NCBI GenBank assembly: GCA_022449455.1
Contig: JAKUPL010000020.1
Span: 1-64,000 of the forward strand
From: Alcanivorax sp.
GTDB lineage: Bacteria; Pseudomonadota; Gammaproteobacteria; Pseudomonadales; Alcanivoracaceae
DNA length: 64,000 nt
Direction of reading: 5' to 3'
The notes under the pieces are model-generated. The model saw nothing but the letters and a program-made list of their open reading frames with translations, was not told the DNA's origin and did not search any database. This document shows positions 1-64,000 of the stretch, piece after piece. Numbering within the stretch: the stretch's first letter is position 1; each line of letters opens with the position of its first letter. The position numbers and the translations under genes are program-made.

Positions 1-398
1 CCGCAGGTGACCATGTTGACGTTGAGCGCGTCCAGGTGCTCGTCCAGGTTGGCCACCGGCACGCAGTAGGGGCCGATCGCCGCCGGCGTCAGATCGATCA
101 CCCGCAGGTCCGGGCGCGCGGCGCGCAGGGCTTTTTCGTTGTGGTGGTGGGCGCCGGCGGAGGTGGCGTCGAACACCAGACCGATCTGCTCGAACACCGG
201 CAGCGCGATCAGCCCTTCCACGCCGGTGGCGCAGGCGGTCACGCCCAGACGCTCGGCGCGGGCCAGTCCGTCGGAGGCCGGGTCGATGCCCACCAGCGCG
301 GCCATTTCCAACCACTCGCCGTGGCGCAGCACCTTGATCATCAGATCGGTGCCGATGTTGCCGGAACCGATGATCGCCACTTTGATTTTGTCAGTCAT
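1..398 (-). CDS. Acetaldehyde dehydrogenase (acylating), N-terminal part, cut by window edge
   Basis: The visible N-terminal ~132 residues begin [18 protein letters not shown], a Rossmann NAD-binding start, followed by [12 protein letters not shown], both typical of the DmpF/MhpF/BphJ family. The enzyme oxidises acetaldehyde with CoA to acetyl-CoA, normally channelled from a partner 4-hydroxy-2-oxovalerate aldolase, which would lie beyond the left edge. The ATG overlaps the stop of the upstream hydratase gene by 8 bases, so the two are translationally coupled. The catalytic Cys region appears only as the last residues in view (NMVTCG). Family assignment is firm; the C-terminus cannot be seen. 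Confidence 0.93.
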
Positions 399-1200
399 CG
401 TCGTTCTCCTTGGCGAAGCCCACCGACACCGAACCCAGGCCCTCGATACAGGCCCGGAAGCGGTCGCCGGGTCGGGCCGGCACCATCGGCCCCAGGGCGC
501 CGGTGAGAATCAGATCGCCGGCGCGCAGGGGGCGGCGCGCCCGGGCCAGGGTGTTGGCCAGCCACAGCGCCGCATTGAGCGGGTTGCCCAGGCAGGCGGC
601 ACCGGCGCCCACCGACACCGGCTCGCCCCGGCGGGTCAGGCTCATGCCACACAGGCTCAGGTCCACCTCGCGCAGGGAGCGCGGCGTGGTGCCCAGCACA
701 TAGGCGCCGCAGGAGGCGTTATCGGCCACCGTGTCGGCGATGGTGATGTCCCAGTCGGCGATGCGGCTGCCCACCACTTCCAGGGCCGGCAGCACGTAAT
801 CGGTGGCCCCGATCAGGTCCGCCAGGGTGATCTGGTCGTGGTTCAGGTCGCGGGCCAGCACCAGCGCCACCTCGGCTTCCACCTTGGGCTGCAGCACCTG
901 ATCCCAGGGGATCAGAGCACCGTCGGCCACCGCCATATCGGCGAACAGCAGGCCGTAGTCGGGCTGGTCCACGCCCAGTTGTTGCTGCACCGCCCGGGCG
1001 GTGAGGCCGATCTTGCCGCCCACCACCCGACGGCCACGGCTTTCCCAGTAGCGGCTGTTGATGTCCTGTACCCGGTAGGCACTGTCCAGGTCGTCGGCGT
1101 CGATCAGGTCGCGCACCGGCGAGCAGGGCTGCCCGGTTTCATGGGCGGCCCGCAGCCGCTGAGCGGCGCGGGCCAGGGTTTCGGTGATTGTCGTTTGCAT
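391..1200 (-). CDS. 2-oxopent-4-enoate hydratase / 4-oxalocrotonate decarboxylase family
   Basis: About 269 residues of the MhpD/DmpE/DmpH fold. Visible motifs are [26 protein letters not shown] and the metal-binding [10 protein letters not shown] acidic cluster. DmpE-type enzymes hydrate 2-oxopent-4-enoate to 4-hydroxy-2-oxovalerate; DmpH-type members decarboxylate 4-oxalocrotonate, and sequence alone does not separate them. I place the start at the ATG at 1200, which has GGAGG seven bases upstream; an ATG at 1221 overlapping the previous stop (ATGA) is the alternative. It lies between the semialdehyde dehydrogenase and acylating acetaldehyde dehydrogenase genes, as in meta-cleavage operons. 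Confidence 0.88.
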
Positions 1201-1217
1201 GGCAACGCCTCCCGGCT

Positions 1218-2675
1218 TCATTGCGACATCTGCACGCAGACGTTTTTCAGTTCGGAATAGAAATCCAGCGAATGGCGACCGCCTTCGCGACCCAGCCCTG
1301 ACAGCTTCATGCCGCCGAACGGTGTGCGCAGATCACGCAGGAACCAGGTGTTCAGCCACACCAGCCCGGCGTCGATTTCCGCCGCCAGCCGGTGACCGCG
1401 ATCCAGGTTGCTGGTCCAAAGCGCGCTGGCCAGGCCGTAACGGCTGTCGTTGGCCAGTTCGATGGCCTGCTCCTCGGTGTCGAAGGGCATCACGTGGCAG
1501 ACCGGCCCGAACACCTCTTCCTGCAGGCAGCGGGCGGATTGCGACAGCCCGGTCCAGACCGTGGGTTCCACATAGCAGCCGTTGTCGAGCTTGCCGCCCA
1601 GGGTCGGCACACCGCCGCCGGTAACCACGGTGGCGCCCTCCTCCCGGGCCAGGGCGTAGTAGGACAGCACCTTGTCGCGGTGCTGCCGGGATATGAGCGG
1701 GCCCAGGGTGGTCTCCGGATCCAGCGGATCGCCGGGGCGCAGCGCCCGGGCCTGTTCCGCCAGCGCCGCCACGAAGCGCTCGAAAATCGGCCGCTCCACA
1801 TAGACGCGCTCGGTGCACAGGCATACCTGGCCGGTATTGAGAAAACTGGAACGGGCCACGCCGGCCACCGCCTTGTCGAAGTCGGCGTCGGCGAACACCA
1901 GGGCGGCGTTCTTGCCGCCCAGCTCGAACGACACCGGCCTCACCTTGTCGGCCACGTTGCGCATGATGGTGGCGCCGGTTTTCGACTCGCCGGTGAAGGT
2001 GATGCCGTCCACGTCCGGGTGATCGACGATGGCGGCGCCGGCGGAGCCCGGCCCGAAGCCGTGCACCAGATTGAACACGCCGGCGGGCAGGCCCACCTCG
2101 TCCATCACCTCCGCCAGCAGGGTGGCGGTACCCGGCGTTTCCTCGGAGGGCTTGGCGACGATCACATTGCCGCAGGCCAGGGCCGGCGCCACCTTCCAGG
2201 TGAACAGCAGCAGCGGCAGGTTCCAGGGCGAAATAATGCCCACCACGCCGAGCGGCTGGCGCAGGGAATAGTTCAGTGCCCGCCCTTCCGGGGTGGGCGT
2301 TTCGTACACTTCACCGCCGCTCATGCGGATCATGGCGGCGAAAGCGCGGAAGTTGGCGGCGCCCCGGGGAATGTCCACCCGCGACGCCACGGACACCGGC
2401 TTGCCGGTGTCGGCCACTTCCGCGGCCAGGAAATCGTCGGCGCGTCGCTCGATCACGGCGGCGATGCGCTCCAGGTACTGGGCACGCTGTTCGGCGCTGG
2501 TGCGCCGCCAGGCGGGCAGCGCGGCACGACCGGCGCGCACCGCCTGATCGACCAGCGCGGCGTCGGCCTCGTGGACCCGTGCCACCGGCTCGCCGTTGGC
2601 CGGGTTCAGATCCTCGAAGGTGTTGGCGGACTCGACGAACCGGCCATTGATGTAGTTACGGTACTCGGAAACCAA
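1218..2675 (-). CDS. 2-aminomuconate / 2-hydroxymuconate semialdehyde dehydrogenase (ALDH family)
   Basis: A full-length 485-residue NAD-dependent aldehyde dehydrogenase. The catalytic Glu is in FELGGKNAA, the nucleophilic Cys in GQVCLCTERVYVE, and SPWNLPLLL lies in the coenzyme-binding region. The C-terminus SGLGREGGRHSLDFYSELKNV is typical of the DmpC/XylG/AmnC group. In this operon the likely substrate is the ring-opened semialdehyde made by the adjacent dioxygenase, giving 2-aminomuconate. The start is TTG at 2675, preceded by AGGAG. Only ~85 bp separates it from the dioxygenase alpha gene, and a strong hairpin lies in that gap. Confidence 0.9.
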   Translation of the reverse strand: MVSEYRNYINGRFVESANTFEDLNPANGEPVARVHEADAALVDQAVRAGRAALPAWRRTSAEQRAQYLERIAAVIERRADDFLAAEVADTGKPVSVASRVDIPRGAANFRAFAAMIRMSGGEVYETPTPEGRALNYSLRQPLGVVGIISPWNLPLLLFTWKVAPALACGNVIVAKPSEETPGTATLLAEVMDEVGLPAGVFNLVHGFGPGSAGAAIVDHPDVDGITFTGESKTGATIMRNVADKVRPVSFELGGKNAALVFADADFDKAVAGVARSSFLNTGQVCLCTERVYVERPIFERFVAALAEQARALRPGDPLDPETTLGPLISRQHRDKVLSYYALAREEGATVVTGGGVPTLGGKLDNGCYVEPTVWTGLSQSARCLQEEVFGPVCHVMPFDTEEQAIELANDSRYGLASALWTSNLDRGHRLAAEIDAGLVWLNTWFLRDLRTPFGGMKLSGLGREGGRHSLDFYSELKNVCVQMSQ

Positions 2676-2708
2676 TTTCGCACTCCTGAAGAAGGCGGGA
2701 TCGCGGCG

Positions 2709-2736
2709 AAAAAAAGGCGCGGCCCGCGGGCCGCGC
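2709..2736 (-). terminator. Strong hairpin plus T-tract inside the catabolic operon
   Basis: A perfect 20-bp GC-only palindrome at 2717-2736 is followed, on the minus strand, by CC and a run of seven T (2715-2709). This is a canonical rho-independent terminator. It sits after the dioxygenase alpha gene and before the dehydrogenase gene, leaving only ~33 bp for another promoter, so partial read-through or mRNA stabilisation is more likely than a clean operon end. Confidence 0.7.
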
Positions 2737-2759
2737 GGATCGTGAGCGCGATCGAAAGG

Positions 2760-3569
2760 TTACAAATTGAATTCCACCACCGCGGCGCCGGCGCCGTAGG
2801 TGGGGCCGTAGGCGTGCACCTGCGCGCCCTTGAAGTCGCCGGTGGCGCCGAACAGCCAGGACAGGTGTTTCATGCCCATGTCCGCCTTGGTGCCTTCATT
2901 GAAACGGCCCAGGGCCTCGCTGGCGGAGCGCCGGTCGCCGTTGGCCAGGGCGTCGAGCAATTGGCGGTTGGCGGCGTCGTCCGCGTCATGGCGGATGCGG
3001 TCGTCGGCGATGTCGATGTCCTCGTCGAAATAAGCCGCCGACAGGCCGCCGATGGCCAGCACCGCCAGGCGCTTGCCCTGCTTATCGGCCTGTTCCACCG
3101 CCATGGCCGCCAGCTTCTCGGTCTCGCCGGGGCCGTGGTAAAGGTTGTTGGCGGCGATCACCAGCGGGATCTTGCCGCCGGGATTGACGAAGTTGTTGGC
3201 GACGATGGTGCCGGTGTCCACCGGGAAATGGTCGTAATCGACGCCCTTGGCGCGGATGCCGATATCGGCGCAGCCGGCGATGCAGGCGCCCACCAGATCG
3301 GTGTCGGAACGCAGGTCGATGGTCAGGTCGCCGTACTCGTACCAGTTCTCGTCCACGTGCTCGCCGGTCAGGTGCGGGCGCGCCTGCCACAGCTGGTCGA
3401 GCACCGCGAACCATTGAGTGGAATAGATCAGCAGCGCGTCCGGCTTGGAGGCCTGCAGGGCGTCGCGGACTTTTTCATAGCCGGCGGCCAGCGGCTGCCA
3501 GGGCGCGTTGTCCTGACGCAGGTACGGCAGCGGACTGCCGGGCACCAGAAAAGCGGATACAACGGTCAT
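2760..3569 (-). CDS. amnA: 2-aminophenol 1,6-dioxygenase, alpha (non-catalytic) subunit
   Basis: About 269 residues of the LigB-type class III extradiol fold, beginning MTVVSAFLVPGSPLPYLRQD. At the position where the beta subunit has the iron-ligand His (VAPHPPHL), this protein has VPGSPLPY, so the first ligand is absent, as expected for the structural alpha subunit of AmnAB. The partner beta gene lies 24 bp upstream. I prefer the ATG at 3569 because AGGAG is well spaced from it; an ATG at 3575 is too close. AmnAB opens 2-aminophenol to 2-aminomuconic 6-semialdehyde. Substituted aminophenols are possible substrates. Confidence 0.85.
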   Translation of the reverse strand: MTVVSAFLVPGSPLPYLRQDNAPWQPLAAGYEKVRDALQASKPDALLIYSTQWFAVLDQLWQARPHLTGEHVDENWYEYGDLTIDLRSDTDLVGACIAGCADIGIRAKGVDYDHFPVDTGTIVANNFVNPGGKIPLVIAANNLYHGPGETEKLAAMAVEQADKQGKRLAVLAIGGLSAAYFDEDIDIADDRIRHDADDAANRQLLDALANGDRRSASEALGRFNEGTKADMGMKHLSWLFGATGDFKGAQVHAYGPTYGAGAAVVEFNL

Positions 3570-3599
3570 CTTCATTCTCCTCGTCTGTGAGCGGCCGGC

Positions 3600-4526
<927 letters not shown>

Positions 4527-4599
4527 TTATCGGCCCCGGCTTTCTGTTGGCACGGGGTCGTCGGTAGCGACAAAGAACAGCGCTTCCTGCGAGCCGCCC

Positions 4600-4908
4600 T
4601 CAGGACGGCTTGAACACGATCAACAGGCGGTCAATGCGTTCCGATCCGGTTTGGAAGCGGAACAGATCCACCATATCCACGTGCATTCGGGACCCGTCCT
4701 GGCGTTCCCAGAAATAGTCAATGTGCGCGGCGATGCCGGCGCCGTCTTCACTGAAATACAGCTGCTCCAGCCGTACCTCCGCGCGCACCGTGTCGGCAAA
4801 CAGCTTTTCGTAGAAGGGCCGCACCGGGACCTCGCCGTAGACCGGCGAAACCACCGTGCCGTGCTCCTCGAAGCAGCCGAGAACGGTTTCCAGGTCGCCG
4901 GCTTCCAT
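4600..4908 (-). CDS. NTF2/SnoaL-like protein, probable frameshift at N-terminus
   Basis: The 102-residue frame from ATG 4908 starts mid-domain (MEAGDLETVLGCFEEHGTVV) and has no ribosome-binding site. A well-placed ATG at 4946, with GGAG upstream, opens a different frame reading MARSDTVN. A -1 shift near 4923 would join them as DTVN-RYLGAMEAGDLE, which is the normal start of SnoaL-like proteins. So either one base is missing in the DNA or gene, or translation begins internally. The fold is an alpha+beta barrel, often an isomerase, hydrolase or small-ligand binder. It is located between the dioxygenase and hydrolase genes; its specific role is unknown. Confidence 0.65.
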   Translation of the reverse strand: MEAGDLETVLGCFEEHGTVVSPVYGEVPVRPFYEKLFADTVRAEVRLEQLYFSEDGAGIAAHIDYFWERQDGSRMHVDMVDLFRFQTGSERIDRLLIVFKPS

Positions 4909-4969
4909 GGCGCCCAGATAGCGTTTACCGTGTCGGAACGTGCCATCGTCGTTCTCCTGATAACGGCCT

Positions 4970-5863
4970 TCAGTGCAGCGGCCCGTCGAAGCCGGACGGC
5001 CCGTTCAGCAGCCAGTCGCGGAGCGTTTCCATCACCGGTGAGCGCGGATTCTCCATCTGCAGGGCCAGGCCGAAGTGGGTGGCACCGGGCTCCACATGGG
5101 AGCGCACCGCCGCGCCGGTCTCCTGCAAAGCGGCGATCATCAATCGGTTGCTTTCGATAATCCGCGGGAAGTCCTCCTCGCCGTGGGCGATAAAGAACGG
5201 CGGCGGATTGGGCCCGATGTTGTGCAGCGGGCTGGCGTCGCGGTCGTCCTGCCGGTCGGCCAGGAACATCTCGTAAATACGGGCCTCGCCACTGCCCGGC
5301 GCCGGCTCGTCAAACGCCAGATTGAGCTGGGAACAGATCGGCAGGCAGCCCTTGATCAGGTTCGACGGCAGGCCGGCGCGAGCCAGCAGATGCGGTTTCA
5401 GCGCGGCCAGCGCGAACAGGTGACCACCGGCGGAGTGTCCGCCCACGTAAAGCCGGTCCGGGTCGCCCCCGTAGTCGGCGATGTGGTCGTGCACCCAGGC
5501 CAGCGCCGCGATGCAGTCTTCCAGCGGCCCCGGGTAGCGACATTCCGGCGCCAGGCGATAGGACACCGACACGAAGATGGCCGGGGTTTCGACGATCACC
5601 GGGGCCATCAGCCCCAGCCACTCCTTATAACCGTGGGTCCAGGCACCGCCGTGGGCGAACAACAGCACCGGCAGGTCGGTGTGCGTGGTGTCGTCCGGCA
5701 GATAGATGTCCATCTTCTGCCAGTAGTCATCGCCGTAGCGGATGTCCATATGATTCCTGACCCGTGCCGCCGCCTGGCGGGACCGGTCCAACGCCTCCCG
5801 CGCGTAGTCCTCGGCTTCGCGCGGGTAGATCGGCGGCTGGTCGGGAAGATCATCGAAAGACAT
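4970..5863 (-). CDS. Alpha/beta hydrolase, kynurenine formamidase/esterase-like
   Basis: About 297 residues. The oxyanion motif HGGAW, the nucleophile elbow GGHSAGGHL, YRLAPECRYPGPLED and a late GATHFG His give a complete Ser-Asp-His set as in hormone-sensitive-lipase and arylformamidase families. An N-terminal extension is in frame to 5938, but the ATG at 5863 (MSFDDLPDQ) has AAGGA upstream and is preferred. Position between the ABC importer and the ring-cleavage genes suggests that it hydrolyses an ester, amide or formamide of an aminophenol after uptake. That substrate is inference only. Confidence 0.8.
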   Translation of the reverse strand: MSFDDLPDQPPIYPREAEDYAREALDRSRQAAARVRNHMDIRYGDDYWQKMDIYLPDDTTHTDLPVLLFAHGGAWTHGYKEWLGLMAPVIVETPAIFVSVSYRLAPECRYPGPLEDCIAALAWVHDHIADYGGDPDRLYVGGHSAGGHLFALAALKPHLLARAGLPSNLIKGCLPICSQLNLAFDEPAPGSGEARIYEMFLADRQDDRDASPLHNIGPNPPPFFIAHGEEDFPRIIESNRLMIAALQETGAAVRSHVEPGATHFGLALQMENPRSPVMETLRDWLLNGPSGFDGPLH

Positions 5864-5942
5864 TTCAGGTATTTCCTTCTTGGTTTCAGAGGGAGGACCG
5901 GCGGGGCTCCCTGTATCAAGCACCCCGCCGGACCGCATCAGC

Positions 5943-6938
5943 TCAAGGGGCGTATTGGGTGGAGAACGCCTCTTCGGGCAGCTCGTCCAGGAACCCCTTG
6001 TCCATCACCCGGCTGGCACGCTCCGCGAACGCCTTCAGGCCGTTGATGTAGTCGTCGTTCCAGGTGGTGGCGTAGTCACGGATCACGCGTTCCGCCAGCT
6101 GGTCGATGCCGGCCTGGTCCAGACCCAGCTTCTTGCCGTAGGCCTCGAACACGGCCGGGTGGCTTTTCACGTACTCCACCGCGTCCACCCAGCCCTTGAG
6201 AAAGCCGGCCAGGGCCTCGGGGTTGGCCCGGGCGAAGTCGTCGTTGGTGGCCAGGGAAATCCACAGGAAATCGTCGCCGGTTTTCTCTTTATAGAGGTCA
6301 CCCAGGTTGCCGATGCTGCGGTACTTGCCGGAGGCCATGGCCTTGGTGGCCAGCGGATCGAACAGCAGGCCGGCGTCCACGTCGCCACTGTCGAGCAGCG
6401 CCGGGATGATGCCCGGGCCCACGTATTGCAGATCGCCGGTGGCGGCCGGATCGAAGCCGTAGAAATCATTGAGCATGACGCGCAGCAGCACGGTGGCGGT
6501 GCCGGCGGCGCCGGCGTAGGAGGCCACGCGCTTGCCTTTCAGGTCGTCCAGGCTTTGCAGCTCGGAGTCGGTGGGCACCAGCACGTCCAGGGTGGCGCCC
6601 CGGCCCACCGGGAAGATGTTCACCACCGGATAGCCCTGGGCGCGGAACTGGGCGAAGCCGGTCCAGCCGCCGAAGCCCAGGTCCACCTGCTTGCCGCGGA
6701 TGGCGTTGAACAGACCGTCCAGCGTGGGGTAACCCTTGTAGCTCACGTCCACGCCGTATTTGTGGTCCAGCTCCTGGTCGATCATCACCTGGGAGGCGAT
6801 GCCGTTGAGCGATTGCGCCATGTCGGCGAGACGAATCGGCGTGTCGTCGGCGCGGGCGCCGGACGCCAGCGACCCCAAGGCGACGATCAACAGAGGAATC
6901 CCCAGTACTGTCTTGATCTGCGATTTTTTGTGTTTCAT
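5943..6938 (-). CDS. ABC transporter substrate-binding protein, NMT1/SsuA type
   Basis: A 331-residue periplasmic protein. It has a basic N-terminus and hydrophobic segment with a cleavage-like site (GARADD) around residue 30, then the NMT1/TauA/SsuA fold: YKGYPTLDGLFNAIRGKQVDLGFGG, LKGKRVASYAGAAGT, YVGPGIIPALLDSGDVDAG. This family delivers nitrate, sulfonates, pyrimidine precursors or aromatic compounds to SsuBC-like importers. ATPase and permease genes directly precede it in the same operon. The ligand is unknown; genomic context points to an aromatic amide or carbamate. Confidence 0.88.
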   Translation of the reverse strand: MKHKKSQIKTVLGIPLLIVALGSLASGARADDTPIRLADMAQSLNGIASQVMIDQELDHKYGVDVSYKGYPTLDGLFNAIRGKQVDLGFGGWTGFAQFRAQGYPVVNIFPVGRGATLDVLVPTDSELQSLDDLKGKRVASYAGAAGTATVLLRVMLNDFYGFDPAATGDLQYVGPGIIPALLDSGDVDAGLLFDPLATKAMASGKYRSIGNLGDLYKEKTGDDFLWISLATNDDFARANPEALAGFLKGWVDAVEYVKSHPAVFEAYGKKLGLDQAGIDQLAERVIRDYATTWNDDYINGLKAFAERASRVMDKGFLDELPEEAFSTQYAP

Positions 6939-6977
6939 CGGTATGCTCCCGAAGTACTCGTTGTAGTAGGGCCGGCG

Positions 6978-7781
6978 TCAGCCGGCCTGTTGTTCCAGGC
7001 GCGCCCGCTCCGCTTCTTCGGCGGCGGCGATAAAGTTGGCGGACACCTGTTTGCTGATATCGAACAGGGCGGGGTCGTCGTAATCCCGCGGACGGGGCAC
7101 CTCCACGCGGATCTCCTCGCGGATGTTGCCCTGGGAAAGCACCACCACCCGGTCGGCCAGGAAGGTGGCCTCATAGCTGTTATGGGTGATGAACAGAATG
7201 GTCTTGCCGGTGCGGCTCCAGATGTCCAGCAGGTCCACCCGCATGCGCCGGGCGGTGAGTTCATCAAGGCCGCTGAACGGCTCGTCCATGAACAGCACGT
7301 CCGGCTCGATGGCCAGGGCGCGCACCAGGGACAGGCGCTGGGCCATGCCGCCGGAGAGTTCATGGGGGTAGTGATGCCGGAAGGCTTCCAGGCCGGTGAG
7401 CGCGAAATAGTGGTTCTTGATCTCCGCCCAGCGGGCCTTGGGCACGTCGGAGTTTTCCAGCACGAAGTCCACGTTGCGCTCGGCGGTCAGCCAGGGCAGC
7501 AGGCGCGGGTCCTGGAACAGGTAGCCCATCTTCACCGGCGGCTTGCCGTTGCGACCCACCGGACGGCCGCCGAAGCTGACCTCGCCGCTGTAGTCGTTAT
7601 CGAGACCGGACAATGTGTTCAGCAGGGTCGACTTGCCACACCCGGACGGGCCGAGAATGCACACGAATTCGTTGTCGGCGATGGACAGGTCCAGGCCATT
7701 GAGTACCCGGTGGCCGCGCTCGCCTTTACGGTGGCCCGGGTATTCCTTGACCAGGCCTTTGATGCTGATTCCTTTATCCAT
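6978..7781 (-). CDS. ABC transporter ATP-binding protein (SsuB/TauB family)
   Basis: About 267 residues with Walker A GPSGCGKST, signature LSGGMAQRLSLVRAL, Walker B VLFMDEPFSGLD and H-loop ITHNSYEA. The start ATG at 7781 shares one base with the permease stop (TAATG), indicating coupled translation. A longer in-frame extension over the permease gene is a reading-frame artefact. The protein would energise uptake by the adjacent permease and substrate-binding protein. Confidence 0.93.
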   Translation of the reverse strand: MDKGISIKGLVKEYPGHRKGERGHRVLNGLDLSIADNEFVCILGPSGCGKSTLLNTLSGLDNDYSGEVSFGGRPVGRNGKPPVKMGYLFQDPRLLPWLTAERNVDFVLENSDVPKARWAEIKNHYFALTGLEAFRHHYPHELSGGMAQRLSLVRALAIEPDVLFMDEPFSGLDELTARRMRVDLLDIWSRTGKTILFITHNSYEATFLADRVVVLSQGNIREEIRVEVPRPRDYDDPALFDISKQVSANFIAAAEEAERARLEQQAG

Positions 7782-8524
7782 TAGATCTTCACCTTGGGAC
7801 GCCAGGAGAACAATTTGCGCTCCATGTTTTGCAGGATGACCAGCTCGATAAAGAGCATCACGATGGTGAACAGCAGGGTCCACGCCAGCACTTGCTGCAT
7901 GTTGGCGAGCTGGTACCAGTAGAAGAGTTCGAAGCCGACACCGTCCGGCCGCCCGAGCAGTTCCACCAGCACGGTGATTTTCCAGACGATGCCCAGACCG
8001 AAGCGCAGCGACGCCATGATGTAGGGCAGCACCTGGGGAAACAGCACGCGGCGGATGATCACCCAGCGGGAGGCATTGAAGACCTTGGCCATCTTGAACA
8101 GGCGGGTGTCGATGTTCTTGACCCCTTCCCACAGGTTGATGGCGATGGAGGGCGCCGAGGTAAGACCGATGGCGACGATGGCGGCGGTTTCGTTGAGGCC
8201 GATCCAGATGAACGCGAAGATCGCATAGCACAGGCTGGGGACGGTCAGCGCCACCATCACCCAGATATCCAGGGTTTTCTCGGCGAAGCGATTCACGCCC
8301 ATGATCACGCCCACCGGAATACCGATGGCCATGGCCAGCGCGAGGCCGCCGATGACCCGTCCGAGCGTGGCGAACAGATGTTGAAAGATATCCCCGTTGG
8401 CGAAGTTTTCCGCCAGCACCATTGTCGTCTGGAAGGGCCCGGGCAGAATCGTTTCCGGAAACAGAAAGGACAGCCCGAGCCACGCCAGTACCGCGGCAAT
8501 GATGGATCCCACCTTAACGAACAC
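7781..8524 (-). CDS. ABC transporter permease (SsuC/TauC family)
   Basis: A 247-residue inner-membrane protein with about six hydrophobic segments. The EAA loop region reads SAPSIAINLWEGVKN...FNASRWVIIRRVLFPQVLPYIMASLRFGLG. The start is GTG at 8524 with AAGGAG eight to nine bases upstream. Its TAA stop overlaps the ATPase start. It forms the channel of the NMT1-type importer encoded by this operon. Confidence 0.92.
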   Translation of the reverse strand: MFVKVGSIIAAVLAWLGLSFLFPETILPGPFQTTMVLAENFANGDIFQHLFATLGRVIGGLALAMAIGIPVGVIMGVNRFAEKTLDIWVMVALTVPSLCYAIFAFIWIGLNETAAIVAIGLTSAPSIAINLWEGVKNIDTRLFKMAKVFNASRWVIIRRVLFPQVLPYIMASLRFGLGIVWKITVLVELLGRPDGVGFELFYWYQLANMQQVLAWTLLFTIVMLFIELVILQNMERKLFSWRPKVKI

Positions 8525-8551
8525 TGAGTTCTCCTTATTGCTATAGGTCTT

Positions 8552-9919
8552 TTATGGACATAAGTGAGAGAGTCCGGCGGCGCGCAGGCAGCGCCGGGCG
8601 ATTTGCTCGGCCTGGCGCAGCAACGCGGCCTCGTCGATAAACAGCGGCTCGCGGTTCTCGATCAGCAACCGGCCGTCCACCATCACGTCGCGCACGTCCG
8701 TGCCCTTGGCGCTGAACACCAGCGCCGCCCGGGTATCGAGATTCGGGGTCAGGTGCGGTTGCTGCAGATCGACGGTAATCAGATCCGCTTTCAAACCGGC
8801 TTCCAGGCGGCCGGTCTGGCCGTCGCGGCCAACCGCGCGGGCGCCTTCGCTGGTGGCCATGCGCAGCACCCGGTGGCGGCTCAGCGCCAGTGGATCGTTG
8901 GCCGCGGTCTTGGCGGTGGCACAGGCGTATTTCATGCTTTCGAACAGATCCTGGCCGCAGTTGGCGGCCGGCCCGTTGGTGGCCAGGCCGCAGGTGAGCC
9001 CCGCGTCCAGGAACGGTTTCAGCGCCGGAAAGCCGGTGCCCCAGAACAACCGCGTGGGCGGGTCCAGCAACACCCGGGTGTCGGTGCGCGCCAGCAGGTC
9101 GATCTCGTGGGCGGACACATCGGACACCGCCGCCACTTGCACGTCCGGACCCAGGCAGCCGGTCTCCTCAAGCAGTTCCACCTGGCGGATATCACGGCCG
9201 AAGTGCCGGGCGATCAGCTGATTGAATTCCGGCGACTCCGCCACGTGCATGTGCAGGCACAAGGAAAGCTCGTTCGCCAGGGCGCGGGTTTCCCGGTACA
9301 TCTCTTCGGTCATGCACCAGGGCAGCAGCGGGCCAATGGCCAGCCGCAAACGGTCGTCCTCGGCGCCCTGCCAGCGGTGCGCCAGATCGGTGACGCGACG
9401 CGCCTGCTGATCCAGGGTTTCCATGAAATCGGGATGGAAATGACGCCCTTCGAAAGCCCGCGCCACGGTGCCGCGGATGCCGGCATCGCGCATCGCCTGA
9501 AAGGCGGCGTCTTCCGGCGGATAACCCTCCGGGTGAGTGGAGAACAGGTTCTCCACCACCGTGGTGTTGCCGTTCTTGAGGTTCTCCAGGCAGCCCAGCA
9601 TCTGCGCCACGTACATGGCTTCCTGGTCGAACGCCGCCATCAGCGGCATCTGCACGTCGAGCCATTCCAGTAGCCGCTTCTCGGGGCCCAGGGTGCGGCC
9701 GAACACCATGCACAGATGGGAGTGGCCATTGATCAGCCCCGGCATCACCAGCTTGCCGGTCACGTCGATGACCCGGTCCACGGGCTCCGCCGGCCGGTCC
9801 GCGGCGGCGCCGACGAAGGCGATGCGGTCGTCGCGAACCAGCACGCAGCCGTCGCGGAATTCCCGGCCTCCGGCGTCCTGGGTCAGCACGTGACCGCCGC
9901 TGAACAGCGTGGTGGTCAT
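8552..9919 (-). CDS. Amidohydrolase-superfamily protein (TrzN/AtzA-like) with altered active site
   Basis: A 455-residue metal-dependent hydrolase-type TIM barrel. H66/H68 (NGHSH) and H225/E228 (HVAE) match the canonical metal and proton-relay residues. However the usual AHC histidine aligns with A264 (VAAVSD), and the Asp of the GTDG motif is N315 (ATNGPAAN). Relatives deaminate or dechlorinate N-heterocycles, or hydrolyse amidine- and urea-like bonds. Retention of the other ligands and full length argue against simple decay. It is the first enzyme gene after the IclR regulator, so it may act on the imported substrate, but chemistry cannot be predicted. Confidence 0.8.
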   Translation of the reverse strand: MTTTLFSGGHVLTQDAGGREFRDGCVLVRDDRIAFVGAAADRPAEPVDRVIDVTGKLVMPGLINGHSHLCMVFGRTLGPEKRLLEWLDVQMPLMAAFDQEAMYVAQMLGCLENLKNGNTTVVENLFSTHPEGYPPEDAAFQAMRDAGIRGTVARAFEGRHFHPDFMETLDQQARRVTDLAHRWQGAEDDRLRLAIGPLLPWCMTEEMYRETRALANELSLCLHMHVAESPEFNQLIARHFGRDIRQVELLEETGCLGPDVQVAAVSDVSAHEIDLLARTDTRVLLDPPTRLFWGTGFPALKPFLDAGLTCGLATNGPAANCGQDLFESMKYACATAKTAANDPLALSRHRVLRMATSEGARAVGRDGQTGRLEAGLKADLITVDLQQPHLTPNLDTRAALVFSAKGTDVRDVMVDGRLLIENREPLFIDEAALLRQAEQIARRCLRAAGLSHLCP

Positions 9920-9923
9920 CGGC

Positions 9924-10706
9924 TCAGCCCGCCTGCCGGGCGCTGTGCTGCGAGCGCGGCCATTCGCGGGTGATGCGGGCGGCGGCGATGCGCAGGTGGT
10001 CGAGCAGACCGTGTTCCGGGTTCTCGGCCCGGTCGCCCACGGCGGCCACGGTGACCGCCGCCAGCAGGGAGCCGTCGTGGCAGAACACCGGCACCGAGGT
10101 GCTGAACACGCCGCTCTCCAGTTCGCCGACGCTGGTGGCGTAGCCGCGCTCGCGGATATCCCGCAGTTCCTGCTCCAGGCGCCCGGCGTCGCCGGACCAT
10201 TGCTCCGGGCTCAGGGTGGCGCAGTGTTCGAGCACACGCTGAATGTCGTACTCCGGCATATGCGCCAGATGCACCTTGGCCGACGACCCCACGTACAACG
10301 GCGTATCCAGCGCCGGCGCCAGGCCCACGCGCACCACCCGGGGCCCCTCCTGGAAACCGACGCAGAGCACCCGTTCGCCCACCCGATGGGTGACCAGGGC
10401 GGTTTCGCCCGTCATGCCGGCCAGTTCCCGCAGGATGGGACGCACCAGGGCGCCCATATCACGGCCATGCTCCTCGGTGAGAGCCACCAGCCGGGCAAAG
10501 CCCGGGCTGAGTACGTATTCACCGCTGCGCGCCATGCCAGTGATCAGGCCACGGCGGCGCAGGGTGTGGAGGTAACGGTAGGCGGAACTGCGAGACAGGC
10601 CGAAACGCCGTTCGATCTCGGTGCGGGTCACCACGTGCCCATGCCCCGCGAACAGCAGCAGAATGTCGAGCACCCGATCCAGCGAAGAAGCGTTGTCTTT
10701 ACTCAT
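9924..10706 (-). CDS. IclR-family transcriptional regulator
   Basis: About 260 residues. The N-terminal winged helix-turn-helix (SLDRVLDILLLF, then LSRSSAYRYLHTLRRRGLI) is followed by the IclR effector domain (GSSAKVHLAHMPEY, GYATSVGELESGVFSTSVPVF). The start ATG at 10706 (MSKDN) is preferred over 10721. It is the first gene of the minus-strand block, only 4 bp before the amidohydrolase, so it is probably co-transcribed and controls the aminophenol operon. Repeated TCC(C/G)CAT boxes lie just upstream. Confidence 0.9.
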   Translation of the reverse strand: MSKDNASSLDRVLDILLLFAGHGHVVTRTEIERRFGLSRSSAYRYLHTLRRRGLITGMARSGEYVLSPGFARLVALTEEHGRDMGALVRPILRELAGMTGETALVTHRVGERVLCVGFQEGPRVVRVGLAPALDTPLYVGSSAKVHLAHMPEYDIQRVLEHCATLSPEQWSGDAGRLEQELRDIRERGYATSVGELESGVFSTSVPVFCHDGSLLAAVTVAAVGDRAENPEHGLLDHLRIAAARITREWPRSQHSARQAG

Positions 10707-11370
10707 TCTTATGTCCCACATGACGAATCACGCAAAGTGTTCCCCTAAGATGCTCGTCCGCATTTCAGGATGTCAAATGTGGGAAAATGGACTTAAATCA
10801 TTGTTATATATGGATTTTTAAAATATCCCTGTTCGCCCTATGATACTGCTCAATAATAAATCATCTTTTCTGTCCCGCATTTCCGGACAATAAGGGCAAA
10901 ACCATTGACCCTAATGAGGCACCGGAGCCTGCCCTTTCTGCCGCCCCGCTACCGCCCCCTCAAGCCGCACCCCTATCCGCCGATGTTCTCAGCGGGCAAG
11001 ACGGATTCAGGGCATACCTTGATTCATCCATGTATACATGGTTAGCTTTCTTCAACCCAACAAAAACAAAATAGAGAAAAATCTATTAAAAACATAAAGT
11101 TACAGTAAAAACATTAAGCCTTTCAGCCTTCTATATGGCTCTACCGGAGCCAAAACCCCCATAGAACGCGCAACGAAAGCCGCCAAATATTAAGCATATG
11201 CGGCTTCGCCGGGCTTATTGACCGCAGGGAGTGCACCAAAAAGGGCTACATTGGAGAACGGCAGGCGTGTCTGGCCCAGCAATCACGATTCTTGTATGCA
11301 AGAAGAAAAAGCGGAGACCCGGAGCGCCTGAACCGGCCCGCACGACCCATTCGAATAAGAGGAACCACTC
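10707..11370. promoter_or_regulatory. Divergent intergenic region with putative IclR operator boxes
   Basis: This 660-bp stretch has no credible gene. It is much more AT-rich than its flanks. On the minus strand a TTGACA (-35, 10776-10771) with CATCTT 18 bases later (10752-10747) could drive the IclR operon. Around it lie related boxes: TGTCCCACAT at 10712, an inverted pair GTCCGCATTT (10756-10765) / AAATGTGGGA (10775-10784), and TGTCC-N9-GGACA at 10871-10889. The A-rich segment 11050-11130 probably holds the porin promoter, but I could not fix its hexamers. Confidence 0.4.
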
Positions 11371-12423
11371 ATGAAACGCACTCTGCACACCACCCTGCTG
11401 GCGACCGCCACTTCCCTGACCGCCCTCAGCGGCCTGGCCCATGCCGATACCGAGGCCAGCTTCTATGGCGTGCTCGACGTCTGGGCCGGTAGCAAGGAAC
11501 TGCCGGGCAGCGACGGCAGCACCGCCAAGCTGGATGCCGGCGGCTTCACCACCTCCTTCCTGGGCGCCAAGGTCAGCACCGACCTGCCCAATGGCATGAA
11601 AGGCGTGGCCGTGGTGGAAAGCTTCCTGCGCCCGGACACCGGCGAGGACCGCCGCTACGGCGGTGACGAGTTTTTTGCCCGTAATGCCTATATCGGCGTG
11701 GTGGGGGATTTCGGCACCTTGAAAGCGGGCCGCAGCACCGCGCCCATGTTCGTGCCGACGCTGATTTCCAACCCGTTCGGCGGCGCCTTCGGCTTCTCAC
11801 CGCTGATTCAGCATTCCTTCCTGGGCGGCAACAACGGCCCCATCGCCGGTGACTCCACCTGGGCCAATGCGCTGTCCTATACCTCACCGACCATGGGCGG
11901 CGTGACCGCCAACCTGATGTACGCGTTCGGCGAGCAGGAAGGCGACAGTGGCGCCAACCGCGTGGGCGGCAGCCTGACCTACCGCACTGGCGGCCTGATG
12001 CTGACCGCCGCCGGTCACAGCATTGAGGAAGGCGCCATCGATACCAATGGTGGCGTGGGGGATGCGGGCGCGCTGGGCGCCCTGGAGCAGGACGGTCTGA
12101 TGGCCGGCGCCAGCTACGACTTCGGCGTGGTGAAGGTGTTCGCCTCCTGGCAGCAACTGGAAACCGGCACCGCCGGTGGCGATATCGACACCGACACCGG
12201 CCAGGCCGGCGTGTCGGTACCGGTGGGCCAGGGTTTCGCCCTCGCCTCCTACGCCAAAACCGACTACAGCGGCAGCCGCGACACCGAGCGTGACACCTGG
12301 ACCGTGGGCTACGACTATCCGTTCAACGAGGTGCTGGACGTGTACGTGGCCTACATGCACGACGACCTGGAAGACACCGGCGACGGCAACACCTACGGCG
12401 TCGGCAGCCGCTTCAAGTTCTGA
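11371..12423 (+). CDS. Gram-negative outer-membrane porin
   Basis: 350 residues with a classic signal peptide (MKRTLHTTLLATATSLTALS, cleavage near AHA-D). Alternating amphipathic strands follow, opening with ASFYGVLDVWAG and ending GVGSRFKF with terminal Phe, the beta-barrel assembly signal. LKAGRSTAPMF and YTSPTMGGVTANLMYAFG match general diffusion porins of the Porin_4 type. It is divergent from the IclR operon and shares its regulatory region, so it may let the same substrate across the outer membrane. That link is inferred. Confidence 0.88.
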   Translation: MKRTLHTTLLATATSLTALSGLAHADTEASFYGVLDVWAGSKELPGSDGSTAKLDAGGFTTSFLGAKVSTDLPNGMKGVAVVESFLRPDTGEDRRYGGDEFFARNAYIGVVGDFGTLKAGRSTAPMFVPTLISNPFGGAFGFSPLIQHSFLGGNNGPIAGDSTWANALSYTSPTMGGVTANLMYAFGEQEGDSGANRVGGSLTYRTGGLMLTAAGHSIEEGAIDTNGGVGDAGALGALEQDGLMAGASYDFGVVKVFASWQQLETGTAGGDIDTDTGQAGVSVPVGQGFALASYAKTDYSGSRDTERDTWTVGYDYPFNEVLDVYVAYMHDDLEDTGDGNTYGVGSRFKF

Positions 12424-12461
12424 GCCGCGTTCGCCGGTCCACTTTTATTGATCCACTTTTC

Positions 12462-12485
12462 CGGCGGCTCCTTCAGGAGCCGCCG
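12462..12485. terminator. Bidirectional rho-independent terminator
   Basis: A perfect 10-bp stem (CGGCGGCTCC / GGAGCCGCCG) with TTCA loop lies between the convergent porin and thioredoxin-like genes. It is flanked by CTTT on the right and by AAAAGTGG-type sequence for the minus strand. Its left half encodes the last codons and stop of the thioredoxin-like gene. Confidence 0.75.
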
Positions 12486-12829
12486 CTTTGTGCACTCCGC
12501 GCCGGGTTGGCGTCGATGTCTTCCATGCGATCACGGATCGCGTCCTCGTTCTCCGGCCGCACCAGACGGCTCACTTCCCGCCCTTCCTGAATAAAGATCA
12601 GCGTCGGCCATTCGTCCACGTTGAACGCGCGCCCCAGCATTTTGTCCTGGTGATCCGCCAGCTTGACGTGGCTGATGCCGGGAAAGTCCTGAAACGCGGC
12701 CTTCACCATCGGCTCGGTCTTCTGACAGTAAGGACAATCCGGGCTGCCGAACTCCAGCACGGTGGGCTCGACGATGCCCTGGATTTCGTCACGGGTGGGG
12801 TGATTGGTGGCGTATTCAGCGCTGTACAT
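12473..12829 (-). CDS. Thioredoxin-family protein
   Basis: 118 residues with a thioredoxin fold. VLEFGSPDCPYCQKTEP carries a CPYC redox motif of the glutaredoxin type, and the cis-Pro loop is seen in EWPTLIFIQEG. There is no signal peptide, so it is probably cytoplasmic. It stands alone between the porin terminator and a short gap before the proline racemase-like gene. The partner is unknown. Confidence 0.85.
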   Translation of the reverse strand: MYSAEYATNHPTRDEIQGIVEPTVLEFGSPDCPYCQKTEPMVKAAFQDFPGISHVKLADHQDKMLGRAFNVDEWPTLIFIQEGREVSRLVRPENEDAIRDRMEDIDANPARSAQSGGS

Positions 12830-12934
12830 GGTGCCTCCTTTCGTTGTGCAGCTGTGTCGCGGGTGTGATTCACGCGACGTAAGACTCAGTGTGAAGTCCG
12901 CGAGCGCCGACGAAAACCGGGGGTTTGCAAAACA

Positions 12935-13981
12935 CTATAAAGACCGGGAAGAGAGGATATGGTGCAGCCCGGCGCAGGACACCATCGGGTCGTCGCAGTT
13001 CACCACCGTCTCCGAGCGCGCCAGAATATGCGCCTTGCCACTGATGGTGTTGCGCACCACGTCGTGGCCACGCTCGCCGAGGGTGTCCACCCCCAGAAAC
13101 TCGCCGACGAAACCGGTCTCCCGCAGCGACACCGTTTCCAGCCGATCGCCGGGCCGGATGCGCCCTTCGTGGTGCATCAACGCCAGCCGCGCCGAGGTGC
13201 CCGTGCCGGTGGTGCTGCGGCAGATCACACCGGGGTGCACGTAGGTGGCGGAGCGAGACCGGTAGTAATCGTCGGCGACCCGCTCCTCCGGCCCCATGAA
13301 GTGCAGAAAGGGCAACGGGCCCACATCGCCCAGGGCGTAGTGGGAAAAGCCCCGCCGGGTCTGGATGGCCTCGACGATGGCTCCGGCACAACGCGCCAGA
13401 TCGGCTTCTTCGTCACGGGTCAGATGGAAACCCAGCTCACGGGCGTCCACCAACGCGTAGAAGCCGCCGCTGTAGGCGACGCTGTAGGTGACCTCCCCCA
13501 GGCTCGGCACATGGATGGAAGCGCGGTAGGTGTCGATGTAACTGGGCAGCCCGCCACAGGTAATGGCTTCCACCCGGCCGTTCTCGACCCGGGCGTCGAT
13601 GTGCACCAGCCCCGCCGGCGATTCCAGCATGAAACTCTGCAATCCCTCGCGCTTGGCGATCAGCCCGCTTTCCAGCAGGGCGGTGGCGGTGCAGATGGTG
13701 TTGGACCCGGAATAGATCGGATAGCCCATCACCTCCATGATGATGTAGCCGATCTCCGCGCGCGGATCCGACGCCGGCACGATCAGATCCACGGACATCT
13801 CCGGCGCGCCGTAGGGCTCCTCCAGCAACAGCCGCCGCAGGCCGTCCGCGTCGTCACGCAGGTATTCCATTTTCCGGCGCACGGTATCGCCGGGCAGCGG
13901 ATCGACACCGCCGGTGACGATGCGGCTCACATCGCCACCGGCATGGGTGTCCAGCAGTTGCAGCGACGGTTGATCCTTCAT
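12935..13981 (-). CDS. Proline racemase-family protein with Ser/Thr in place of both catalytic Cys
   Basis: 348 residues of the PrdF/3-hydroxyproline epimerase-dehydratase fold. The usual first-cysteine motif (CGHG/SGHN) reads Y-S91-G-S93-N, and the second motif (PCGTGTSA) reads T-T258-GTGTSA. Both catalytic cysteines and the adjacent His are therefore replaced. trans-3-Hydroxyproline dehydratases keep the first Cys and have Thr second, so this is a further variant. The start ATG at 13981 overlaps the upstream dehydrogenase stop (ATGA), so the pair is co-translated. Substrate unknown; a dehydratase-like or isomerase role is possible. Confidence 0.8.
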   Translation of the reverse strand: MKDQPSLQLLDTHAGGDVSRIVTGGVDPLPGDTVRRKMEYLRDDADGLRRLLLEEPYGAPEMSVDLIVPASDPRAEIGYIIMEVMGYPIYSGSNTICTATALLESGLIAKREGLQSFMLESPAGLVHIDARVENGRVEAITCGGLPSYIDTYRASIHVPSLGEVTYSVAYSGGFYALVDARELGFHLTRDEEADLARCAGAIVEAIQTRRGFSHYALGDVGPLPFLHFMGPEERVADDYYRSRSATYVHPGVICRSTTGTGTSARLALMHHEGRIRPGDRLETVSLRETGFVGEFLGVDTLGERGHDVVRNTISGKAHILARSETVVNCDDPMVSCAGLHHILSSRSL

Positions 13982-15162
13982 GGTGAGTCCTCTTGCCGGG
14001 GCAACGCGAACGGCGCCCCATGGGTGTCCCACTGCGCGTCGGGCACGATCACGATCTTGCCCAGAAAGCGGCGGCCACGTTCCACGAAGTAGCGTTCCGC
14101 CTGGTGCAGATCGGACAGTCGGAAGGCACCGTGCAGCACCGGTTTGAGGGTGCCGTCACGAATCCAGTCGATCAGCTGTTCGGCCTCCTCACGGGTGCCG
14201 TGGGACACGCCGAACACCTGCACCTGATAGAGATAAATGCGCGTCCACAGAATCTCGCTGACATTGCCACCGCTGGCGCCGGCGATGCTCAGCCGCGGGT
14301 AGCTGTTTCGCGCCGTCATATCGAAAATCATGGCGTCGATGAAACGGTCGGTGAAGGTGCCGCCGACCAGATCCATCACCGCGTCCAGTGGCGCGCCGCC
14401 GGTCACTGCCTTGACGGCGCCGGTGAAGTCATCCATGCGCGAGCGGTCCAGCACCGCCTCGGCGCCCAGGGCGCGCAGATCCCCGGCCTTGTCCGGTGTG
14501 CTCAACGCGTAGGGAATGGCACCGAGAATCCGGCACAGCTGAATCAGCGCGGTGCCCACGCCGCCGCTGGCGCCGGTCACCAGCACCCGCTCGCCGGCCT
14601 GAACGCCGGCGGCGGTGAGCATATGGTAGGCGGTCTGGTAAGAGCACATGCCCAGCGCCGCCAGCTCCGCGTCGGCCAGGTCCGGCCGCCCCACGGCATG
14701 AAACTGATCGGCGGGCACGGCGATGTATTCGGCGAAGCCGCCGTCGGCGCCGTGGCCGTAATAGTCCGGGGTCAGATTCAGATCCCGGCGCGTGTCCGGG
14801 TACAGGTTGAAGTCCAGCAGCCCGCGTTCACCGAGGCGGCCGGCGTCGACGCCGTCGCCCACCGCCACCACATGGCCGGCCACGTCGGCGCCCTGGATAC
14901 GGGGAAACGTCAGGGTCGGCGAACCGCCCATCTGGAACGACGCCACTTCGTCCCGGTCCTTGGTGGGGTAGAGCCCTTCGCGGGCCTTGCGGTCGGTGTT
15001 GTTCTTGGCGGTGGCGGTGACCCGCACCAGCACCTGGCCGGGCCCCGGGCGAGGCACCGGCAGGTCGTCGCGGTAGACCAGTTTGTCCAGGCCGCCATGG
15101 CCGGTGAGCACCATGGCGGCCTGATGATCGGGCAATGGATGGGTTTCGACGGGGGCAACCAT
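13978..15162 (-). CDS. Zinc-independent MDR alcohol dehydrogenase / quinone oxidoreductase
   Basis: 394 residues of the medium-chain dehydrogenase fold. GroES-like N-domain has ATAKNNTDRKAREGLYP (the NNTD quinone-reductase motif instead of zinc-binding Cys). The nucleotide-binding motif is VTGASGGVGTALIQ, and YSYQTAYHMLTAAGV-type sequence precedes it. No four-Cys structural zinc lobe is seen. The gene is translationally coupled to the racemase-family gene, suggesting a two-step conversion of a hydroxy- or oxo-acid. Start is ATG at 15162 with GGAGG upstream. Confidence 0.82.
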   Translation of the reverse strand: MVAPVETHPLPDHQAAMVLTGHGGLDKLVYRDDLPVPRPGPGQVLVRVTATAKNNTDRKAREGLYPTKDRDEVASFQMGGSPTLTFPRIQGADVAGHVVAVGDGVDAGRLGERGLLDFNLYPDTRRDLNLTPDYYGHGADGGFAEYIAVPADQFHAVGRPDLADAELAALGMCSYQTAYHMLTAAGVQAGERVLVTGASGGVGTALIQLCRILGAIPYALSTPDKAGDLRALGAEAVLDRSRMDDFTGAVKAVTGGAPLDAVMDLVGGTFTDRFIDAMIFDMTARNSYPRLSIAGASGGNVSEILWTRIYLYQVQVFGVSHGTREEAEQLIDWIRDGTLKPVLHGAFRLSDLHQAERYFVERGRRFLGKIVIVPDAQWDTHGAPFALPRQEDSP

Positions 15163-15289
15163 ACTCGACCTCCTTGCGCGATGGGTTGCTTACGCGATGG
15201 CTTTCCCCTTCACCTGATAGCCTGACAGAGAATTTCAAGGCCCCGAAATGTGCGCTTTGCCCCATCCGTGGGAAGCGCGCCGGTGACGC

Positions 15290-15910
15290 CTATTCGGGCA
15301 TCGACACTTCCCGGAAGGTGCCGTCCTCAATGCGCTCGAAGGCCACTTCCGGCGGCCAGGACAGCAGCGCCACGAAACTGTCGTCCTCGGCCAGCACCAC
15401 GCCCAGGGGCATGTTGAGCACGTTGGCCGGGTCGTTCAGATAGGCTTCGCTTTCCTGGCCGCTCATAAAGCACCAACCGCTGTCGTTCTCGTCCACCGGC
15501 TGCTCGCGATACATGAACCCCACGTTGCCGCCTTCCACATAGGCGTCCCGCGACACCAGGCAGTACTGGGCGTACTGCTTCGCCAGCGACGGCTCCGGGT
15601 CATCCACGCTCACATCCATGATGTGGCGCGCCTCGAAGCGTACCGCATCGCCCGGCACCAGATCCTCGATATACAGCGGCCGGTTGACCAGCCGACCGTC
15701 GAATATACCTTCCTCGATGCGCACGATCTCCACCCACATGCGCTCGCCGGTAGGCGCGTCCGGATCGTCGGAATGGAGCATGAACACCAGTTTCGCCCGG
15801 TCGCCGGGCATCAGGCTCTGGACCGCCGTGACCGACGGCTTATAGAACGTGTAGGGGTTTTCGTTGGCGATCACCTGAACGTCGTCCAGATGCCAGCTGG
15901 TTGTTGTCAT
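15290..15910 (-). CDS. DUF2314 + DUF2185 (Imm33-like) protein
   Basis: 206 residues. The N-terminal half (PGDRAKLVF, GERMWVEIVRIEEG, PGDAVRFEARHIMD) resembles DUF2314. The C-terminal half (YCLVSRDAYVEGGNVGFMYRE, DSGWCFMSGQESEAYL, FVALLSWPPEVAFER) resembles DUF2185, which I recall as immunity protein family Imm33. Its ATG overlaps the stop of the nucleotidyltransferase gene by ATGA. No secreted toxin gene is nearby. An immunity-type origin is inference from family; the molecular function is unknown. Confidence 0.65.
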   Translation of the reverse strand: MTTTSWHLDDVQVIANENPYTFYKPSVTAVQSLMPGDRAKLVFMLHSDDPDAPTGERMWVEIVRIEEGIFDGRLVNRPLYIEDLVPGDAVRFEARHIMDVSVDDPEPSLAKQYAQYCLVSRDAYVEGGNVGFMYREQPVDENDSGWCFMSGQESEAYLNDPANVLNMPLGVVLAEDDSFVALLSWPPEVAFERIEDGTFREVSMPE

Positions 15911-16722
15911 GGGGCCTCCCCGGGCAGACAGTCGCGAAAAAAAGCATCGAGCGCCGCGGAATCACCGCCGGCCGGCGCGTCGCCCTTGGCCTGATAACGG
16001 GAAAACCGCGACAGTTCCTGCTCGATAAAGTCGTTGAGCGCCGGCATCGCCGGCACGAATTCCTTCTCCTGACTTCGCTGCTTGCGCGCCAGCAAACGCT
16101 CGATGTCCTTGTTGACCGGAGTATTGTCCGCCACCAGCGCGCGCAGCCGGTCGAATTCAACGGGCGCCGGCGTGCGAAAGCGTTCCAGCCAGCGGATCGC
16201 CAACAGAGGCCGCAGGGCGTAGAAATATTTTTTCAGCGGCACCAGCTGGGCTTTCAAATAGCCACGATAATTCTTGTCGGCCATGCTCAGGTAGTGGAAC
16301 ACACCGCTGTCCACCGCGTACACCTGGGGCAGCAGCGCCCGCGCGCGCTCGGCGAAGCCGCTCTCGTCGCGATAGACGATGGGCGACTGAATCCACTCCA
16401 CGAAGGAAGGATTGGACTTGCCGAACAGCTTCAGCGCCTTGCGCACGTCCCAGCCGTTCAGGTCGATGTCGTCGGTGATTTCGTACTCGATCACGTCCCG
16501 ACGGTCTTCCACATCCAGGGCCAGATACCAGTCGCGCGGGTGCGCATAGACGAACCGCACGTCATAGTCGCTGTTTGGCGACGGGAAGCCCCAGGCCCGG
16601 CTACCGGATTCCACCGCCATCAAAATGCGCACACCATGCTCGCGCTCGGCGGCGGCCAGGCGCGCCATGATTTCTTCGCGGACCAGCGGATCGATACCGC
16701 TTTGCTCAGGGTCGTTCATCAT
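15907..16722 (-). CDS. RlaP/YcgL-type nucleotidyltransferase
   Basis: 271 residues beginning with a polymerase-beta-type nucleotidyltransferase signature: SGSRAWGFPSPNSDYDVRFVYA contains the G-S-x10-D-x-D core. HPRDWYLAL and later EYEITDDIDLNGWDVRKAL follow. This matches the RlaP family (predicted RNA-repair-linked polymerase beta family). A nucleotidyl transfer reaction is expected, but the target is unknown. Two ATG codons (16722, 16719) are in tandem. It overlaps the next gene by four bases. Confidence 0.75.
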   Translation of the reverse strand: MMNDPEQSGIDPLVREEIMARLAAAEREHGVRILMAVESGSRAWGFPSPNSDYDVRFVYAHPRDWYLALDVEDRRDVIEYEITDDIDLNGWDVRKALKLFGKSNPSFVEWIQSPIVYRDESGFAERARALLPQVYAVDSGVFHYLSMADKNYRGYLKAQLVPLKKYFYALRPLLAIRWLERFRTPAPVEFDRLRALVADNTPVNKDIERLLARKQRSQEKEFVPAMPALNDFIEQELSRFSRYQAKGDAPAGGDSAALDAFFRDCLPGEAP

Positions 16723-16783
16723 AATCTTGCTTGGGCTGCTGTTTGCGGGCTTTATTCATACCGTGCGCTCCCTGCAACGGAAT

Positions 16784-17179
16784 TTAAAGAAGGGAAAGGC
16801 GGACCCCGCAGTCGCGGAACATCCGTTCCAACCGCGCCGCCAGGGTGGCGTCGTCCACGCTGCCGGCATCAAAGGTAATGGTCAGACAACGCAGGCCCAG
16901 CATTTCTCCCACCGCCGCCTCGAAGGTCAGCGTCACGGCGTCGGCGGCCTGGGTCACGGTGTCCACGCCACCCCAGCCACCGTGCTCCGGATCACACCAC
17001 TCCAGGTAATAGCCGGGGGCTTCTTCCACTGCCTCCAGGGCTTCGAAGTCGCGCTGCAGTAACAGGTAGCGCTCGGGGTTGTCCGGGTCGTCGGCGAAGC
17101 CGAGCAGATAGCAGAAGCCATCGGGGTGATCGAGGACCACCGAACGGGCATGAAAGGTCAGTGTCTGCGTATTGGTCAT
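16784..17179 (-). CDS. Small acidic protein, Imm10-like
   Basis: 131 residues, acidic, no signal or membrane segment. The pattern RYLLLQRDFEA, YYLEWCDPEHGGWGGVDTVTQAADAVTLTFE and a C-terminal MFRDCGVRLSLL resembles the Imm10 immunity family (large central insertion, then alternating strands). It lies seven bases downstream of a helical-repeat gene, so the two are probably co-transcribed. Assignment rests on pattern recall and is tentative. Confidence 0.55.
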   Translation of the reverse strand: MTNTQTLTFHARSVVLDHPDGFCYLLGFADDPDNPERYLLLQRDFEALEAVEEAPGYYLEWCDPEHGGWGGVDTVTQAADAVTLTFEAAVGEMLGLRCLTITFDAGSVDDATLAARLERMFRDCGVRLSLL

Positions 17180-17185
17180 GGTCGA

Positions 17186-17608
17186 TCATCCGTACTGATC
17201 GAGGATGTCCCGCCGGTCCATCAGTTGCAGCGCCCGGGCCAGCTCACGATGGCCCCGGCGGGCTGCGTGCAGACAATACCAGGCCTGCAGACACTCGCTG
17301 TCACCGGGCACGCGTTCCAAAGCATACTCCAAGGCGCGCAGATAGGCGGTGCGTAGTACCGCGGGCAGCGAAGGCGCGGCCTCTTCCTCGCGGCCCAGCT
17401 CAATGGCCGCCACCAGTGCCAGCTGGCCGGCGTCCACCAACCTCGGCACCGCCGCGTAGGATGCGGTGCCCACGTCCCCCTGGTGCACCAGGTTTTCCCA
17501 CAGTGCATCCAGGGCACCGGGCTGATCGGCCGCCAGAGCGTCCAGCACCGGAAAGGGGTCGTAGGGCAGACCGTACGCGGACCGCCAGAGGCTTTGCTCA
17601 TTGCTCAT
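17186..17608 (-). CDS. Helical-repeat hypothetical protein, immunity-like
   Basis: 140 residues, all helix-like: LYHQGD-type segment WENLVHQGDVGTASYAAVPRLVDAG, then RTAYLRALEYALERVPG and CLHAARRGHRELARAL. This is reminiscent of HEAT-like immunity proteins encoded beside contact-dependent toxins. It directly precedes the Imm10-like gene in transcription. No catalytic motif is apparent. Function unknown. Confidence 0.6.
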   Translation of the reverse strand: MSNEQSLWRSAYGLPYDPFPVLDALAADQPGALDALWENLVHQGDVGTASYAAVPRLVDAGQLALVAAIELGREEEAAPSLPAVLRTAYLRALEYALERVPGDSECLQAWYCLHAARRGHRELARALQLMDRRDILDQYG

Positions 17609-17623
17609 GGGGCATGGCTCCCA

Positions 17624-17980
17624 TCAGGCTTCCTTATTCAAGTGCTCCGGCGTCAGATCCGGAAAGTAACGCTCGATCCATGCCAGAAAGACGGCCTCGC
17701 CGCCGTCAGCGGCCACCACCAGAGGCACGCCGCCGGGTTCGTGAAGTTCCAGGGTACCACCTTCCCGCACCCGCCGGTGTAACACGCGCAGCCGGTTGAT
17801 CAGCCAGCTCATCGGGGTGGCGGTGCCGTAGCCATAGGCGTCGCCGAAGCGGGCGAACAGGGCCGCCCCCACCCGGCCGGTGCGGGCCAGTTCCGCGTCC
17901 TCGGCGGCCAGCGCGGCACGCGCCACACGCCGTTCAAGGCGCCGGGCCCGGGCGCGGCGCCAGGCGGAGAGCGGGTTCAC
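17624..17980 (-). CDS. Hypothetical basic-N-terminus protein
   Basis: 118 residues. The first ~25 are strongly basic (WRRARARRLERRVAR) and Ala-rich, followed by a compact domain (FARFGDAYGYGTATPMSWLINRL) with no motif I recognise. The start is GTG at 17980, overlapping the previous stop (GTGA), so it is coupled to the alpha/beta hydrolase gene. Coding is supported by that overlap and an uninterrupted frame. Function unknown. Confidence 0.55.
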   Translation of the reverse strand: MNPLSAWRRARARRLERRVARAALAAEDAELARTGRVGAALFARFGDAYGYGTATPMSWLINRLRVLHRRVREGGTLELHEPGGVPLVVAADGGEAVFLAWIERYFPDLTPEHLNKEA

Positions 17981-18618
17981 CGCGCCACCGTGCGCAGATG
18001 GTCCACCACCCGCGCGGCCACCACCGGCAGACAGCCCTTGAAAAAGTGGTCCGTCCCCGGAAACACGGTAACCGGGTGACGGTCGGCGCGCAGGTGCGCC
18101 AACAGATCCGCCAGCGGCGCCCGTTCGTCGTCTTCCCCGTGCAGCAGCAGGGCATCGTCGGGTACCGTCACCGGCGCGTAGTAGCGGCCGTCGGGCACCT
18201 GCCCCACCGGCATGCCGAGCAGCGCCAGGGCCGCCACCGGCTGGCTCAGGCGCGCCGCCGCCCGGGCGAACACCCAGGCACCGAACGAAAACCCCACCAG
18301 CGCCAGCGGCAGGTCGGGCCAGCGGGCGCGCAGAGCCTCAATCATCACCAGGGTGTCGTCGGTCTCGCCCTCGCCTTCGTCGTGTTCACCGCCGGAGCCG
18401 TCCACGCCGCGAAACGCCGGGCGTACCGTCAACCAACCGGCGTCGCGCAGGGCGCGGGCCAGGGCGTGGGGCACCGGATGGCGCGGCGAGCCGCCCAGCA
18501 CCGGCTGCGGGTGCCCCACCAGCACCAACCCATGGGGCGCCCCGGACGGATGGTCCAGGGTCAACCGCAGGCGGCCCGCCGGGCCGTCAAGATCCAGGGT
18601 TTCGCGGGAAGCGCTCAT
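17977..18618 (-). CDS. Alpha/beta hydrolase, COG2945-like
   Basis: 213 residues. LVLVGHPQPVLGGS near the oxyanion loop, LVGFSFGAWVFARAA as nucleophile elbow (Ser in GFSFG), LLHGEDDERAP (acid) and PGTDHFFKG (His) give the full triad. This is typical of small cytoplasmic hydrolases related to COG2945. There is no secretion signal. It overlaps the downstream hypothetical gene by four bases. Confidence 0.82.
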   Translation of the reverse strand: MSASRETLDLDGPAGRLRLTLDHPSGAPHGLVLVGHPQPVLGGSPRHPVPHALARALRDAGWLTVRPAFRGVDGSGGEHDEGEGETDDTLVMIEALRARWPDLPLALVGFSFGAWVFARAAARLSQPVAALALLGMPVGQVPDGRYYAPVTVPDDALLLHGEDDERAPLADLLAHLRADRHPVTVFPGTDHFFKGCLPVVAARVVDHLRTVAR

Positions 18619-18703
18619 GGTTCATCCGAGTGGCAGCGTGAAGGGCCGGGCATGCTAGCACGGCGCGCCGGTGCCGTCGGCGAAACCGCGCACCACGCCG
18701 TCG

Positions 18704-20089
18704 TCACGAAGACGCTTCGCAAATACGGTCACGGCCGCTCTGCTTGGCCGCGTACAGCGCCTGATCCGCCCGCTTGAGCAGGCTTTCCGCCGTGTCACTG
18801 TCGGTCAGCGCGGCCAACCCCCCACTCAGACTGGCGGTGATGGGCTGGTCGGCGGCCACCGCCATGGTCGTGCCCGCCAGCTGTTCGCGCAGCCGCTGGC
18901 CCAACGCCCGGCCGCCTTCCGCGGTGGTGTCCGGCAGCATCAGGATGAATTCCTCGCCGCCCAGCCGCCCGCACAAATCCACCTCCCGGCCGACGTCCAT
19001 CAACAGCCGGGCAAAGGCACGCAGGACCGCGTCACCGGCGCCGTGCCCCCAGGTGTCGTTGATGCGTTTGAAATAGTCCAGATCCAGCAACAGCACGGTC
19101 AGTGGCAAACCGGATCGCTGCGAGTGGGCCACCTGCCACTCCAGGGTTTCCATCACCGCGCGGCGATTGGAGAGACCGGTCAACTCGTCGGTGCGGGCTT
19201 GGGCACTGAGCTGCTTGCGCATCATCTGTTGATGGATCTCATGCCCTACACTGTCGGCCAGCAACTGCATGAAGATCAGATCGTCCCGGGAAAACGGGCG
19301 GCAAGGATTGAGAGACGAGAAATTCAGGGTGCCATGTACCTCGCCGTCCACCTGGATCGGGCAGCCGATGTACGCTTCCAGGCCGAATTCGCGATAGCAG
19401 GGATGTACACGGATCTCACTTTCCCCGGCATGGTGAAAGCCGATAGGTTCATGCGCTTTCAGAGTATGCACGCAATAGGTACCGGACAGCGCAAAGGAAT
19501 CGCCCGGATTGATCCCGTGGGTGGGGTCGAGACAATGCTCGACGCGGAAGTCCTCGCCACGGATACGGGACTGCACCGCCAGGTCCAGACCGAAATGCCG
19601 GGCACCCAACGTCAGGATTTCATCAATGCGGGCGGCTTCGTCGAGGGCCGTGCTGGCGGTGATGGCGTGCAGCCGCTGCAGCGTATCAACCGTTTTCTCC
19701 GCCGCTTCAGCGGGACGGACCAGGCCGATAAAACCGCGCAACTGGTCGCGTTCATCGCGCATCGCGCCGCCGGATGTATGCGCCAGGAACACGGTACCGT
19801 CAGCACACCGGTAGCGAATCCGATACGCCTGCATGCCGATACGGCTGAAACGGTTGTAGCGCTTCTGGCCCTGCTCCGCGAAATCGTCCGGGGTCGCATA
19901 GAGCATGGACGTCTGCCGCCCGATCCACTCATCCCCCCGATAACCAAACAGTGCTTCGGCGGCCGGGTTCGCGTAACGAATGCGCCGCTCCGCGTCCGCC
20001 ACCACCACCGCCTCGGGCAGGTGGTCGAAAAAGTCGGCCAGCAGGGTCGGCGATACATGGGCCAGGGTGGCCGAGGATTCTTTGAGCAT
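18704..20089 (-). CDS. PAS-GAF-GGDEF diguanylate cyclase
   Basis: About 461 residues with no membrane segments. A PAS domain (HLPEAVVVADAERRIRYANPAAEALFGY) spans ~20-130, a GAF domain (CVHTLKAHEPIGFHHAGESE, YIGCPIQVDGEVHGTLNFSS) ~155-285, and a GGDEF domain ~295-460. GRLGGEEFILMLPD contains the active GGEEF site, so it should make cyclic di-GMP in response to cytosolic signals. The ATG at 20089 is chosen over a TTG at 20095. Expressed apart from its neighbours. Confidence 0.9.
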   Translation of the reverse strand: MLKESSATLAHVSPTLLADFFDHLPEAVVVADAERRIRYANPAAEALFGYRGDEWIGRQTSMLYATPDDFAEQGQKRYNRFSRIGMQAYRIRYRCADGTVFLAHTSGGAMRDERDQLRGFIGLVRPAEAAEKTVDTLQRLHAITASTALDEAARIDEILTLGARHFGLDLAVQSRIRGEDFRVEHCLDPTHGINPGDSFALSGTYCVHTLKAHEPIGFHHAGESEIRVHPCYREFGLEAYIGCPIQVDGEVHGTLNFSSLNPCRPFSRDDLIFMQLLADSVGHEIHQQMMRKQLSAQARTDELTGLSNRRAVMETLEWQVAHSQRSGLPLTVLLLDLDYFKRINDTWGHGAGDAVLRAFARLLMDVGREVDLCGRLGGEEFILMLPDTTAEGGRALGQRLREQLAGTTMAVAADQPITASLSGGLAALTDSDTAESLLKRADQALYAAKQSGRDRICEASS

Positions 20090-20197
20090 ATGCAATTGGC
20101 CGTCTCACGTTCGTCTCGGACCCAATGCTTGAACGTCCGGCGACCGTTGTCAAAAACCTTACCGGCACGCACGGCGATGGCGAGCGCAGGAAAGTCC

Positions 20198-20617
20198 CTA
20201 TTCAAGAACCCCCTGCTCTTCCAACACCCGGGCCAGCAAATCATCCAACCGATCAAACGAAGCGAAGCGCTCATTCACATGGCCCGGATTAATGATGTGA
20301 TAGCGGCGGTCACGGCGGTCGAAGACGAACTCGGCGGTGTTGCCCTCGTGCCCCAGCGCGATCACTTCGGGGCGGAGTACGTCCAGATTCTCCGGCACCA
20401 GATGAGCGGCGGATTTGAAAACCGTGTTCTCGACCCAGAGACCATTGGTAAGCCGCAACAGGGCCACGTATTGGTCTGGCACCGGCTCGCCGAGACGACC
20501 ACGCGCCGCCGCCTGCATCGCCCGCAGAGCCGGTTCACTGGCCGGGGGATCGGTATACACGCCACTGGCCGGCTGGTCCGCCAGCGCCAGCACCGTTTGG
20601 AGAATCGAAAGGTTCAT
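20198..20617 (-). CDS. SMI1/KNR4 (SUKH) family protein, YrhA-like
   Basis: 139 residues. PVPDQYVALLRLTNGLWVENT is the core SUKH signature, and FASFDRLDDLLARVLEEQGV ends the domain. SUKH proteins often serve as immunity partners of polymorphic toxins; no toxin gene lies nearby. The ATG at 20617 is chosen, as the in-frame extension upstream is made of an 18-bp tandem repeat. Possible regulatory or immunity role, unproven. Confidence 0.7.
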   Translation of the reverse strand: MNLSILQTVLALADQPASGVYTDPPASEPALRAMQAAARGRLGEPVPDQYVALLRLTNGLWVENTVFKSAAHLVPENLDVLRPEVIALGHEGNTAEFVFDRRDRRYHIINPGHVNERFASFDRLDDLLARVLEEQGVLE

Positions 20618-20626
20618 TCCCGTCAG

Positions 20627-20662
20627 TCTACCAGCAACGGACAATCTACCAACAACGGACAA
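20627..20662. repeat. Two tandem 18-bp units
   Basis: TCTACCAGCAACGGACAA at 20627-20644 is repeated with one change at 20645-20662. The repeat straddles the stop of the AraC gene and the leader of the SMI1-like gene. It looks like simple slippage duplication. Confidence 0.8.
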
Positions 20663-21461
20663 TCCGCACGTAATTGCGATTACGACTGTAGGACGGTGGC
20701 TGCCCGAACCAACGTTGGTACGTTCGTGACAGGTGCGCGGAGTCGGTGAAACCCGCGGCGTGAGCGATGTCGGTGAGGCTGCGGCGCGAATGCAGCAGTT
20801 CGAACACGCGCTGCAGCTTGCGCCAGGCTTTGTAATCCCGCAACGACATGCCGAACACCTCGCGCATTAACCGCGACACCCAGAAATACGACATCCCCAG
20901 CTGTTCCGCCAATTGCGTGAGCGTCAGTTCCGGCTGCTGTTCCAGCAGGGCGCGGATGCGCGGGCCGCGCGGATCACCCGGCGAAGGGGCGCCAAGATGG
21001 CTGAACGGTTCGCGCAGCACCGCCTGATAGAGCGCCGGCGCGCCCACGGCGGGAAAGTGACCGTGAAAAAGTGCGTCCAGATCGTCATCGAAGCCGCTGA
21101 ACCAGGCCCGCTCCAAGGGGCGAACGCGGCCCGCCGCCAGATGGCTCAGCGCCTCGTAGCAGCCGGCGCTGGGAGTGACATGAAAGCCCACCACCGGCAC
21201 GTCGCGGGCGATCAGGGCCCGGGGCACGAACGGCGGTACCAGCACGGCACCGGCCTGAATCTCATGGCCATCGACGTGCACGCTGAACCGTCCCGTGCCG
21301 ATCGCCAGCAACAATGCCGCGGACGGCGGCCGGGTGGTGCCGGTGCTGATCCAGGGGGCGGTGTAGATAAAACCGCGCCGGCCGATCATGTACACGTTGT
21401 CCTTGATACGGTGCGACAGCCGTCCGAACCCGCCGCTACCCTGCACGTTTCCCAACGCCAT
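20646..21461 (-). CDS. AraC-family transcriptional regulator
   Basis: About 271 residues. An N-terminal cupin-type sensor (FSVHVDGHEIQAGAVLVPPFVPRAL) is followed by a C-terminal double helix-turn-helix (LTLTQLAEQLGMSYFWVSRLMREV, then LTDIAHAAGFTDSAHLSRTYQRWFG). The start ATG at 21461 has GGAG upstream; an in-frame extension to 21590 lacks support. It is divergent from the two esterase genes across ~260 bp and is the obvious candidate regulator for them. Its last codons lie in the tandem repeat. Confidence 0.88.
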   Translation of the reverse strand: MALGNVQGSGGFGRLSHRIKDNVYMIGRRGFIYTAPWISTGTTRPPSAALLLAIGTGRFSVHVDGHEIQAGAVLVPPFVPRALIARDVPVVGFHVTPSAGCYEALSHLAAGRVRPLERAWFSGFDDDLDALFHGHFPAVGAPALYQAVLREPFSHLGAPSPGDPRGPRIRALLEQQPELTLTQLAEQLGMSYFWVSRLMREVFGMSLRDYKAWRKLQRVFELLHSRRSLTDIAHAAGFTDSAHLSRTYQRWFGQPPSYSRNRNYVRIVRCW

Positions 21462-21723
21462 GGCACTTCTCCTTCGCTGGCGACACGAGCCGCCGCCATA
21501 GAGTCCGCACTCCATCATAGCCGATGCCTCGAACACCGCTTCTTGTACGTTTTTGCGGTGCGCCGGCCGGCGTCCGGCAGGGTGAGGCAAAACCGTTCAA
21601 TTCTTCCGCGACCGCTTGGGCCAACCTAACCGTTCCACAGAGGGAAAGCGCCGGCCCCTGCCTCACCGATGCCGCGCGCCGGCTCTCGTTCCCGCGTAAA
21701 ACAAGAAACAGGGACTCATCATT

Positions 21724-23724
21724 ATGAAAACAAATGCCAGTCAACAACGCCGGTGCCGTGGTGGTGCCGCCATCGTCATGGCCTCGCTGGCCCTGGCCGT
21801 GGCCGGCTGCGGCGGCTCCTCCTCGGACCACGATGCCGGCCCGACCTCCCACAGCGGCGTATTCGGCGCCATCCCGGTGGCCGGCCTGGACTATCGCCAG
21901 GGCGATGGGACGGTGCGCACCACCGACGACCAGGGGCGCTTCGCCTACAGCGGTGATGCCGACCTGACCTTCGCCATCGGCGACCTGACCCTGGGCCGTG
22001 CCACCGCCGCCCCCCGGGTCACCGAAACGGGCCTGGGCGGCGACAACGACGCCCCCCTGGATACGCCGGTCCTCCACACTCTGATCCTGCTGCACAGTCT
22101 CGACGCGGACGGCGATCTCAATAACGGCATTCAGCTTACCGACACCATCCGCCAGGGCGTCTCCAACGCCGCCGCCAGCCTGGACCCGGCCCAGGACAGC
22201 GCGGCCTTCAACACTGCCCTGCTGAGCGTCGTCACGGACCTGGAACAGACCGGCGCTTTCTCCGACACCGATCCGCGCCCGCGCGTCCTGAGGTCAGCGG
22301 CGGACGCCCGCGACACCTTCCTGAGAGCCGCCGGCCCCCGCCATGAGGTGGCCACCACCGGTGGTCGGCTGCTCGGCTTCGAGGGCAACGAGCAGACCTG
22401 GCAATACCTGGCGATTCCCTACGCCCGGCCGCCCCTGGGCGAGCTGCGCTGGAAGCCGCCGGTGGCACCGGAGCCCTGGACGGGGGTGCGCCAGGCGGTG
22501 GCCTGGAGCGACCAGGCGGCGCAGAACACCGCCCTGGAACGCTTTGGCGAAGGCGGTATGAGTGAGGACTCCCTGTATCTCAACGTGACCGCGCCCAAGG
22601 ACGCCGAGGGGCTGCCGGTGATGGTCTGGTTCCATGGCGGCGGCTTCACCGCCCTGACCAGCAACACCCACCCGTTCAACAATCCGGAAGCGATGGCCAG
22701 CCGGGGCGTGGTGCAGGTGTCCGTCAATCACCGGCTGGGACCGTTCGGCTACATCGCCCATCCGGATCTGAGCGCGGAAAGCGGCTACAACGGTTCCGGC
22801 AATTACGGGCAGATGGATCTGATCGCCGCCCTGGAGTGGGTCCAGGACAATATTGCCGCCTTCGGCGGCGACCCGGACAAGGTGACGATCTTCGGGGAAT
22901 CCGGCGGCGGCCGGAAAACCCTGTCGCTGATGGCTTCGCCCCGGGCCGCCGGGCTGTTCCACCGGGCCATCAGCCAGAGCGGCACCCTGATCCCGGACAC
23001 CCGTAGCCTGGCCGACGCGGAAGCCATCGGCAGCCAGTTGCAGACCAACCTGGACGCCGCGTCCCTGGAGGACATGCGCGACGCCGACTGGCGTCAGGTA
23101 GTGGCCGCCGCCGCCGCGCTGACCCCCTATACCAATGTGGACAACCACTACCTGCCCTACACCGAACGGGTGGCGTTCGAGTCCGGCAACCAGAACGACG
23201 TGCCCTTTATGTTCAGCGTCAACGCCAACGACACGCCGGACCCCACCAGCACCGCCATTAACGTCTTCCCCTGGATGGCACCGCTGTGCTCCGCCAATCA
23301 CTACGCCACCTACTTCACCCACCAGCCCGCCGGCTGGAAAGCCCGGGGCGTACAGGCTTACCACGCGGCGGAACTGGCCTACACCTTCAACATGCCGGAA
23401 AGCGTGGTCACCCATTACCTGCTGGGGCTGGTGATCGACCCAGCCACCGGTGAATCACTGGTGATCGGTGATCTGAACGGCAACGGCGTGAGCGGCTCCC
23501 AGGGCGACCCGGCGGACATTCTGGCATCGGCGGGCTTCGACGCCACCGACGATCAGGTGATCGACCGGATGCTCACCATCTGGACCAACTTCGCCAAAAC
23601 CGGCTCGCCGGACATCGCTGGCGAGCTGACTTATCCGCTCTACGACGCGGCCACCGAAAGCTATGTGGAAATCAGCGCCGACGCCGAGGTAAAAAACGGC
23701 CTGGGCGCGGTTCTGGACCACTGA
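21724..23724 (+). CDS. Lipoprotein type-B carboxylesterase, copy 1
   Basis: 666 residues. Lipobox LAVAGC near residue 29 indicates a lipid-anchored envelope protein. Residues ~40-200 form an extra domain (GAIPVAGLDYRQGDG, TDDQGRFAYSG, TFAIGDLTLG). The esterase domain starts near LGFEGNEQTW and shows VWFHGGGF, nucleophile S393 in FGESGGG, and a catalytic His in YHAAELAYTFN. Bacterial members hydrolyse esters such as phthalates, carbamates or p-nitrobenzyl esters. It is followed 27 bp later by a paralogue. Confidence 0.88.
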   Translation: MKTNASQQRRCRGGAAIVMASLALAVAGCGGSSSDHDAGPTSHSGVFGAIPVAGLDYRQGDGTVRTTDDQGRFAYSGDADLTFAIGDLTLGRATAAPRVTETGLGGDNDAPLDTPVLHTLILLHSLDADGDLNNGIQLTDTIRQGVSNAAASLDPAQDSAAFNTALLSVVTDLEQTGAFSDTDPRPRVLRSAADARDTFLRAAGPRHEVATTGGRLLGFEGNEQTWQYLAIPYARPPLGELRWKPPVAPEPWTGVRQAVAWSDQAAQNTALERFGEGGMSEDSLYLNVTAPKDAEGLPVMVWFHGGGFTALTSNTHPFNNPEAMASRGVVQVSVNHRLGPFGYIAHPDLSAESGYNGSGNYGQMDLIAALEWVQDNIAAFGGDPDKVTIFGESGGGRKTLSLMASPRAAGLFHRAISQSGTLIPDTRSLADAEAIGSQLQTNLDAASLEDMRDADWRQVVAAAAALTPYTNVDNHYLPYTERVAFESGNQNDVPFMFSVNANDTPDPTSTAINVFPWMAPLCSANHYATYFTHQPAGWKARGVQAYHAAELAYTFNMPESVVTHYLLGLVIDPATGESLVIGDLNGNGVSGSQGDPADILASAGFDATDDQVIDRMLTIWTNFAKTGSPDIAGELTYPLYDAATESYVEISADAEVKNGLGAVLDH

Positions 23725-23751
23725 CGAACAATAAGAATCGAGGAGAACGAC

Positions 23752-25764
23752 ATGCGATCCATCGCACGAATAACGGGCCTGGCCCTGGCGCTCGCGCCGC
23801 TGGCGCTGATCGGCTGCGGCGGCGACAGTGACAGCCCTTCCTCCGGCGGCGCCAGCCGCCAGGGCACCTTCATGGACGGCCCGGTAGCCGGGCTCGGCTA
23901 TCGGGCCGGCGACCGGGACGCCGCCGTCACCGATGCCCTGGGCCGGTTCCGCTACCGGGACGGTGACACGGTGAGCTTTTTTATCGGCGAGCTGGCCCTG
24001 GGCGGCGCCCGGGGCGCCGGGGTACTGACGCCGCTGAGCATCACCGACGGCGCCCAGGCCGCCGACCACAGGGAAGTGCAAAACAAACTGATCCTGCTGC
24101 AAACCCTGGACCAGGACGGCGACCTGAACAACGGCATCCAGATCAGCGAGGCCATCGCCGGAGTGGTCTCCGACCACGCGGCGGACATCGACTTCAGCCG
24201 CGACCCCGCCACTTTCCGGACCGACCTGCAGCCGCTGCTGGACCAGCTCAACCAGCAGGCGCTGTTCAGCGACACCGATCCACGCCCCCGGCGGGTGCGC
24301 GCCGCCGAATCGGCGCTGGCGCATTTCATCCGTGGCACCGGCCCGCGTAAACAGGTGACCACCACCGCTGGCGAACTGCGCGGCTTCGAGGCCGACAACG
24401 GGACCTGGCAGTTTCTCGGCATCCCCTATGCCACGCCGCCCCTGGGCGAGCTGCGCTGGAAACCGCCGGTGCCGCCCCAGCCCTGGGAAGGGGTCCGCGA
24501 GGCCACCGACTGGGCGGACCAGTCCGCCCAGGACCCGGCGCTGGAAAGCGTCAATGAGGGCGGCATGAGCGAGGACTCCCTGTACCTGAACGTGACCGCG
24601 CCGAAAAACGCCGAGGGCCTGCCGGTGATGGTCTGGTTCCACGGCGGCGCCTTCGCCATCCTGTCCGGCAACTCCGAGCAGTACAACAACCCGGACAGCC
24701 TGACCACCCGGGGCGTGGTGCTGGTCACGGTCAATCATCGCCTGGGCCCGTTCGGCTACATCGCCCACCCGACCCTTACCGAGGAGAGCGGCTACAACGG
24801 CTCAGGCAACTATGGCCAGATGGATCTGGTGATGGCCCTGGAATGGGTGCGCGACAACATCGCCGCCTTCGGCGGCAACCCGGACAATGTGACGATCTTC
24901 GGCCAGTCCGGAGGCGGCGGTAAAACCTACTCGCTGATGAACTCACCGCAAGCCGCCGGTCTGTTCCACAAGGCCATCGTCATGAGCGGCTTCGCGCCCT
25001 TGGAGGAAGACAGCGCCCCCAACGATTCCCTGGCGGAATCCGAGGCCATCGGCCAGGCGTTGTTCGAGCGGGTCGGCGTGGAGACGCTGGAACAGGCCCG
25101 TGCCCTGCCCTGGACCGCCTTTACCGACGCCGACCGTGCCGGCGAGATTCCCAGGCAGACCTACCGGCCCAACGTGGACCACTTCTATCAAACCAAAACC
25201 TACCACCAGAACGTGACCGACGGCCTGCCCGGCGACGTGCCGCTGATGGCCGGTGTCACCGCCGGTGACTACCCGCACCTGCGCGCCGCCCTGCCGGTGT
25301 GGCTGGAACAACGCTCGGCGACCTACCAGTCCAACCAGTACATCTATAAGTTCACCCGGGTGCCGCCGGGCTGGGAAGACCTGGGCCTGCACAGCTGCCA
25401 CGGCTGCGAGCTGCCCTACCTGTTCAATCACCCCGCCGGGCTGGTGCAGAACTTCCTGCTCGGGCTGGTGCTGACGCCGCAAGGACAACGGCCGGTGATC
25501 GACGACCTGAACGGCAATGGCATCACCGGTTCCCAGGGCGATCCGGTGGACCTGTATCTGTCCATGGGCTACGACCAGGACGACGAAACGATCAGCGACC
25601 GGATGATGACGATGTGGACCAACTTCGCGAAAACCGGCGACCCCAGCCCCGACGACCTGCATTGGCCCGCCTACACGCTGGCCAACGACAGCTACCTGGA
25701 AATCCGCCAGGACACCGGGCTGTCCGTGGAAACCGGCGTGGAAACGGCGATGGGCCTGGAGTAA
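23752..25764 (+). CDS. Lipoprotein type-B carboxylesterase, copy 2
   Basis: 670 residues, clearly paralogous to the upstream gene along its whole length, including the N-terminal ~200-residue extension (GPVAGLGYRAGD, ALGRFRYRDGD). The lipobox is LALIGC. VWFHGGAF and nucleophile S386 in FGQSGGGG are seen; the common Glu before Ser is Gln here. The His is in CHGCELPYLFN. AGGAG lies upstream of the ATG. Tandem arrangement implies one transcript and divergent substrate ranges. Confidence 0.88.
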   Translation: MRSIARITGLALALAPLALIGCGGDSDSPSSGGASRQGTFMDGPVAGLGYRAGDRDAAVTDALGRFRYRDGDTVSFFIGELALGGARGAGVLTPLSITDGAQAADHREVQNKLILLQTLDQDGDLNNGIQISEAIAGVVSDHAADIDFSRDPATFRTDLQPLLDQLNQQALFSDTDPRPRRVRAAESALAHFIRGTGPRKQVTTTAGELRGFEADNGTWQFLGIPYATPPLGELRWKPPVPPQPWEGVREATDWADQSAQDPALESVNEGGMSEDSLYLNVTAPKNAEGLPVMVWFHGGAFAILSGNSEQYNNPDSLTTRGVVLVTVNHRLGPFGYIAHPTLTEESGYNGSGNYGQMDLVMALEWVRDNIAAFGGNPDNVTIFGQSGGGGKTYSLMNSPQAAGLFHKAIVMSGFAPLEEDSAPNDSLAESEAIGQALFERVGVETLEQARALPWTAFTDADRAGEIPRQTYRPNVDHFYQTKTYHQNVTDGLPGDVPLMAGVTAGDYPHLRAALPVWLEQRSATYQSNQYIYKFTRVPPGWEDLGLHSCHGCELPYLFNHPAGLVQNFLLGLVLTPQGQRPVIDDLNGNGITGSQGDPVDLYLSMGYDQDDETISDRMMTMWTNFAKTGDPSPDDLHWPAYTLANDSYLEIRQDTGLSVETGVETAMGLE

Positions 25765-25784
25765 ACCACGCCCACCCGGCCACC

Positions 25785-26096
25785 CTACAACCCGGCCAGG
25801 CGCTCCAGGGTGTCCGGGTAGCGCTCGATCAAACGGATCAGGGTGGCGGCCTGGGCGTTGGGCCGGGCGCGGCCCTGCTCCCAGTTTTCCAGGGTGCGGG
25901 GGTTGGTGCGCAGGTACATGGCGAACACCGCCCGGGACAGATTGAGGCGCTCGCGCAGTGCCAGCAGGTCATCGGCGTCGATGGACGCCACCGGCGCCAG
26001 CCGCGCCTCCTGACCACGCAGCGTCAGCTTGCCCTGACGCTGCGCCTCCAGTTCCTGGAAACCTTCCTTCAATTCCGCGAACAGATCCCGCTTCAT
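25785..26096 (-). CDS. HigA/XRE-type antitoxin
   Basis: 103 residues with a Cro/C1 helix-turn-helix in the C-terminal half (LLALRERLNLSRAVFAMYLRTNPRTLENWEQGRA). It starts one base after the toxin stop. The toxin-first gene order and this C-terminal DNA-binding layout match HigBA. It should neutralise the toxin and repress the operon. Confidence 0.85.
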   Translation of the reverse strand: MKRDLFAELKEGFQELEAQRQGKLTLRGQEARLAPVASIDADDLLALRERLNLSRAVFAMYLRTNPRTLENWEQGRARPNAQAATLIRLIERYPDTLERLAGL

Positions 26097-26097
26097 G

Positions 26098-26454
26098 TCA
26101 TGGTCCTCCCATCGGGTTACGCCGGGCCATCAGCTCCGTTTTCAGCAGAGACCTTAGCGCCCGGCGCTCCGCCGGCGTCAAATCCTCGGCCTCCTCCTTG
26201 CCGTAGAGCGTGAACAACCAGAACTGACCGCCCGTGGGCCACCAGTAATAGATCACCCGCAAGCCACCGCGCGTGCCTTTGCCGCGCCGTTCATCGACGA
26301 ACCGCAACTTGCGCAATCCGCCAGTGCCCGGAATTCGGGGGCCGGCCTCGGGATGCAGCATCAGAATCCGCTGCAGCAGCCAATAGGTGTCCTCGTCCAG
26401 ATACGCCGCCCGGTGGCGCCGGAATGGCGTCAACTCCACGAATACCGCTCGCAT
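26098..26454 (-). CDS. HigB/RelE-superfamily toxin
   Basis: 118 residues. FVELTPFRRHRAAYLDEDTYWLLQRIL, GLRKLRFVDERRGKGTRGGLRVIYYW and FWLFTLYGKEEAEDLTPAERRAL are hallmarks of RelE/HigB-type mRNA interferases. The ATG at 26454 (MRAVF) has GGGAG ten bases upstream. It is likely ribosome-dependent or free mRNA cleavage, blocked by the adjacent antitoxin. It appears full length. Confidence 0.85.
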   Translation of the reverse strand: MRAVFVELTPFRRHRAAYLDEDTYWLLQRILMLHPEAGPRIPGTGGLRKLRFVDERRGKGTRGGLRVIYYWWPTGGQFWLFTLYGKEEAEDLTPAERRALRSLLKTELMARRNPMGGP

Positions 26455-26465
26455 ACTATACGCTC

Positions 26466-26527
26466 CCTGCGTACAAATAAATCCCCACCCGCGAGGATGG
26501 ACCATCCAGGTGCTTAATGTACGCAGG
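26466..26527. promoter_or_regulatory. Inverted repeat upstream of HigBA-like operon
   Basis: CCTGCGTAC (26466-26474) and GTACGCAGG (26519-26527) are perfect 9-bp inverted arms separated by 44 bp. They lie immediately upstream of the toxin start, the left arm overlapping its ribosome-binding site. This is suited to antitoxin autorepression or a long-stem leader structure. Confidence 0.45.
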
Positions 26528-26627
26528 CGGCAACAGCGGCGGAGTCGGGCGATGGCCCGTGGTGTTGTAGGAAATCAAAGGCCAGGAATGTCAGCCGATC
26601 GCCCTGATTGACGTCGGCCGGTTGCGA

Positions 26628-27641
26628 TCAGCGCGGCCCGCCGGCGGCCAGCACCGCTTCCGCCAGAGCGGCCACGGAGAGCGGCGCGCTGCCCTCCGCC
26701 TTGTTGCTGAGGGTGACGAAGGCCGGCCAGCCGGCGCCGGTGGTGCCGGCGATCACCCGCGCCAGAGCGGCGCGGGTGTCCGGGTCCGGATCCACCAGTT
26801 TGTCGTAGGGCGCGTACTGGTCGCGGGCGGTTTCGTAGCCGTAGGCGCCGTGCTTGAGATTGAGGTTCCAGCGGCACACCAGCGGGCCCGGCCAGAGCGC
26901 GCGCAGGATCGGCAGTTGCTCGGCGATGGGCGGCATCTTGCCGTGCAGGCCCAGGCAATAGGTGGCGCCGGTGTCCTTGAGCGCGGCCACGAAGTCCGGC
27001 GTCAGCCAGTGCGGATCACGCACCTCCACCGCCACCAGGGCCGCCGGCGCGCGCACCCGCAGGGCGCGCAGCAGCTCGTGCAGCCGCGCGATCACCGGCG
27101 CCATGTCGTTCAGCCACACCGCCGGCAGCGGGCTGATCTGCAGCACCAGCGCGCCCAGCTTGTCGCCCAGCCCCTCGCCGGCCGGCGCCGCCAGATCCCG
27201 CCAGGCCAGTTCGATGTCCAGGAAGTCCGGGTTGGGTTGCAGCCCCTGGCCGCCACGGCCGCGGCGCAGGGCATCGGTGACCTGCCCCGGCGCTTTCACC
27301 AGGAAACGGAACTCCGCCGGCACCTGGGCGGCGTAGCCCGCGTACTGCTCCACGGTCAGCGGCCGGTAGAAGCCCCGGTCCAGCCCCACGGCACGAAACA
27401 GCGGGTGGCGGGCGTAGGCCGGCAGGCCGTGGCGGGACAGCTGTTCTTCCGTGTAGGTGCGGTCCCACACCCGACCGGCCCAGCCCGGGTAATGCCAGGA
27501 CGAGGTGCCCAGCCACAGCCGAGGCGGCAGATCGGTGGCCAGGGTGGCGAGGGCCGCCTCCGTGGCGGCGGCGCCCACCACCGGTGGCAGGGTGCCGTCA
27601 TCGTCGAACAGGGAAGCGGTAAAAAGCGGCGGTTGATCCAT
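26628..27641 (-). CDS. DUF72 family protein (YecE-like)
   Basis: About 337 residues with a TIM-barrel-like DUF72 domain: LGTSSWHYPGWAGRVW at the start, then FLVKAPGQVTDAL, VEVRDPHWLTPDF and VTLSNKAEGSAPLSV near the end. The family is widespread with no agreed function; a fold resembling uracil/nuclease-like TIM barrels is known. ATG at 27641. It stands alone downstream of the aldehyde oxidoreductase operon. Confidence 0.85.
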   Translation of the reverse strand: MDQPPLFTASLFDDDGTLPPVVGAAATEAALATLATDLPPRLWLGTSSWHYPGWAGRVWDRTYTEEQLSRHGLPAYARHPLFRAVGLDRGFYRPLTVEQYAGYAAQVPAEFRFLVKAPGQVTDALRRGRGGQGLQPNPDFLDIELAWRDLAAPAGEGLGDKLGALVLQISPLPAVWLNDMAPVIARLHELLRALRVRAPAALVAVEVRDPHWLTPDFVAALKDTGATYCLGLHGKMPPIAEQLPILRALWPGPLVCRWNLNLKHGAYGYETARDQYAPYDKLVDPDPDTRAALARVIAGTTGAGWPAFVTLSNKAEGSAPLSVAALAEAVLAAGGPR

Positions 27642-27718
27642 CGAAGACCGGAGGGCGATCAGGGAGCCATCAAGGGTACGAAAGCCGGCGCGCGAATCAA
27701 GCCACGCCGGCCCGCGCC

Positions 27719-29920
27719 TCAAGCCGGCAGTGGCAGTTGGTCGAGAAACTTGTCCAGGGTGATCGGATAGTCCCGCACCCGCACGCCGGTGGCGTTGTAG
27801 ACGGCGTTGGCCACGGCGGCGCTGACGCCGCAGATGCCCAGCTCGCCCACGCCCTTGGCCTTGAGCGGTGTGGAATACGGGTCCTCGCCTTCCAGAAAGA
27901 TCACGGTCTGCTCGGGGACGTCGGCGTGCACCGGCACTTCGTAGCTGGCCAGGTCGTGGGTGGCGAAAAAGCCCCGGCGGGTGTCCACCTTCAGCTCTTC
28001 CATCAAGGCCGCGCCCACGCCCATGGTCATGCCGCCGATCACCTGGCTGCGGGCGGTGATCGGATTGAGAATGCGGCCGGCGTCGCACACCGCCAGCTGG
28101 CGGCGCACTCGGATCTCGCCGGTGTAGGCGTGCACGCCTACCTCCACGAAGTGCGCGCCGAAGGTGGCCAGCACATAGTCCTTGTCGCGGAAATCGCCGA
28201 ACTCGATCTTGTCCTCGGCCACCAGGTCGCGGTCGCCGGCCAGGCCGGCCAGCGGCCGGGTCTCGCCGCCGTGGCGCACCTGGCCGTCCACCAGTTCAAG
28301 GGTGGCCGCGTCGGCGCCGAGCCGTTCCGCGATCCGTTCGCGCAGGGCCACGCAGGCGGCGTACACGCCGGCGGTGGCGCTGGCCGCGCCCCACTGGCCG
28401 CCGGAGCCGGCGGACACCGGCGAATCGGAATCCCCCAGCCCCACCTCCACCGCGTCCACGGAGACGCCGAGCATCTCCGCCGCGGTCTGCGCGATGATGG
28501 TGTAGGAACCGGTGCCGATGTCGGTCATGTCGGTGTCCACGCGCACGCTACCGTCCGGCCGGAGCGCCACCCGGGCGCCGGAGGCCTGGGCCGGCGCGCC
28601 CCGATAGGCCCCGGCCATGCCGTGCCCGATCAGCCAGACACCGTCGCGGCGGTCACCGGGCCGGCGATTGCGGTGGGACCAGCCGAATTCGTCGGCGCCC
28701 CGCCGCAGGCATTCCACGAAGTGGCGTTCGGAGAAACGGCGCTCCGGTTTGCCCGGGTCCACCTGAGTGTCGTTGAGCACCCGGAAGGCCACCGGGTCCA
28801 TGTCCAGGCGCTCCGCCATTTCGTCCATGGCGATTTCCAGCGCCATCTGCCCGGCGGTGTCGCCGGGGGCGCGCATGGCGTTGCTTTCCGGCAGGTGCAT
28901 CTCCAGGGGGCGGTGCACCAGCAGCCGGTGGGCGCCGGCGTAAAAGTGCTCGGTGGGGATGGTGGCTTCCTCGCCCCCGCCGCCCGGCGGCGTGTTGGTG
29001 GTGTTGTCGTGGCCGATGGCGGTGATGCGGCCGTCCCGGTCGGTGCCGATGCGGATGCGCTGGATGGTCAGGCCACGGTGGGTGGCGTTGTTGGCGATCA
29101 TCGGGCGCGGCAGCGCCACCTTCACCGGCCGGCCGGTTTCCCGGGCCGCCACCGCCGCCAGAATGGCGTCGGCGCGCAGGAACAGTTTCACGCCGAAGCC
29201 GCCGCCGATGTAGGGCGAATCCAGCCGCACCTTTTCCGGCGGCAGATCGAAGGCCTTGCCCAGCGCCTGGCGGCTCCATTCCACCATCTGGTTGGCGGTC
29301 CACAGGGTCAGGGTGCCGTCCTTCCATTCGGCGATGGAGGCGTGCGGCTCCATTTGCGCGTGGCACTGGCCCGGCGTGGAATAGGTCGCATCCAGCTTAA
29401 CCGGCGCATCGGCGAAGGCGCGCTCGAAGTCGCCCACCCGCGACGCCGGTTCCACCTCGTCGTCCAGATGGGCCTGGCGCTGCTCCGCCAGGTCGTAGGA
29501 TGCGCCCCGGTCTTCGTCGTAGTCGGTGCGCACCAGGGCGGCGGCGGCGCGGGCCTGTTCGAAGGTCTCCGCCACCACCACGGCGATGGCCTGGTGGTAG
29601 TGCTGGATCTCGCGGCCGCCGAACAGATAGACCACGTTCATCTTGGCCTTGGGCAGGCGCTCCATGTCCAGGGTGGTGACGACGGCCACCACCCCCGGGG
29701 CCTTCTTCGCCGCCCGGGTGTCCATGGCGGTGATGCGGCCCTTGGCGATGGCCGACACCACCGGGTAGCCCACCAGCTGGCCCGGCGCCACATCGTGACG
29801 CTCATAGGCGTAGGGCGCGGTGCCGGTGGTCTTCAGCGGGCCGTCGATGCGCGTGCGCGGGCGGCCGAGCACCTTGCCCTGGTCGGCCACATTGGGGTCG
29901 GCGGGTTGATCGAATCGCAT
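27719..29920 (-). CDS. paoC: Molybdenum aldehyde oxidoreductase, large Moco subunit (PaoC-like)
   Basis: 733 residues of the xanthine-dehydrogenase large-subunit family. LGRPRTRIDGPLKTTGTAPYAYE opens the protein, GGGFGVKLFLRAD marks a cofactor loop, and the catalytic Glu sits in KGVGELGICGVSAAVANAVYNATG. Gene order 2Fe-2S / FAD / Moco and sequence match E. coli PaoABC, which oxidises aromatic aldehydes in the periplasm using molybdopterin cytosine dinucleotide. No PaoD-like maturation gene is adjacent. Confidence 0.88.
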   Translation of the reverse strand: MRFDQPADPNVADQGKVLGRPRTRIDGPLKTTGTAPYAYERHDVAPGQLVGYPVVSAIAKGRITAMDTRAAKKAPGVVAVVTTLDMERLPKAKMNVVYLFGGREIQHYHQAIAVVVAETFEQARAAAALVRTDYDEDRGASYDLAEQRQAHLDDEVEPASRVGDFERAFADAPVKLDATYSTPGQCHAQMEPHASIAEWKDGTLTLWTANQMVEWSRQALGKAFDLPPEKVRLDSPYIGGGFGVKLFLRADAILAAVAARETGRPVKVALPRPMIANNATHRGLTIQRIRIGTDRDGRITAIGHDNTTNTPPGGGGEEATIPTEHFYAGAHRLLVHRPLEMHLPESNAMRAPGDTAGQMALEIAMDEMAERLDMDPVAFRVLNDTQVDPGKPERRFSERHFVECLRRGADEFGWSHRNRRPGDRRDGVWLIGHGMAGAYRGAPAQASGARVALRPDGSVRVDTDMTDIGTGSYTIIAQTAAEMLGVSVDAVEVGLGDSDSPVSAGSGGQWGAASATAGVYAACVALRERIAERLGADAATLELVDGQVRHGGETRPLAGLAGDRDLVAEDKIEFGDFRDKDYVLATFGAHFVEVGVHAYTGEIRVRRQLAVCDAGRILNPITARSQVIGGMTMGVGAALMEELKVDTRRGFFATHDLASYEVPVHADVPEQTVIFLEGEDPYSTPLKAKGVGELGICGVSAAVANAVYNATGVRVRDYPITLDKFLDQLPLPA

Positions 29921-29924
29921 GGGG

Positions 29925-30878
29925 CTACTCCTTCGCTTCCGCCAGCACGGCGGCCAGGGTGCGTTCGGCCAGCGTGACCTTGAACCGGTTCTCCGGGGTG
30001 GGGCGGGCCCCGTCCAGCAGCTTCGCCATCACCGCCCCGGCGCCCCGGGGCAGGGCGGCCTCGGCCTGCTCGTCACGCCACGGCTTGGGCGCCACGCCGC
30101 CCAGGGCCACCCGGCCGCTGCCGTCCGGTTGCACCACCGCCGCCACCGACACCAGCGCGAACGCATAGGACGCCCGGTCGCGCACCTTGTGGTAGAAGTG
30201 CTTGCCGCCCGGCGGCCGGGGCAAGGTCACGGCGGTAATGAATTCGCCTTTTTCGAGCACCGTCTCAATATGGGGCGTATCGCCGGGCAGGGTGTGGAAA
30301 TCGGCCAGCGGAATCGAGCGGCCGCCGCCCCGGGCGTCCACCGTTTCCACCCGGGCGTCCAGCACCCGCAGGGCCACCGCCATGTCGCTGGGATGGGTGG
30401 CGATGCAGTGTTCGCTGGCGCCGATGATCGCCAGCTGGCGGCTGGCGCCGCCGTCCAGGGCGGCGCAACCGGCGCCGGGCCGGCGTTTGTTGCAGGGCAT
30501 GTTGGTGTCGTAGAAATAGGGGCAGCGGGTACGCTGCAGCAGGTTGCCGCCGGTGGTGGCCTTGTTGCGCAGCTGGCCGGAGGCGCCCGCCACCAGCGCC
30601 CGGGTGAGCACCGCGTAGTCCCGCCGCACCCGCTGATCGGCGGCCAGGTCGGTATTGCGCACCAGGGCGCCGATGCGCAGTCCGCCCTCCTCGGTGGCCT
30701 CGATGGTGTCCAGGCCCAGCCCGTTCACGTCGATCAGATGGGTCGGTGTTTCCACCTCGATTTTCATCAGATCCAGCAGGTTGGTGCCGCCGGCGATAAA
30801 GCGGGCATGGTCCGTGGAGGCCGCCGCTTGCGCCGCCTGTCGGGGCGACGCGGCGCGTTCGTAGGTAAAGGCTCTCAT
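29925..30878 (-). CDS. paoB: Aldehyde oxidoreductase FAD subunit (PaoB-like)
   Basis: 317 residues. FAD-binding loops are [13 protein letters not shown] and [16 protein letters not shown] Cys-containing insert (RCPYF, MPCNK, GAGCAA, plus EHCIATHP) corresponds to the extra 4Fe-4S cluster of PaoB. ATG at 30878 overlaps the small-subunit stop by four bases; its own stop is 4 bp before the Moco-subunit start. It passes electrons between the molybdenum and iron-sulfur centres. Confidence 0.88.
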
Positions 30879-31540
30879 GTCGTCTCCTTGGCCACGTCCC
30901 GCACCGCATCCAGAATGTTCGCGTAGGCGCCGCAGCGGCAGATGTTGCCGCTCATGCGCTCGCGGATTTCCTCCTCGGACACCGGCATCGGCGCCGTCAG
31001 GTCGCCACTCACATGACTGGGAATACCGGCGCGGATTTCTTCCAGGGTGGCCTTGGCGGAACAGATCTGCCCCGGCGTGCAGTAGCCGCACTGATAGCCG
31101 TCGTGCTCGATAAACGCCGCCTGCATCGGGTCGAGATTTTCCGGCGTGCCAAGTCCTTCGATGGTGGTGATCTCGTCACCCTCGTGCATCACCGCCAGCG
31201 ACAGGCACGCATTGATGCGGCGCCCGTTGACCATCACCGTGCACGCGCCGCACTGGCCGTGGTCGCAGCCCTTCTTGGAGCCGGTCAGGTGAAGATGCTC
31301 GCGCAGGGCATCCAGCAGCGTCACCCGCGTATCCAGCTTCAATGAACGCGACTGGCCGTTGACGTTGAACACCACTTCGGCGGTGCTGACGCCGGCCTCG
31401 CCACCGGACGAGGCGGCCGCTTCCGCCTTGCCGCCGGCACGGCCGGCGGCCAGCTTCGGCAGCCCCAGGGCCGCCGAGGCAACGGCGCCCACGATCAGCA
31501 GATCGCGGCGCGTGATTCTGAATCGGGAGAACTTGGACAT
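30875..31540 (-). CDS. paoA: Aldehyde oxidoreductase 2Fe-2S subunit with Tat signal (PaoA-like)
   Basis: 221 residues. The twin-arginine signal [18 protein letters not shown] indicates folded export of the whole complex. Two 2Fe-2S motifs are complete: [16 protein letters not shown] with a following Cys in INACLSLA, and [14 protein letters not shown] with GNICRCGAY. Start ATG at 31540. It leads the paoABC-like operon. Confidence 0.9.
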
Positions 31541-31783
31541 GGGACCAATCCTGTTGGCTGGCGGGGCGGCGGAACCCGGGGGGCGCCGCCGCCCGCTTGC
31601 AAGGTCTGGGCGTCTCTTGGCGCGGAGAGTTCCACCATAGCCGAAAAAGCACCGGCGCCCCGTCGGCGGCGGATAAATAGACGTAAAATCTGGCGTCTTC
31701 CCGAGGCCGGAGGCGTCCTTGCCGGCCCGGCTTGTTTCGCCGGCACCGGCTGTTAGCATCGGGCGTTTTCCGGAGGGACGACC

Positions 31784-32677
31784 ATGCCTCTACAACCCCT
31801 GACCGCCCGCGCCGTTGTCATTCTGGTGCTGGTGTTCGCCGCCTTCGGCGCCCAGCAAACCGCCGTCAAGGCGGTGGTCGACGACATGGCGCCGCTGACC
31901 CAGACCTTCCTGCGCTCGCTGGGCGGCACCGCGCTGCTGGCGCTGTGGTTTCTCCACCAGCGCCGCAATCCATTCCGCGCGCCCGCCGGCCCGTCCATGG
32001 CCCTGGGCCTGCTGTTCGCTCTGGACTTTGGCTTTCTCTATGTGGGCCTGGCGCTGACCAGCGCCGCCCACGCCGCGGTGATCTATTACAGCGCGCCGAT
32101 GATGATCGCCCTGGGCGCCATGTACCTGATTCGCGATGAACCGGTACGACGATTCAAGGTACTGGGTATTCTGTTCGCCTTCCTGGGCGTGGGACTCACC
32201 GCCTTTTCCGGCGCCGGCGGCGGCGGCGCGGCCACCCTGGCCGGCGACCTGTTGTGTTTCGTCGGCGCGGTGTGCTGGGCGGCCACGGTGATGGTGATCC
32301 GCGCCACCGGCCTGCGTGACCTGGACGCCCCGGTGGTGCTGTTCCACCAGTTGTTCGGCTCGGTGCCCCTGCTGGGCCTGGCCACGCTGGTGCCGGAGGG
32401 CGGCTGGACGGTGCACTGGAGCCCGGCACTAATCGCCTCCCTGGCGTTCCAGACCGTGGGCGTGGCCTTCCTGGGTTACCTGGTGTTCTTCGCCATGCTG
32501 CGCCGCCACTACACCTCCCAGGTGTCCGCCATGAATTTCCTGGCGCCTCTGTTCGGCGTGGCGTTCGCGGTGGTGCTGCTGGGAGAAAACCAGAACGGCC
32601 TGTTCTGGCTGGGCGCCGCCGCTATTGTCGGCGGGCTGTGCGTGGTCAATCAGCGGCGGGCCGGTCACCCGGCCTGA
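31784..32677 (+). CDS. EamA/DMT-superfamily transporter
   Basis: 297 residues with about ten hydrophobic helices forming two EamA repeats. AALTSAAHAAVIYYSAPMMIALGAMYL and the second-repeat AMNFLAPLFGVAFAVVLLGE are typical. It probably exports a small metabolite or amino acid; specificity is not predictable. GGAGG precedes the ATG. It is divergent from the paoABC-like operon. Confidence 0.88.
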   Translation: MPLQPLTARAVVILVLVFAAFGAQQTAVKAVVDDMAPLTQTFLRSLGGTALLALWFLHQRRNPFRAPAGPSMALGLLFALDFGFLYVGLALTSAAHAAVIYYSAPMMIALGAMYLIRDEPVRRFKVLGILFAFLGVGLTAFSGAGGGGAATLAGDLLCFVGAVCWAATVMVIRATGLRDLDAPVVLFHQLFGSVPLLGLATLVPEGGWTVHWSPALIASLAFQTVGVAFLGYLVFFAMLRRHYTSQVSAMNFLAPLFGVAFAVVLLGENQNGLFWLGAAAIVGGLCVVNQRRAGHPA

Positions 32678-32756
32678 GCGCGCCGCCAATACCTGCTTCA
32701 GTGCAGGTCTTCGGTGGGGGCAGCGCCGGGCGGTGCCGGTTCGGCCCGCGCGAACT

Positions 32757-33032
32757 TCAGCGCAGCCCGTGCAGGCTGGAGGCTTCGCCCTCCGGTTCGT
32801 CGGCGATCACGCTGAACGAGCCGTCGGTCTCCAGCACCACCGCCGCCGCCGCGCCCACCCGCGCCACGCCGGCCGCGCGCAAGGCGGCGCGTACCTCCTC
32901 GCGGGTGATGCGGGTATCGCGCAGGGCGTCGTCAAGCATCACGCCGTGGCGCAGCAGCAAGCGGGGCTCGCCGGTGACCAGGCGACGCAGCGCCGGCCAG
33001 CGGGTGCTGCTCCAGGACACGCCGTATTGCAT
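32757..33032 (-). pseudogene. DUF421/YetF C-terminal fragment lacking membrane domain
   Basis: A 91-residue frame whose sequence (VSWSSTRWPALRRLVTGEPRLLLRHG, ITREEVRAALRAAGVA, AAAVVLETDGSFSVI) matches the soluble C-terminal half of YetF-type membrane proteins. Family members carry ~80-100 residues of transmembrane helices before this. Here a stop codon lies two codons upstream of the ATG, and no helices are found in the adjacent 160 bp. A decayed gene is the best reading; a stand-alone domain is possible. Confidence 0.55.
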
Positions 33033-33198
33033 GGACTAGCAGGGATCGTCCGGTGGGGGCCACGGTCGCCCGAGCCCGCCCGGCGCTTAAAGAAAACCCG
33101 GCACCGCCCACTCGCCGCCGTCGTCCACCAGTACCGCCTCACGCCGCTCCGGGTGAGGCCGGTCCGGACCGGCGAAGCCGGCGGCCAGGGCCGGTGTT

Positions 33199-34758
33199 CT
33201 ACAGCAGGCCGTCGATGGGCAGGATGGAAAAGACCGGCAGGGAAAGCCGCTGCCACAGGGTGGTGTCCGGCTCGCGATCAAAGCGAATCTGCTCGCCCTC
33301 TTTCTCTCCGACCCAGTACAGGTGGCCGCCGTCGTCCAGTTCCACCCGGTAGGCGTGTTTCATCACCTTGTCCGGGAAGGCGCCGTGGATTTTGTCGGCC
33401 AGCGCCGGGCAGTCGATCACCAGGCCCAGCTCGGTATTCAGATTGGCGGAGCGTGGATCGGCGTTGAACGAGCCTACCACCAACTGCTCGCCGTCCACCG
33501 CGAACGCCTTGGCATGCAGGGTGGAACGGGCACTGCCGTAGGGGCCGGCGCGCAGATGAGGGGCATCCCGCGGCCCGTCGCCCCGTTTCATTTCATAGAG
33601 CTGCACGCCGCCTTCCAGCAGGTCGCGGCGCCATTTGGCGTAGCCGGAATGCACCAGCGCCACGTCGGTGGCGGCCATGGAGTTGGTCAGCACCCGCACC
33701 TGAACGCCCTTCGCGGCCAGACCGGTCAGGTCCTCCACACCGTCGCGGGTGGGAATGAAATAGGAGGAAATAATGTCCAACCGCCGCCGCGGGTCGCCCA
33801 CCGCCCGGTTCAACTGGGCGAGGAACAGCTCCGCGCCTTCCGCCTCGCCCAGCCCCTTGGCCGGGTCGTCCACCACCAGCCGCGTGGTCGCCCAGCACAG
33901 CGCCAGTTCCCGATCACGCAGCGCCGCCACCGGGTCACGGTCGCCCAGTTCCTCCAGGTATTGCGCCCGCGAATCCCCCTCCGCTTCGGGAGGCGGTTCA
34001 CCGGACCCGTCCACGCGCAGAATGCGCTCCGCCGGATAGGCCGAGTCGCTGCGCCAGTAGCGGTCGAACGCGTCGGACACCGACGCCACGACCGGGCCCA
34101 TCACCAGCACATCCAGATCGGAAAACAGGGTTTCCGTGGCGCCGAAGTATTCATCGGCCACGTTGCGCCCGCCCAGCACCAGCAGGCTGTTGTCGGCGAT
34201 AAAGGTTTTGTTGTGCATGCGCCGGTTGACCCGCGGCAGGTCGGTGAGCAGGTCCCAGAAGCGCGGGCGGCGCACCACGAACGGATTGAACAGCCGCACC
34301 TCGATATTGTCATGGGCATTCAGCGCCGCCAGCAGCGGATCCATGCCGGCGGTGTTGTAGTCGTCCAGCAGCAAGCGTACCCGCACGCCCCGGTCCGCCG
34401 CCCGGCGCAGGGCGTCGAACAGCAGCTTGCCGGTGGTGTCCGGTCGCCAGATGTAATACTGCACATCCAGGGTTTGCCGGGCGGCGTCCGCCAGCCGCAG
34501 GCGGGCCGCGAAGGCATCATGGGGATCGGCCAGCAGGTGCACGCCGGATTGGCCGGGATGGGCCCGGGTCAACGGTCGGGTCAGTTCGCCCAGATCGGTC
34601 TGGGCGGCCTGCTCCGCACTTAAGGCGTGGGAGGGCGTGCGCCCTTCCAGGGACGGCAGGCCGGCGCAACCGCCGAGCAGTAACACCGCCAGCCCCGACA
34701 GCCATAACCAGTGGAAAAGCCGGCGCCCGCGTACCGGGCCCGGCGGTCTCGATGACAA
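33199..34758 (-). CDS. Phospholipase D-family lipoprotein (ClsC-like)
   Basis: 519 residues. A lipobox (LLLGGC, residue ~31) follows a hydrophobic signal. Two HKD motifs are complete: MHNKTFIADNSLLVLGGRN and LHAKAFAVDGEQLVVGSFNAD. SYFIPTRDGVEDLTGLAAKGV is the usual linker. Relatives such as ClsC/YmdC synthesise cardiolipin from phospholipids in the envelope. The start appears to be TTG at 34758, after GGGAG; no ATG fits the signal peptide. Confidence 0.85.
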   Translation of the reverse strand: MSSRPPGPVRGRRLFHWLWLSGLAVLLLGGCAGLPSLEGRTPSHALSAEQAAQTDLGELTRPLTRAHPGQSGVHLLADPHDAFAARLRLADAARQTLDVQYYIWRPDTTGKLLFDALRRAADRGVRVRLLLDDYNTAGMDPLLAALNAHDNIEVRLFNPFVVRRPRFWDLLTDLPRVNRRMHNKTFIADNSLLVLGGRNVADEYFGATETLFSDLDVLVMGPVVASVSDAFDRYWRSDSAYPAERILRVDGSGEPPPEAEGDSRAQYLEELGDRDPVAALRDRELALCWATTRLVVDDPAKGLGEAEGAELFLAQLNRAVGDPRRRLDIISSYFIPTRDGVEDLTGLAAKGVQVRVLTNSMAATDVALVHSGYAKWRRDLLEGGVQLYEMKRGDGPRDAPHLRAGPYGSARSTLHAKAFAVDGEQLVVGSFNADPRSANLNTELGLVIDCPALADKIHGAFPDKVMKHAYRVELDDGGHLYWVGEKEGEQIRFDREPDTTLWQRLSLPVFSILPIDGLL

Positions 34759-34890
34759 GGTTCTCTCGCTCCCGATGTCTGATTGAGCACATCAAACATC
34801 AATAACCGAAGCGGCGCCGGAAGCGCGTAACCCGATGACGATTTTTTACCGAATTTAGCGCGCCATGGAGAGCAATGGCGGGCAGCGTGC

Positions 34891-35358
34891 TTATTCCTGG
34901 ATGTCCGCGCCGCGCCGGGCCACCGCGATCTGCAGCCCCTGAACCAGGCAATAGATCAGGCCGGCGGCGAACGGCGCCACCAGCCAGCACATCCAGTTCT
35001 CGAACGCCTTGGCCACGCCAAAGGCCGCCGCCAGCCCCGCGCCCACGGAGATAAAATCGGTAGCGGTGGCCACCAGCAGCACCGGTGTGCGTTCGCTGTC
35101 GTCGGGCTCGTCCCGTTTCAGGAAAGCCACCATCAGATTCAGAAACGACAGCGACGCCACCGCCGACAACGCGAAACCGATCAACTGGAACGGGGTGGGC
35201 TGGTCGGCGACGCTGGACACCACCCCGTAGCTCACCGTGATCAGAATGGAAAAGCCGAACGCCTGGGCGTTGTGGCTGACCGAGACGCCCAGCCCGTGCA
35301 GGTAAAGCTGGGTCCAGGGCATCTTGCCGCCGTGGCGGCCCTTCGCGGTTCGATTCAT
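34891..35358 (-). CDS. Hypothetical membrane protein
   Basis: 155 residues with four hydrophobic segments (FGFSILITVSYGVV, LIGFALSAVASLSFLNLMVAFL, TDFISVGAGLAAAFGVA, LVAPFAAGLIYCLVQGLQIAV). It begins with a short basic leader. No family recognised. It lies 3 bp after the NnrU gene and is probably co-transcribed with it. Confidence 0.7.
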   Translation of the reverse strand: MNRTAKGRHGGKMPWTQLYLHGLGVSVSHNAQAFGFSILITVSYGVVSSVADQPTPFQLIGFALSAVASLSFLNLMVAFLKRDEPDDSERTPVLLVATATDFISVGAGLAAAFGVAKAFENWMCWLVAPFAAGLIYCLVQGLQIAVARRGADIQE

Positions 35359-35361
35359 CGA

Positions 35362-35937
35362 TTAGCCAAACGGCCTCACACCGATCAACGGACCGTGCAG
35401 CCAGAACGCGAACAACGCCCAGGCCACCACGCCCACCACCACCGTGATCACGTCCCCCTTGAGGGTACCCGGGGCCGGGCTCACGCCCCGGGCCCGGTCG
35501 CGGCGGCGCAACCGCGCGAAGGCGACGATGGCCCACACCAGAAACGCGCCGAACAACACCGCATCGCGCAGAAAGCCGATGGACAGCAGATGGCCAAAGG
35601 CCCAGATCTTGGTGCCGGCCACCATCGGATGCCCGAGCTTCGAGCGGATGCGGTTGCCGGGCACATAGGCGGCGGCCAGCAGAATAAAGGCGATCAGCGT
35701 GAACAGGGCATTCAAATGCCCCATCCACACCGGCGGCGTGTACAGCAACACCGGGTTCAGGCGCGCCTGCTGGAAGCCCCAGATGATCAGCACGAAACCG
35801 GCCAGGGCCACCAGGCTGTACAGCCCCTTCCAGCCGTTCGCCCCGAAGCGGGCCACCTGACGGTCGCGCCAGGCCGGCGCGAAGCCGGTGCAGTGAATGC
35901 CCAGGAACAGGACCAGGCCGAGGATCAGCATTGTCAT
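35362..35937 (-). CDS. NnrU-family membrane protein
   Basis: 191 residues, about five transmembrane helices. LGLVLFLGIHCTGFAPAWR, WKGLYSLVALAGFVLIIWGF, KLGHPMVAGTKIWAFGHLL and DAVLFGAFLVWAIVAF are characteristic. Family members are linked to denitrification or membrane cytochrome functions; the exact activity is unclear. ATG at 35937. Confidence 0.9.
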   Translation of the reverse strand: MTMLILGLVLFLGIHCTGFAPAWRDRQVARFGANGWKGLYSLVALAGFVLIIWGFQQARLNPVLLYTPPVWMGHLNALFTLIAFILLAAAYVPGNRIRSKLGHPMVAGTKIWAFGHLLSIGFLRDAVLFGAFLVWAIVAFARLRRRDRARGVSPAPGTLKGDVITVVVGVVAWALFAFWLHGPLIGVRPFG

Positions 35938-36037
35938 GGTTTGTCTCTCTTCGGACGCGGACGGTGGCGCCTATAGTGCCGCAAGCCGCGCGCCGGGAGA
36001 ATAACCCCGCGCAAAATCCGGGTTTTCCGGCGCCGTG

Positions 36038-36268
36038 CTAGCGATCGGTCTTGCGGTACACCCGGCCGCCGTCTTTCTTCTTGCCGGTGTCCTCGACGCC
36101 CGGGAAACGCCCCAGGCGCACCAGCCGTAGGAAAGCGTTGCCCAGCTTCACCTTGTCGCCGATGTAGAGCTCATCCCAACCGGCGCCGTACACTTGCGGG
36201 AAATGGAACTCCCCGGGCGGCCGTTTATTCAGGGCCGCTTCCAACCGTTGTTGCAGTGCTTCGTTCAT
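36038..36268 (-). CDS. Small DUF1413-like protein
   Basis: 76 residues. PPGEFHFPQVYGAGWDELYIGDKVKLGNAFLRLV follows the DUF1413 pattern (W-x2-L-x2-G-x3-LG-x2-F), with a basic tail (TGKKKDGGRVYRKTDR). ATG 36268 follows GGGAG. It probably belongs with the next upstream gene 48 bp away. Function unknown. Confidence 0.65.
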   Translation of the reverse strand: MNEALQQRLEAALNKRPPGEFHFPQVYGAGWDELYIGDKVKLGNAFLRLVRLGRFPGVEDTGKKKDGGRVYRKTDR

Positions 36269-36315
36269 GGCGGGCTCCCTGACCCTGTTCCGTTCAAGCC
36301 GCTGGCGGGCCGCTC

Positions 36316-36885
36316 TCATACGTGCACCTCCACCACGCGAATGTCGGTGCCGTACAAGGCACGCATGCTGTCCAGAAACGCCGGCTGGAAGGCACCGCCA
36401 TGGTCGTTCCACAGGGTGATGCCCAGATTGCTGAACGCCCAGGGGGTATCGGTACCGCCCCGGTCGGTGCCATAGCGATTGATGTGGAAGCGTTCGCCGC
36501 AGGCGGGACAGGCCGGTTCGTCCTCCTCGTCGGCGAACCAGGCGCCGATGACGTCCACGCCGTCCCAGCCCTGGTCGTGTCCGCAGCCCGGGCAGACAAA
36601 GCTCAATTCCGCGCCCTCCATGGGATGGAACACCTTGCGCTCGCCGGCGTGTAACGCCAGCCCCCGGGTAGTGCCATCGTGCACACGCGGGTCCATGGGC
36701 TCGATAAACAGCGCCTGAATCTTCGCCGTAAAGGCATAGCCCGGGCCGTCCAGGGTGCAGTCCGACGGCTCCGCCGCCACCATGCCCCGGTCCTGGAACC
36801 AGGCCAGAATCTCCCGCGCCTTGGCCTCGGCGTCGGGGTAATCGCCGGTGTGCACCGGAACGATGTGTGTGCAACTGTCGCTCAA
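36316..36885 (-). CDS. Zinc-ribbon hypothetical protein
   Basis: 189 residues. Two CxxC pairs, FVCPGCGHDQGWDG and ACPACGERFHINRYG, form a likely zinc ribbon in the centre. The ends (VHTGDYPDAEAKAREILAWF; DIRVVEVHV) are soluble. No signal peptide. I do not recognise a characterised family. Confidence 0.7.
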   Translation of the reverse strand: MSDSCTHIVPVHTGDYPDAEAKAREILAWFQDRGMVAAEPSDCTLDGPGYAFTAKIQALFIEPMDPRVHDGTTRGLALHAGERKVFHPMEGAELSFVCPGCGHDQGWDGVDVIGAWFADEEDEPACPACGERFHINRYGTDRGGTDTPWAFSNLGITLWNDHGGAFQPAFLDSMRALYGTDIRVVEVHV

Positions 36886-37000
36886 GGCTTTCCTCCAACG
36901 GCCGCCGGATGCTTAAGTGTGGCTGGAGAACCATGGAGAGTAGCGTGGCGCCCGCCGGGTCGCCGCCGAGACGTTCGCTTTTTTGCAGGAGATTGCAATC

Positions 37001-38254
37001 GTGTCACCGTCCGCCCGCGACATTCTGGTGTTGGGCGCCGGCATGGTCGGCGTGTGCGTGGCCTGGCATCTGCGCCGGCGCGGTCACCGGGTCACGCTGG
37101 TGGACCGGGGCGCGCCGGGCCGCGAGACTTCCTTCGGCAACGCCGGCATCATTCAGCGCGAAGCGGTGCGGCCCTACCGGTTTCCCCGCGACCTGCCCAC
37201 CCTGCTGCGGGTGCTGCCCAACCGGGAGATCGACATCCGCTACCGCCCCACCGGCATGGCCGGCGCCATGGGCCCGCTGCTCCATTATTGGCGCCATTCC
37301 GCGCCCCAGAACTACGCGCGCATCGTGCCGGCCTACGCGGCGCTGATCACCCGCGCCCTGGACACCCATGACGAGATGATCCGCGCCGCCGCGGCCGAGT
37401 CGCTGATTCGCCAGGACGGCTATCTCAAGGTGTTCCGCACCGCCCGTGCCCTGGACGCGGAATGCCATCAGGCGGAACAGAACGCCGCCGGCTACGGCGT
37501 CACCTACCGGGTGCTGGACCACGCCGCCCTGGCACGCCTGGAGCCCCACCTGAGCGAGGGCCGGCTGGCCGGGGCGGTGCACTGGACCCAGCCCTGGACC
37601 GTCACCGACCCGGGTGCGCTGGTGGCCGCCTACGCCGACCATTTCCAGCAACTGGGCGGCCACCTGGTGCGCGGTACCCTGGAGACCCTGACGCGCACCG
37701 GGCACGGCTGGCGGGCGATGGTCGACGGCGAGGCGCTGGACGCCGAACAGGTGGTGCTGGCGCTCGGCCCCTGGTCCGCGCCCTGGCTGGCCCGCCAGGG
37801 GCCACGGGTGCCGCTGTTCGTGAAGCGCGGCTATCACATGCACTACGACGCCCGCGACGACGCTCGCCTGAACCATTGGTTGATGGACGCGGAAACCGGC
37901 TACTTGCTGGCGCCCATGCGCGCCGGCATCCGCCTGACCACCGGCGCGGAACTGGCCCGCCAGAATGACGCGCCCCATCCCCAACAGCTGGACGCCGCCG
38001 AAGCCGCCGCCCGCCGCCTGTTTCCCCTGGGTGAGCGGCTGGACCCGCACCCCTGGCTGGGCGCCCGCCCCTGCACCCCGGACATGAAACCGGTGATCGG
38101 CCCGGCCCCCGGCCTGCCCGGTCTCTGGCTGGCCTTCGGCCACGGCCATCAGGGCTTCACCCTGGGGCCGGTGACCGGCAAATTGATCGGCCAGATGATG
38201 GACGGCGAGAACACCGACGTGGACATGATGCCCTATCGGGCGGACCGGTTCTGA
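37001..38254 (+). CDS. FAD-dependent D-amino acid dehydrogenase-like oxidoreductase
   Basis: 417 residues. Dinucleotide-binding VLGAGMVGVCVAWHLRRRGH opens the protein, followed by DRGAPGRETSFGNAGI, VVLALGPWSAPWLARQG and the C-terminal GLWLAFGHGHQGFTLGPVTGKL of the DAO/DadA family. It should deaminate D-amino acids or related amines, passing electrons to the respiratory chain. The GTG at 37001, with AGGAG ten bases upstream, is a better start than TTG at 36983. Confidence 0.85.
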   Translation: MSPSARDILVLGAGMVGVCVAWHLRRRGHRVTLVDRGAPGRETSFGNAGIIQREAVRPYRFPRDLPTLLRVLPNREIDIRYRPTGMAGAMGPLLHYWRHSAPQNYARIVPAYAALITRALDTHDEMIRAAAAESLIRQDGYLKVFRTARALDAECHQAEQNAAGYGVTYRVLDHAALARLEPHLSEGRLAGAVHWTQPWTVTDPGALVAAYADHFQQLGGHLVRGTLETLTRTGHGWRAMVDGEALDAEQVVLALGPWSAPWLARQGPRVPLFVKRGYHMHYDARDDARLNHWLMDAETGYLLAPMRAGIRLTTGAELARQNDAPHPQQLDAAEAAARRLFPLGERLDPHPWLGARPCTPDMKPVIGPAPGLPGLWLAFGHGHQGFTLGPVTGKLIGQMMDGENTDVDMMPYRADRF

Positions 38255-38255
38255 C

Positions 38256-38951
38256 TCAGGCGCGCCGCGAACACCAGGCGTGAATCAGGCCGGCCTGAAA
38301 GAACGGCACCGGTAACTCGAAGCCGCCGGCGGCGATGATCGAGGCGATCCGGGACGGCGGCAGCACACCCACATCGTGGGCATAGGCGTGTCGCATGCGC
38401 TCGATCATTTCCGGCGACACCGCCGCCGTCGACATCATGGTCATCCAGGCCCGCAGCAGCACCTCGTACTCCGGCGACGCCACGTCCGAGGCCAGATCGG
38501 AACTGGCCAACGGCGCACCCGGCTTCAACCGCCGGGCGATCTCGGCGAAGAAGCGAACACGTTCCGCTTCATCCACCAGGAACTGGGAGACCAGAAAACA
38601 GGTGGCGGCATCATGCCGCTGGTCGGCGGCCAGCGACTCCAGATAGCCTTCGTGGAAGGTGCACCGGTCCGCGAAGCCGTCCCGCTCCGCCTTGCGCCGA
38701 CACTCTTCAAGCATGGCTCCGGAAGGCTCCACCGCCACGAAACGCCAACCGGGATGACGGCCCGCGAGATACGCGATCTCCGCCCCCGTGCCCGCACCGA
38801 CGCACAGAATTCGCGCGTCGTCAGGCAAATCCGCGAACAGGGAATCCAGCAAAAAATGCAGGCACTCGCGGATCAGCGCGGTTCTCGCCCACTGGGCGTC
38901 GTAACCTTCGGCCTGTTGATCGAACAAGGCTTTGATCTGGTCTTGATCCAT
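38256..38951 (-). CDS. Class I SAM-dependent methyltransferase
   Basis: 231 residues. Motif I is ILCVGAGTGAEIAYLA, motif II/acidic VAVEPSGAML, and post-I CTFHEGYLESL. It has GYDAQWARTALIRE at the start, a common feature of small-molecule methyltransferases. Its stop lies one base from the stop of the convergent oxidoreductase gene. Substrate unknown. Confidence 0.85.
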   Translation of the reverse strand: MDQDQIKALFDQQAEGYDAQWARTALIRECLHFLLDSLFADLPDDARILCVGAGTGAEIAYLAGRHPGWRFVAVEPSGAMLEECRRKAERDGFADRCTFHEGYLESLAADQRHDAATCFLVSQFLVDEAERVRFFAEIARRLKPGAPLASSDLASDVASPEYEVLLRAWMTMMSTAAVSPEMIERMRHAYAHDVGVLPPSRIASIIAAGGFELPVPFFQAGLIHAWCSRRA

Positions 38952-39044
38952 TGTCACTTCCGCAACAAAACATCGAAATCGCAGGGCGGCCGGGCCCGGG
39001 CCGGCTCGGCATCCGCCCGGCAATTGGGGCGCATTGCTTCGGCG

Positions 39045-39437
39045 TTAGCGTACCCGATGGATACCGCACAGCTTGTTGCCGTCCGGGTCCAGCACGTAGC
39101 TCAGATGCATGGCGCCCATGGCGTTCTCGCGCAGCCCCGGCGGATCTTCCACGGACCGGCCGCCGTGGGCCACCGCCACATCGTGAAACTCCTTCACCTG
39201 CTCCGGCGATTCGCATTTGAAACCGATGGTGCCGCCATTGGCGCCGCAGGCCGGTTCGTTGTTGATCGGCTGAGTGATGGCGAGGGTGTTGCCGTTGTGC
39301 CGGTAGAACAGGCGCATATGACCGGTGGGTGACTCGTTGCGCACCGGCTCGCCGGCGCCCAGCATGCCCAGCACGGCGGTGTAGAAGCGCTCGGAACGAT
39401 CAATGTCGCTGGAACCGATCATGATGTGGTTGAACAT
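39045..39437 (-). CDS. VOC/glyoxalase-family protein
   Basis: 130 residues of a single-domain VOC fold: HIMIGSSDIDRSERFYTAVLG at the N-terminus, FKCESPEQVKEFHDVAVAHGG in the middle and the metal-site-like SYVLDPDGNKLCGIH at the end. Probable lyase, dioxygenase or resistance function, not distinguishable. AAAGGAG precedes ATG 39437. Confidence 0.87.
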   Translation of the reverse strand: MFNHIMIGSSDIDRSERFYTAVLGMLGAGEPVRNESPTGHMRLFYRHNGNTLAITQPINNEPACGANGGTIGFKCESPEQVKEFHDVAVAHGGRSVEDPPGLRENAMGAMHLSYVLDPDGNKLCGIHRVR

Positions 39438-39507
39438 TGTGCTCTCCTTTGTTGTTGGCAAACTGCCAGCTTTTTTCGTTTGGCCAGAGACTATATCGGA
39501 ACTCCGA

Positions 39508-40047
39508 TCAGTCCGCTTGCCACCGCAGTGAGGCGGTGGCGGAGGCCACCAGCACCACCGGGAACAGCGGCTCTCCGGTGGGTAAGGTGACCCGGGCTTC
39601 GCGGTCGTCGACACGGATGTAAACCGCGCCCTCGTCGTCCCGGACCAGCTGAACCTGCACGGCCCGCGAACCCGGTTCGCCGGTGATCAGCGTCACCTGC
39701 TTCTGAATGTTGCCCGCCTCGATCACCTGATAACCGCCACTCAGAGTCTGCGAGTCACGATCCAGTGCCGCCACGAAGGCTTTCACCTGCCGCTGCTTGT
39801 CGATGGAGGTAAAGCCGGCGGTCACCCACGGCGACCAGTCGGTGCCCGTTTTCAGCTCGTCGAGGGTCACCGCCAGGGTCAGACGGGATTGCCCGGCCTC
39901 GCCAAGAAACGGCACCACGAACTCGCCCTCCGGCGCCACCACCACCTCGGGCGCGACCGAGGACGCCAAGGGTAAATAGTCCACGTCATATCGCTGCTCG
40001 CAACCGACCAGTGCGAGTATCAGCAGGCCCCACGCCAGCTTCTTCAT
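39508..40047 (-). CDS. Hypothetical lipoprotein
   Basis: 179 residues. Signal sequence MKKLAWGLLILALVGC ends in a lipobox Cys (residue 16). The mature part is beta-rich with no recognised domain. GGGAGGGGAAGG precedes the ATG at 40047; the in-frame extension to 40071 would disrupt the signal. Function unknown. Confidence 0.7.
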   Translation of the reverse strand: MKKLAWGLLILALVGCEQRYDVDYLPLASSVAPEVVVAPEGEFVVPFLGEAGQSRLTLAVTLDELKTGTDWSPWVTAGFTSIDKQRQVKAFVAALDRDSQTLSGGYQVIEAGNIQKQVTLITGEPGSRAVQVQLVRDDEGAVYIRVDDREARVTLPTGEPLFPVVLVASATASLRWQAD

Positions 40048-40270
40048 CCTTCCCCTCCCAAAGACGTTCAACCCGGGGTGTCTTCACCACGGCCAGTGTG
40101 ATTTTACATCATGGCACCCGACCTCGGGCCTGCCCTCCCGGCCCGGCCAGGCACACGTTCGACCTTAGTCTTAACCGGCCTTCCTGGCGTAGTATCGGGA
40201 AGACACCGCTCGTAAGCTGTGGGCAGTCTCGATAACAGGAATAAACCACCGCGAACATCAGGAGAGACCC

Positions 40271-41338
40271 ATGCTATCTCGCACTCTGATACTGGCCGCC
40301 GCCCTCGGGCTGTCCGGCGCCCTGCTGGCCGGCTGCAGCGACAACGGTAACGACGCCGCCAAGAAAGACACCGACACCGGCAATATGGCCGGCAACGCCA
40401 CCGACGAATCCGCCCAGGGCGACGCCGGCGCGCAGGAAGTGGATCTGATCTTCGGCACCGGCGGCACCTCCGGTTCCTACTACCCGATTGGCGGCGCGCT
40501 GAAGCCGATCTTTGAAGCCAGCGACCAGGTGGGCCGAGTGCAGGTGGTCTCCACCGGCGCTTCGGTGCAGAACATCCAGAACATCCAGGACGGCCTGAAC
40601 CAGATCGCCATCGTCATGAGCGACGTGGCCTATGACGCCATCAACGGCGAGAACCAGTTCGCGGGCGCCAAGGCGGACATCGCCACCCTGGCCGGCCTGT
40701 ACCCGAACGTGGTGCAGATCGTGGCCACCGCGGACAGCGGCATCCAGGGCGTGGCGGACCTGAAAGGCAAGCGCGTCGGCGTGGGCAAGGTCGGCTCGGG
40801 CGTGGAACAGAGCGCCCAGAAGGTGCTGGAATCCGCCGGGCTCACCTACGATGACCTGGCGCGGGTCAGCCACACCGGCTACGCCGACAGCGTCACCGAG
40901 ATGAGCAACGGCAACCTGGACGCGGCCTTCTTTACCTCCGGCGTGCCCAACTCCAGCATCACCGGCCTGATGCAGACCAGCGACGTAACCTTCGTGCCGG
41001 TGGAAGGCGAGGTGGCGGATAAGTTGCTTGAGGCCTACCCCTACTACGAGACCTACACCATCCCCGCCGGCAAGCCCGAGCGCTACGGGCTGGATAACGC
41101 GGTCACCACCGTGGCGATCCGCAATATTCTGATCGTGCCGGCGTCCATGGACGAAGCGGTGGCCCAGGAACTGACCAAGCGCTTCGACGACTATCTGGGC
41201 TCCGACAAGGTGTCCGTGGGGGCACTCAAGGACATCGACCCGGCCAGCATGGACCAGAACCTGGTGGTGCCGCTGCACCCGGGCGCCAAGGCCTACTACG
41301 ACGACCGGGAAGACGCCGGCGACAGCAACGACGACTGA
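40271..41338 (+). CDS. TAXI-family TRAP transporter substrate-binding lipoprotein
   Basis: 355 residues. Lipobox LLAGC near residue 18, then an acidic linker (~40 residues), then the TAXI domain: FGTGGTSGSYYPIGGALKPIFE, LNQIAIVMSDVAYDAI, LKGKRVGVGKVGSGVE. The first gene of a three-gene TRAP operon with DUF1850 and fused permease. These import organic acids, glutamate-like or other solutes with a sodium gradient. The ligand is not predictable. Confidence 0.9.
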   Translation: MLSRTLILAAALGLSGALLAGCSDNGNDAAKKDTDTGNMAGNATDESAQGDAGAQEVDLIFGTGGTSGSYYPIGGALKPIFEASDQVGRVQVVSTGASVQNIQNIQDGLNQIAIVMSDVAYDAINGENQFAGAKADIATLAGLYPNVVQIVATADSGIQGVADLKGKRVGVGKVGSGVEQSAQKVLESAGLTYDDLARVSHTGYADSVTEMSNGNLDAAFFTSGVPNSSITGLMQTSDVTFVPVEGEVADKLLEAYPYYETYTIPAGKPERYGLDNAVTTVAIRNILIVPASMDEAVAQELTKRFDDYLGSDKVSVGALKDIDPASMDQNLVVPLHPGAKAYYDDREDAGDSNDD

Positions 41339-41360
41339 CCACTGAGGTTGTCGCCCGGCC

Positions 41361-41906
41361 ATGGCAAGAGTCCGCCGCCGACAGTGGCAGGGATGGCGGC
41401 AGGGACGGTGGCTGGCGCTGGTCGTGGCGCTGTCAGTGGCGGGCGCCACCGCGGCGCTGCTGCCCCTGCCCTGGCTGGTGGTGCTGGACGGCGACCGGGC
41501 ACGGTTTGCCCTGCCCGGCCCCGCCGGCACCCGCTTCGTGCTGCGCTGGACTCACTCCGTGGAAAGAGAAGATTGGGAGGAGCGCTTCCGGATCGAGCCG
41601 GACGGCGGCGTGACGCTGGTGGCCACCCGCTTCAAAACCTTCGGCGCCGGCGTGCCGGATCAGGTGGGCACCGACACCCGCCTGGAAAACGGCTGGGTGG
41701 TGATGCGCGGCATCCACCGCCCGGTGGATCCGCTCAATATCCAGGCCGCCGCCGCGGAGCATTATCGATTGCGTTACCGGGGCGTCACGCTGGCGCTTGC
41801 CGACCCCGGCCCGCCGAGGGTACTGACCTTCACCACCCGTGACGCCCCGTTGTTCACCATGCTGCCCGCCCTGCTGCGGGCGGTCGCCAGTTGGAGAGGC
41901 CCATGA
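41361..41906 (+). CDS. DUF1850 protein of TAXI-TRAP operon
   Basis: 181 residues. One N-terminal transmembrane segment (LALVVALSVAGATAALLPLPWLVVL) is followed by a soluble domain with LRWTHSVEREDWEERFRI, the DUF1850 hallmark. The family is almost always encoded between a TAXI binding protein and a fused TRAP permease, as here. It ends with a 4-bp overlap into the permease gene. Role in the transporter is unknown. Confidence 0.85.
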   Translation: MARVRRRQWQGWRQGRWLALVVALSVAGATAALLPLPWLVVLDGDRARFALPGPAGTRFVLRWTHSVEREDWEERFRIEPDGGVTLVATRFKTFGAGVPDQVGTDTRLENGWVVMRGIHRPVDPLNIQAAAAEHYRLRYRGVTLALADPGPPRVLTFTTRDAPLFTMLPALLRAVASWRGP

Positions 41907-44083
41907 GCCAGTTATCCCCGCCGCCAGCCCCGGACGATACCGATCCGGCGGTCAAGGAAGCCCTGGAAAAATACGACCGTGAGAGCGTGGTGCGCGATGC
42001 CCTGCCGCGCTGGGCGGTGGTGTTCGTCACCACCGTGTGCGTATTGCTGGCCGCCTTCCACCTGTACACCTCCTTCTCCGGGCCGCTGGTGGACGTGGCC
42101 CAGCGCAGCATCCACCTTTATACACTGCTGGCGCTGACCTTTATTCTTTATCCGATCACCAAAAAAGGCGTGCGCGACCGGGTGCCCTGGCTCGACCTGC
42201 TGCTGGCCGCCATGGCCTTCGGCATCGGCATTTACATGCTGGTGGTGGCGGACCGGGTGATCGCCTCCGGCGGGCGCATCAATACCACCGACATGATCGT
42301 TGGGGCGGTGGCGATTCTGATGGTGCTGGACGCCACCCGCCGGGTCACCGGCTGGGGCCTGACCCTGCTGGGCGTGCTGTTCCTGCTCTACGGCTTCTAC
42401 GCCAAGCTGTCGTTCTATCCGCAGCTCAACGAGAACATTCTGTTGGCCACCGGCCGACAGATCATGTCGCACCTGGTGTTCATCACCGAAGGCTTGCTGG
42501 GCACCGCCATCGCCGTGTCCGCCAGCTACATCATCCTGTTTATTCTGTTCGGCGCCTTTCTGGTGAAATCCGGTCTCGGCCAGTTGTTCAATGATCTGGC
42601 CCTGGCGGTGGCCGGCCACACCCGGGGCGGGCCCGCCAAGGTGGCGGTACTGGCCAGCGGCCTGCTCGGCTCCATCAATGGCTCGGCGATCGCCAATGTG
42701 GTCACCACCGGCGCCTTCACCATTCCCTTGATGAAGCGCACCGGCTACAAGCCCAACTTCGCCGGCGCCGTGGAAGCCTCCGCCAGCGTCGGCGGTCAGA
42801 TCCTGCCGCCGATCATGGGCGCCGCCGCCTTTATCATGGCGGAGGTATTGTCGGTGCCGTACACCCAGGTGATTCTGGCCGGCATTATTCCGGCGCTGCT
42901 GTTCTACCTGGGCGTGCTGTTCCAGGTGCACCTGCGCGCCATGCGCAACGGCCTGGAGGGCATCCCCCGCTCGCAACTCACGCCGATCCGCGAAGTGCTG
43001 CTCAAACGCGGCCATCTGCTGGTGCCCATGGCGGTGCTGCTGTGGCTGCTGTTCGAAGGCCGCGCGCCCTTCTTCGCCGCCTTCTGGTCGATCGCCGCCA
43101 CCGTGCTGATCTGCGGCACCCGCCGGGTCACCATCGGCCTGAGCGTGCTGCTGGCGCTGCTGATCTTCGAGCCACAACTGCGCGCCCTGGTCCTGGGCCA
43201 CACCGTGCCCAATATGCCCCTGAGTCGCTGGAGCCTGTTCGCGGTGATCGCGCTGCCGGTGGTGATCAACGCCCTGCGCGCCCGGCTCGGCCTGGAAGCG
43301 GAAAAGATCGACCTGATCGACTGCCGCGACGCCATGACCAACGGCGTGCGCAACTCCATCCCGGTGGCCCTGGCCTGCGGCGCGGTAGGCATCGTGGTGG
43401 GCGTCGCCACCCTCACCGGCATCGCCCTGGACGCCGCCGACGCCGTGGTGCAGCTGGGCCGCTCGATCCCGTTCCCCACCCTGCAACTGCTGGTCACCCT
43501 GCTGCTCACCATGGTCGCCTCCATCGTGCTCGGCATGGGGCTGCCCAGCATCCCCACCTACATCATCACCAGCACCATGGCCGCACCGATCCTGCTCAAT
43601 CTTCCGTTGTTCCGCGAGCTGGCCGGCAGCAACGACACGGCGATCTTCGTCGCCCACATGTTCGTGTTCTACTTCGGCATCTTCGCCAACCTGACGCCCC
43701 CGGTGGCCCTGGCCGCCTACGCCGCCGCCGGCATCAGCGGCGGCTCGCCCAACGCCACCGGCTTCCAGGCCATGAAACTGGCCATCGCCGGCTTCCTGGT
43801 GCCCTACATGTTCGTGTTCGCCCACAGCATGCTGATGATCGACGCCACCCTGGCCAACACCCTCCTCGTCATCGTCACGAGCGTGATCGGCGTGCTGCTC
43901 CTGGCGGTGGCCGTGGAAGGCTACCTGCGAAGACCCCTCAGCCCACCCTGGCGCCTGCTCGCCCTGGCCGGCGCCCTGGCACTGATTTATCCGGGCCTGT
44001 GGAGCGACGCCGTCGGCGCCGTGGCGGCGGTGGTGCTGTTTATGCTGGCGAAGCAAAAGGAGGAGATCACCGATCCGGTTTGA
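41903..44083 (+). CDS. Fused TRAP transporter permease (DctQM type)
   Basis: 726 residues with many hydrophobic helices. A short N-terminal small-permease-like part precedes the large permease signature ASGLLGSINGSAIANVVTTGAFTIPLMKR and, in the second half, GMGLPSIPTYIITSTMAAPILL and ANLTPPVALAAYAAAGISGG. ATG 41903 with GGAGAGG upstream overlaps the DUF1850 stop (ATGA). Forms the membrane channel of the TAXI-TRAP importer. Confidence 0.92.
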   Translation: MSQLSPPPAPDDTDPAVKEALEKYDRESVVRDALPRWAVVFVTTVCVLLAAFHLYTSFSGPLVDVAQRSIHLYTLLALTFILYPITKKGVRDRVPWLDLLLAAMAFGIGIYMLVVADRVIASGGRINTTDMIVGAVAILMVLDATRRVTGWGLTLLGVLFLLYGFYAKLSFYPQLNENILLATGRQIMSHLVFITEGLLGTAIAVSASYIILFILFGAFLVKSGLGQLFNDLALAVAGHTRGGPAKVAVLASGLLGSINGSAIANVVTTGAFTIPLMKRTGYKPNFAGAVEASASVGGQILPPIMGAAAFIMAEVLSVPYTQVILAGIIPALLFYLGVLFQVHLRAMRNGLEGIPRSQLTPIREVLLKRGHLLVPMAVLLWLLFEGRAPFFAAFWSIAATVLICGTRRVTIGLSVLLALLIFEPQLRALVLGHTVPNMPLSRWSLFAVIALPVVINALRARLGLEAEKIDLIDCRDAMTNGVRNSIPVALACGAVGIVVGVATLTGIALDAADAVVQLGRSIPFPTLQLLVTLLLTMVASIVLGMGLPSIPTYIITSTMAAPILLNLPLFRELAGSNDTAIFVAHMFVFYFGIFANLTPPVALAAYAAAGISGGSPNATGFQAMKLAIAGFLVPYMFVFAHSMLMIDATLANTLLVIVTSVIGVLLLAVAVEGYLRRPLSPPWRLLALAGALALIYPGLWSDAVGAVAAVVLFMLAKQKEEITDPV

Positions 44084-44133
44084 GGGGCCCGCCCAGGGAT
44101 GCCGGGGCCCGGCGAATAGCGTATAAGGGCGGC

Positions 44134-45000
44134 ATGAAAACCCCGAAACGCCTACAACCCCTGGTCGACGACGGCCTGGTGGACGAAGTGATCAGCCGCC
44201 TGATGAGCGGCAAGGAAGCCGACATCTACGTGGTGCGCTGCGGCGACAAGGTGCAATGCGCCAAGGTCTACAAAGAAGCCGCCAAGCGCGGCTTCAAACA
44301 GGCGGTGCACTACCAGGAAGGCCGCAAGGTGCGCAGCACCCGCCGCGCCCGCGCCATGGAGAAGGGCTCCCGCTTCGGCCGCGACCAGCAGGAGAAAATC
44401 TGGCAGACCGCCGAGGTGGACGCCCTGCGCCGCCTGGCCGCCGCCAATGTGCGCGTACCGCGCCCCTACGACATGCTGGAGGGCGTGCTGCTGATGGAGC
44501 TGATCACCGACGACCAGGGCGACGTGGCGCCCCGGCTCTGCGATGTGGCGCCCTCCGAGGAGCAGGCCCTGGAAGACCACGCCCAGATGATGCGCTACGT
44601 GGTGCGCATGCTGTGCGCCGGCCTGGTCCACGGCGACCTGTCCGAATTCAACGTGCTACTGGACGCCTACGGGCCGGTGATCATCGACCTGCCCCAGGCG
44701 GTCAACGCCGCCGCCAACAACCACGCCAAGGCCTTCCTGCTGCGTGACGTCCACAACATGACGCGCTACTACGGCCAATTCGCCCCGGCCCTGCTCGACA
44801 GCCGCTACGGCGAGGAAATCTGGGCGCTCTACGAAGCCGGCGAGCTGCACCCGGACACGCCCCTCACCGGCGAATTCCAGGATTCCGGCCAGGCCGCCAA
44901 CGTGGACGACGTGCTCGCCGAAATCAAAGCCGCCTTCGAGGAAGAGCAGGAACGCCTCCGCCGGGCCCGGCCGGAGCAGGACGACGGTGCCGCCCACTGA
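44134..45000 (+). CDS. RIO-family atypical protein kinase (PA4780-like)
   Basis: 288 residues. SGKEADIYVVRCGDKVQCAKVYKEA contains the nucleotide loop and lysine, GLVHGDLSEFNVLL the catalytic Asp and Asn, and GPVIIDLPQAVNA the metal-binding Asp. This is the bacterial RIO1-like serine kinase group found in gammaproteobacteria. An acidic charged tail ends the protein. Its substrates are unknown. Confidence 0.9.
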   Translation: MKTPKRLQPLVDDGLVDEVISRLMSGKEADIYVVRCGDKVQCAKVYKEAAKRGFKQAVHYQEGRKVRSTRRARAMEKGSRFGRDQQEKIWQTAEVDALRRLAAANVRVPRPYDMLEGVLLMELITDDQGDVAPRLCDVAPSEEQALEDHAQMMRYVVRMLCAGLVHGDLSEFNVLLDAYGPVIIDLPQAVNAAANNHAKAFLLRDVHNMTRYYGQFAPALLDSRYGEEIWALYEAGELHPDTPLTGEFQDSGQAANVDDVLAEIKAAFEEEQERLRRARPEQDDGAAH

Positions 45001-45038
45001 CCTGTGGCCCATGAGGGCGCGGAGTTTGTGTCTTCGCA

Positions 45039-45701
45039 TTAGGGGGTAGCGGGCGGGTCGGTTGCGTCATCAAGGGTATTTGCTTCGCTGGCCTGGCGCT
45101 TTATTTCCCGGCGAACTAGATTCGCGGAATAGGCTGAGCGGGACGAGAACACCGACGCCCAACCGCCCAAGTTCAAGAACACCCAGACTTTCCAAGAACC
45201 GAACGGCTCGCTGTCCCACGCCAGCAGTGCATAGAACGTCCAAACCAACACCGCCATGGATACCGGAACAAGAACGAACCCGGCGCCAATGCCGACCCAC
45301 ATCATCCACCGATCAAATCGTCCCAGCCGTATCTCGAACTCGCCCTTTTCATAGCGAACAAAAGGCATCGCTCGCTTCAAATGCACGAAAGACAGACGCC
45401 CGCCACTTCGCTCGTAGGTCCGCAGCAATGCTTCACGCGGTGCCTTCTCCAACATGATCCCGGTGGCGGCATGGAAATGTTCCGTCTCCGCCTGTTTCTT
45501 CAGGCACTCTCTTTCCGCGCCCTGCACCCACTCCGACTGCAAGGCCGCTTCCAGACTCTTCAAACGGCTCTTTTTCCTCTCCACGAAGAGGGGGTACAAC
45601 TTGTGCGCATTCAGAACGAAAAGCACCACAAGCACAATGATGACGAGCAGCACATTCCCCTTTTGCAGGCCTGCCGCCAGAAGTCCGATGAATTCATCCA
45701 T
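45039..45701 (-). CDS. Hypothetical membrane protein
   Basis: 220 residues. One N-terminal helix (VLLVIIVLVVLFVLNAHKLYPLF), a charged cytoplasmic stretch of ~90 residues, then two helices (WVGIGAGFVLVPVSMAVLVWTFYALL; VWVFLNLGGWASVF). No family recognised. GC drops slightly here relative to the preceding genes, marking the start of the accessory zone. Confidence 0.65.
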   Translation of the reverse strand: MDEFIGLLAAGLQKGNVLLVIIVLVVLFVLNAHKLYPLFVERKKSRLKSLEAALQSEWVQGAERECLKKQAETEHFHAATGIMLEKAPREALLRTYERSGGRLSFVHLKRAMPFVRYEKGEFEIRLGRFDRWMMWVGIGAGFVLVPVSMAVLVWTFYALLAWDSEPFGSWKVWVFLNLGGWASVFSSRSAYSANLVRREIKRQASEANTLDDATDPPATP

Positions 45702-45761
45702 GGTTTTCCCCCTCCCTATCCCAACGGAATATTTAGCTTTTTCCTACTTATCGTAGCCACA

Positions 45762-46088
45762 CTACGGTATCGAAAAATCGGCCGCTATTCGCCAACCTGC
45801 CCGTCTGCCCAGCAATTGATCCGCGCTGACGGGCTCGGCGGTCATACCCTGAAATTGGGCGTCGAATAGGGTGTGGAAATCCCTGGGTTCACTGGGCTGC
45901 AATATCTCTCAGGCCGGCTTGGGGCTGCAGGTCAGGTCAATGTCCACGGACAACCGGGGCAAATCCTGCTCGAACAGGTTGATCGCCGTGCCGCCCTTCA
46001 AGGCGAAATGCGGCTCCCTGGCCAGCACAGGCAAGATGTCCACCAACAGCTGCACACGATCCCTGTAGCGGCTATCCCAGGTGCTCAT
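45762..46088 (-). pseudogene. abiEii toxin remnant with internal deletion
   Basis: From ATG 46088 the frame gives 59 residues including the AbiEii nucleotidyltransferase core FALKGGTAINLF and SVDIDLTCSP, then a TGA at 45911. The same frame continues past the stop with FDAQFQGMTAEPVSADQLL, a segment normally found ~100 residues or more further along in AbiEii-family toxins. So the middle is deleted and the 3' end is lost. The ATG overlaps the antitoxin stop by 17 bases, as in intact abiE operons. Confidence 0.75.
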
Positions 46089-46884
46089 CCAGGTCTCCCG
46101 GCAACGTTATCTGGTAAGTCGGATGCAGACGCCCTCCTGATACCAGCGACCGCTTGCCGGAGCCCAGATCGACACCTTCCATGGAAACATGGGCCAACCA
46201 GGCATGCCGATGCCGTTCCGCCAGAGCGAGAAACAGCCGTTTGGCTTTCACACTGCGACAGTGACGCAACAGCAGCCCCACCCGCGCCGGCCGCAGGGTC
46301 GCCATTCCCTGCATCAGGGCATCCACCTCATACACCAGCGCCGCCCCCGGCGGCCGATCACACAGCTCCAGCATCGCCCGTTCCGGTGAAGAGCAAACGA
46401 TGCCGTCCAGCTCGGCCAGCCGGCCCAGCCCTTGAGCCAATAACTCTCTGTCAGACGTATTAGCTGTCAGATCAGGCAACGCCAGATCGAAAGGCGCACC
46501 GCCGCAGAACTCGAAACGCGCTTCAAGCGGCAACCTCGCCACCCACCCGGGCGGCCGATCCGAGCCATACAGGGTCACCACGGGAGCCTCTCCCAGGCGC
46601 AGATAATGCTCATACCCCTGCAGGGCCAGCGCGAAGCGCCCCCCCACATACAGCGACAAACTCTCACGACTTTGCAGGCTACGCACCACCGACGCCCATT
46701 GCAGCCGACCGCCTTTGCGCAGGTAGACGCCACGCGCCGGGGACTCCAACCAACCGCTGGCCACGTAGCGCGCCACCAGGCTGGTGGAATAGCCGTGGGC
46801 TCGCAGCCAGCGACTGGATACCAGGGTGGTGTCATCCAGGCTGGTCAAGAGTCGGTTTATATAGCTTGCCTTTTGCTCACTCAT
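46072..46884 (-). CDS. abiEi: AbiEi-family antitoxin
   Basis: 270 residues. The N-terminal winged helix (YINRLLTSLDDTTLVSSRWLRAHGYSTSLVARYVASGWLE, then PARGVYLRKG) is the AbiEi DNA-binding domain; the C-terminal domain includes CSSPERAMLELCDR. It is a type IV antitoxin and autorepressor. The toxin partner downstream is broken, leaving an orphan. ATG 46884 has no Shine-Dalgarno sequence and coincides with the predicted transcription start. Confidence 0.85.
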   Translation of the reverse strand: MSEQKASYINRLLTSLDDTTLVSSRWLRAHGYSTSLVARYVASGWLESPARGVYLRKGGRLQWASVVRSLQSRESLSLYVGGRFALALQGYEHYLRLGEAPVVTLYGSDRPPGWVARLPLEARFEFCGGAPFDLALPDLTANTSDRELLAQGLGRLAELDGIVCSSPERAMLELCDRPPGAALVYEVDALMQGMATLRPARVGLLLRHCRSVKAKRLFLALAERHRHAWLAHVSMEGVDLGSGKRSLVSGGRLHPTYQITLPGDLDEHLG

Positions 46885-46967
46885 AGTGAGCAAAATAGCG
46901 CCAAAGGAAACCATTGCCAACCACAACAAAGTTTATTGGAAGTTAAATCTGCTCACTTTGGGTGAGC
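46875..46967 (-). promoter_or_regulatory. abiE promoter with paired AbiEi operators
   Basis: Two copies of GCTCAC-N5-GTGAGC lie at 46875-46891 (over the start codon; arms extend to 11 bp) and 46951-46967, centres 76 bp apart. Between them, on the minus strand, -35 TTGGCA (46920-46915) and -10 TATTTT (46897-46892) are spaced 17 bp. The -10 ends seven bases before the ATG, predicting a leaderless transcript. AbiEi proteins are known to bind paired inverted repeats at their promoter. Confidence 0.7.
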
Positions 46968-47202
46968 TTTTAAAGAGAGATATAAACCATCACATTGCTA
47001 TCCGCTCCAGCCACATGGCCATTGAGAGGCTTAGCAACCAGGCCACAGCATCGCTCTGGGGCGCGGCGGGCAACAGTGGGCAAAAACGGAAAAAGGTGTC
47101 AGCGAGGAGCGACAATCCCTGTCAGCGATCTCGCCGGGTGCAAACGCAAATCGGGGAGAGCACCGGAACGCCTGTCAGCCCTGCTGCCCACCCAAAATCC
47201 AG
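46968..47202. other. Intergenic stretch without gene
   Basis: Together with the abiE promoter this makes ~320 bp without a supported gene. Short frames on both strands lack start signals and family features. No hairpin terminator was seen after the AraC gene that ends at 47203. Confidence 0.5.
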
Positions 47203-48099
47203 TCATTTTGAGTCTGCGGCGGCCTCACTCTGCTCCGCCACCGCCTTGCGATCCCGCACCGGAGGCCGACCATGGAGGCGCGCGTATTCCCGGGTGAACT
47301 GGGACACGCTGGCGTAGCCCACCTCGAAGGCGGCGCGGCTGGCGCTCTTGCCTTCCGAAATCAGCAGGCGGCGCGCCTCGATCAGGCGCAGTTGCTTCTG
47401 GAATTGCAGCGGCGACAGGGAAGTCACCGCGCGAAAATGCCGGTGGAAGGCGGAGCGGCTCATGCCGGCTGCGTTGGCCAGCTGCTCGACGGTCAGGAGC
47501 CGGGCGTAGTCCCGGCGCAGCAGGGCCACGGCCCGGCCGATGCGGCGCACCCGGCTCTCCGGCAGGCCGAGATGACGAATCGCCGGCCCCTGCCGGCCCA
47601 GCAACAGCCAGTAATGGATCTCACGGACCAGTGACGGGCCCAGCACCGCCAGCGAGCGCGGCTGCTCCAGCAATCGCACCAGACGCCACACCGCGTCCCG
47701 GAGCTGAACCTCGGCGTCATCAAAGGCCGGCTCTTTCGATGCCTCGTGAGTCCCCAGGGTCATAGCCAGCTCGGCGATCACCGTCGGGTCCAGATCCAAG
47801 GCCACCGCCAGGTATGGGCGGGCGGCGCTGGCCTCGCGGATGCGGCTGACGGTGGGCACGTTGGCGGTGACGATCATGGAATCGCCGGCGGCGAAGGTAA
47901 AGGTGCGCGGGCCGATGGTGACCCGCTTGCTGCCCTGCAGCACCAGGCACACCAGCGGCTTGCTGATGGCATGCTCCAGCGCGCCGGGGCGCTCGCCCGA
48001 CACCAGGAACAGGCCGGGCACCGGCGTGGTGGCGATCCCCGCCGTATTGGCCTGCAATCGGGTGTAGCGGCGCACCGCCTGGCACAGAGCATCGGACAT
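47203..48099 (-). CDS. AraC-family regulator (AraC_N type)
   Basis: 298 residues. The N-terminal half (LVCLVLQGSKRVTIGPRTFTFAAGDSMIV) is the AraC_N cupin. The C-terminal double HTH is LLTVEQLANAAGMSRSAFHRHFRAVT and SASRAAFEVGYASVSQFTREYARLHG. Divergent from the small monooxygenase-like gene across ~130 bp and probably its regulator. Confidence 0.88.
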   Translation of the reverse strand: MSDALCQAVRRYTRLQANTAGIATTPVPGLFLVSGERPGALEHAISKPLVCLVLQGSKRVTIGPRTFTFAAGDSMIVTANVPTVSRIREASAARPYLAVALDLDPTVIAELAMTLGTHEASKEPAFDDAEVQLRDAVWRLVRLLEQPRSLAVLGPSLVREIHYWLLLGRQGPAIRHLGLPESRVRRIGRAVALLRRDYARLLTVEQLANAAGMSRSAFHRHFRAVTSLSPLQFQKQLRLIEARRLLISEGKSASRAAFEVGYASVSQFTREYARLHGRPPVRDRKAVAEQSEAAADSK

Positions 48100-48230
48100 G
48101 GCCCATTGTTATCCAGCCGCCACGCCCGGGTACAGTCAACCGGGATGATCAGGCAAACCATGGCGCGTATCGGGCACCGCCGCCCGGTGCGCCGCCGCTA
48201 CCGTGGAAGCCTCAGCAAAGGAGGTGAACC

Positions 48231-48659
48231 ATGACCGACAAGACCCCACGCCAACCCGGCCCCACGCCGGAACCCGCCGTCACCGACCTCGCCCGCCCGC
48301 ACCGGGGCGTGGAAGTCTCCGGCGAGGACGGCCAGGAAGGCCGCAAAGCCTTCTACATTCATATCGAGGCCCTGCCCGGCAAGGAGCAGGAGGTGCTGCG
48401 CATGCTGGAGGACATCCTCGGCTGCGTCCGCGAAGAGCCGGCCACCGGCCCCTGGTACGCGGTGCAATACGCGCACCGGGTGTTCGGTATCTTCGAAGTG
48501 TTTCCCGACCGGGCCGGTCGCCAGGCCCATGTGGAGGGTGGTGGCGGCGACATCTTCCGCGACCTGCGGAGGATGAACGCCATCCTGGCGCGCCCGGCCC
48601 ACGTGCACCGGCTGGATGTATTAATGGGCAAAGAGGTGTTCGCCCGACGCCGAGCCTAG
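48231..48659 (+). CDS. Antibiotic-biosynthesis-monooxygenase (ABM)-like protein
   Basis: 142 residues. After a disordered Pro-rich start, FYIHIEALPGKEQEVLRMLEDIL and WYAVQYAHRVFGIFEVFPDRAGRQAHV form a dimeric alpha-beta barrel of the ABM type, ending with VLMGKEVFA. A strong GGAGGTGA lies before the ATG. These proteins act as cofactor-free oxygenases or small-molecule sensors. Divergent AraC partner. Confidence 0.8.
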   Translation: MTDKTPRQPGPTPEPAVTDLARPHRGVEVSGEDGQEGRKAFYIHIEALPGKEQEVLRMLEDILGCVREEPATGPWYAVQYAHRVFGIFEVFPDRAGRQAHVEGGGGDIFRDLRRMNAILARPAHVHRLDVLMGKEVFARRRA

Positions 48660-48736
48660 CGGCCCTTGCCGACCAGCTCGTCCACCGGCGGCATGGCCCG
48701 CACTTTGGTCGGGGCGTGCTTGCGATTGACAGCCAA

Positions 48737-48773
48737 TGTATCGTCGATATATTTTATTTGTATCAACGATATA
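48737..48773. promoter_or_regulatory. Two TetR-type operators before epimerase gene
   Basis: TGTATCGTCGATATA (48737-48751) and TGTATCAACGATATA (48759-48773) are near-palindromes 22 bp apart, on the same helix face, ending 11 bp before the epimerase ATG. A third copy precedes the adjacent TetR gene. They therefore probably bind that regulator. Confidence 0.65.
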
Positions 48774-48784
48774 GGGGCGCCATC

Positions 48785-49768
48785 ATGAATCCACAAAAAG
48801 TTCTCGTCACCGGCGGTTCAGGTTTCGTCGGTGGCCGCTTAATCCAACGTATGAAGAGTCAGGGCTGGGAGGTTCGCGCCCTGGCCCGATCCCCCTCCGC
48901 CGCGCAACGGGTGGCCGCGCTGGGTGCCGAGGCCGCCTCCGGGGATCTCGACGATCCGCAGGCATTGAAGCGGGCCCTGGAGGGCTGCGAAGCCGTTATT
49001 CATGTGGCTGCGGTCTTCAAGCTATGGGGCGGCAAGGACGAGTTCGAGCGGGCGAACGTCCAGGGCACGCGGAACCTGCTGGAGGCCGCGGCCGCGACCT
49101 CCACCGTTCGTCGTTTCGTGCAAGTGGGCGCGGCGGCCGTGGTGATGGGCGACATGCAGCCCATGACGCGCGCCGACGAATCGTTGCCGCGCCAGGAGCG
49201 ACCCTGGGCCCCCTACAGTGCCTCCAAGGCACGCGCCGAGGCCCTGGTGCTGGGCGCCAACGCCCCCGGCCGTTTCGAGACCGTCGTCATCAGGCCACCG
49301 ATGATCTGGGGGCAAGGGATGCCAACGTTGGACAAGATGGTCGAGAACGTGCGGGCAGGCCAATTCCGCTGGGTGGGCGACGGCTCCCAAGCCATGTCGA
49401 CCGCCCATGTGGACAACGTCTGCCACGCGGCCCTGCTCGCTTTGGAAAGCGGCACGGGCGGCCAGGCCTATTTCATCAGCGACGGCCGCGACGGCACCTT
49501 GCGCGAGGTGATCCCCGCCTTGCTGCGCTCCCGGGGTATCGACGCGCCGAAGGCCTCCGTACCGCTTCCCGTGGCGTGGCGGTTGGCGCAATGCATGGAG
49601 TGGGTATGGCGGGTTTTCAAACGGCCTGGCGAACCGCCCATTACCCGCCAAATGCTGCGCCTGATCGGCCAGCCCTTCACGCTCAACATCGACAAGGCCG
49701 AACGGGAACTGGGCTACCGCCCCATCGTCTCCTGGGAACAGGGCCTGGCCGCCATGCAGTCGACCTGA
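48785..49768 (+). CDS. NAD(P)-dependent epimerase/3-beta-HSD-like dehydrogenase
   Basis: 327 residues of the extended SDR fold. VLVTGGSGFVGGRLI binds the dinucleotide, YSASKARAEALVL carries the YxxxK active site, and VIRPPMIWGQGM and STAHVDNVCHAALLAL are family features. Probable oxidoreductase for a small hydroxy or carbonyl compound. TetR gene downstream is convergent and carries the same operator. Confidence 0.87.
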   Translation: MNPQKVLVTGGSGFVGGRLIQRMKSQGWEVRALARSPSAAQRVAALGAEAASGDLDDPQALKRALEGCEAVIHVAAVFKLWGGKDEFERANVQGTRNLLEAAAATSTVRRFVQVGAAAVVMGDMQPMTRADESLPRQERPWAPYSASKARAEALVLGANAPGRFETVVIRPPMIWGQGMPTLDKMVENVRAGQFRWVGDGSQAMSTAHVDNVCHAALLALESGTGGQAYFISDGRDGTLREVIPALLRSRGIDAPKASVPLPVAWRLAQCMEWVWRVFKRPGEPPITRQMLRLIGQPFTLNIDKAERELGYRPIVSWEQGLAAMQST

Positions 49769-49802
49769 GAAAAGAAGTCTTTCGCCCCGCCGGGCGTGGC
49801 CG

Positions 49803-50387
49803 TCAACTCCGGTTGGCCACGCTCAGCCGGGCCACCACCGCATCGAAGAGAAGATCGCTGGTGGCCTCGATCTCCCGCCGCGACAGACCGCGGCCCGTCA
49901 ACGCCAGCACCCCATTGCAGCCAGCCCAGACCGCGCGGGCGGCTTCGTCTACCGTGACTTTGAAGACACCCCGGTCCACCAGACGTTGAACCCGTCCGCG
50001 CATCAGCGCGTAGGCGTCGTTCGCCAACTCCGGCTGTATTCGCAATTGCGCCGCATACAGCGCATGGAGCGCCGGTCGCTTCAACGCGAAATCCACCGCT
50101 TGGTCCCAGCCGGTACGCAGCAGCGTCATGGGGTCATCGGTATCCGGCGCGGCTCGCTTGCGCGCCATGAACTCCGCCCAACCGCGACGCACCAACGCGG
50201 TGGCCAGCCCGTCCTTGTCGCCGAAGTAGTGATACAGCGTCGGCGACTTCACCCCCGCCGCTTCGCAGACCGCGCGCGTGGTCAACGCCGCCACCCCACC
50301 GCGTTCAAGCACCTCGGCTGCGGCGCTCAAGATTGCGTCTTCCGTACTTGAACTCAAAATGCTCTCTCTAGTTTTTACGTCGGCCAT
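49803..50387 (-). CDS. TetR-family transcriptional regulator
   Basis: 194 residues. The N-terminal HTH is AILSAAAEVLERGGVAALTTRAVCEAAGVKSPTLYHYFGDKDGLA-like (tail of helix 3 SPTLYHYF). The C-terminal ligand domain is divergent. ATG 50387 is chosen; an in-frame extension to 50447 crosses the operator. It likely represses itself and the epimerase gene. Confidence 0.88.
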   Translation of the reverse strand: MADVKTRESILSSSTEDAILSAAAEVLERGGVAALTTRAVCEAAGVKSPTLYHYFGDKDGLATALVRRGWAEFMARKRAAPDTDDPMTLLRTGWDQAVDFALKRPALHALYAAQLRIQPELANDAYALMRGRVQRLVDRGVFKVTVDEAARAVWAGCNGVLALTGRGLSRREIEATSDLLFDAVVARLSVANRS

Positions 50388-50406
50388 CGCCCCGACACGA
50401 GCGGAA

Positions 50407-50421
50407 TATACCAATGATATA
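50407..50421 (-). promoter_or_regulatory. TetR operator before its own gene
   Basis: TATACCAATGATATA, 20 bp upstream of the TetR start, matches the two sites before the epimerase gene (consensus T-R-TAYC-N3-GATATA). Perfect palindromic halves except one base. Autoregulation is inferred. Confidence 0.6.
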
Positions 50422-50709
50422 GAGGAAAATGAAACGTTCGGGATCACGCCGGGCGAAAAGCGGACCTACAGCAAGGATCGGCTGCGAATGGAAGTGGAAT
50501 CGCCGGATTTGTGGAGCGTTTGATCAGGGCGGAGAACAGGCAAGCAGGGCCGGCTGCGTCAGCCAACGCGGAAAACGGGTTATCAATGCACAAAATCGAT
50601 GACGTACAGGCAGGTTTGCTCAAATTCAATTCTGGCGCCTCCAATTGTATAGTCAGTGGACCTTTCCCAATGGCGCTCTTGAACTCGACACCGCCCCGCC
50701 ACGTCGATC

Positions 50710-50919
50710 TTATCGCCACTCGATCTTCAGATCCTTTTGCGACTGAGCGCAGTCCCGCAGGTAAAGGTTGATCAGGCTCTGATACGGCAGATCCTTCTTC
50801 TCAGCCAGGTCCTTGAAGTACTCGATGGTGTCTTCATCCAGCCGGATCGTGACCTGCTTTTTGAGCTTCTTGGCGTAGGGATTCTTGGTGGACTTGGAAA
50901 AATCGTAGTCGTCACGCAT
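50710..50919 (-). CDS. brnA: BrnA-family antitoxin (ribbon-helix-helix)
   Basis: 69 residues. NPYAKKLKKQVTIRLDEDTIEYFKDLAEKKDLPYQSLINLYLRD-like sequence is the BrnA/CopG ribbon-helix-helix. GAGGA precedes the ATG, inside the end of the toxin remnant, whose TGA overlaps the start as in intact brnTA. The toxin is nearly all gone, so this is an orphan antitoxin and probable autorepressor. Confidence 0.82.
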   Translation of the reverse strand: MRDDYDFSKSTKNPYAKKLKKQVTIRLDEDTIEYFKDLAEKKDLPYQSLINLYLRDCAQSQKDLKIEWR

Positions 50920-50983
50920 GGCGGTATTCCTCGTAGGTGGTTCGCTCGCGCTTGTTGCCCACGCGGCCAGGCAAACAGCCCCA
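50912..50983 (-). pseudogene. brnT toxin 3'-end remnant
   Basis: Only 23 codons remain open, ending GRVGNKRERTTYEEYRHA then TGA, which resembles the basic C-terminus of BrnT-type toxins. A TAG stop immediately precedes the stretch. The operator palindrome abuts it directly, so the body of the toxin appears deleted. Confidence 0.6.
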
Positions 50984-51006
50984 CTACGATGTAATTACAC
51001 TGTAGT
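50983..51006. promoter_or_regulatory. 24-bp imperfect palindrome, probable BrnA operator
   Basis: Centred on the perfect TGTAATTACA-like core with outer arms ACTAC/GTAGT; a TTGACA on the minus strand lies a few bases upstream (51014-51009). Its position directly before the brn remnant suits BrnA autoregulation. Confidence 0.55.
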
Positions 51007-51048
51007 TGTGTCAATCGAAACGCGCCGGGCCCCGCACACGACCAAGCG

Positions 51049-51354
51049 TCACGCCCGCACCAAACTCTCCCGCGATATCTCCCCAACCGCCCGCGCCCCG
51101 GTCAGCGTCATCGCCACCTTCATCTCGCTGGCGATCAGGTCCAGCACATGGGCCACGCCCTGCTCGCCGGCGGCGGCGAGGGCGTAGACGAAGGCGCGGC
51201 CCAGCAGCACGCCGTCCGCGCCCAGGGCGAGCAGGCGCACCACGTCCAGGCCGGAGCGGACGCCGGAATCCGCCAGGATGGTCAGGTCGCCCTGCAGGGC
51301 GCCGGCGGTGACGGGCAGGGCTGGGGCGGAGGAAAGCGCACCACCGAGCTGGCG
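51049..51354 (-). pseudogene. lldD 3'-end fragment
   Basis: About 100 codons encoding the C-terminus of an FMN-dependent L-lactate dehydrogenase ([33 protein letters not shown] onward to a TGA after SLVRA). It is almost identical to the 3' part of the complete lldD 1.4 kb away, but has a different final few codons. No start codon or N-terminal two-thirds. Confidence 0.85.
51065..51354. repeat. 290-bp direct repeat, copy 1
   Basis: Aligns without gaps to 52728-53017. One stretch of ~130 bp and another of ~80 bp are identical; differences cluster toward the right-hand 60 bp. Confidence 0.9.
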
Positions 51355-51461
51355 GTCATCGTAGAGTATGAGGAAAGCATTTATGCGCCGAATTTTACCG
51401 GTTCAAAAATAGCTACACCTCTATCATTTGCCGACACCGCACCTATACAGAAAATCCGCGA

Positions 51462-52535
51462 CTAAATTTTGCACGATGACACCGTCACAACAGCCTCACG
51501 CGGGATTAGAAATATCTCGTCGGTCCGCTCTTTAGCCGCAGGTCGTGCATAAAAAACTTCCGCTGTAGACATCAAAACTTTTAGACCTATACTTTTATCT
51601 ATATTCTTATCTTTAATGATACTTGGCAACACCTCAGCATTTTTATTCCAACCAAAAACCACACACGACCGCCCTCCCATCGCGGCATTCGACAACGCAT
51701 ATCCTACAAAAACACGGTTAACCGGAGGCACCAAGCACACAAAAAATACTATAAAAGCGAGCATAGCCATAACAGGCAGGAAAAGTTTAGGATTATTTTT
51801 TGCCTCCCAAGCCAAGAATACACATGCAGCTTGAAAGCCAGAGACCAACACCATTGCACCCATTAGAATAACGAACTGGCTGACCACACCAGCACTTTCT
51901 ATAGAGCCGACCACAGGAATCATGCCAGTCATAACCATGACTTGAAGAAAGGCTGCTGCCAAAAACGACCCCCACCTTTTCCTTAATATTCCCACCCATT
52001 CACTAGCCTGCATGAAAAAAATGAAAATGCACTGAAAGCAAAAGTACGACAACAATATAGAAATAAAAACAAGATGATAACCAAGAAATATGACAGCATC
52101 TTTCCAAGCGGCCAATGAGACAGATATTATTGTCGCGAAAAGCACGCTCAAAGACCAAAACAGAATCAACCTTCTACCAAGGAAAACATCGTTATGGGCA
52201 CGAAAGCTATCTATAATTCCGATATCCTTTGTGTAACGTCCCCCCAGAAGAATTACAGCAGGTGTGACCGCTGCAAAAATCAACACAGCAATAAAGCAGA
52301 CAATCAGCATAAAAAGAAAGGGCATACCGGCAATGACTTCAGACGATGTAATACTTAATGGGACGCCGACCTCAACAAGGTAAACATGCATGGCAGCAAA
52401 GCTCAGCGAAACCGGCCCCAAGCTCAGCAGCGCCCAATGATGCCGAATGAACACAGACACCTTGCGAATTTCATCGCGCCACCCTAATCCACTACTGTCA
52501 ACCCCCACCTTATTCCTCCTTAAATAAATATTCAA
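51462..52535 (-). CDS. AT-rich orphan multi-pass membrane protein
   Basis: 357 residues with about eight hydrophobic segments in the first ~270 (for example LFMLIVCFIAVLIFAAVTPAVILLGG, LILFWSLSVLFATIISV, LVFISILLSYFCFQCIFIFF), then a soluble C-terminal part (SCVVFGWNKNAEVLPSII, STAEVFYARPAAKERTDEIFLIPREA). G+C is far below its neighbours, a sign of transfer. It lies between the two lldD repeats. No family recognised; no ATG-proximal strong SD beyond AGGAGGAAT-like AAGGAGGAAT. Confidence 0.7.
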   Translation of the reverse strand: MNIYLRRNKVGVDSSGLGWRDEIRKVSVFIRHHWALLSLGPVSLSFAAMHVYLVEVGVPLSITSSEVIAGMPFLFMLIVCFIAVLIFAAVTPAVILLGGRYTKDIGIIDSFRAHNDVFLGRRLILFWSLSVLFATIISVSLAAWKDAVIFLGYHLVFISILLSYFCFQCIFIFFMQASEWVGILRKRWGSFLAAAFLQVMVMTGMIPVVGSIESAGVVSQFVILMGAMVLVSGFQAACVFLAWEAKNNPKLFLPVMAMLAFIVFFVCLVPPVNRVFVGYALSNAAMGGRSCVVFGWNKNAEVLPSIIKDKNIDKSIGLKVLMSTAEVFYARPAAKERTDEIFLIPREAVVTVSSCKI

Positions 52536-52705
52536 AAGTCACACAAGATTCTTAAAATAGAAAAACCACCACACCAATCCAATAAAAATTGATAAACTTC
52601 ACACCTTCCACCTCAAAACAGGGCGCAACCCAAGAAGCTCCTAATGCAGCAGCCTCATCATTTAAAGTCACATGCCAGCAACCCATTTTATTACTTCACT
52701 GTATA

Positions 52706-53848
52706 TTAGTACTCCGCATCGACCAGACTCTCCCGCGAAATCTCCCCAACCGCCCTGGCCCCGGTGAGCGTCATCGCCACCTTCATCTCGCTGGCGATCA
52801 GGTCCAGCACATGGGCCACGCCCTGCTCGCCGGCGGCGGCGAGGGCGTAGACGAAGGCGCGGCCCAGCAGCACGCCGTCCGCGCCCTGGGCGAGCAGGCG
52901 CACCACGTCCAGGCCGGAGCGGACGCCGGAATCCGCCAGGATGGTCAGGTCGCCCTGCACGGCGTCGGCGATGGCCGGCAGGGCCCGGGCCGAGGACAGC
53001 ACGCCATCAAGCTGGCGCCCGCCGTGGTTGGAGACGACGATGCCGTCCGCGCCGAACCGCACCGCCTCGCGGGCGTCCTCCGGATCGAGAATACCCTTGA
53101 GCACCATGGCGCCCTGCCAATATTCCCGAATCCATTCCAGATCCCGCCAGCCGATGGACGGATCGAAGTTCTCGCCCAGCCAGCCGATGTAATCCTCCAG
53201 CTGGATGCGATGGCCCAGATAGGCCGACACATTGCCCAGATCGTGCGGCCGCCCGCGCAGGCCCACGTCCCACGCCCAGCGCGGGTGCGTCACCGCCTGC
53301 AGCATCCGCCGCCAGGCCGCGAACGGCCCGGACATCCCCGAATGCCGATCGCGATAGCGCGCCCCCGGCACCGGCATATCCACCGTGAACACCAGGGTCC
53401 GCACCCCCGCCGCCCAGGCCCGCTCCAGCGCGTTCTTCATGAAACCGCAGTCGCGCAGCACATACAGCTGAAACCACATCGGCCGCGTCATCGCCGGCTG
53501 CACCTCCTCGATGGGACACACCGACACCGACGACAACGTAAACGGCACGCCCCGCGACGCCGCCGCCCGCGCCGCCTGCACCTCGCCCCGCCGCGCGTAC
53601 ATCCCGGTGAGCCCCACCGGCGCCAACGCCACCGGCAGGCTCACCGCCTCCCCGAACCACCGCGCCGACAGATCCACCTCCCCCACCGCCTTCAACACCC
53701 GCTGCCGCAACGCCAGATCACGCAGATCCGCCACATTGCGCGCCAGGGTGTGCTCGTCGTACGCGCCCCCGTCGATGTAATGGAACAGGAACGGCGGCAG
53801 GCGGCGTTTGGCGGCGAGGCGGTAATCGTGGGTGGAGGAGATGATCAT
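52706..53848 (-). CDS. lldD: FMN-dependent L-lactate dehydrogenase
   Basis: 380 residues, full length. [30 protein letters not shown] opens the protein; [27 protein letters not shown] (catalytic His and Arg) and [13 protein letters not shown] are conserved. Oxidises L-lactate to pyruvate at the membrane, feeding quinone. The last ~290 bp before the extreme end are duplicated at 51065. The 3' end may have arrived with the inserted AT-rich DNA. Confidence 0.93.
52728..53017. repeat. 290-bp direct repeat, copy 2 (inside lldD)
   Basis: The intact counterpart of 51065-51354, within the lldD coding region. The 1373 bp between the copies are AT-rich and unlike flanking DNA. Confidence 0.9.
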
Positions 53849-53958
53849 GGTTGTCTCAACAAAGCGGGAAAGTGCTACTTATCGGCTGTAGACCGTAATT
53901 CGTGGTCTGCGCTCTACTGGATGGGTCGATTTAAGGAGAGTAATTCAAGGAGACGGAG

Positions 53959-54231
53959 ATGACCAAGTCGTACGATGTGGAGCGTACCGAAGTGGGTGAT
54001 ATGGCCTATTTGGCGGTTGAGCAGTTTAACTATTTGGAGGCGCTTTTCTCGGCGCTAGTCGATCAGTTGGATGCTTTAGGCCCCAAAGACAAAAAAATAC
54101 GGGACGCTAAAAGACTTGCTCTATTAGGCCGCAGTCATTCTGAACAATGGGCAAGCGCCTTTCTGGATGGAACCAATAGCCAGCCGAATACGGAGCGAAG
54201 GAGCCATGAAAAAGATCAAACCGAATATTGA
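53959..54231 (+). CDS. Small hypothetical protein beside defence operon
   Basis: 90 residues, soluble, helical, acidic in the first half (YLAVEQFNYLEALFSALVDQLDAL). AAGGAGACGGAG precedes the ATG. It is convergent with the large minus-strand operon and divergent from lldD. I do not recognise a family. The following small frame overlaps its end. Confidence 0.5.
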   Translation: MTKSYDVERTEVGDMAYLAVEQFNYLEALFSALVDQLDALGPKDKKIRDAKRLALLGRSHSEQWASAFLDGTNSQPNTERRSHEKDQTEY

Positions 54232-54388
54232 GATCCGCCACTATGGCGGAAGCGACACTGGGGAGTTCGGGCTGATTCGGAAGTTTTGGCGGCCGTTTTC
54301 GGAAAGGCATCGTGACAATCAAGTCGGCCTATTAAATCGCGAAAGCAGAAGCTTCGTAACTCTGTCACACCCAGAAGGGAGGAGTTAA
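54206..54388 (+). CDS. Small basic hypothetical protein
   Basis: 60 residues starting MKKIKPNIEIRHYGGSDTGE, basic in the middle (RKFWRPFSERHRD). GAAGGAG six bases before the ATG and a 26-bp overlap with the previous frame suggest a coupled pair. Could equally be fortuitous; no homologue recalled. Confidence 0.4.
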   Translation: MKKIKPNIEIRHYGGSDTGEFGLIRKFWRPFSERHRDNQVGLLNRESRSFVTLSHPEGRS

Positions 54389-54505
54389 GCAATGACCGCC
54401 GTTGCTTGGATAAGCCCCATACTTGCCCCAACCGAATGCTATGCATCAAAGCACGAAAAAACAATAGTTTAGAATCTAGCCACTCACAACCAGACTATTC
54501 CTCAA

Positions 54506-54538
54506 ATTTGCCTTTCTACCTTTATCCAAAGGGCAAAT
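54506..54538 (-). terminator. Hairpin after the defence operon
   Basis: ATTTGCC-TTT and AAAGGGCAAAT can pair as an 11-bp stem with one bulge around a 12-base loop, 10 bp past the last stop codon of the minus-strand operon. There is no clear T-run, so termination is probable but not certain. Confidence 0.4.
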
Positions 54539-54548
54539 CAGAAGATAT

Positions 54549-56492
54549 TTACTCGTCCGGGTCTAGCTCCATTTGCACGATGAGACCGCAGCGCGCGACG
54601 TCAGAGATAGCCGAGGGGGATATTTTCGATTCCACGATAGTGGCGACAGTATCAACCTTTGGCTTCGCGTCATCTTTATCCGGCTGCTCCTCAGACAGTT
54701 TCAACAAGCCAGCTTTCCTGGGCTTATCTAGGGGTAATTCAAATGCCTGAAAGCCCGACCTAAAGATCTGACGAATTCGAGTCTGCTCCTTAAGAAGCTG
54801 AAAAAACCTTTTACTGGGCTGAGCAACATCATCAAGACTCATATCGAGCAGTGCCGCTGTCAGATCATCCTCGCAGCTTGAATCAATTATCGCCGCCGCG
54901 TATTTGCCACGACGGGGAATAAGCAAATTTCCTGTAATCCGAATCCTGTTCGGTATCTCAATTAGCTTAACACCGCCCCCTTTCTGAGGAGCGTAAAAAG
55001 ACGCTCGAAAGCAAAATGACCTTGGGAGCGGGGCGAGATCCCCCACCCGGCCGACACTGCTGATAAGCTGCTGGCGCAGATTAAGAGCTGATCCTTCACG
55101 CAGCCTCGCAATAATATCCATGCTGCCGCGAGCAGGGTTGAGCAGCCGTTTTGCCTGACCTAAGCTAATAGTTCGCAAGTCACCGAAGTGCCAATCTATA
55201 TGAAACCGTTTGTCTCCGTCCAGCACTACTATCGGGGTAGTATTGGCATTCACGGCCAGATCAGGTTTAGGCGCGTCGATTTTTTTTAGTCTTCCAGCCA
55301 CCAATAAAGCAGTTTTTAACCCATCTTTCCGAAGCAAGTCACAGGCTGGAGAGGCCACAAAAAAAACGAGATCACCTCGACCCGAGAAAAAACCACGAGG
55401 AGCTATAGGCCTACCGGCCCTGGGTCCCAATATATCCCCAAAGGCGATGGGCCACTCGGCGCCACTACCATGGTTGCGGCGTTCAGGATTGACAAAAATA
55501 GTACGTTCTAAAACAGCATAAGTATCACGGTCATTTGAAATCATCAACGGAGCTGGATCTTCGGCCACTTTATCAAGTGGAGCCGCGGCGTCCAAGACGG
55601 CCTTGTATGACTCGATCTCGTATTGAAGAACACGGTCAAACACATCAAGTATATAACTAGATGTATTAACCCCCTCAAAGCGGAGCAGCATATTTCGAAT
55701 ATGCTGCAGATCGTCAATATCAACTTTTCGTAAAGTATTCGCTGCGGCCCTAGCCGCTTCGACAGCGCTATCTTCCCAAGTCTTTAGGAAAGTAGCCAAC
55801 GCCTGACTGTCGGCTCGATGCGATGCAAGAGTGAGGATCAGCCCTTTCATGCGTCCCGAAGTCGACAAATCATTCTTTCTTATGTGTCGAAACGACGAAG
55901 CATGGAGTTTGACATCCTGACGAAACTGTTTAGCCAGTTCATCGATTCCCGGGACCTGCGACATTAAAATAATAGAAGGAAGGGACTGCATTTCACGACG
56001 TTCAAGAACCTGTCGAAGTCTTTCAACCGTAAACTCTCGATCACGCACCCCCTGCTGAATACCTAGAAAAAGGTCTATAACTATCAAGTCCACACCAGTT
56101 GCAGCATCGACAAATTCTCGCCCACATCTTTCGAAAGAGATTCCGAGAGAAGTAAGCTCTGACTCAACCTTCTCTAGAAAAGTTCGAGTTTCACCTATTT
56201 TTTGTTCATAGTTATAGAACAGCTCACGAACAAGATCACCAAGATCAGCCCTGTTTTGCCACAAGGCATCAACAAAACCCTGACTATATCGAAGCTCGTC
56301 GCGTCTATCAGGGTGAAAGCCTGGAAAAACACCCGCTACTGTTTCCACGGCTTCGCCATAGGTGTCGTCAAAAAAAATATCCCAGGCTTCTTCGTCAATT
56401 AGCTCTGAAACCTGAGGAACCTCATCATATCCATCGTCAACAATAATTGCAGACCTGATACCAGCGTCACGTACTTTTTTATTATCGTTCAA
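54549..56492 (-). CDS. Divergent response-regulator-like protein with large C-terminal domain
   Basis: 647 residues. The N-terminal ~210 look like a receiver domain: acidic pair D19-D20 (AIIVDDGY), candidate phospho-acceptor D140 (DLIVIDLFLG), S178 (SIILMSQ) and K206 (HIRKND). About 110 residues are inserted between the first strand and the acceptor strand. The remaining ~430 residues (FVNPERR, FFVASPACDLLRKDG, FHIDWHFGDLR) match nothing I know. The start is TTG within the kinase stop (TTGA overlap). I infer it is the output of the adjacent histidine-kinase module. Recall of a Pfam family named Response_reg_2 should be tested by HMM. Confidence 0.7.
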   Translation of the reverse strand: MNDNKKVRDAGIRSAIIVDDGYDEVPQVSELIDEEAWDIFFDDTYGEAVETVAGVFPGFHPDRRDELRYSQGFVDALWQNRADLGDLVRELFYNYEQKIGETRTFLEKVESELTSLGISFERCGREFVDAATGVDLIVIDLFLGIQQGVRDREFTVERLRQVLERREMQSLPSIILMSQVPGIDELAKQFRQDVKLHASSFRHIRKNDLSTSGRMKGLILTLASHRADSQALATFLKTWEDSAVEAARAAANTLRKVDIDDLQHIRNMLLRFEGVNTSSYILDVFDRVLQYEIESYKAVLDAAAPLDKVAEDPAPLMISNDRDTYAVLERTIFVNPERRNHGSGAEWPIAFGDILGPRAGRPIAPRGFFSGRGDLVFFVASPACDLLRKDGLKTALLVAGRLKKIDAPKPDLAVNANTTPIVVLDGDKRFHIDWHFGDLRTISLGQAKRLLNPARGSMDIIARLREGSALNLRQQLISSVGRVGDLAPLPRSFCFRASFYAPQKGGGVKLIEIPNRIRITGNLLIPRRGKYAAAIIDSSCEDDLTAALLDMSLDDVAQPSKRFFQLLKEQTRIRQIFRSGFQAFELPLDKPRKAGLLKLSEEQPDKDDAKPKVDTVATIVESKISPSAISDVARCGLIVQMELDPDE

Positions 56493-58882
56493 CTGTCTTC
56501 CCCAGCCACGCGATAGTCGAATGTCGAAAAGCGCCCTTCGCCGTTGAGCGCTTCCGGGTCTAACACCAGAGCACCGCCGTTGTGTTCCGCTGCCTCCCGG
56601 GCTATAAAAAGTCCAAGACCACGCCGGCGACTTTTATCCTTGAGAGAAAAGAATAGGTCGAAGATTCGATCTTTATATTGCCTGGAGATACCAGGCCCGT
56701 TATCAGTGAAGCGTATGCGTGGGGGATTGTCTTCTATCGCAATTGTCAATTCCGGCTGGAAAGACATCTTGCGCTGCTTCTCAATATCCAACCAGTATAG
56801 GGAGTTAGATATGAGATTTTCTAATACTTGGACAACCATACCCTTGACAGCAGATACCGGAACCGACCGGCCAGGCGGCAGAACAGTTAGCCTAACTTGG
56901 TGCCGCTCGAACTGTGTTTCATGAGCTTCCAGCATGTCATTTATAAGTTCATCGAGGTTAAAACGCTCTTTGCGCTGCCTCCCCGTGACACTCAAAGGGT
57001 CGAGAATACGCAGCCGCTTGCTAATGCTTGTCATAGACGCCCTTAAACTTTCCAAGCGACGCCTAATCTCCTCTGGAACCGTTTTGTGCTTAAGACTGTT
57101 TAGAATATCAAGAGCATCTTCGGCTGACCGTGTGAGCTCATGAGCAACCACCTCTACCATCAAGCCAATTCCTGCCATAGCTATCATCTGGTCAGCGTCT
57201 TTTTCCATATCTGCAATTCGTTCACGAGCCTGGGACGCAAACCGTGCGAATTCCTCGCGCATCAGTTCGAGCTCCTGGACCACCTCCCTATGCTCAGACG
57301 GCACAACCTTTCGGATCGACTTGATCGCAGTTTTCATCCTTTTTTCCAGATCTGCAGTCTTAGTCTCGTCAACGTTGAAAAGCTCTTTAGTATCTTTTTG
57401 TTCTTTGGTGACGCGATTCATCTCATCTCGAAGGCGCGATATAGCGAACTGTATGGTCTCTCTTAAAATTGCCTCTTCAGGCGTCTGACGAAGCCCTTCT
57501 CTATTAGTTTGATCAAGGAGTTGCGGATTAGAAAAACGGCCGATATCAACATGCCCAACCAGCTGAATTCTGTTTAGTGCGTAACCCTTAGATCTAAGAT
57601 GAGCCCTATCCAATTCAAGCCAATCGTCATCCTCTGAGCCATATGGATAAACCCGGAAGCCATCCCTGTAGAGACGAACGCCCATCCATTGGTCGAGCAA
57701 ATTTCGCAAAGCCTGATATTCCCCAGTGGACTTGCCTTTTCTTTGTACAGAGCGATTAAACCAATAAAGCTCAAAGCTAAAGGGCCCTACACTATTTAAG
57801 GCAGCATAATCGATGTCGCGCTTATTCATCCTTCGACGTTTAGCTTTAGGGCCGACCAACGCGCCATAAAGATCATCAACTGAAGCGCGCTCAATGTTCA
57901 CTTCACGCGAATGCTCAAAACCAAGATTGTTTAACTCAATCCTTATTGTTAGTTCCGGCCCCTTATGCCCTATACAGTAGCTGCCTCGAACCAAAGCGTT
58001 GGCGTGAGAAAGAAAGCTTTTCTCCAACCTGCGTATACTTACTCTTTTTTTATTCCAAAAAACCGCAATACGCTGGCGCCCCCCCTTGCTTAACGGGTTT
58101 AAAAGCAAAGAAAAGTCATCTATAGCGAGGCGCTCTACGCGTCTCTCTGTCCAGTCAGCATTGAGTTTCCTGATTTCAATATCCGTTCCACTGAAACCTG
58201 GAGAAGTTTTGATTTCCCCTCGCCTCGGCTTTACGTCAATGTCTTCTATCATCTTTGAGGCATTATCGAAATCCGACCAATCAATCTCGATACAATTATA
58301 ATTCTTGTCATCCAGCCTAGCTGTTCTTACTGAGAGTTTATCGCCAAGTCGCATAGCCGATAACCTGCCAATGCCTTTCTCACCAAGAAAGGGGGCATTA
58401 GGCTTTCCTCCTGCCATGGCAGCATCTATTTCACTTTTTCTAGATGATGTTCCTATCACGAGAAAGACACTATCCAACTCGTCTAAGGACATACCCGACC
58501 CCGTATCTGAGATGGTAATAGAGTTCAAACCATCGATACGTTCAAGTGCCTCGAGCAAACCTTTATAAGAATCAGCCTTATCGACAATCTCTTTGGCTAC
58601 CGACCAAAGCTGCTCAGCTTCCGTACAAAGTTTGTCTGCAACTTCTTCTTTTAGATCTTCCAAGTCAAGTGAGACTTCACTTCCAGCCTCAATGGCGCTC
58701 AAGATTTGGGATTTGGATTCCTGATAGTCACGCCTTCCTAGAACAATACTAAAGTTAATTGTGACGCCATCCTTTGATCCCGCATCAATGCCATTCTTTA
58801 TTAATTCATAGAACGCAATAGCATCGGAGCTTATTAGTTCCGACCCCAACTCCAATATAGTGCGGGCTGTCACCTTAAACAT
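56489..58882 (-). CDS. Dual GHKL protein: Hsp90/MutL-like ATPase plus histidine kinase
   Basis: 797 residues with two ATP-binding GHKL modules. Module one: E26-x3-N30-x2-D33 (YELIKNGIDAG), DTGSGM at 126-131, GEKGIG at 167-172, as in Hsp90/MutL. Module two: H-box H581 (MVEVVAHELTRS), N-box E688/N689/N693 (VLENLISNSL), D727-N-G-P-G (FTDNGPGI) and G-L-G-L at 755-758. A charged coiled-coil stretch (~480-570) separates them. No membrane helix, so it senses a cytosolic signal. It overlaps the regulator gene by four bases. Autophosphorylation is inferred. Confidence 0.82.
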   Translation of the reverse strand: MFKVTARTILELGSELISSDAIAFYELIKNGIDAGSKDGVTINFSIVLGRRDYQESKSQILSAIEAGSEVSLDLEDLKEEVADKLCTEAEQLWSVAKEIVDKADSYKGLLEALERIDGLNSITISDTGSGMSLDELDSVFLVIGTSSRKSEIDAAMAGGKPNAPFLGEKGIGRLSAMRLGDKLSVRTARLDDKNYNCIEIDWSDFDNASKMIEDIDVKPRRGEIKTSPGFSGTDIEIRKLNADWTERRVERLAIDDFSLLLNPLSKGGRQRIAVFWNKKRVSIRRLEKSFLSHANALVRGSYCIGHKGPELTIRIELNNLGFEHSREVNIERASVDDLYGALVGPKAKRRRMNKRDIDYAALNSVGPFSFELYWFNRSVQRKGKSTGEYQALRNLLDQWMGVRLYRDGFRVYPYGSEDDDWLELDRAHLRSKGYALNRIQLVGHVDIGRFSNPQLLDQTNREGLRQTPEEAILRETIQFAISRLRDEMNRVTKEQKDTKELFNVDETKTADLEKRMKTAIKSIRKVVPSEHREVVQELELMREEFARFASQARERIADMEKDADQMIAMAGIGLMVEVVAHELTRSAEDALDILNSLKHKTVPEEIRRRLESLRASMTSISKRLRILDPLSVTGRQRKERFNLDELINDMLEAHETQFERHQVRLTVLPPGRSVPVSAVKGMVVQVLENLISNSLYWLDIEKQRKMSFQPELTIAIEDNPPRIRFTDNGPGISRQYKDRIFDLFFSLKDKSRRRGLGLFIAREAAEHNGGALVLDPEALNGEGRFSTFDYRVAGEDS

Positions 58883-58894
58883 ACATAACCCCCA

Positions 58895-59731
58895 TTATTT
58901 ATGGCAAGAAAGGCATCCTTTCGCCTTACCATAAAGATCATCAATATCCAAAGGCTCACTATCTGAGCGTAGAGGATTGATCTCAATCTTTGTTTTCTGC
59001 TTTTCTATGCGTCGCTGATGATCTCGTTTTATCTGAGCAACTCGTTCTGGTTTGGAAAGCTCATCTAAAGACTCACCTTGGCTCCACGTGAATGGAGAGC
59101 CATGATCGATCGCGTTTTTTTCGTAAGCCTTAGCCTCTTCAAACGCATTCGGATGACGCTCCATGAGTCTTACCCATTCGATTTTCTGTTGATAAAAACA
59201 GAAGGTACAACCGCTACGAGTTCGCCATGAATAGTACTCGGGAAGCCCGAGCCCAGCCCCTTCCAGAATATCCAAAACGCCAGCTTTATCTATCCCGACT
59301 TCTTTAAAAGGTAATCTTATTATCAAATTTTTATCTTTTGAAGCATATCCTTCTCGATATTCTTCATCACCCCGAATAGCCACATAGCTATAAACTTTTA
59401 TGCCTTCCAAAAGCATTGGACGCACCCATTTCTCAAATGGCTTCAGCTTCAAATCTCTGGTGCACCAACGAGTTCGCGGGGAAGGCAGAAAATTATTATA
59501 TTGCTTTAGCCAATAATCAAAATCTCGATCCGGGTTTAGTCTTAGAATAGTTTTCCCCAAAAAACCCTCTAGTCGCCCGAGATAGTCATACACCTCTGGA
59601 AGCTCTTTGCCTGTGTCGGTAAAGAAATACTCCATATCAACATCAGGATGATGTTGGCGCATATATACGGCGAGCGCTGCACTATCCCTACCGCCAGATA
59701 AACCTAAGACGTGCCTTTCATTAACAATCAT
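58895..59731 (-). CDS. PAPS-reductase/DndC-like sulfurtransferase-family protein
   Basis: 278 residues. The PP-loop S12-GGRDS-17 (LGLSGGRDSAALAVY) binds ATP or PAPS. Five Cys, C90 (RWCTRDL), C175/C178 (SGCTFCFYQ) and C273/C276 (GCLSCHK), could hold an iron-sulfur cluster as in DndC. R86-T-R-W-C and Y125REGYAS are also DndC/CysH-like. Assimilatory reductase is unlikely given the defence-type neighbours. Sulfur transfer to a nucleic acid or nucleotide is my inference. It starts two bases after the large ATPase stop. Confidence 0.82.
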   Translation of the reverse strand: MIVNERHVLGLSGGRDSAALAVYMRQHHPDVDMEYFFTDTGKELPEVYDYLGRLEGFLGKTILRLNPDRDFDYWLKQYNNFLPSPRTRWCTRDLKLKPFEKWVRPMLLEGIKVYSYVAIRGDEEYREGYASKDKNLIIRLPFKEVGIDKAGVLDILEGAGLGLPEYYSWRTRSGCTFCFYQQKIEWVRLMERHPNAFEEAKAYEKNAIDHGSPFTWSQGESLDELSKPERVAQIKRDHQRRIEKQKTKIEINPLRSDSEPLDIDDLYGKAKGCLSCHK

Positions 59732-59733
59732 AT

Positions 59734-62700
59734 CTATGCGACCTTGCCGCCTCCTGACTTCCGTTTCTCCATCTTAGTAACTTGCATGTAGCTAGCGCTT
59801 AACTCAGCCAACGCAGCCAGTATAACACTTCGGCTTTTTGTATCTACGATCTCTAGAGTTTCCGAAATCCGATCTACAAGATCGCGGATAGCGGCTCGGT
59901 CCGAGTCAGTTACGTCAAACTCCTCCAGAAGCGGTGTGGGGCGGCCCTCCACCCCAATCAACACCGCCATTGCCAGCCTCTTCTCCGGACGCCCCTTTAT
60001 CCTTGTAAAGGTCTCGGCCCTGAGGAACTTTTGCGCCATATCCACAAGCTCGATAGAAGCTCGATCCATATCCGGGTCGACCCAGTCTCTGGGCGGCTTG
60101 TTTGCCGCAAGACTTGCGATACCCTCAAATGCTTGGTCACCTGCCTCGAATTGGGATAGGCGCCCGACAAAAGCATCTAACCGGAAATCTCCAGCAAGTT
60201 CTTTGACATTTTCAGCCCGCTCACGAAGCTCTAGGAGAGACTGACGTGAAAGATTAGGAACCTGCAGTTCGGCGAGAAGCATATCCCTAAGCCGGTGGAC
60301 CATAAGAGGATATGCTTGCACCAACTCCTGCAATCCTTCCTTCATTATCGAGACGATATTGCGGATATCGTCTTTGTCAGACATGCCGGCTTTTTCGGAA
60401 CTGACCAGTGCCGGGATATCGTCAAACAAGAACTTGTTCGGATCACGCGCACGCTTAAAAATGGCGCGTACTTCAATAGCTCTTGCCGACAAGCGCATTG
60501 TCCGTTTTGTCCAGTTTGGCAGCTTTTCATAAATCGCCACGAGACCACGAGCAACATCAATAGGTTGAAGGTGCTTCAGTTCGTTTTTTGCATCAAGGTC
60601 TCGTACAACGTCAGCCATATCGGAAAGCATGCGACGTGAAATTTTATTGAGGTCCATCCAGCGCAGCTGGATGGTCTCCGCATCCTTTGCCATATATTCA
60701 ACATCGACGTCATCAAACCGTGCACGGAAAATACCTTCCCGATAAACAGCAAGGTTTTCCCTCTCAGAAAGAATAAAGGCGACTGACAGAACCGGCATCA
60801 ATCCATCTTTGATTCCGTATGGTTGCTCGGCCCAGAGTTTATAAATCTCTAATACGGAAACTGAACGCTTTTTGTTCTTCTTTATATACTCAATAGCTGC
60901 ATTCCAGGCAGGAAAGAGCCTATATTTATCAGTCCCACCGTCAGAAGGCGCCAAGAAGCGCCAACCATCCTTTGTTTCTGAATATAACCCTGTGGCTTCC
61001 AGTAATGAGGCATAAAGACCGCCTTCTGCCGGGTAGCCCTCGATGCCCAAACGTACCTCGCCCTCTCTCGTGATCATATGGTTTAAAAGAGCGTTTTGTC
61101 CCGCTATAGCGCTACCGGAAGGCTTTTGCCTGTTCAGAAGTTCATTGTGAAGTTTTGGACATTGATCGTAGCGCCTTTCTGCAAGGTCGGAGGCTAGGGC
61201 ATTCAGATCAGCCTGACGGTAGTGCCTTGTAGAATGGTGTTTACGGCACCATTCGGCTTTATCGAGGGACTTCGTAAGCTCGGTTTCCAATTGTGCCTGC
61301 AAATCTGCAAGTCTTGCTGTGACCTCACGCCGCGCAACAGGATCACCCGCCAACTCCGGATGATCATTATTCACTTTATCGAGTGCCAATAACTCGCGTG
61401 CCAACATTACGACCGACCAGGCCCGCGGCGAATAGCCTGCCACGATATCCCACTGATCGCTCAACTTGGCTGCGTCCCGGCAAAGTGTCTTAACGTACTC
61501 TTCCTCTTCACCCTCTGTCGGCACCACAAGCAGGAATTCGCCAATGACACCATTATTGGGTTGAAATCGAGTCGCTACATCCATCACATCTTTGGCTGGC
61601 GTGATATTTACATCGAACCACCGCATAGCGCCGGTTTCATGGTAGTGGCGTTTAGCCAAAACGGGCTGCAACCCTGCCAATGATTTGAGTGCGTCAAAAT
61701 CAAGCTCATCAATTTCCTCAAGCGCCACGCCTACGGCTTCATCAATATTGAAGTCACTACCGGCAAAAATGGCGTGTGCATCCTGGAACTTCTTGAAAAT
61801 AGTCAGAGACCATTTATCCAGCCTCTCCAGTGCTGCTTTTAGATCCTTCGCACTGACATCGGGAAAGCATGTCTGGATAAGTCCAAAACTTGGAACGAGA
61901 CCGGAGCGCTCTTTAAAGAGATCAACCACGGCTATCGTTTTTAGAAGATCAACTAGAAATCCATCACCCCCCAAAGCCTCACAGCGCTCAAGTGCCTCTG
62001 CGGCGAGCGCCCAACGGTGACCATCTGGCGAAGCGAGAATGGAAGGCTCCAGATTGGCGCGCAAGTAATCCCAAAGTTTCGAGGGTGTATAGAGGTCTTC
62101 CTCATTCGCCGAGCGCAAGTAATCCTGAAAGCCATGCGGTTCCGCCGAATTGAGAAAGCCAAAAATGCTTCGCTGGTTTTGGCCAAACCGGCGACGGGAA
62201 ATCGGTCCGAGTAGACAGGCAACAACCGGATGCAACGGCCAACAATTTTTTAGCATCTCCGCTAGGCGGTCGGCGTCCTGGCTGCGGTCCTTTCGAGCTA
62301 TCTTGGCAACAGCTTTGGATTGATCCTTGGAGCGAGAACCCACCTCATTACATTCAATCGCACGAGATATCAGGTCTATCTGCTCTTCGCCGATTGTATT
62401 GACAGGCAAGTCAACAAAGCGCCCCTGAATTTTTGCCCATTCGTCACGAAGCTCGTGTGAAAGGCGATGTGCGTATTCGTCAAAGGCTTGGTGCAAAACA
62501 CCGACGAACAAAAAACGGCCATTGCTTCGGGAGGCGGCCTCCGCGAGTTGCTGGAAGATATAAACATCCGAACCATCCTGCGCGGCCGCTTCAAGGAATT
62601 TCCCCATCTCATCGACAAACAGGATTAAGCCGCCGTGCATCTTAGGCCTGCTTGTCGCAACCTCCATCAAGCCGTTGACGACATACTCTTCGGTCCAACC

Positions 62701-63129
62701 ACCCTTCGGGCGACGGGTTACGTACCCTACTTCTTTTAGGGCTTCTCCTAATACTTCGACGGGGCTCTCTCTACGACCTACAACGGGTAGAATACGCCAA
62801 CCTTTTGAACCCGTCGGCAGCGCCTCCCACATGGCATTGGTGAGCTTACGCCCAAAGACTTTTGCCGCCTCTTTCTGTAACTCCTGATTACCGTTGAGCA
62901 ATGCACTTAATGCGATTGCCAAACTAGACTTACCGCTTCCGTAAGGGCCAGTCCATGTAAACGCGCCTTGCCCGGTTTCCGAGACATGCCGGGCCATGGA
63001 CATGAGAATGTCGGCGGAAGATTGCGGACATATGAATCCATCAAGGGCGTTTTTATCGCCCAAATCCGTATCGATGCGAATGGATTTCTGAAAACGTCGG
63101 GCTATCGTAACTTGATCAACTAACGCCAC
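59734..63129 (-). CDS. Large P-loop ATPase of the putative defence operon
   Basis: 1131 residues. Walker A is G61-PYGSGKS-68 (FTWTGPYGSGKSSLA), Walker B LILFVDE at 168-174, and a sensor-like FLFVGVLHQAFDEY follows. The rest (~850 residues) is helical and charged with no motif recognised, ending in a Lys-rich KRKSGGGK tail. It resembles in layout the BrxC/PglY/DptH-type ATPases of BREX and Dnd systems, but I cannot assign it to any of them. The start is GTG at 63129, sharing one base with the DUF4007 stop (TAGTG). Confidence 0.8.
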   Translation of the reverse strand: MALVDQVTIARRFQKSIRIDTDLGDKNALDGFICPQSSADILMSMARHVSETGQGAFTWTGPYGSGKSSLAIALSALLNGNQELQKEAAKVFGRKLTNAMWEALPTGSKGWRILPVVGRRESPVEVLGEALKEVGYVTRRPKGGWTEEYVVNGLMEVATSRPKMHGGLILFVDEMGKFLEAAAQDGSDVYIFQQLAEAASRSNGRFLFVGVLHQAFDEYAHRLSHELRDEWAKIQGRFVDLPVNTIGEEQIDLISRAIECNEVGSRSKDQSKAVAKIARKDRSQDADRLAEMLKNCWPLHPVVACLLGPISRRRFGQNQRSIFGFLNSAEPHGFQDYLRSANEEDLYTPSKLWDYLRANLEPSILASPDGHRWALAAEALERCEALGGDGFLVDLLKTIAVVDLFKERSGLVPSFGLIQTCFPDVSAKDLKAALERLDKWSLTIFKKFQDAHAIFAGSDFNIDEAVGVALEEIDELDFDALKSLAGLQPVLAKRHYHETGAMRWFDVNITPAKDVMDVATRFQPNNGVIGEFLLVVPTEGEEEEYVKTLCRDAAKLSDQWDIVAGYSPRAWSVVMLARELLALDKVNNDHPELAGDPVARREVTARLADLQAQLETELTKSLDKAEWCRKHHSTRHYRQADLNALASDLAERRYDQCPKLHNELLNRQKPSGSAIAGQNALLNHMITREGEVRLGIEGYPAEGGLYASLLEATGLYSETKDGWRFLAPSDGGTDKYRLFPAWNAAIEYIKKNKKRSVSVLEIYKLWAEQPYGIKDGLMPVLSVAFILSERENLAVYREGIFRARFDDVDVEYMAKDAETIQLRWMDLNKISRRMLSDMADVVRDLDAKNELKHLQPIDVARGLVAIYEKLPNWTKRTMRLSARAIEVRAIFKRARDPNKFLFDDIPALVSSEKAGMSDKDDIRNIVSIMKEGLQELVQAYPLMVHRLRDMLLAELQVPNLSRQSLLELRERAENVKELAGDFRLDAFVGRLSQFEAGDQAFEGIASLAANKPPRDWVDPDMDRASIELVDMAQKFLRAETFTRIKGRPEKRLAMAVLIGVEGRPTPLLEEFDVTDSDRAAIRDLVDRISETLEIVDTKSRSVILAALAELSASYMQVTKMEKRKSGGGKVA

Positions 63130-64000
63130 TATGCCGCCTCTCTTTCATTTGAACGCTCAAAGTCCTTTTGAACAAATTCTAATGCACTGCCGAAATCAAA
63201 CTCAGGGCTGCGTACAACCTGCTTTAATCCAGCGGTCTCTGACCATCGCAGTGCATTATTTGTCACGCTATCTATATGGGATAACCTATCAGCAACATCA
63301 TTCTCATCAAGCAAGAACACGCGTCCTGGCGAGCCCGGCTCATGCGCGATCGCTTCAAAAGAGAGTGTTGAGGATGCGGGCGAGAACTCCTTCCAAAACT
63401 CAATCAAGGCATAGACGAACGTGCCGTCACCTAATGTGGTCTTTTGGCCGCGAACAAACCTGAATTCATCACGTTTTGATACGGGCTTGATCAACCCGAG
63501 TTCGGTAAGGGGGCATTCAAGAGAGTCGTCTCGCCCGGCTTTTGCGGAGGATGGTTGGGCGGCATATGTACGGACAAAACAAGCCACATCATTCTTAACC
63601 GTCGTCTGAGCGGCATTCGGCCAATCGTGCTGTAATCGCTTAATGAATTTGTCTCGTTCAAATGTTACCGCCGAATAATAACTAAACGCCCAATACCACG
63701 TCGTCTTTTTCTTCCATTCAGTTGCCAACTTCCAGTGAATCAGCCATAACGAATTTGGGTATTCCAGAAAAGGATCAACGCCATGGTCTCCGAATAACAG
63801 TTGGCCGAGCGGCGTGGTCTTAACCTGATTAGTGCCTGACGGCTCCTCAATAATGCCCGCGACAGTGCCCCAATGGCGCATAGATGACACCATATTCTTA
63901 CCCACACCAAAGCGCGCAATGGCATCTTCTCCCCAACACAGAGACTTATTGTCCGGTTCCTGCTCGGTTTCAGACACGCGGTCGTAGCACTTCTTTAGCC
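63129..64000 (-). CDS. DUF4007 family protein, N-terminus beyond window
   Basis: The visible 290 residues contain the DUF4007 hallmark ARFGVGKNMVSSMRHW, followed by LGQLLFGDHGVDPFLEYPNSLWLIHW, which suggests a winged-helix DNA-binding start. A GTG at 63977 is not the true start: the frame stays open to the window edge and reads LKKCYDRVSE, the normal family sequence just before that point. DUF4007 genes recur beside PAPS-reductase-like and ATPase genes in predicted defence loci (recollection). Role probably recognition of nucleic acid. Confidence 0.78.
   Translation of the reverse strand, partial: LKKCYDRVSETEQEPDNKSLCWGEDAIARFGVGKNMVSSMRHWGTVAGIIEEPSGTNQVKTTPLGQLLFGDHGVDPFLEYPNSLWLIHWKLATEWKKKTTWYWAFSYYSAVTFERDKFIKRLQHDWPNAAQTTVKNDVACFVRTYAAQPSSAKAGRDDSLECPLTELGLIKPVSKRDEFRFVRGQKTTLGDGTFVYALIEFWKEFSPASSTLSFEAIAHEPGSPGRVFLLDENDVADRLSHIDSVTNNALRWSETAGLKQVVRSPEFDFGSALEFVQKDFERSNEREAA

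Follow-up and report, generated by a model that had tools for sequence, protein, structure and literature searches.

A swappable histidine kinase/receiver cassette beside Ssp-type DNA modification genes in an Alcanivorax genomic island: a candidate response arm

What is encoded by five minus-strand genes packed together at positions 54549-64000 of an Alcanivorax sp. contig, and what is the role of the histidine kinase/receiver pair that follows genes of apparent sulfur chemistry? Within the window, that is, the whole stretch of 64,000 nucleotides analysed, all five open reading frames were found as first described. The tight packing and AT-richness reported in the preliminary description were both confirmed, with overlaps of 1-4 bp and gaps of at most 12 bp: base 63129 is common to sspB and sspC, sspC and sspD are 2 bp apart, sspD and the kinase gene are 12 bp apart, and the kinase and receiver genes overlap by 4 bp (56489-56492). 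GC per kb is 0.435-0.536 over 54-64 kb, versus 0.57-0.72 in the first 50 kb.

With regard to the first three genes, the answer is a known system. The DUF4007 gene sspB (63129..64000, minus strand) is truncated by the window edge, its start being at contig position 64148, and its product matches Pfam DUF4007 (E = 1.1e-73), PADLOC SspB (1.8e-92) and the solved SspB 6juf (3.8e-34). The large P-loop ATPase of 1131 aa encoded by sspC (59734..63129, minus strand) matches PADLOC SspC PDLC02780 with E = 0 and 1368 bits, against 350 bits for the best BrxC model. The product of sspD (58895..59731, minus strand), a PP-loop sulfurtransferase-like protein confirmed to carry five cysteines, matches PADLOC SspD at 6.8e-137, with 5e-4 for the best DndC and 7.3e-6 for Pfam PAPS_reduct. 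Just outside the window, an sspA-like cysteine desulfurase gene lies divergently on the plus strand (contig 64238-65410); its product matches cysteine desulfurase structures down to 5e-86 and SspA 6m4j at 2.5e-57. PADLOC places SspB, SspC and SspD homologues together in one operon-like run. Judged from sequence, the modification half of the locus is the known Ssp phosphorothioation system, and SspA-SspD would mark host DNA with phosphorothioate, in line with the sulfur chemistry on DNA proposed earlier. An undescribed modification operon is ruled out, since PADLOC identifies Ssp, and the statements that the operon is undescribed and that no known system has this set do not hold: the DUF4007, ATPase and DndC-like proteins are SspB, SspC and SspD, and kinase genes beside Ssp have been published in Acinetobacter, according to the available portions of PMC7464106 and PMC12421847. 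Profile searches of all five proteins assigned three to sspB, sspC and sspD, whereas the kinase is of the HEF_HK type and the receiver is without a match.

A survey for SspD gave matches at E 0.001 in 191 of 398 genomes, and the 11 matches above 290 bits (the next being at 90) were examined. The kinase/receiver pair was absent from all 10 other strong SspD loci, which indicates that Ssp does not depend on it; the profiles used for the neighbours in these loci, and for the U805 and L053 neighbours discussed below, were built from few seeds.

The locus lies in a genomic island. Its left flank is conserved in stretches from six other genomes of the genus, the longest matches reaching approximately 54.28-54.30 kb, and its right flank, from 69.42 kb, is present in two of these six, while between the flanks none of the six stretches fetched gave a match as long as 150 bp. 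Given the conserved flanks and the unmatched interior, the island was placed at approximately contig 54.28-69.42 kb; its left part (54282..64000, no strand assigned) falls in the window and has a GC content below that of the chromosome.

The histidine kinase (56489..58882, minus strand) comprises a GHKL and transducer head (approximately residues 1-490), an HEF_HK region with H581 and a histidine-kinase catalytic domain (approximately 636-797), as matched by Pfam HATPase_c_3, HEF_HK and HATPase_c. The two separate HATPase (GHKL) domains noted earlier are present, and no known membrane domain was found, consistent with the proposed cytosolic kinase/receiver pair. The HEF_HK match is close to threshold (24.5 bits, cut-off 24.1); among 10 relatives, four reached the cut-off, four fell below it and two had no match. 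In the AF2 model (pLDDT 81.6), the head aligns with MORC3 5ix2 (Z 22.6; 302 residues aligned, 3.4 A), tied with Hsp90 7l7i (Z 22.9), and the catalytic domain with ThkA 3a0t (Z 18.8; 147 aligned, 2.0 A). The modelled head has a MORC/MutL/Hsp90-like fold of the DNA-clamp ATPase type. The phosphorelay features of a kinase, namely the histidine and the N and G boxes, are present. The predicted phospho-acceptor H581 (H581-E582; codon 57140..57142, minus strand) is kept in 76/76 aligned kinases, these being the window kinase and 75 selected by length and score from the 79 loci described below; invariance at the retrieval sites is biased, as relatives were retrieved with the patterns DQTNREGL and [MQ]VE[VIF]V[AM]HE, and the HE of H581-E582 is part of one of the two.

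The receiver protein (647 aa; 54549..56492, minus strand), with a TTG start overlapping the kinase stop, exhibits a receiver domain (approximately 8-226) with a long helical insert, a helical middle and a C-terminal domain (approximately 320-647) of unrecognised fold. In its AF2 model (pLDDT 87.2), the receiver domain aligns with KdpE 4kfc (Z 13.6; 116 aligned, 2.3 A). The receiver fold, acid pair, phospho-Asp, Ser/Thr and Lys of a two-component phosphorelay are all present: D19, D20, the predicted phospho-acceptor D140 (codon 56073..56075, minus strand) and K206 are kept in 69/69 aligned receivers (the window's and 68 that length and score selected from the 79 loci) and S178 in 68/69. C384 of the Cys-Asp-Leu motif in the C-terminal domain (codon 55341..55343, minus strand), W434, R482 and G484 are likewise kept in 69/69. 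The window protein had no match in Pfam, PADLOC or NCBIfam, and a sequence search of the PDB at E 1 was likewise negative; for the C-terminal domain, Foldseek gave nothing at E ≤ 0.001 in the PDB and viral libraries, and the VIA-align rows mostly span residues 2-317 and barely cover this domain. A known nuclease as the C-terminal domain was not supported, as no such Pfam match was found in the 69 members. Relatives of the receiver were absent from the viral-contig scan and the phage collection, and among 369 genomes of the class the protein was present in one, the window's own.

Homologues of these genes do co-occur in other genomes, as the neighbourhood analysis proposed earlier now confirms. 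Among the 79 loci of the best 80 of 137 kinase relatives, the receiver lies directly downstream of the kinase in 75 (counting the fragmented receivers of L076, L078 and L079 as present), and the other four end at a contig edge. In the same set, sspB, sspC or sspD is in view in 69; six of the remaining 10 have SspA or SspFGH genes, and L066 has no ssp gene in view. The pair stands between sspC and sspD in 10 of these loci and just 3' of sspD in 36. This arrangement, which spans 12 phyla, recurs far more often than expected by chance. The kinase also matched 199 plasmid records, and 11 of the 60 listed were examined: all nine matches of at least 30% identity lie beside ssp genes, and the two below 26% identity adjoin C5 methylases.

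The pair and the modification genes behave as separate modules. In the 60 loci where each of the five proteins exceeded a minimum length, distances correlate at r = 0.972 between kinase and receiver, at 0.974 between SspB and SspC and at 0.89-0.97 among SspB, SspC and SspD overall, and only at 0.59-0.61 between the two modules, the permutations ignoring shared ancestry. In one family of conjugative elements, approximately 96% identical sspABCD genes are followed either by the kinase and receiver alone or by sspE, another kinase and receiver, and HNH-STAND, the swap point being the end of sspD. The kinase and receiver are one transferable, swappable cassette. Between loci L021 and L025, dS is 0.018 for the kinase and 0.013 for the receiver, versus 0.179 for sspC. 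Across the SspC tree, the pair switches between present and absent seven times, with at least six changes forced by starred branches; three of 500 label shuffles were as low, i.e. the pair is somewhat clustered. In the kinase tree, one branch with support 99 splits 85 Ssp-linked kinases from 12 of the R-M type (both trees by FastTree, with long-branch warnings). Here, "Ssp-linked" covers every kinase in L010-L088 that is 650 aa or longer. This takes in L014, L043 and L076, where no ssp gene exceeded the threshold, and six whose sole Ssp evidence is SspA or SspFGH; the kinases of L016, L063, L066 and L079 were too short. The "R-M type" label of L141-L150 reflects a PF19192 match and no ssp gene, and a methylase gene is present in L152 and L153, the only R-M-type loci where methylases were looked for. 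Both cassette genes are under purifying selection, with dN/dS of 0.03-0.09 for the kinase in 9/9 pairs and of 0.07-0.24 for the receiver in the seven of nine that were computable.

Beyond this identity, co-occurrence, module swapping and purifying selection, what the cassette does can be proposed at graded strength. The best explanation, to which we give an even chance, is a variant Ssp system in which the phosphorelay cassette either carries out the response step or commands it, and may itself read the sulfur mark and trigger the response. By homology, SspA-SspD would put a phosphorothioate self-mark on host DNA. In the presence of ATP, the MORC/MutL-like kinase head could clamp onto DNA and detect whether the mark, or the DNA-associated SspBCD machine, is in the expected state. 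The outcome would control H581 autophosphorylation and phosphotransfer to receiver D140, as the conserved residues and folds suggest. Phosphorylation would expose or release the receiver C-terminal domain, whose putative target is DNA or a partner. In loci that have a nuclease module (SspE, SspFGH, HNH-STAND or others), the relay would gate that module; in those with none found, such as the present one, the receiver would either be the output in its own right or have a host target. The cassette swap makes this relay, in which the kinase would sense and the receiver act, more plausible. Against the explanation stand the strong SspD loci that lack the pair, the effector modules adjoining the pair in many loci, the predicted nuclease and weak HEPN match elsewhere in the island, and the partial clustering of the pair on the SspC tree. 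A narrower form, in which the MORC-type clamp kinase detects on DNA the presence or absence of the sulfur mark, the receiver C-terminal domain is the effector and the pair functionally replaces SspE or SspFGH, is a tentative proposal that we consider less likely than not. The weights given to the best explanation and its rivals overlap, and the explanations are not mutually exclusive.

The rival that survives best, possible although we doubt it, is that the pair regulates expression of ssp or effector genes and has no direct restriction role. Two-component systems are most often regulatory, and the reassortment of modules suits a generic regulator. The pair is also found with many different effectors: in the 79 loci from the best 80 of 137 relatives, it accompanies SspFGH in 26, Hel-MORC-PLD in 9, HNH-STAND in 7, SspE in 5, U805 in 5 and Hel-PbeC in 4. 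A known or likely effector module adjoins it in 49 of the 79, an arrangement equally compatible with regulation and with an output function. Nevertheless, the kinase input is a predicted DNA-clamp-type ATPase head rather than a membrane or small-molecule sensor, and no HTH Pfam domain was found in the 69 receivers (the sole match being one weak NusB), though the unrecognised C-terminal fold could bind DNA. Moreover, 16 of 18 genomes searched have no full-length SspE or SspF to regulate, namely the window's and 15 of 17 relatives. Besides the window genome and controls, this genome-wide search covered 17 of the 30 loci in which no effector was visible; several of the 30 are on short contigs. 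In 11 of the 17 relatives there was no SspE or SspF match of any strength; weak partial GmrSD-type matches occurred in L019 (2.2e-11), L071 and L081, and a weak SspF-like match in L029 (1.6e-4). The window genome gave neither PF03235 nor PADLOC SspE, both of which were positive in 8 of 14 control genomes, and no SspF, which was detected in 3/3 genomes of positive-control loci; an SspH query matched it with the C-terminal motor only, in a 793-aa frame.

It is unlikely, in our estimate, that the locus is a remnant, i.e. an Ssp island that lost its nuclease and kept the modification genes and an orphan relay. In some of the closest kinase relatives the receiver is followed by an extra gene, namely U805 in L010, L011 and L017 and, in L053, a gene for an 821-aa protein that ends in a SEC-C tail. 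On the far side of sspA there is a transposase gene, and no more than approximately 270 bp separate the receiver stop from the island end. Against this, the genes of the locus are intact, searches with 11 effector proteins (SspH not among them) detected no trace of them in L002 or the final 14 kb of the window (E 0.27 at best), kinase-receiver-Ssp loci without full-length SspE or SspF occur in 15 other genomes, and dN/dS is 0.08-0.15 for kinase and receiver in the L015/L021/L025 group, at low divergence. More improbable still is that the real output lies beyond sspA in the island, in a predicted pPIWI-type nuclease starting approximately 2 kb away (contig 67422-68246; Pfam pP_pnuc_1 5e-35 and pP_pnuc_2 7e-29, PADLOC Aga_Nuclease 4e-68) or a protein with a weak RiboL-PSP-HEPN match (contig 68708-69409; 3.4e-4, under its cut-off), as the transposase gene separates both from sspA and a search at E 1e-3 of the ORFs from the kinase loci, and from the further loci included with them, yielded no relative of either.

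Ssp loci without SspE can be common, as the available text of PMC12421847 indicates. A swappable, conserved relay is a candidate for the missing response arm of such loci, or for its switch. A histidine kinase with a clamp-ATPase input would also be a new route from DNA state to a phosphorylation signal.

How does this locus compare with known systems? In Detocs, a kinase/receiver pair acts in defence and the output is a nucleosidase domain; the pair here is similar, but no nucleosidase Pfam match was found in the 69 receivers. Like SspABCD-SspE and SspABCD-SspFGH, the locus has all four modification genes, with sspA beside sspB-sspC-sspD (by PADLOC and the solved SspB and SspA); it differs in that its genome has no SspE-type or SspF match and that the kinase/receiver cassette follows sspD. 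BREX type 4 also has SspB, SspC and SspD homologues, according to the available part of PMC12839542; BREX membership was ruled out at this locus, as a Pfam scan of eight island proteins revealed neither PglZ nor BrxL. Dnd membership of the locus was likewise rejected, the ATPase being SspC/BrxC in PADLOC and neither DndD nor DndE being among the five proteins.

In Acinetobacter, the available text of PMC7464106 reports a kinase adjacent to SspE in 211 strains and speculates that it regulates SspE. According to that of PMC12421847, 5,518 of 5,530 A. baumannii cases of Ssp have no sspE alongside; it places this sspE-less Ssp in a region that holds further restriction-endonuclease genes and leaves the nuclease open; one of these two texts also notes a two-component system. 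In the A. baumannii record CP040048, the order is HK-receiver-SspD-SspC-SspB, and the receiver is a distant relative (E 2e-17). Both texts cover one genus and, in their available portions, include neither the receiver family and clamp-type head nor the 12-phylum spread and module swapping. The cassette is not described as a general Ssp partner in the available portions of PMC8011034, PMC12839542, PMC12421847, PMC7464106, PMC2292703, PMC12137116 and PMC10853773, and the main text of PMC10853773 lacks the terms "histidine kinase", "receiver" and "two-component".

The closest likeness of the pair is to the HEF_HK/Response_reg_2 system of PMC8011034, which, in the text available, shares the HATPase_c_3, HEF_HK and HATPase_c kinase architecture with an adjacent receiver and is likewise linked with DNA modification, its associates being R-M systems and C5 methylases. 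The terms "phosphorothio", "DUF4007", "PAPS" and "BREX" are absent from its main text. Its receiver is weakly similar to those here, extending into the C-terminal part, but 0/69 receivers match Response_reg_2 (PF19192) at E 0.01, and no match was found in the window's own genome. The R-M-type kinases are approximately 990-1155 aa in 10 of 12 cases, compared with approximately 800 aa here, and the kinase tree separates the two types. Finally, the paraMORC GHKL ATPases of R-M systems, as presented in the available text of PMC2292703, share the N-terminal GHKL and S5-like head, whereas here a paraMORC-type head is fused to a histidine-kinase core.

The five closely packed minus-strand genes of the preliminary description were confirmed. 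Its view of the five genes as an undescribed set was not borne out, as profile searches name SspD (6.8e-137), SspC (E=0) and SspB (1.8e-92; PADLOC models against the window proteins), and the window SspB matches the solved SspB 6juf (3.8e-34). The contig (C13) extends to 79,862 bases. The start of sspB falls beyond the window edge, at contig position 64148 on the minus strand, and a divergent cysteine desulfurase gene (64238-65410) matches IscS, DndA and SspA proteins whose structures are solved. Given the SspB, SspC and SspD matches and this adjoining desulfurase, the modification half of the operon is, as judged from sequence, an Ssp system. In six other genomes of the genus, the stretches compared keep the left flank at most to ~54.3 kb; two of the six also have the right flank, starting at 69.42 kb, and L169, one of these two, has the flanks ~4.4 kb apart. 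The island is ~15 kb in size. Beside it, a fragment of an FMN-dependent dehydrogenase gene is repeated next to an intact copy (window 51052-51363 and 52709-53848); similar fragments occur in some other genomes of the genus.

The histidine kinase (56489-58882) and receiver (54549-56492) genes lie downstream of sspD. Scanning genomes with the kinase alignment gave 137 relatives, the best of which make up the 79 loci used here. The expected co-occurrence in other genomes was found, with the receiver directly 3' of the kinase in 75 of the 79; in the other four the contig ends within 160 bp of the kinase. SspB, SspC or SspD is in view in 69 of these best loci. Six of the remaining ten carry SspA or SspFGH genes and one is a 4.4-kb contig; no ssp gene scored above threshold at L043, L066 or L076. 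The 79 loci span 12 phyla, with one locus unassigned, according to record labels that often belong to metagenome bins. In 10 loci sspC and sspD enclose the pair, and in 36 it comes closely after sspD. The adjoining modules are SspFGH (26), helicase-MORC-PLD (9), HNH-STAND (7), SspE (5), the unknown family U805 (5) and helicase-PbeC (4), and 30 loci, some on short contigs, have none of them. The reverse search covered 398 genomes from the phylum; an SspD match above 290 bits was seen in 11 (window genome included), and none of the other 10 had the pair within ~10 kb. These forward and reverse counts show that the pair nearly always accompanies Ssp and that Ssp usually occurs without the pair. 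At L076, a ~540-aa frame upstream of the kinase (8250-9878) weakly matches the SspD profile (45 bits); possibly this frame encodes a partner resembling DndC, and the pair may then occur with other sulfur systems too.

The kinase-receiver pair and the modification genes form two modules. Over 60 loci, distances correlate strongly within each (kinase-receiver 0.972, SspB-SspC 0.974, SspB-SspD 0.894, SspC-SspD 0.895) and only at 0.59-0.61 between kinase or receiver and SspB, SspC or SspD; these values are uncorrected for shared ancestry, and 0 of 500 permutations reached r in any comparison. Among these loci, the window kinase is nearest L017, L010 and L011 (79-80%) and the window SspC nearest L036 (81%) and L019 (78%), which marks the locus as a mosaic. 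In an SspC tree with the pair present in 65 rows and absent from 10, its presence changes seven times, at least six of them forced by starred branches; seven is fewer than most shuffles give. In the kinase tree, which carries long-branch warnings, a branch with support 99 separates the 85 kinases labelled Ssp-linked from 12 restriction-modification (R-M)-type kinases. A natural swap was also found. L021 and L031 share 96.1% identity across the 7,429 bp that close with sspD, and a further 4,827 bp including conjugation genes are 92.9% identical; L025 and L030 behave likewise (96.6% and 95.7%), and L015 and L027 match on the left side (95.6%). Between the matching flanks, L021 and L025 hold nothing but a kinase and a receiver from the same clade as the window pair, and L030 and L031 hold sspE, a different kinase (48.6% identical) and receiver (31%), and an HNH-STAND gene. 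Between L021 and L025, dS is 0.018 for the kinase and 0.013 for the receiver versus 0.179 for sspC; the cassette therefore moved recently. In all nine pairs compared, dN/dS of the kinase is 0.03-0.09; for the receiver it is 0.07-0.24 in the seven of nine pairs where it could be computed.

The simplest account, whose biochemistry we infer, is that the pair would be the response arm of the Ssp system, or the switch of that arm. Rival readings make the pair a transcriptional regulator, take the system as decayed, or place the output in other genes of the island. The kinase has the Pfam domains HATPase_c_3, HEF_HK (barely above cut-off) and HATPase_c. In its AlphaFold2 model (pLDDT 81.6), a head of ~490 residues resembles MORC3 (Z 22.6, 302 aligned, 3.4 A) and Hsp90 (Z 22.9) about equally, with MutL next (Z 18.9). 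The histidine-kinase catalytic domain is separate and resembles ThkA (Z 18.8, 147 aligned, 2.0 A). Since MORC and MutL act on DNA through such a clamp-type ATPase head, the kinase head is likely a sensor of DNA state. E26, N30, D126, G128, H581, E582, N689 and D727 are invariant across 76 kinase sequences, with a bias at H581/E582, which were part of the search pattern that found some of them; the H581 stretch is poorly modelled (residues 561-590, pLDDT 40-49).

The receiver protein matches no Pfam family, and none of 69 receiver members matches Response_reg_2. Its model (pLDDT 87.2) has a receiver fold at residues ~8-226, comparable to KdpE (Z 13.6, 116 aligned, 2.3 A), in which D19, D20, D140 and K206 are invariant (69 of 69) and S178 is kept in 68. 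The C-terminal domain, with invariant C384, W434, R482 and G484, gave no recognised fold in comparisons that barely probed it. Three R-M-type receivers have a C-terminal part that weakly resembles this domain (whole-protein E 1e-5 to 6e-4), so the domain may also occur outside sulfur systems. Receivers diverge more quickly than kinases (L050/L060: dN 0.455 versus 0.048); in that pair of loci the divergence is spread over the whole protein, the receivers being only about half identical, and may reflect diversifying pressure or replacement.

SspE and SspF were sought genome-wide in 18 genomes, namely that of the window and those of 17 relatives with no effector at the locus (positive controls 3/3 in each search). 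Full-length SspE was found in 0 of the 18, SspF in two (L024, L041), and neither in 16. Partial GmrSD-type matches, all weak, occurred in L019 (best 2.2e-11), L071 and L081, and L029 gave a weak match of SspF type; 12 genomes, the window genome included, gave no SspE or SspF match of any kind. Output could instead run through other island genes: beyond a transposase gene, the same island (contig 67422-69409) encodes a predicted pPIWI-associating nuclease (PADLOC Aga_Nuclease 4e-68; L002:7422-8246, L002 being a stretch of this contig that reaches past the window) and a weak RiboL-PSP-HEPN protein (L002:8708-9409), and neither has relatives in the other kinase loci.

Several other gene families neighbour Ssp or the pair. 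A helicase, GHKL (MORC-like) ATPase and PLD-type triad stands beside Ssp in five of ten kinase-free loci (L122, L124, L125, L126, L128) and in 9 of the 79 best kinase loci, not always with all three genes in view; it is possibly a common Ssp effector. U805 (~805-816 aa; L010:12458-14905, L017:12170-14599, L020:14346-16799, L048:14375-16804, L008:6922-9339, L155:16621-19143), in which HATPase_c_3 matches very weakly if at all, is a candidate new effector; it closely follows the receiver in L010, L020 and L048 and lies 0.7 kb further in L017. Directly 3' of the receiver, L023 (14524-17481) encodes an AAA/STAND-like TPR protein whose N-terminal stretch shows a weak resemblance to HNH endonucleases; the protein is also present in L030, L031, L036 and L042. 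The 821-aa protein 3' of the receiver in L053 (14559-17021) has a C-terminal SEC-C motif, on which its sole PADLOC match (PDC-S12) also falls.

Parts of this picture are published. Ssp itself is known, PMC8011034 describes the HEF_HK kinase architecture, and PMC7464106 and PMC12421847 report kinase genes beside Ssp in Acinetobacter. The former of these has the kinase adjoining SspE in 211 strains; the latter finds sspE absent beside Ssp in 5,518 of 5,530 cases, notes that the region also has a two-component system and further restriction-endonuclease genes, and raises the possibility of a new variant. The A. baumannii record CP040048 (L151) shows the arrangement HK-receiver-SspD-SspC-SspB, with no SspE or SspFGH within the 30 kb fetched, and may be relevant to the A. 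baumannii Ssp loci that lack sspE. In the literature searched, we found no paper that presents the pair as a cassette which accompanies Ssp in general and can be swapped, and therefore take the locus for a new form of the published Ssp system.
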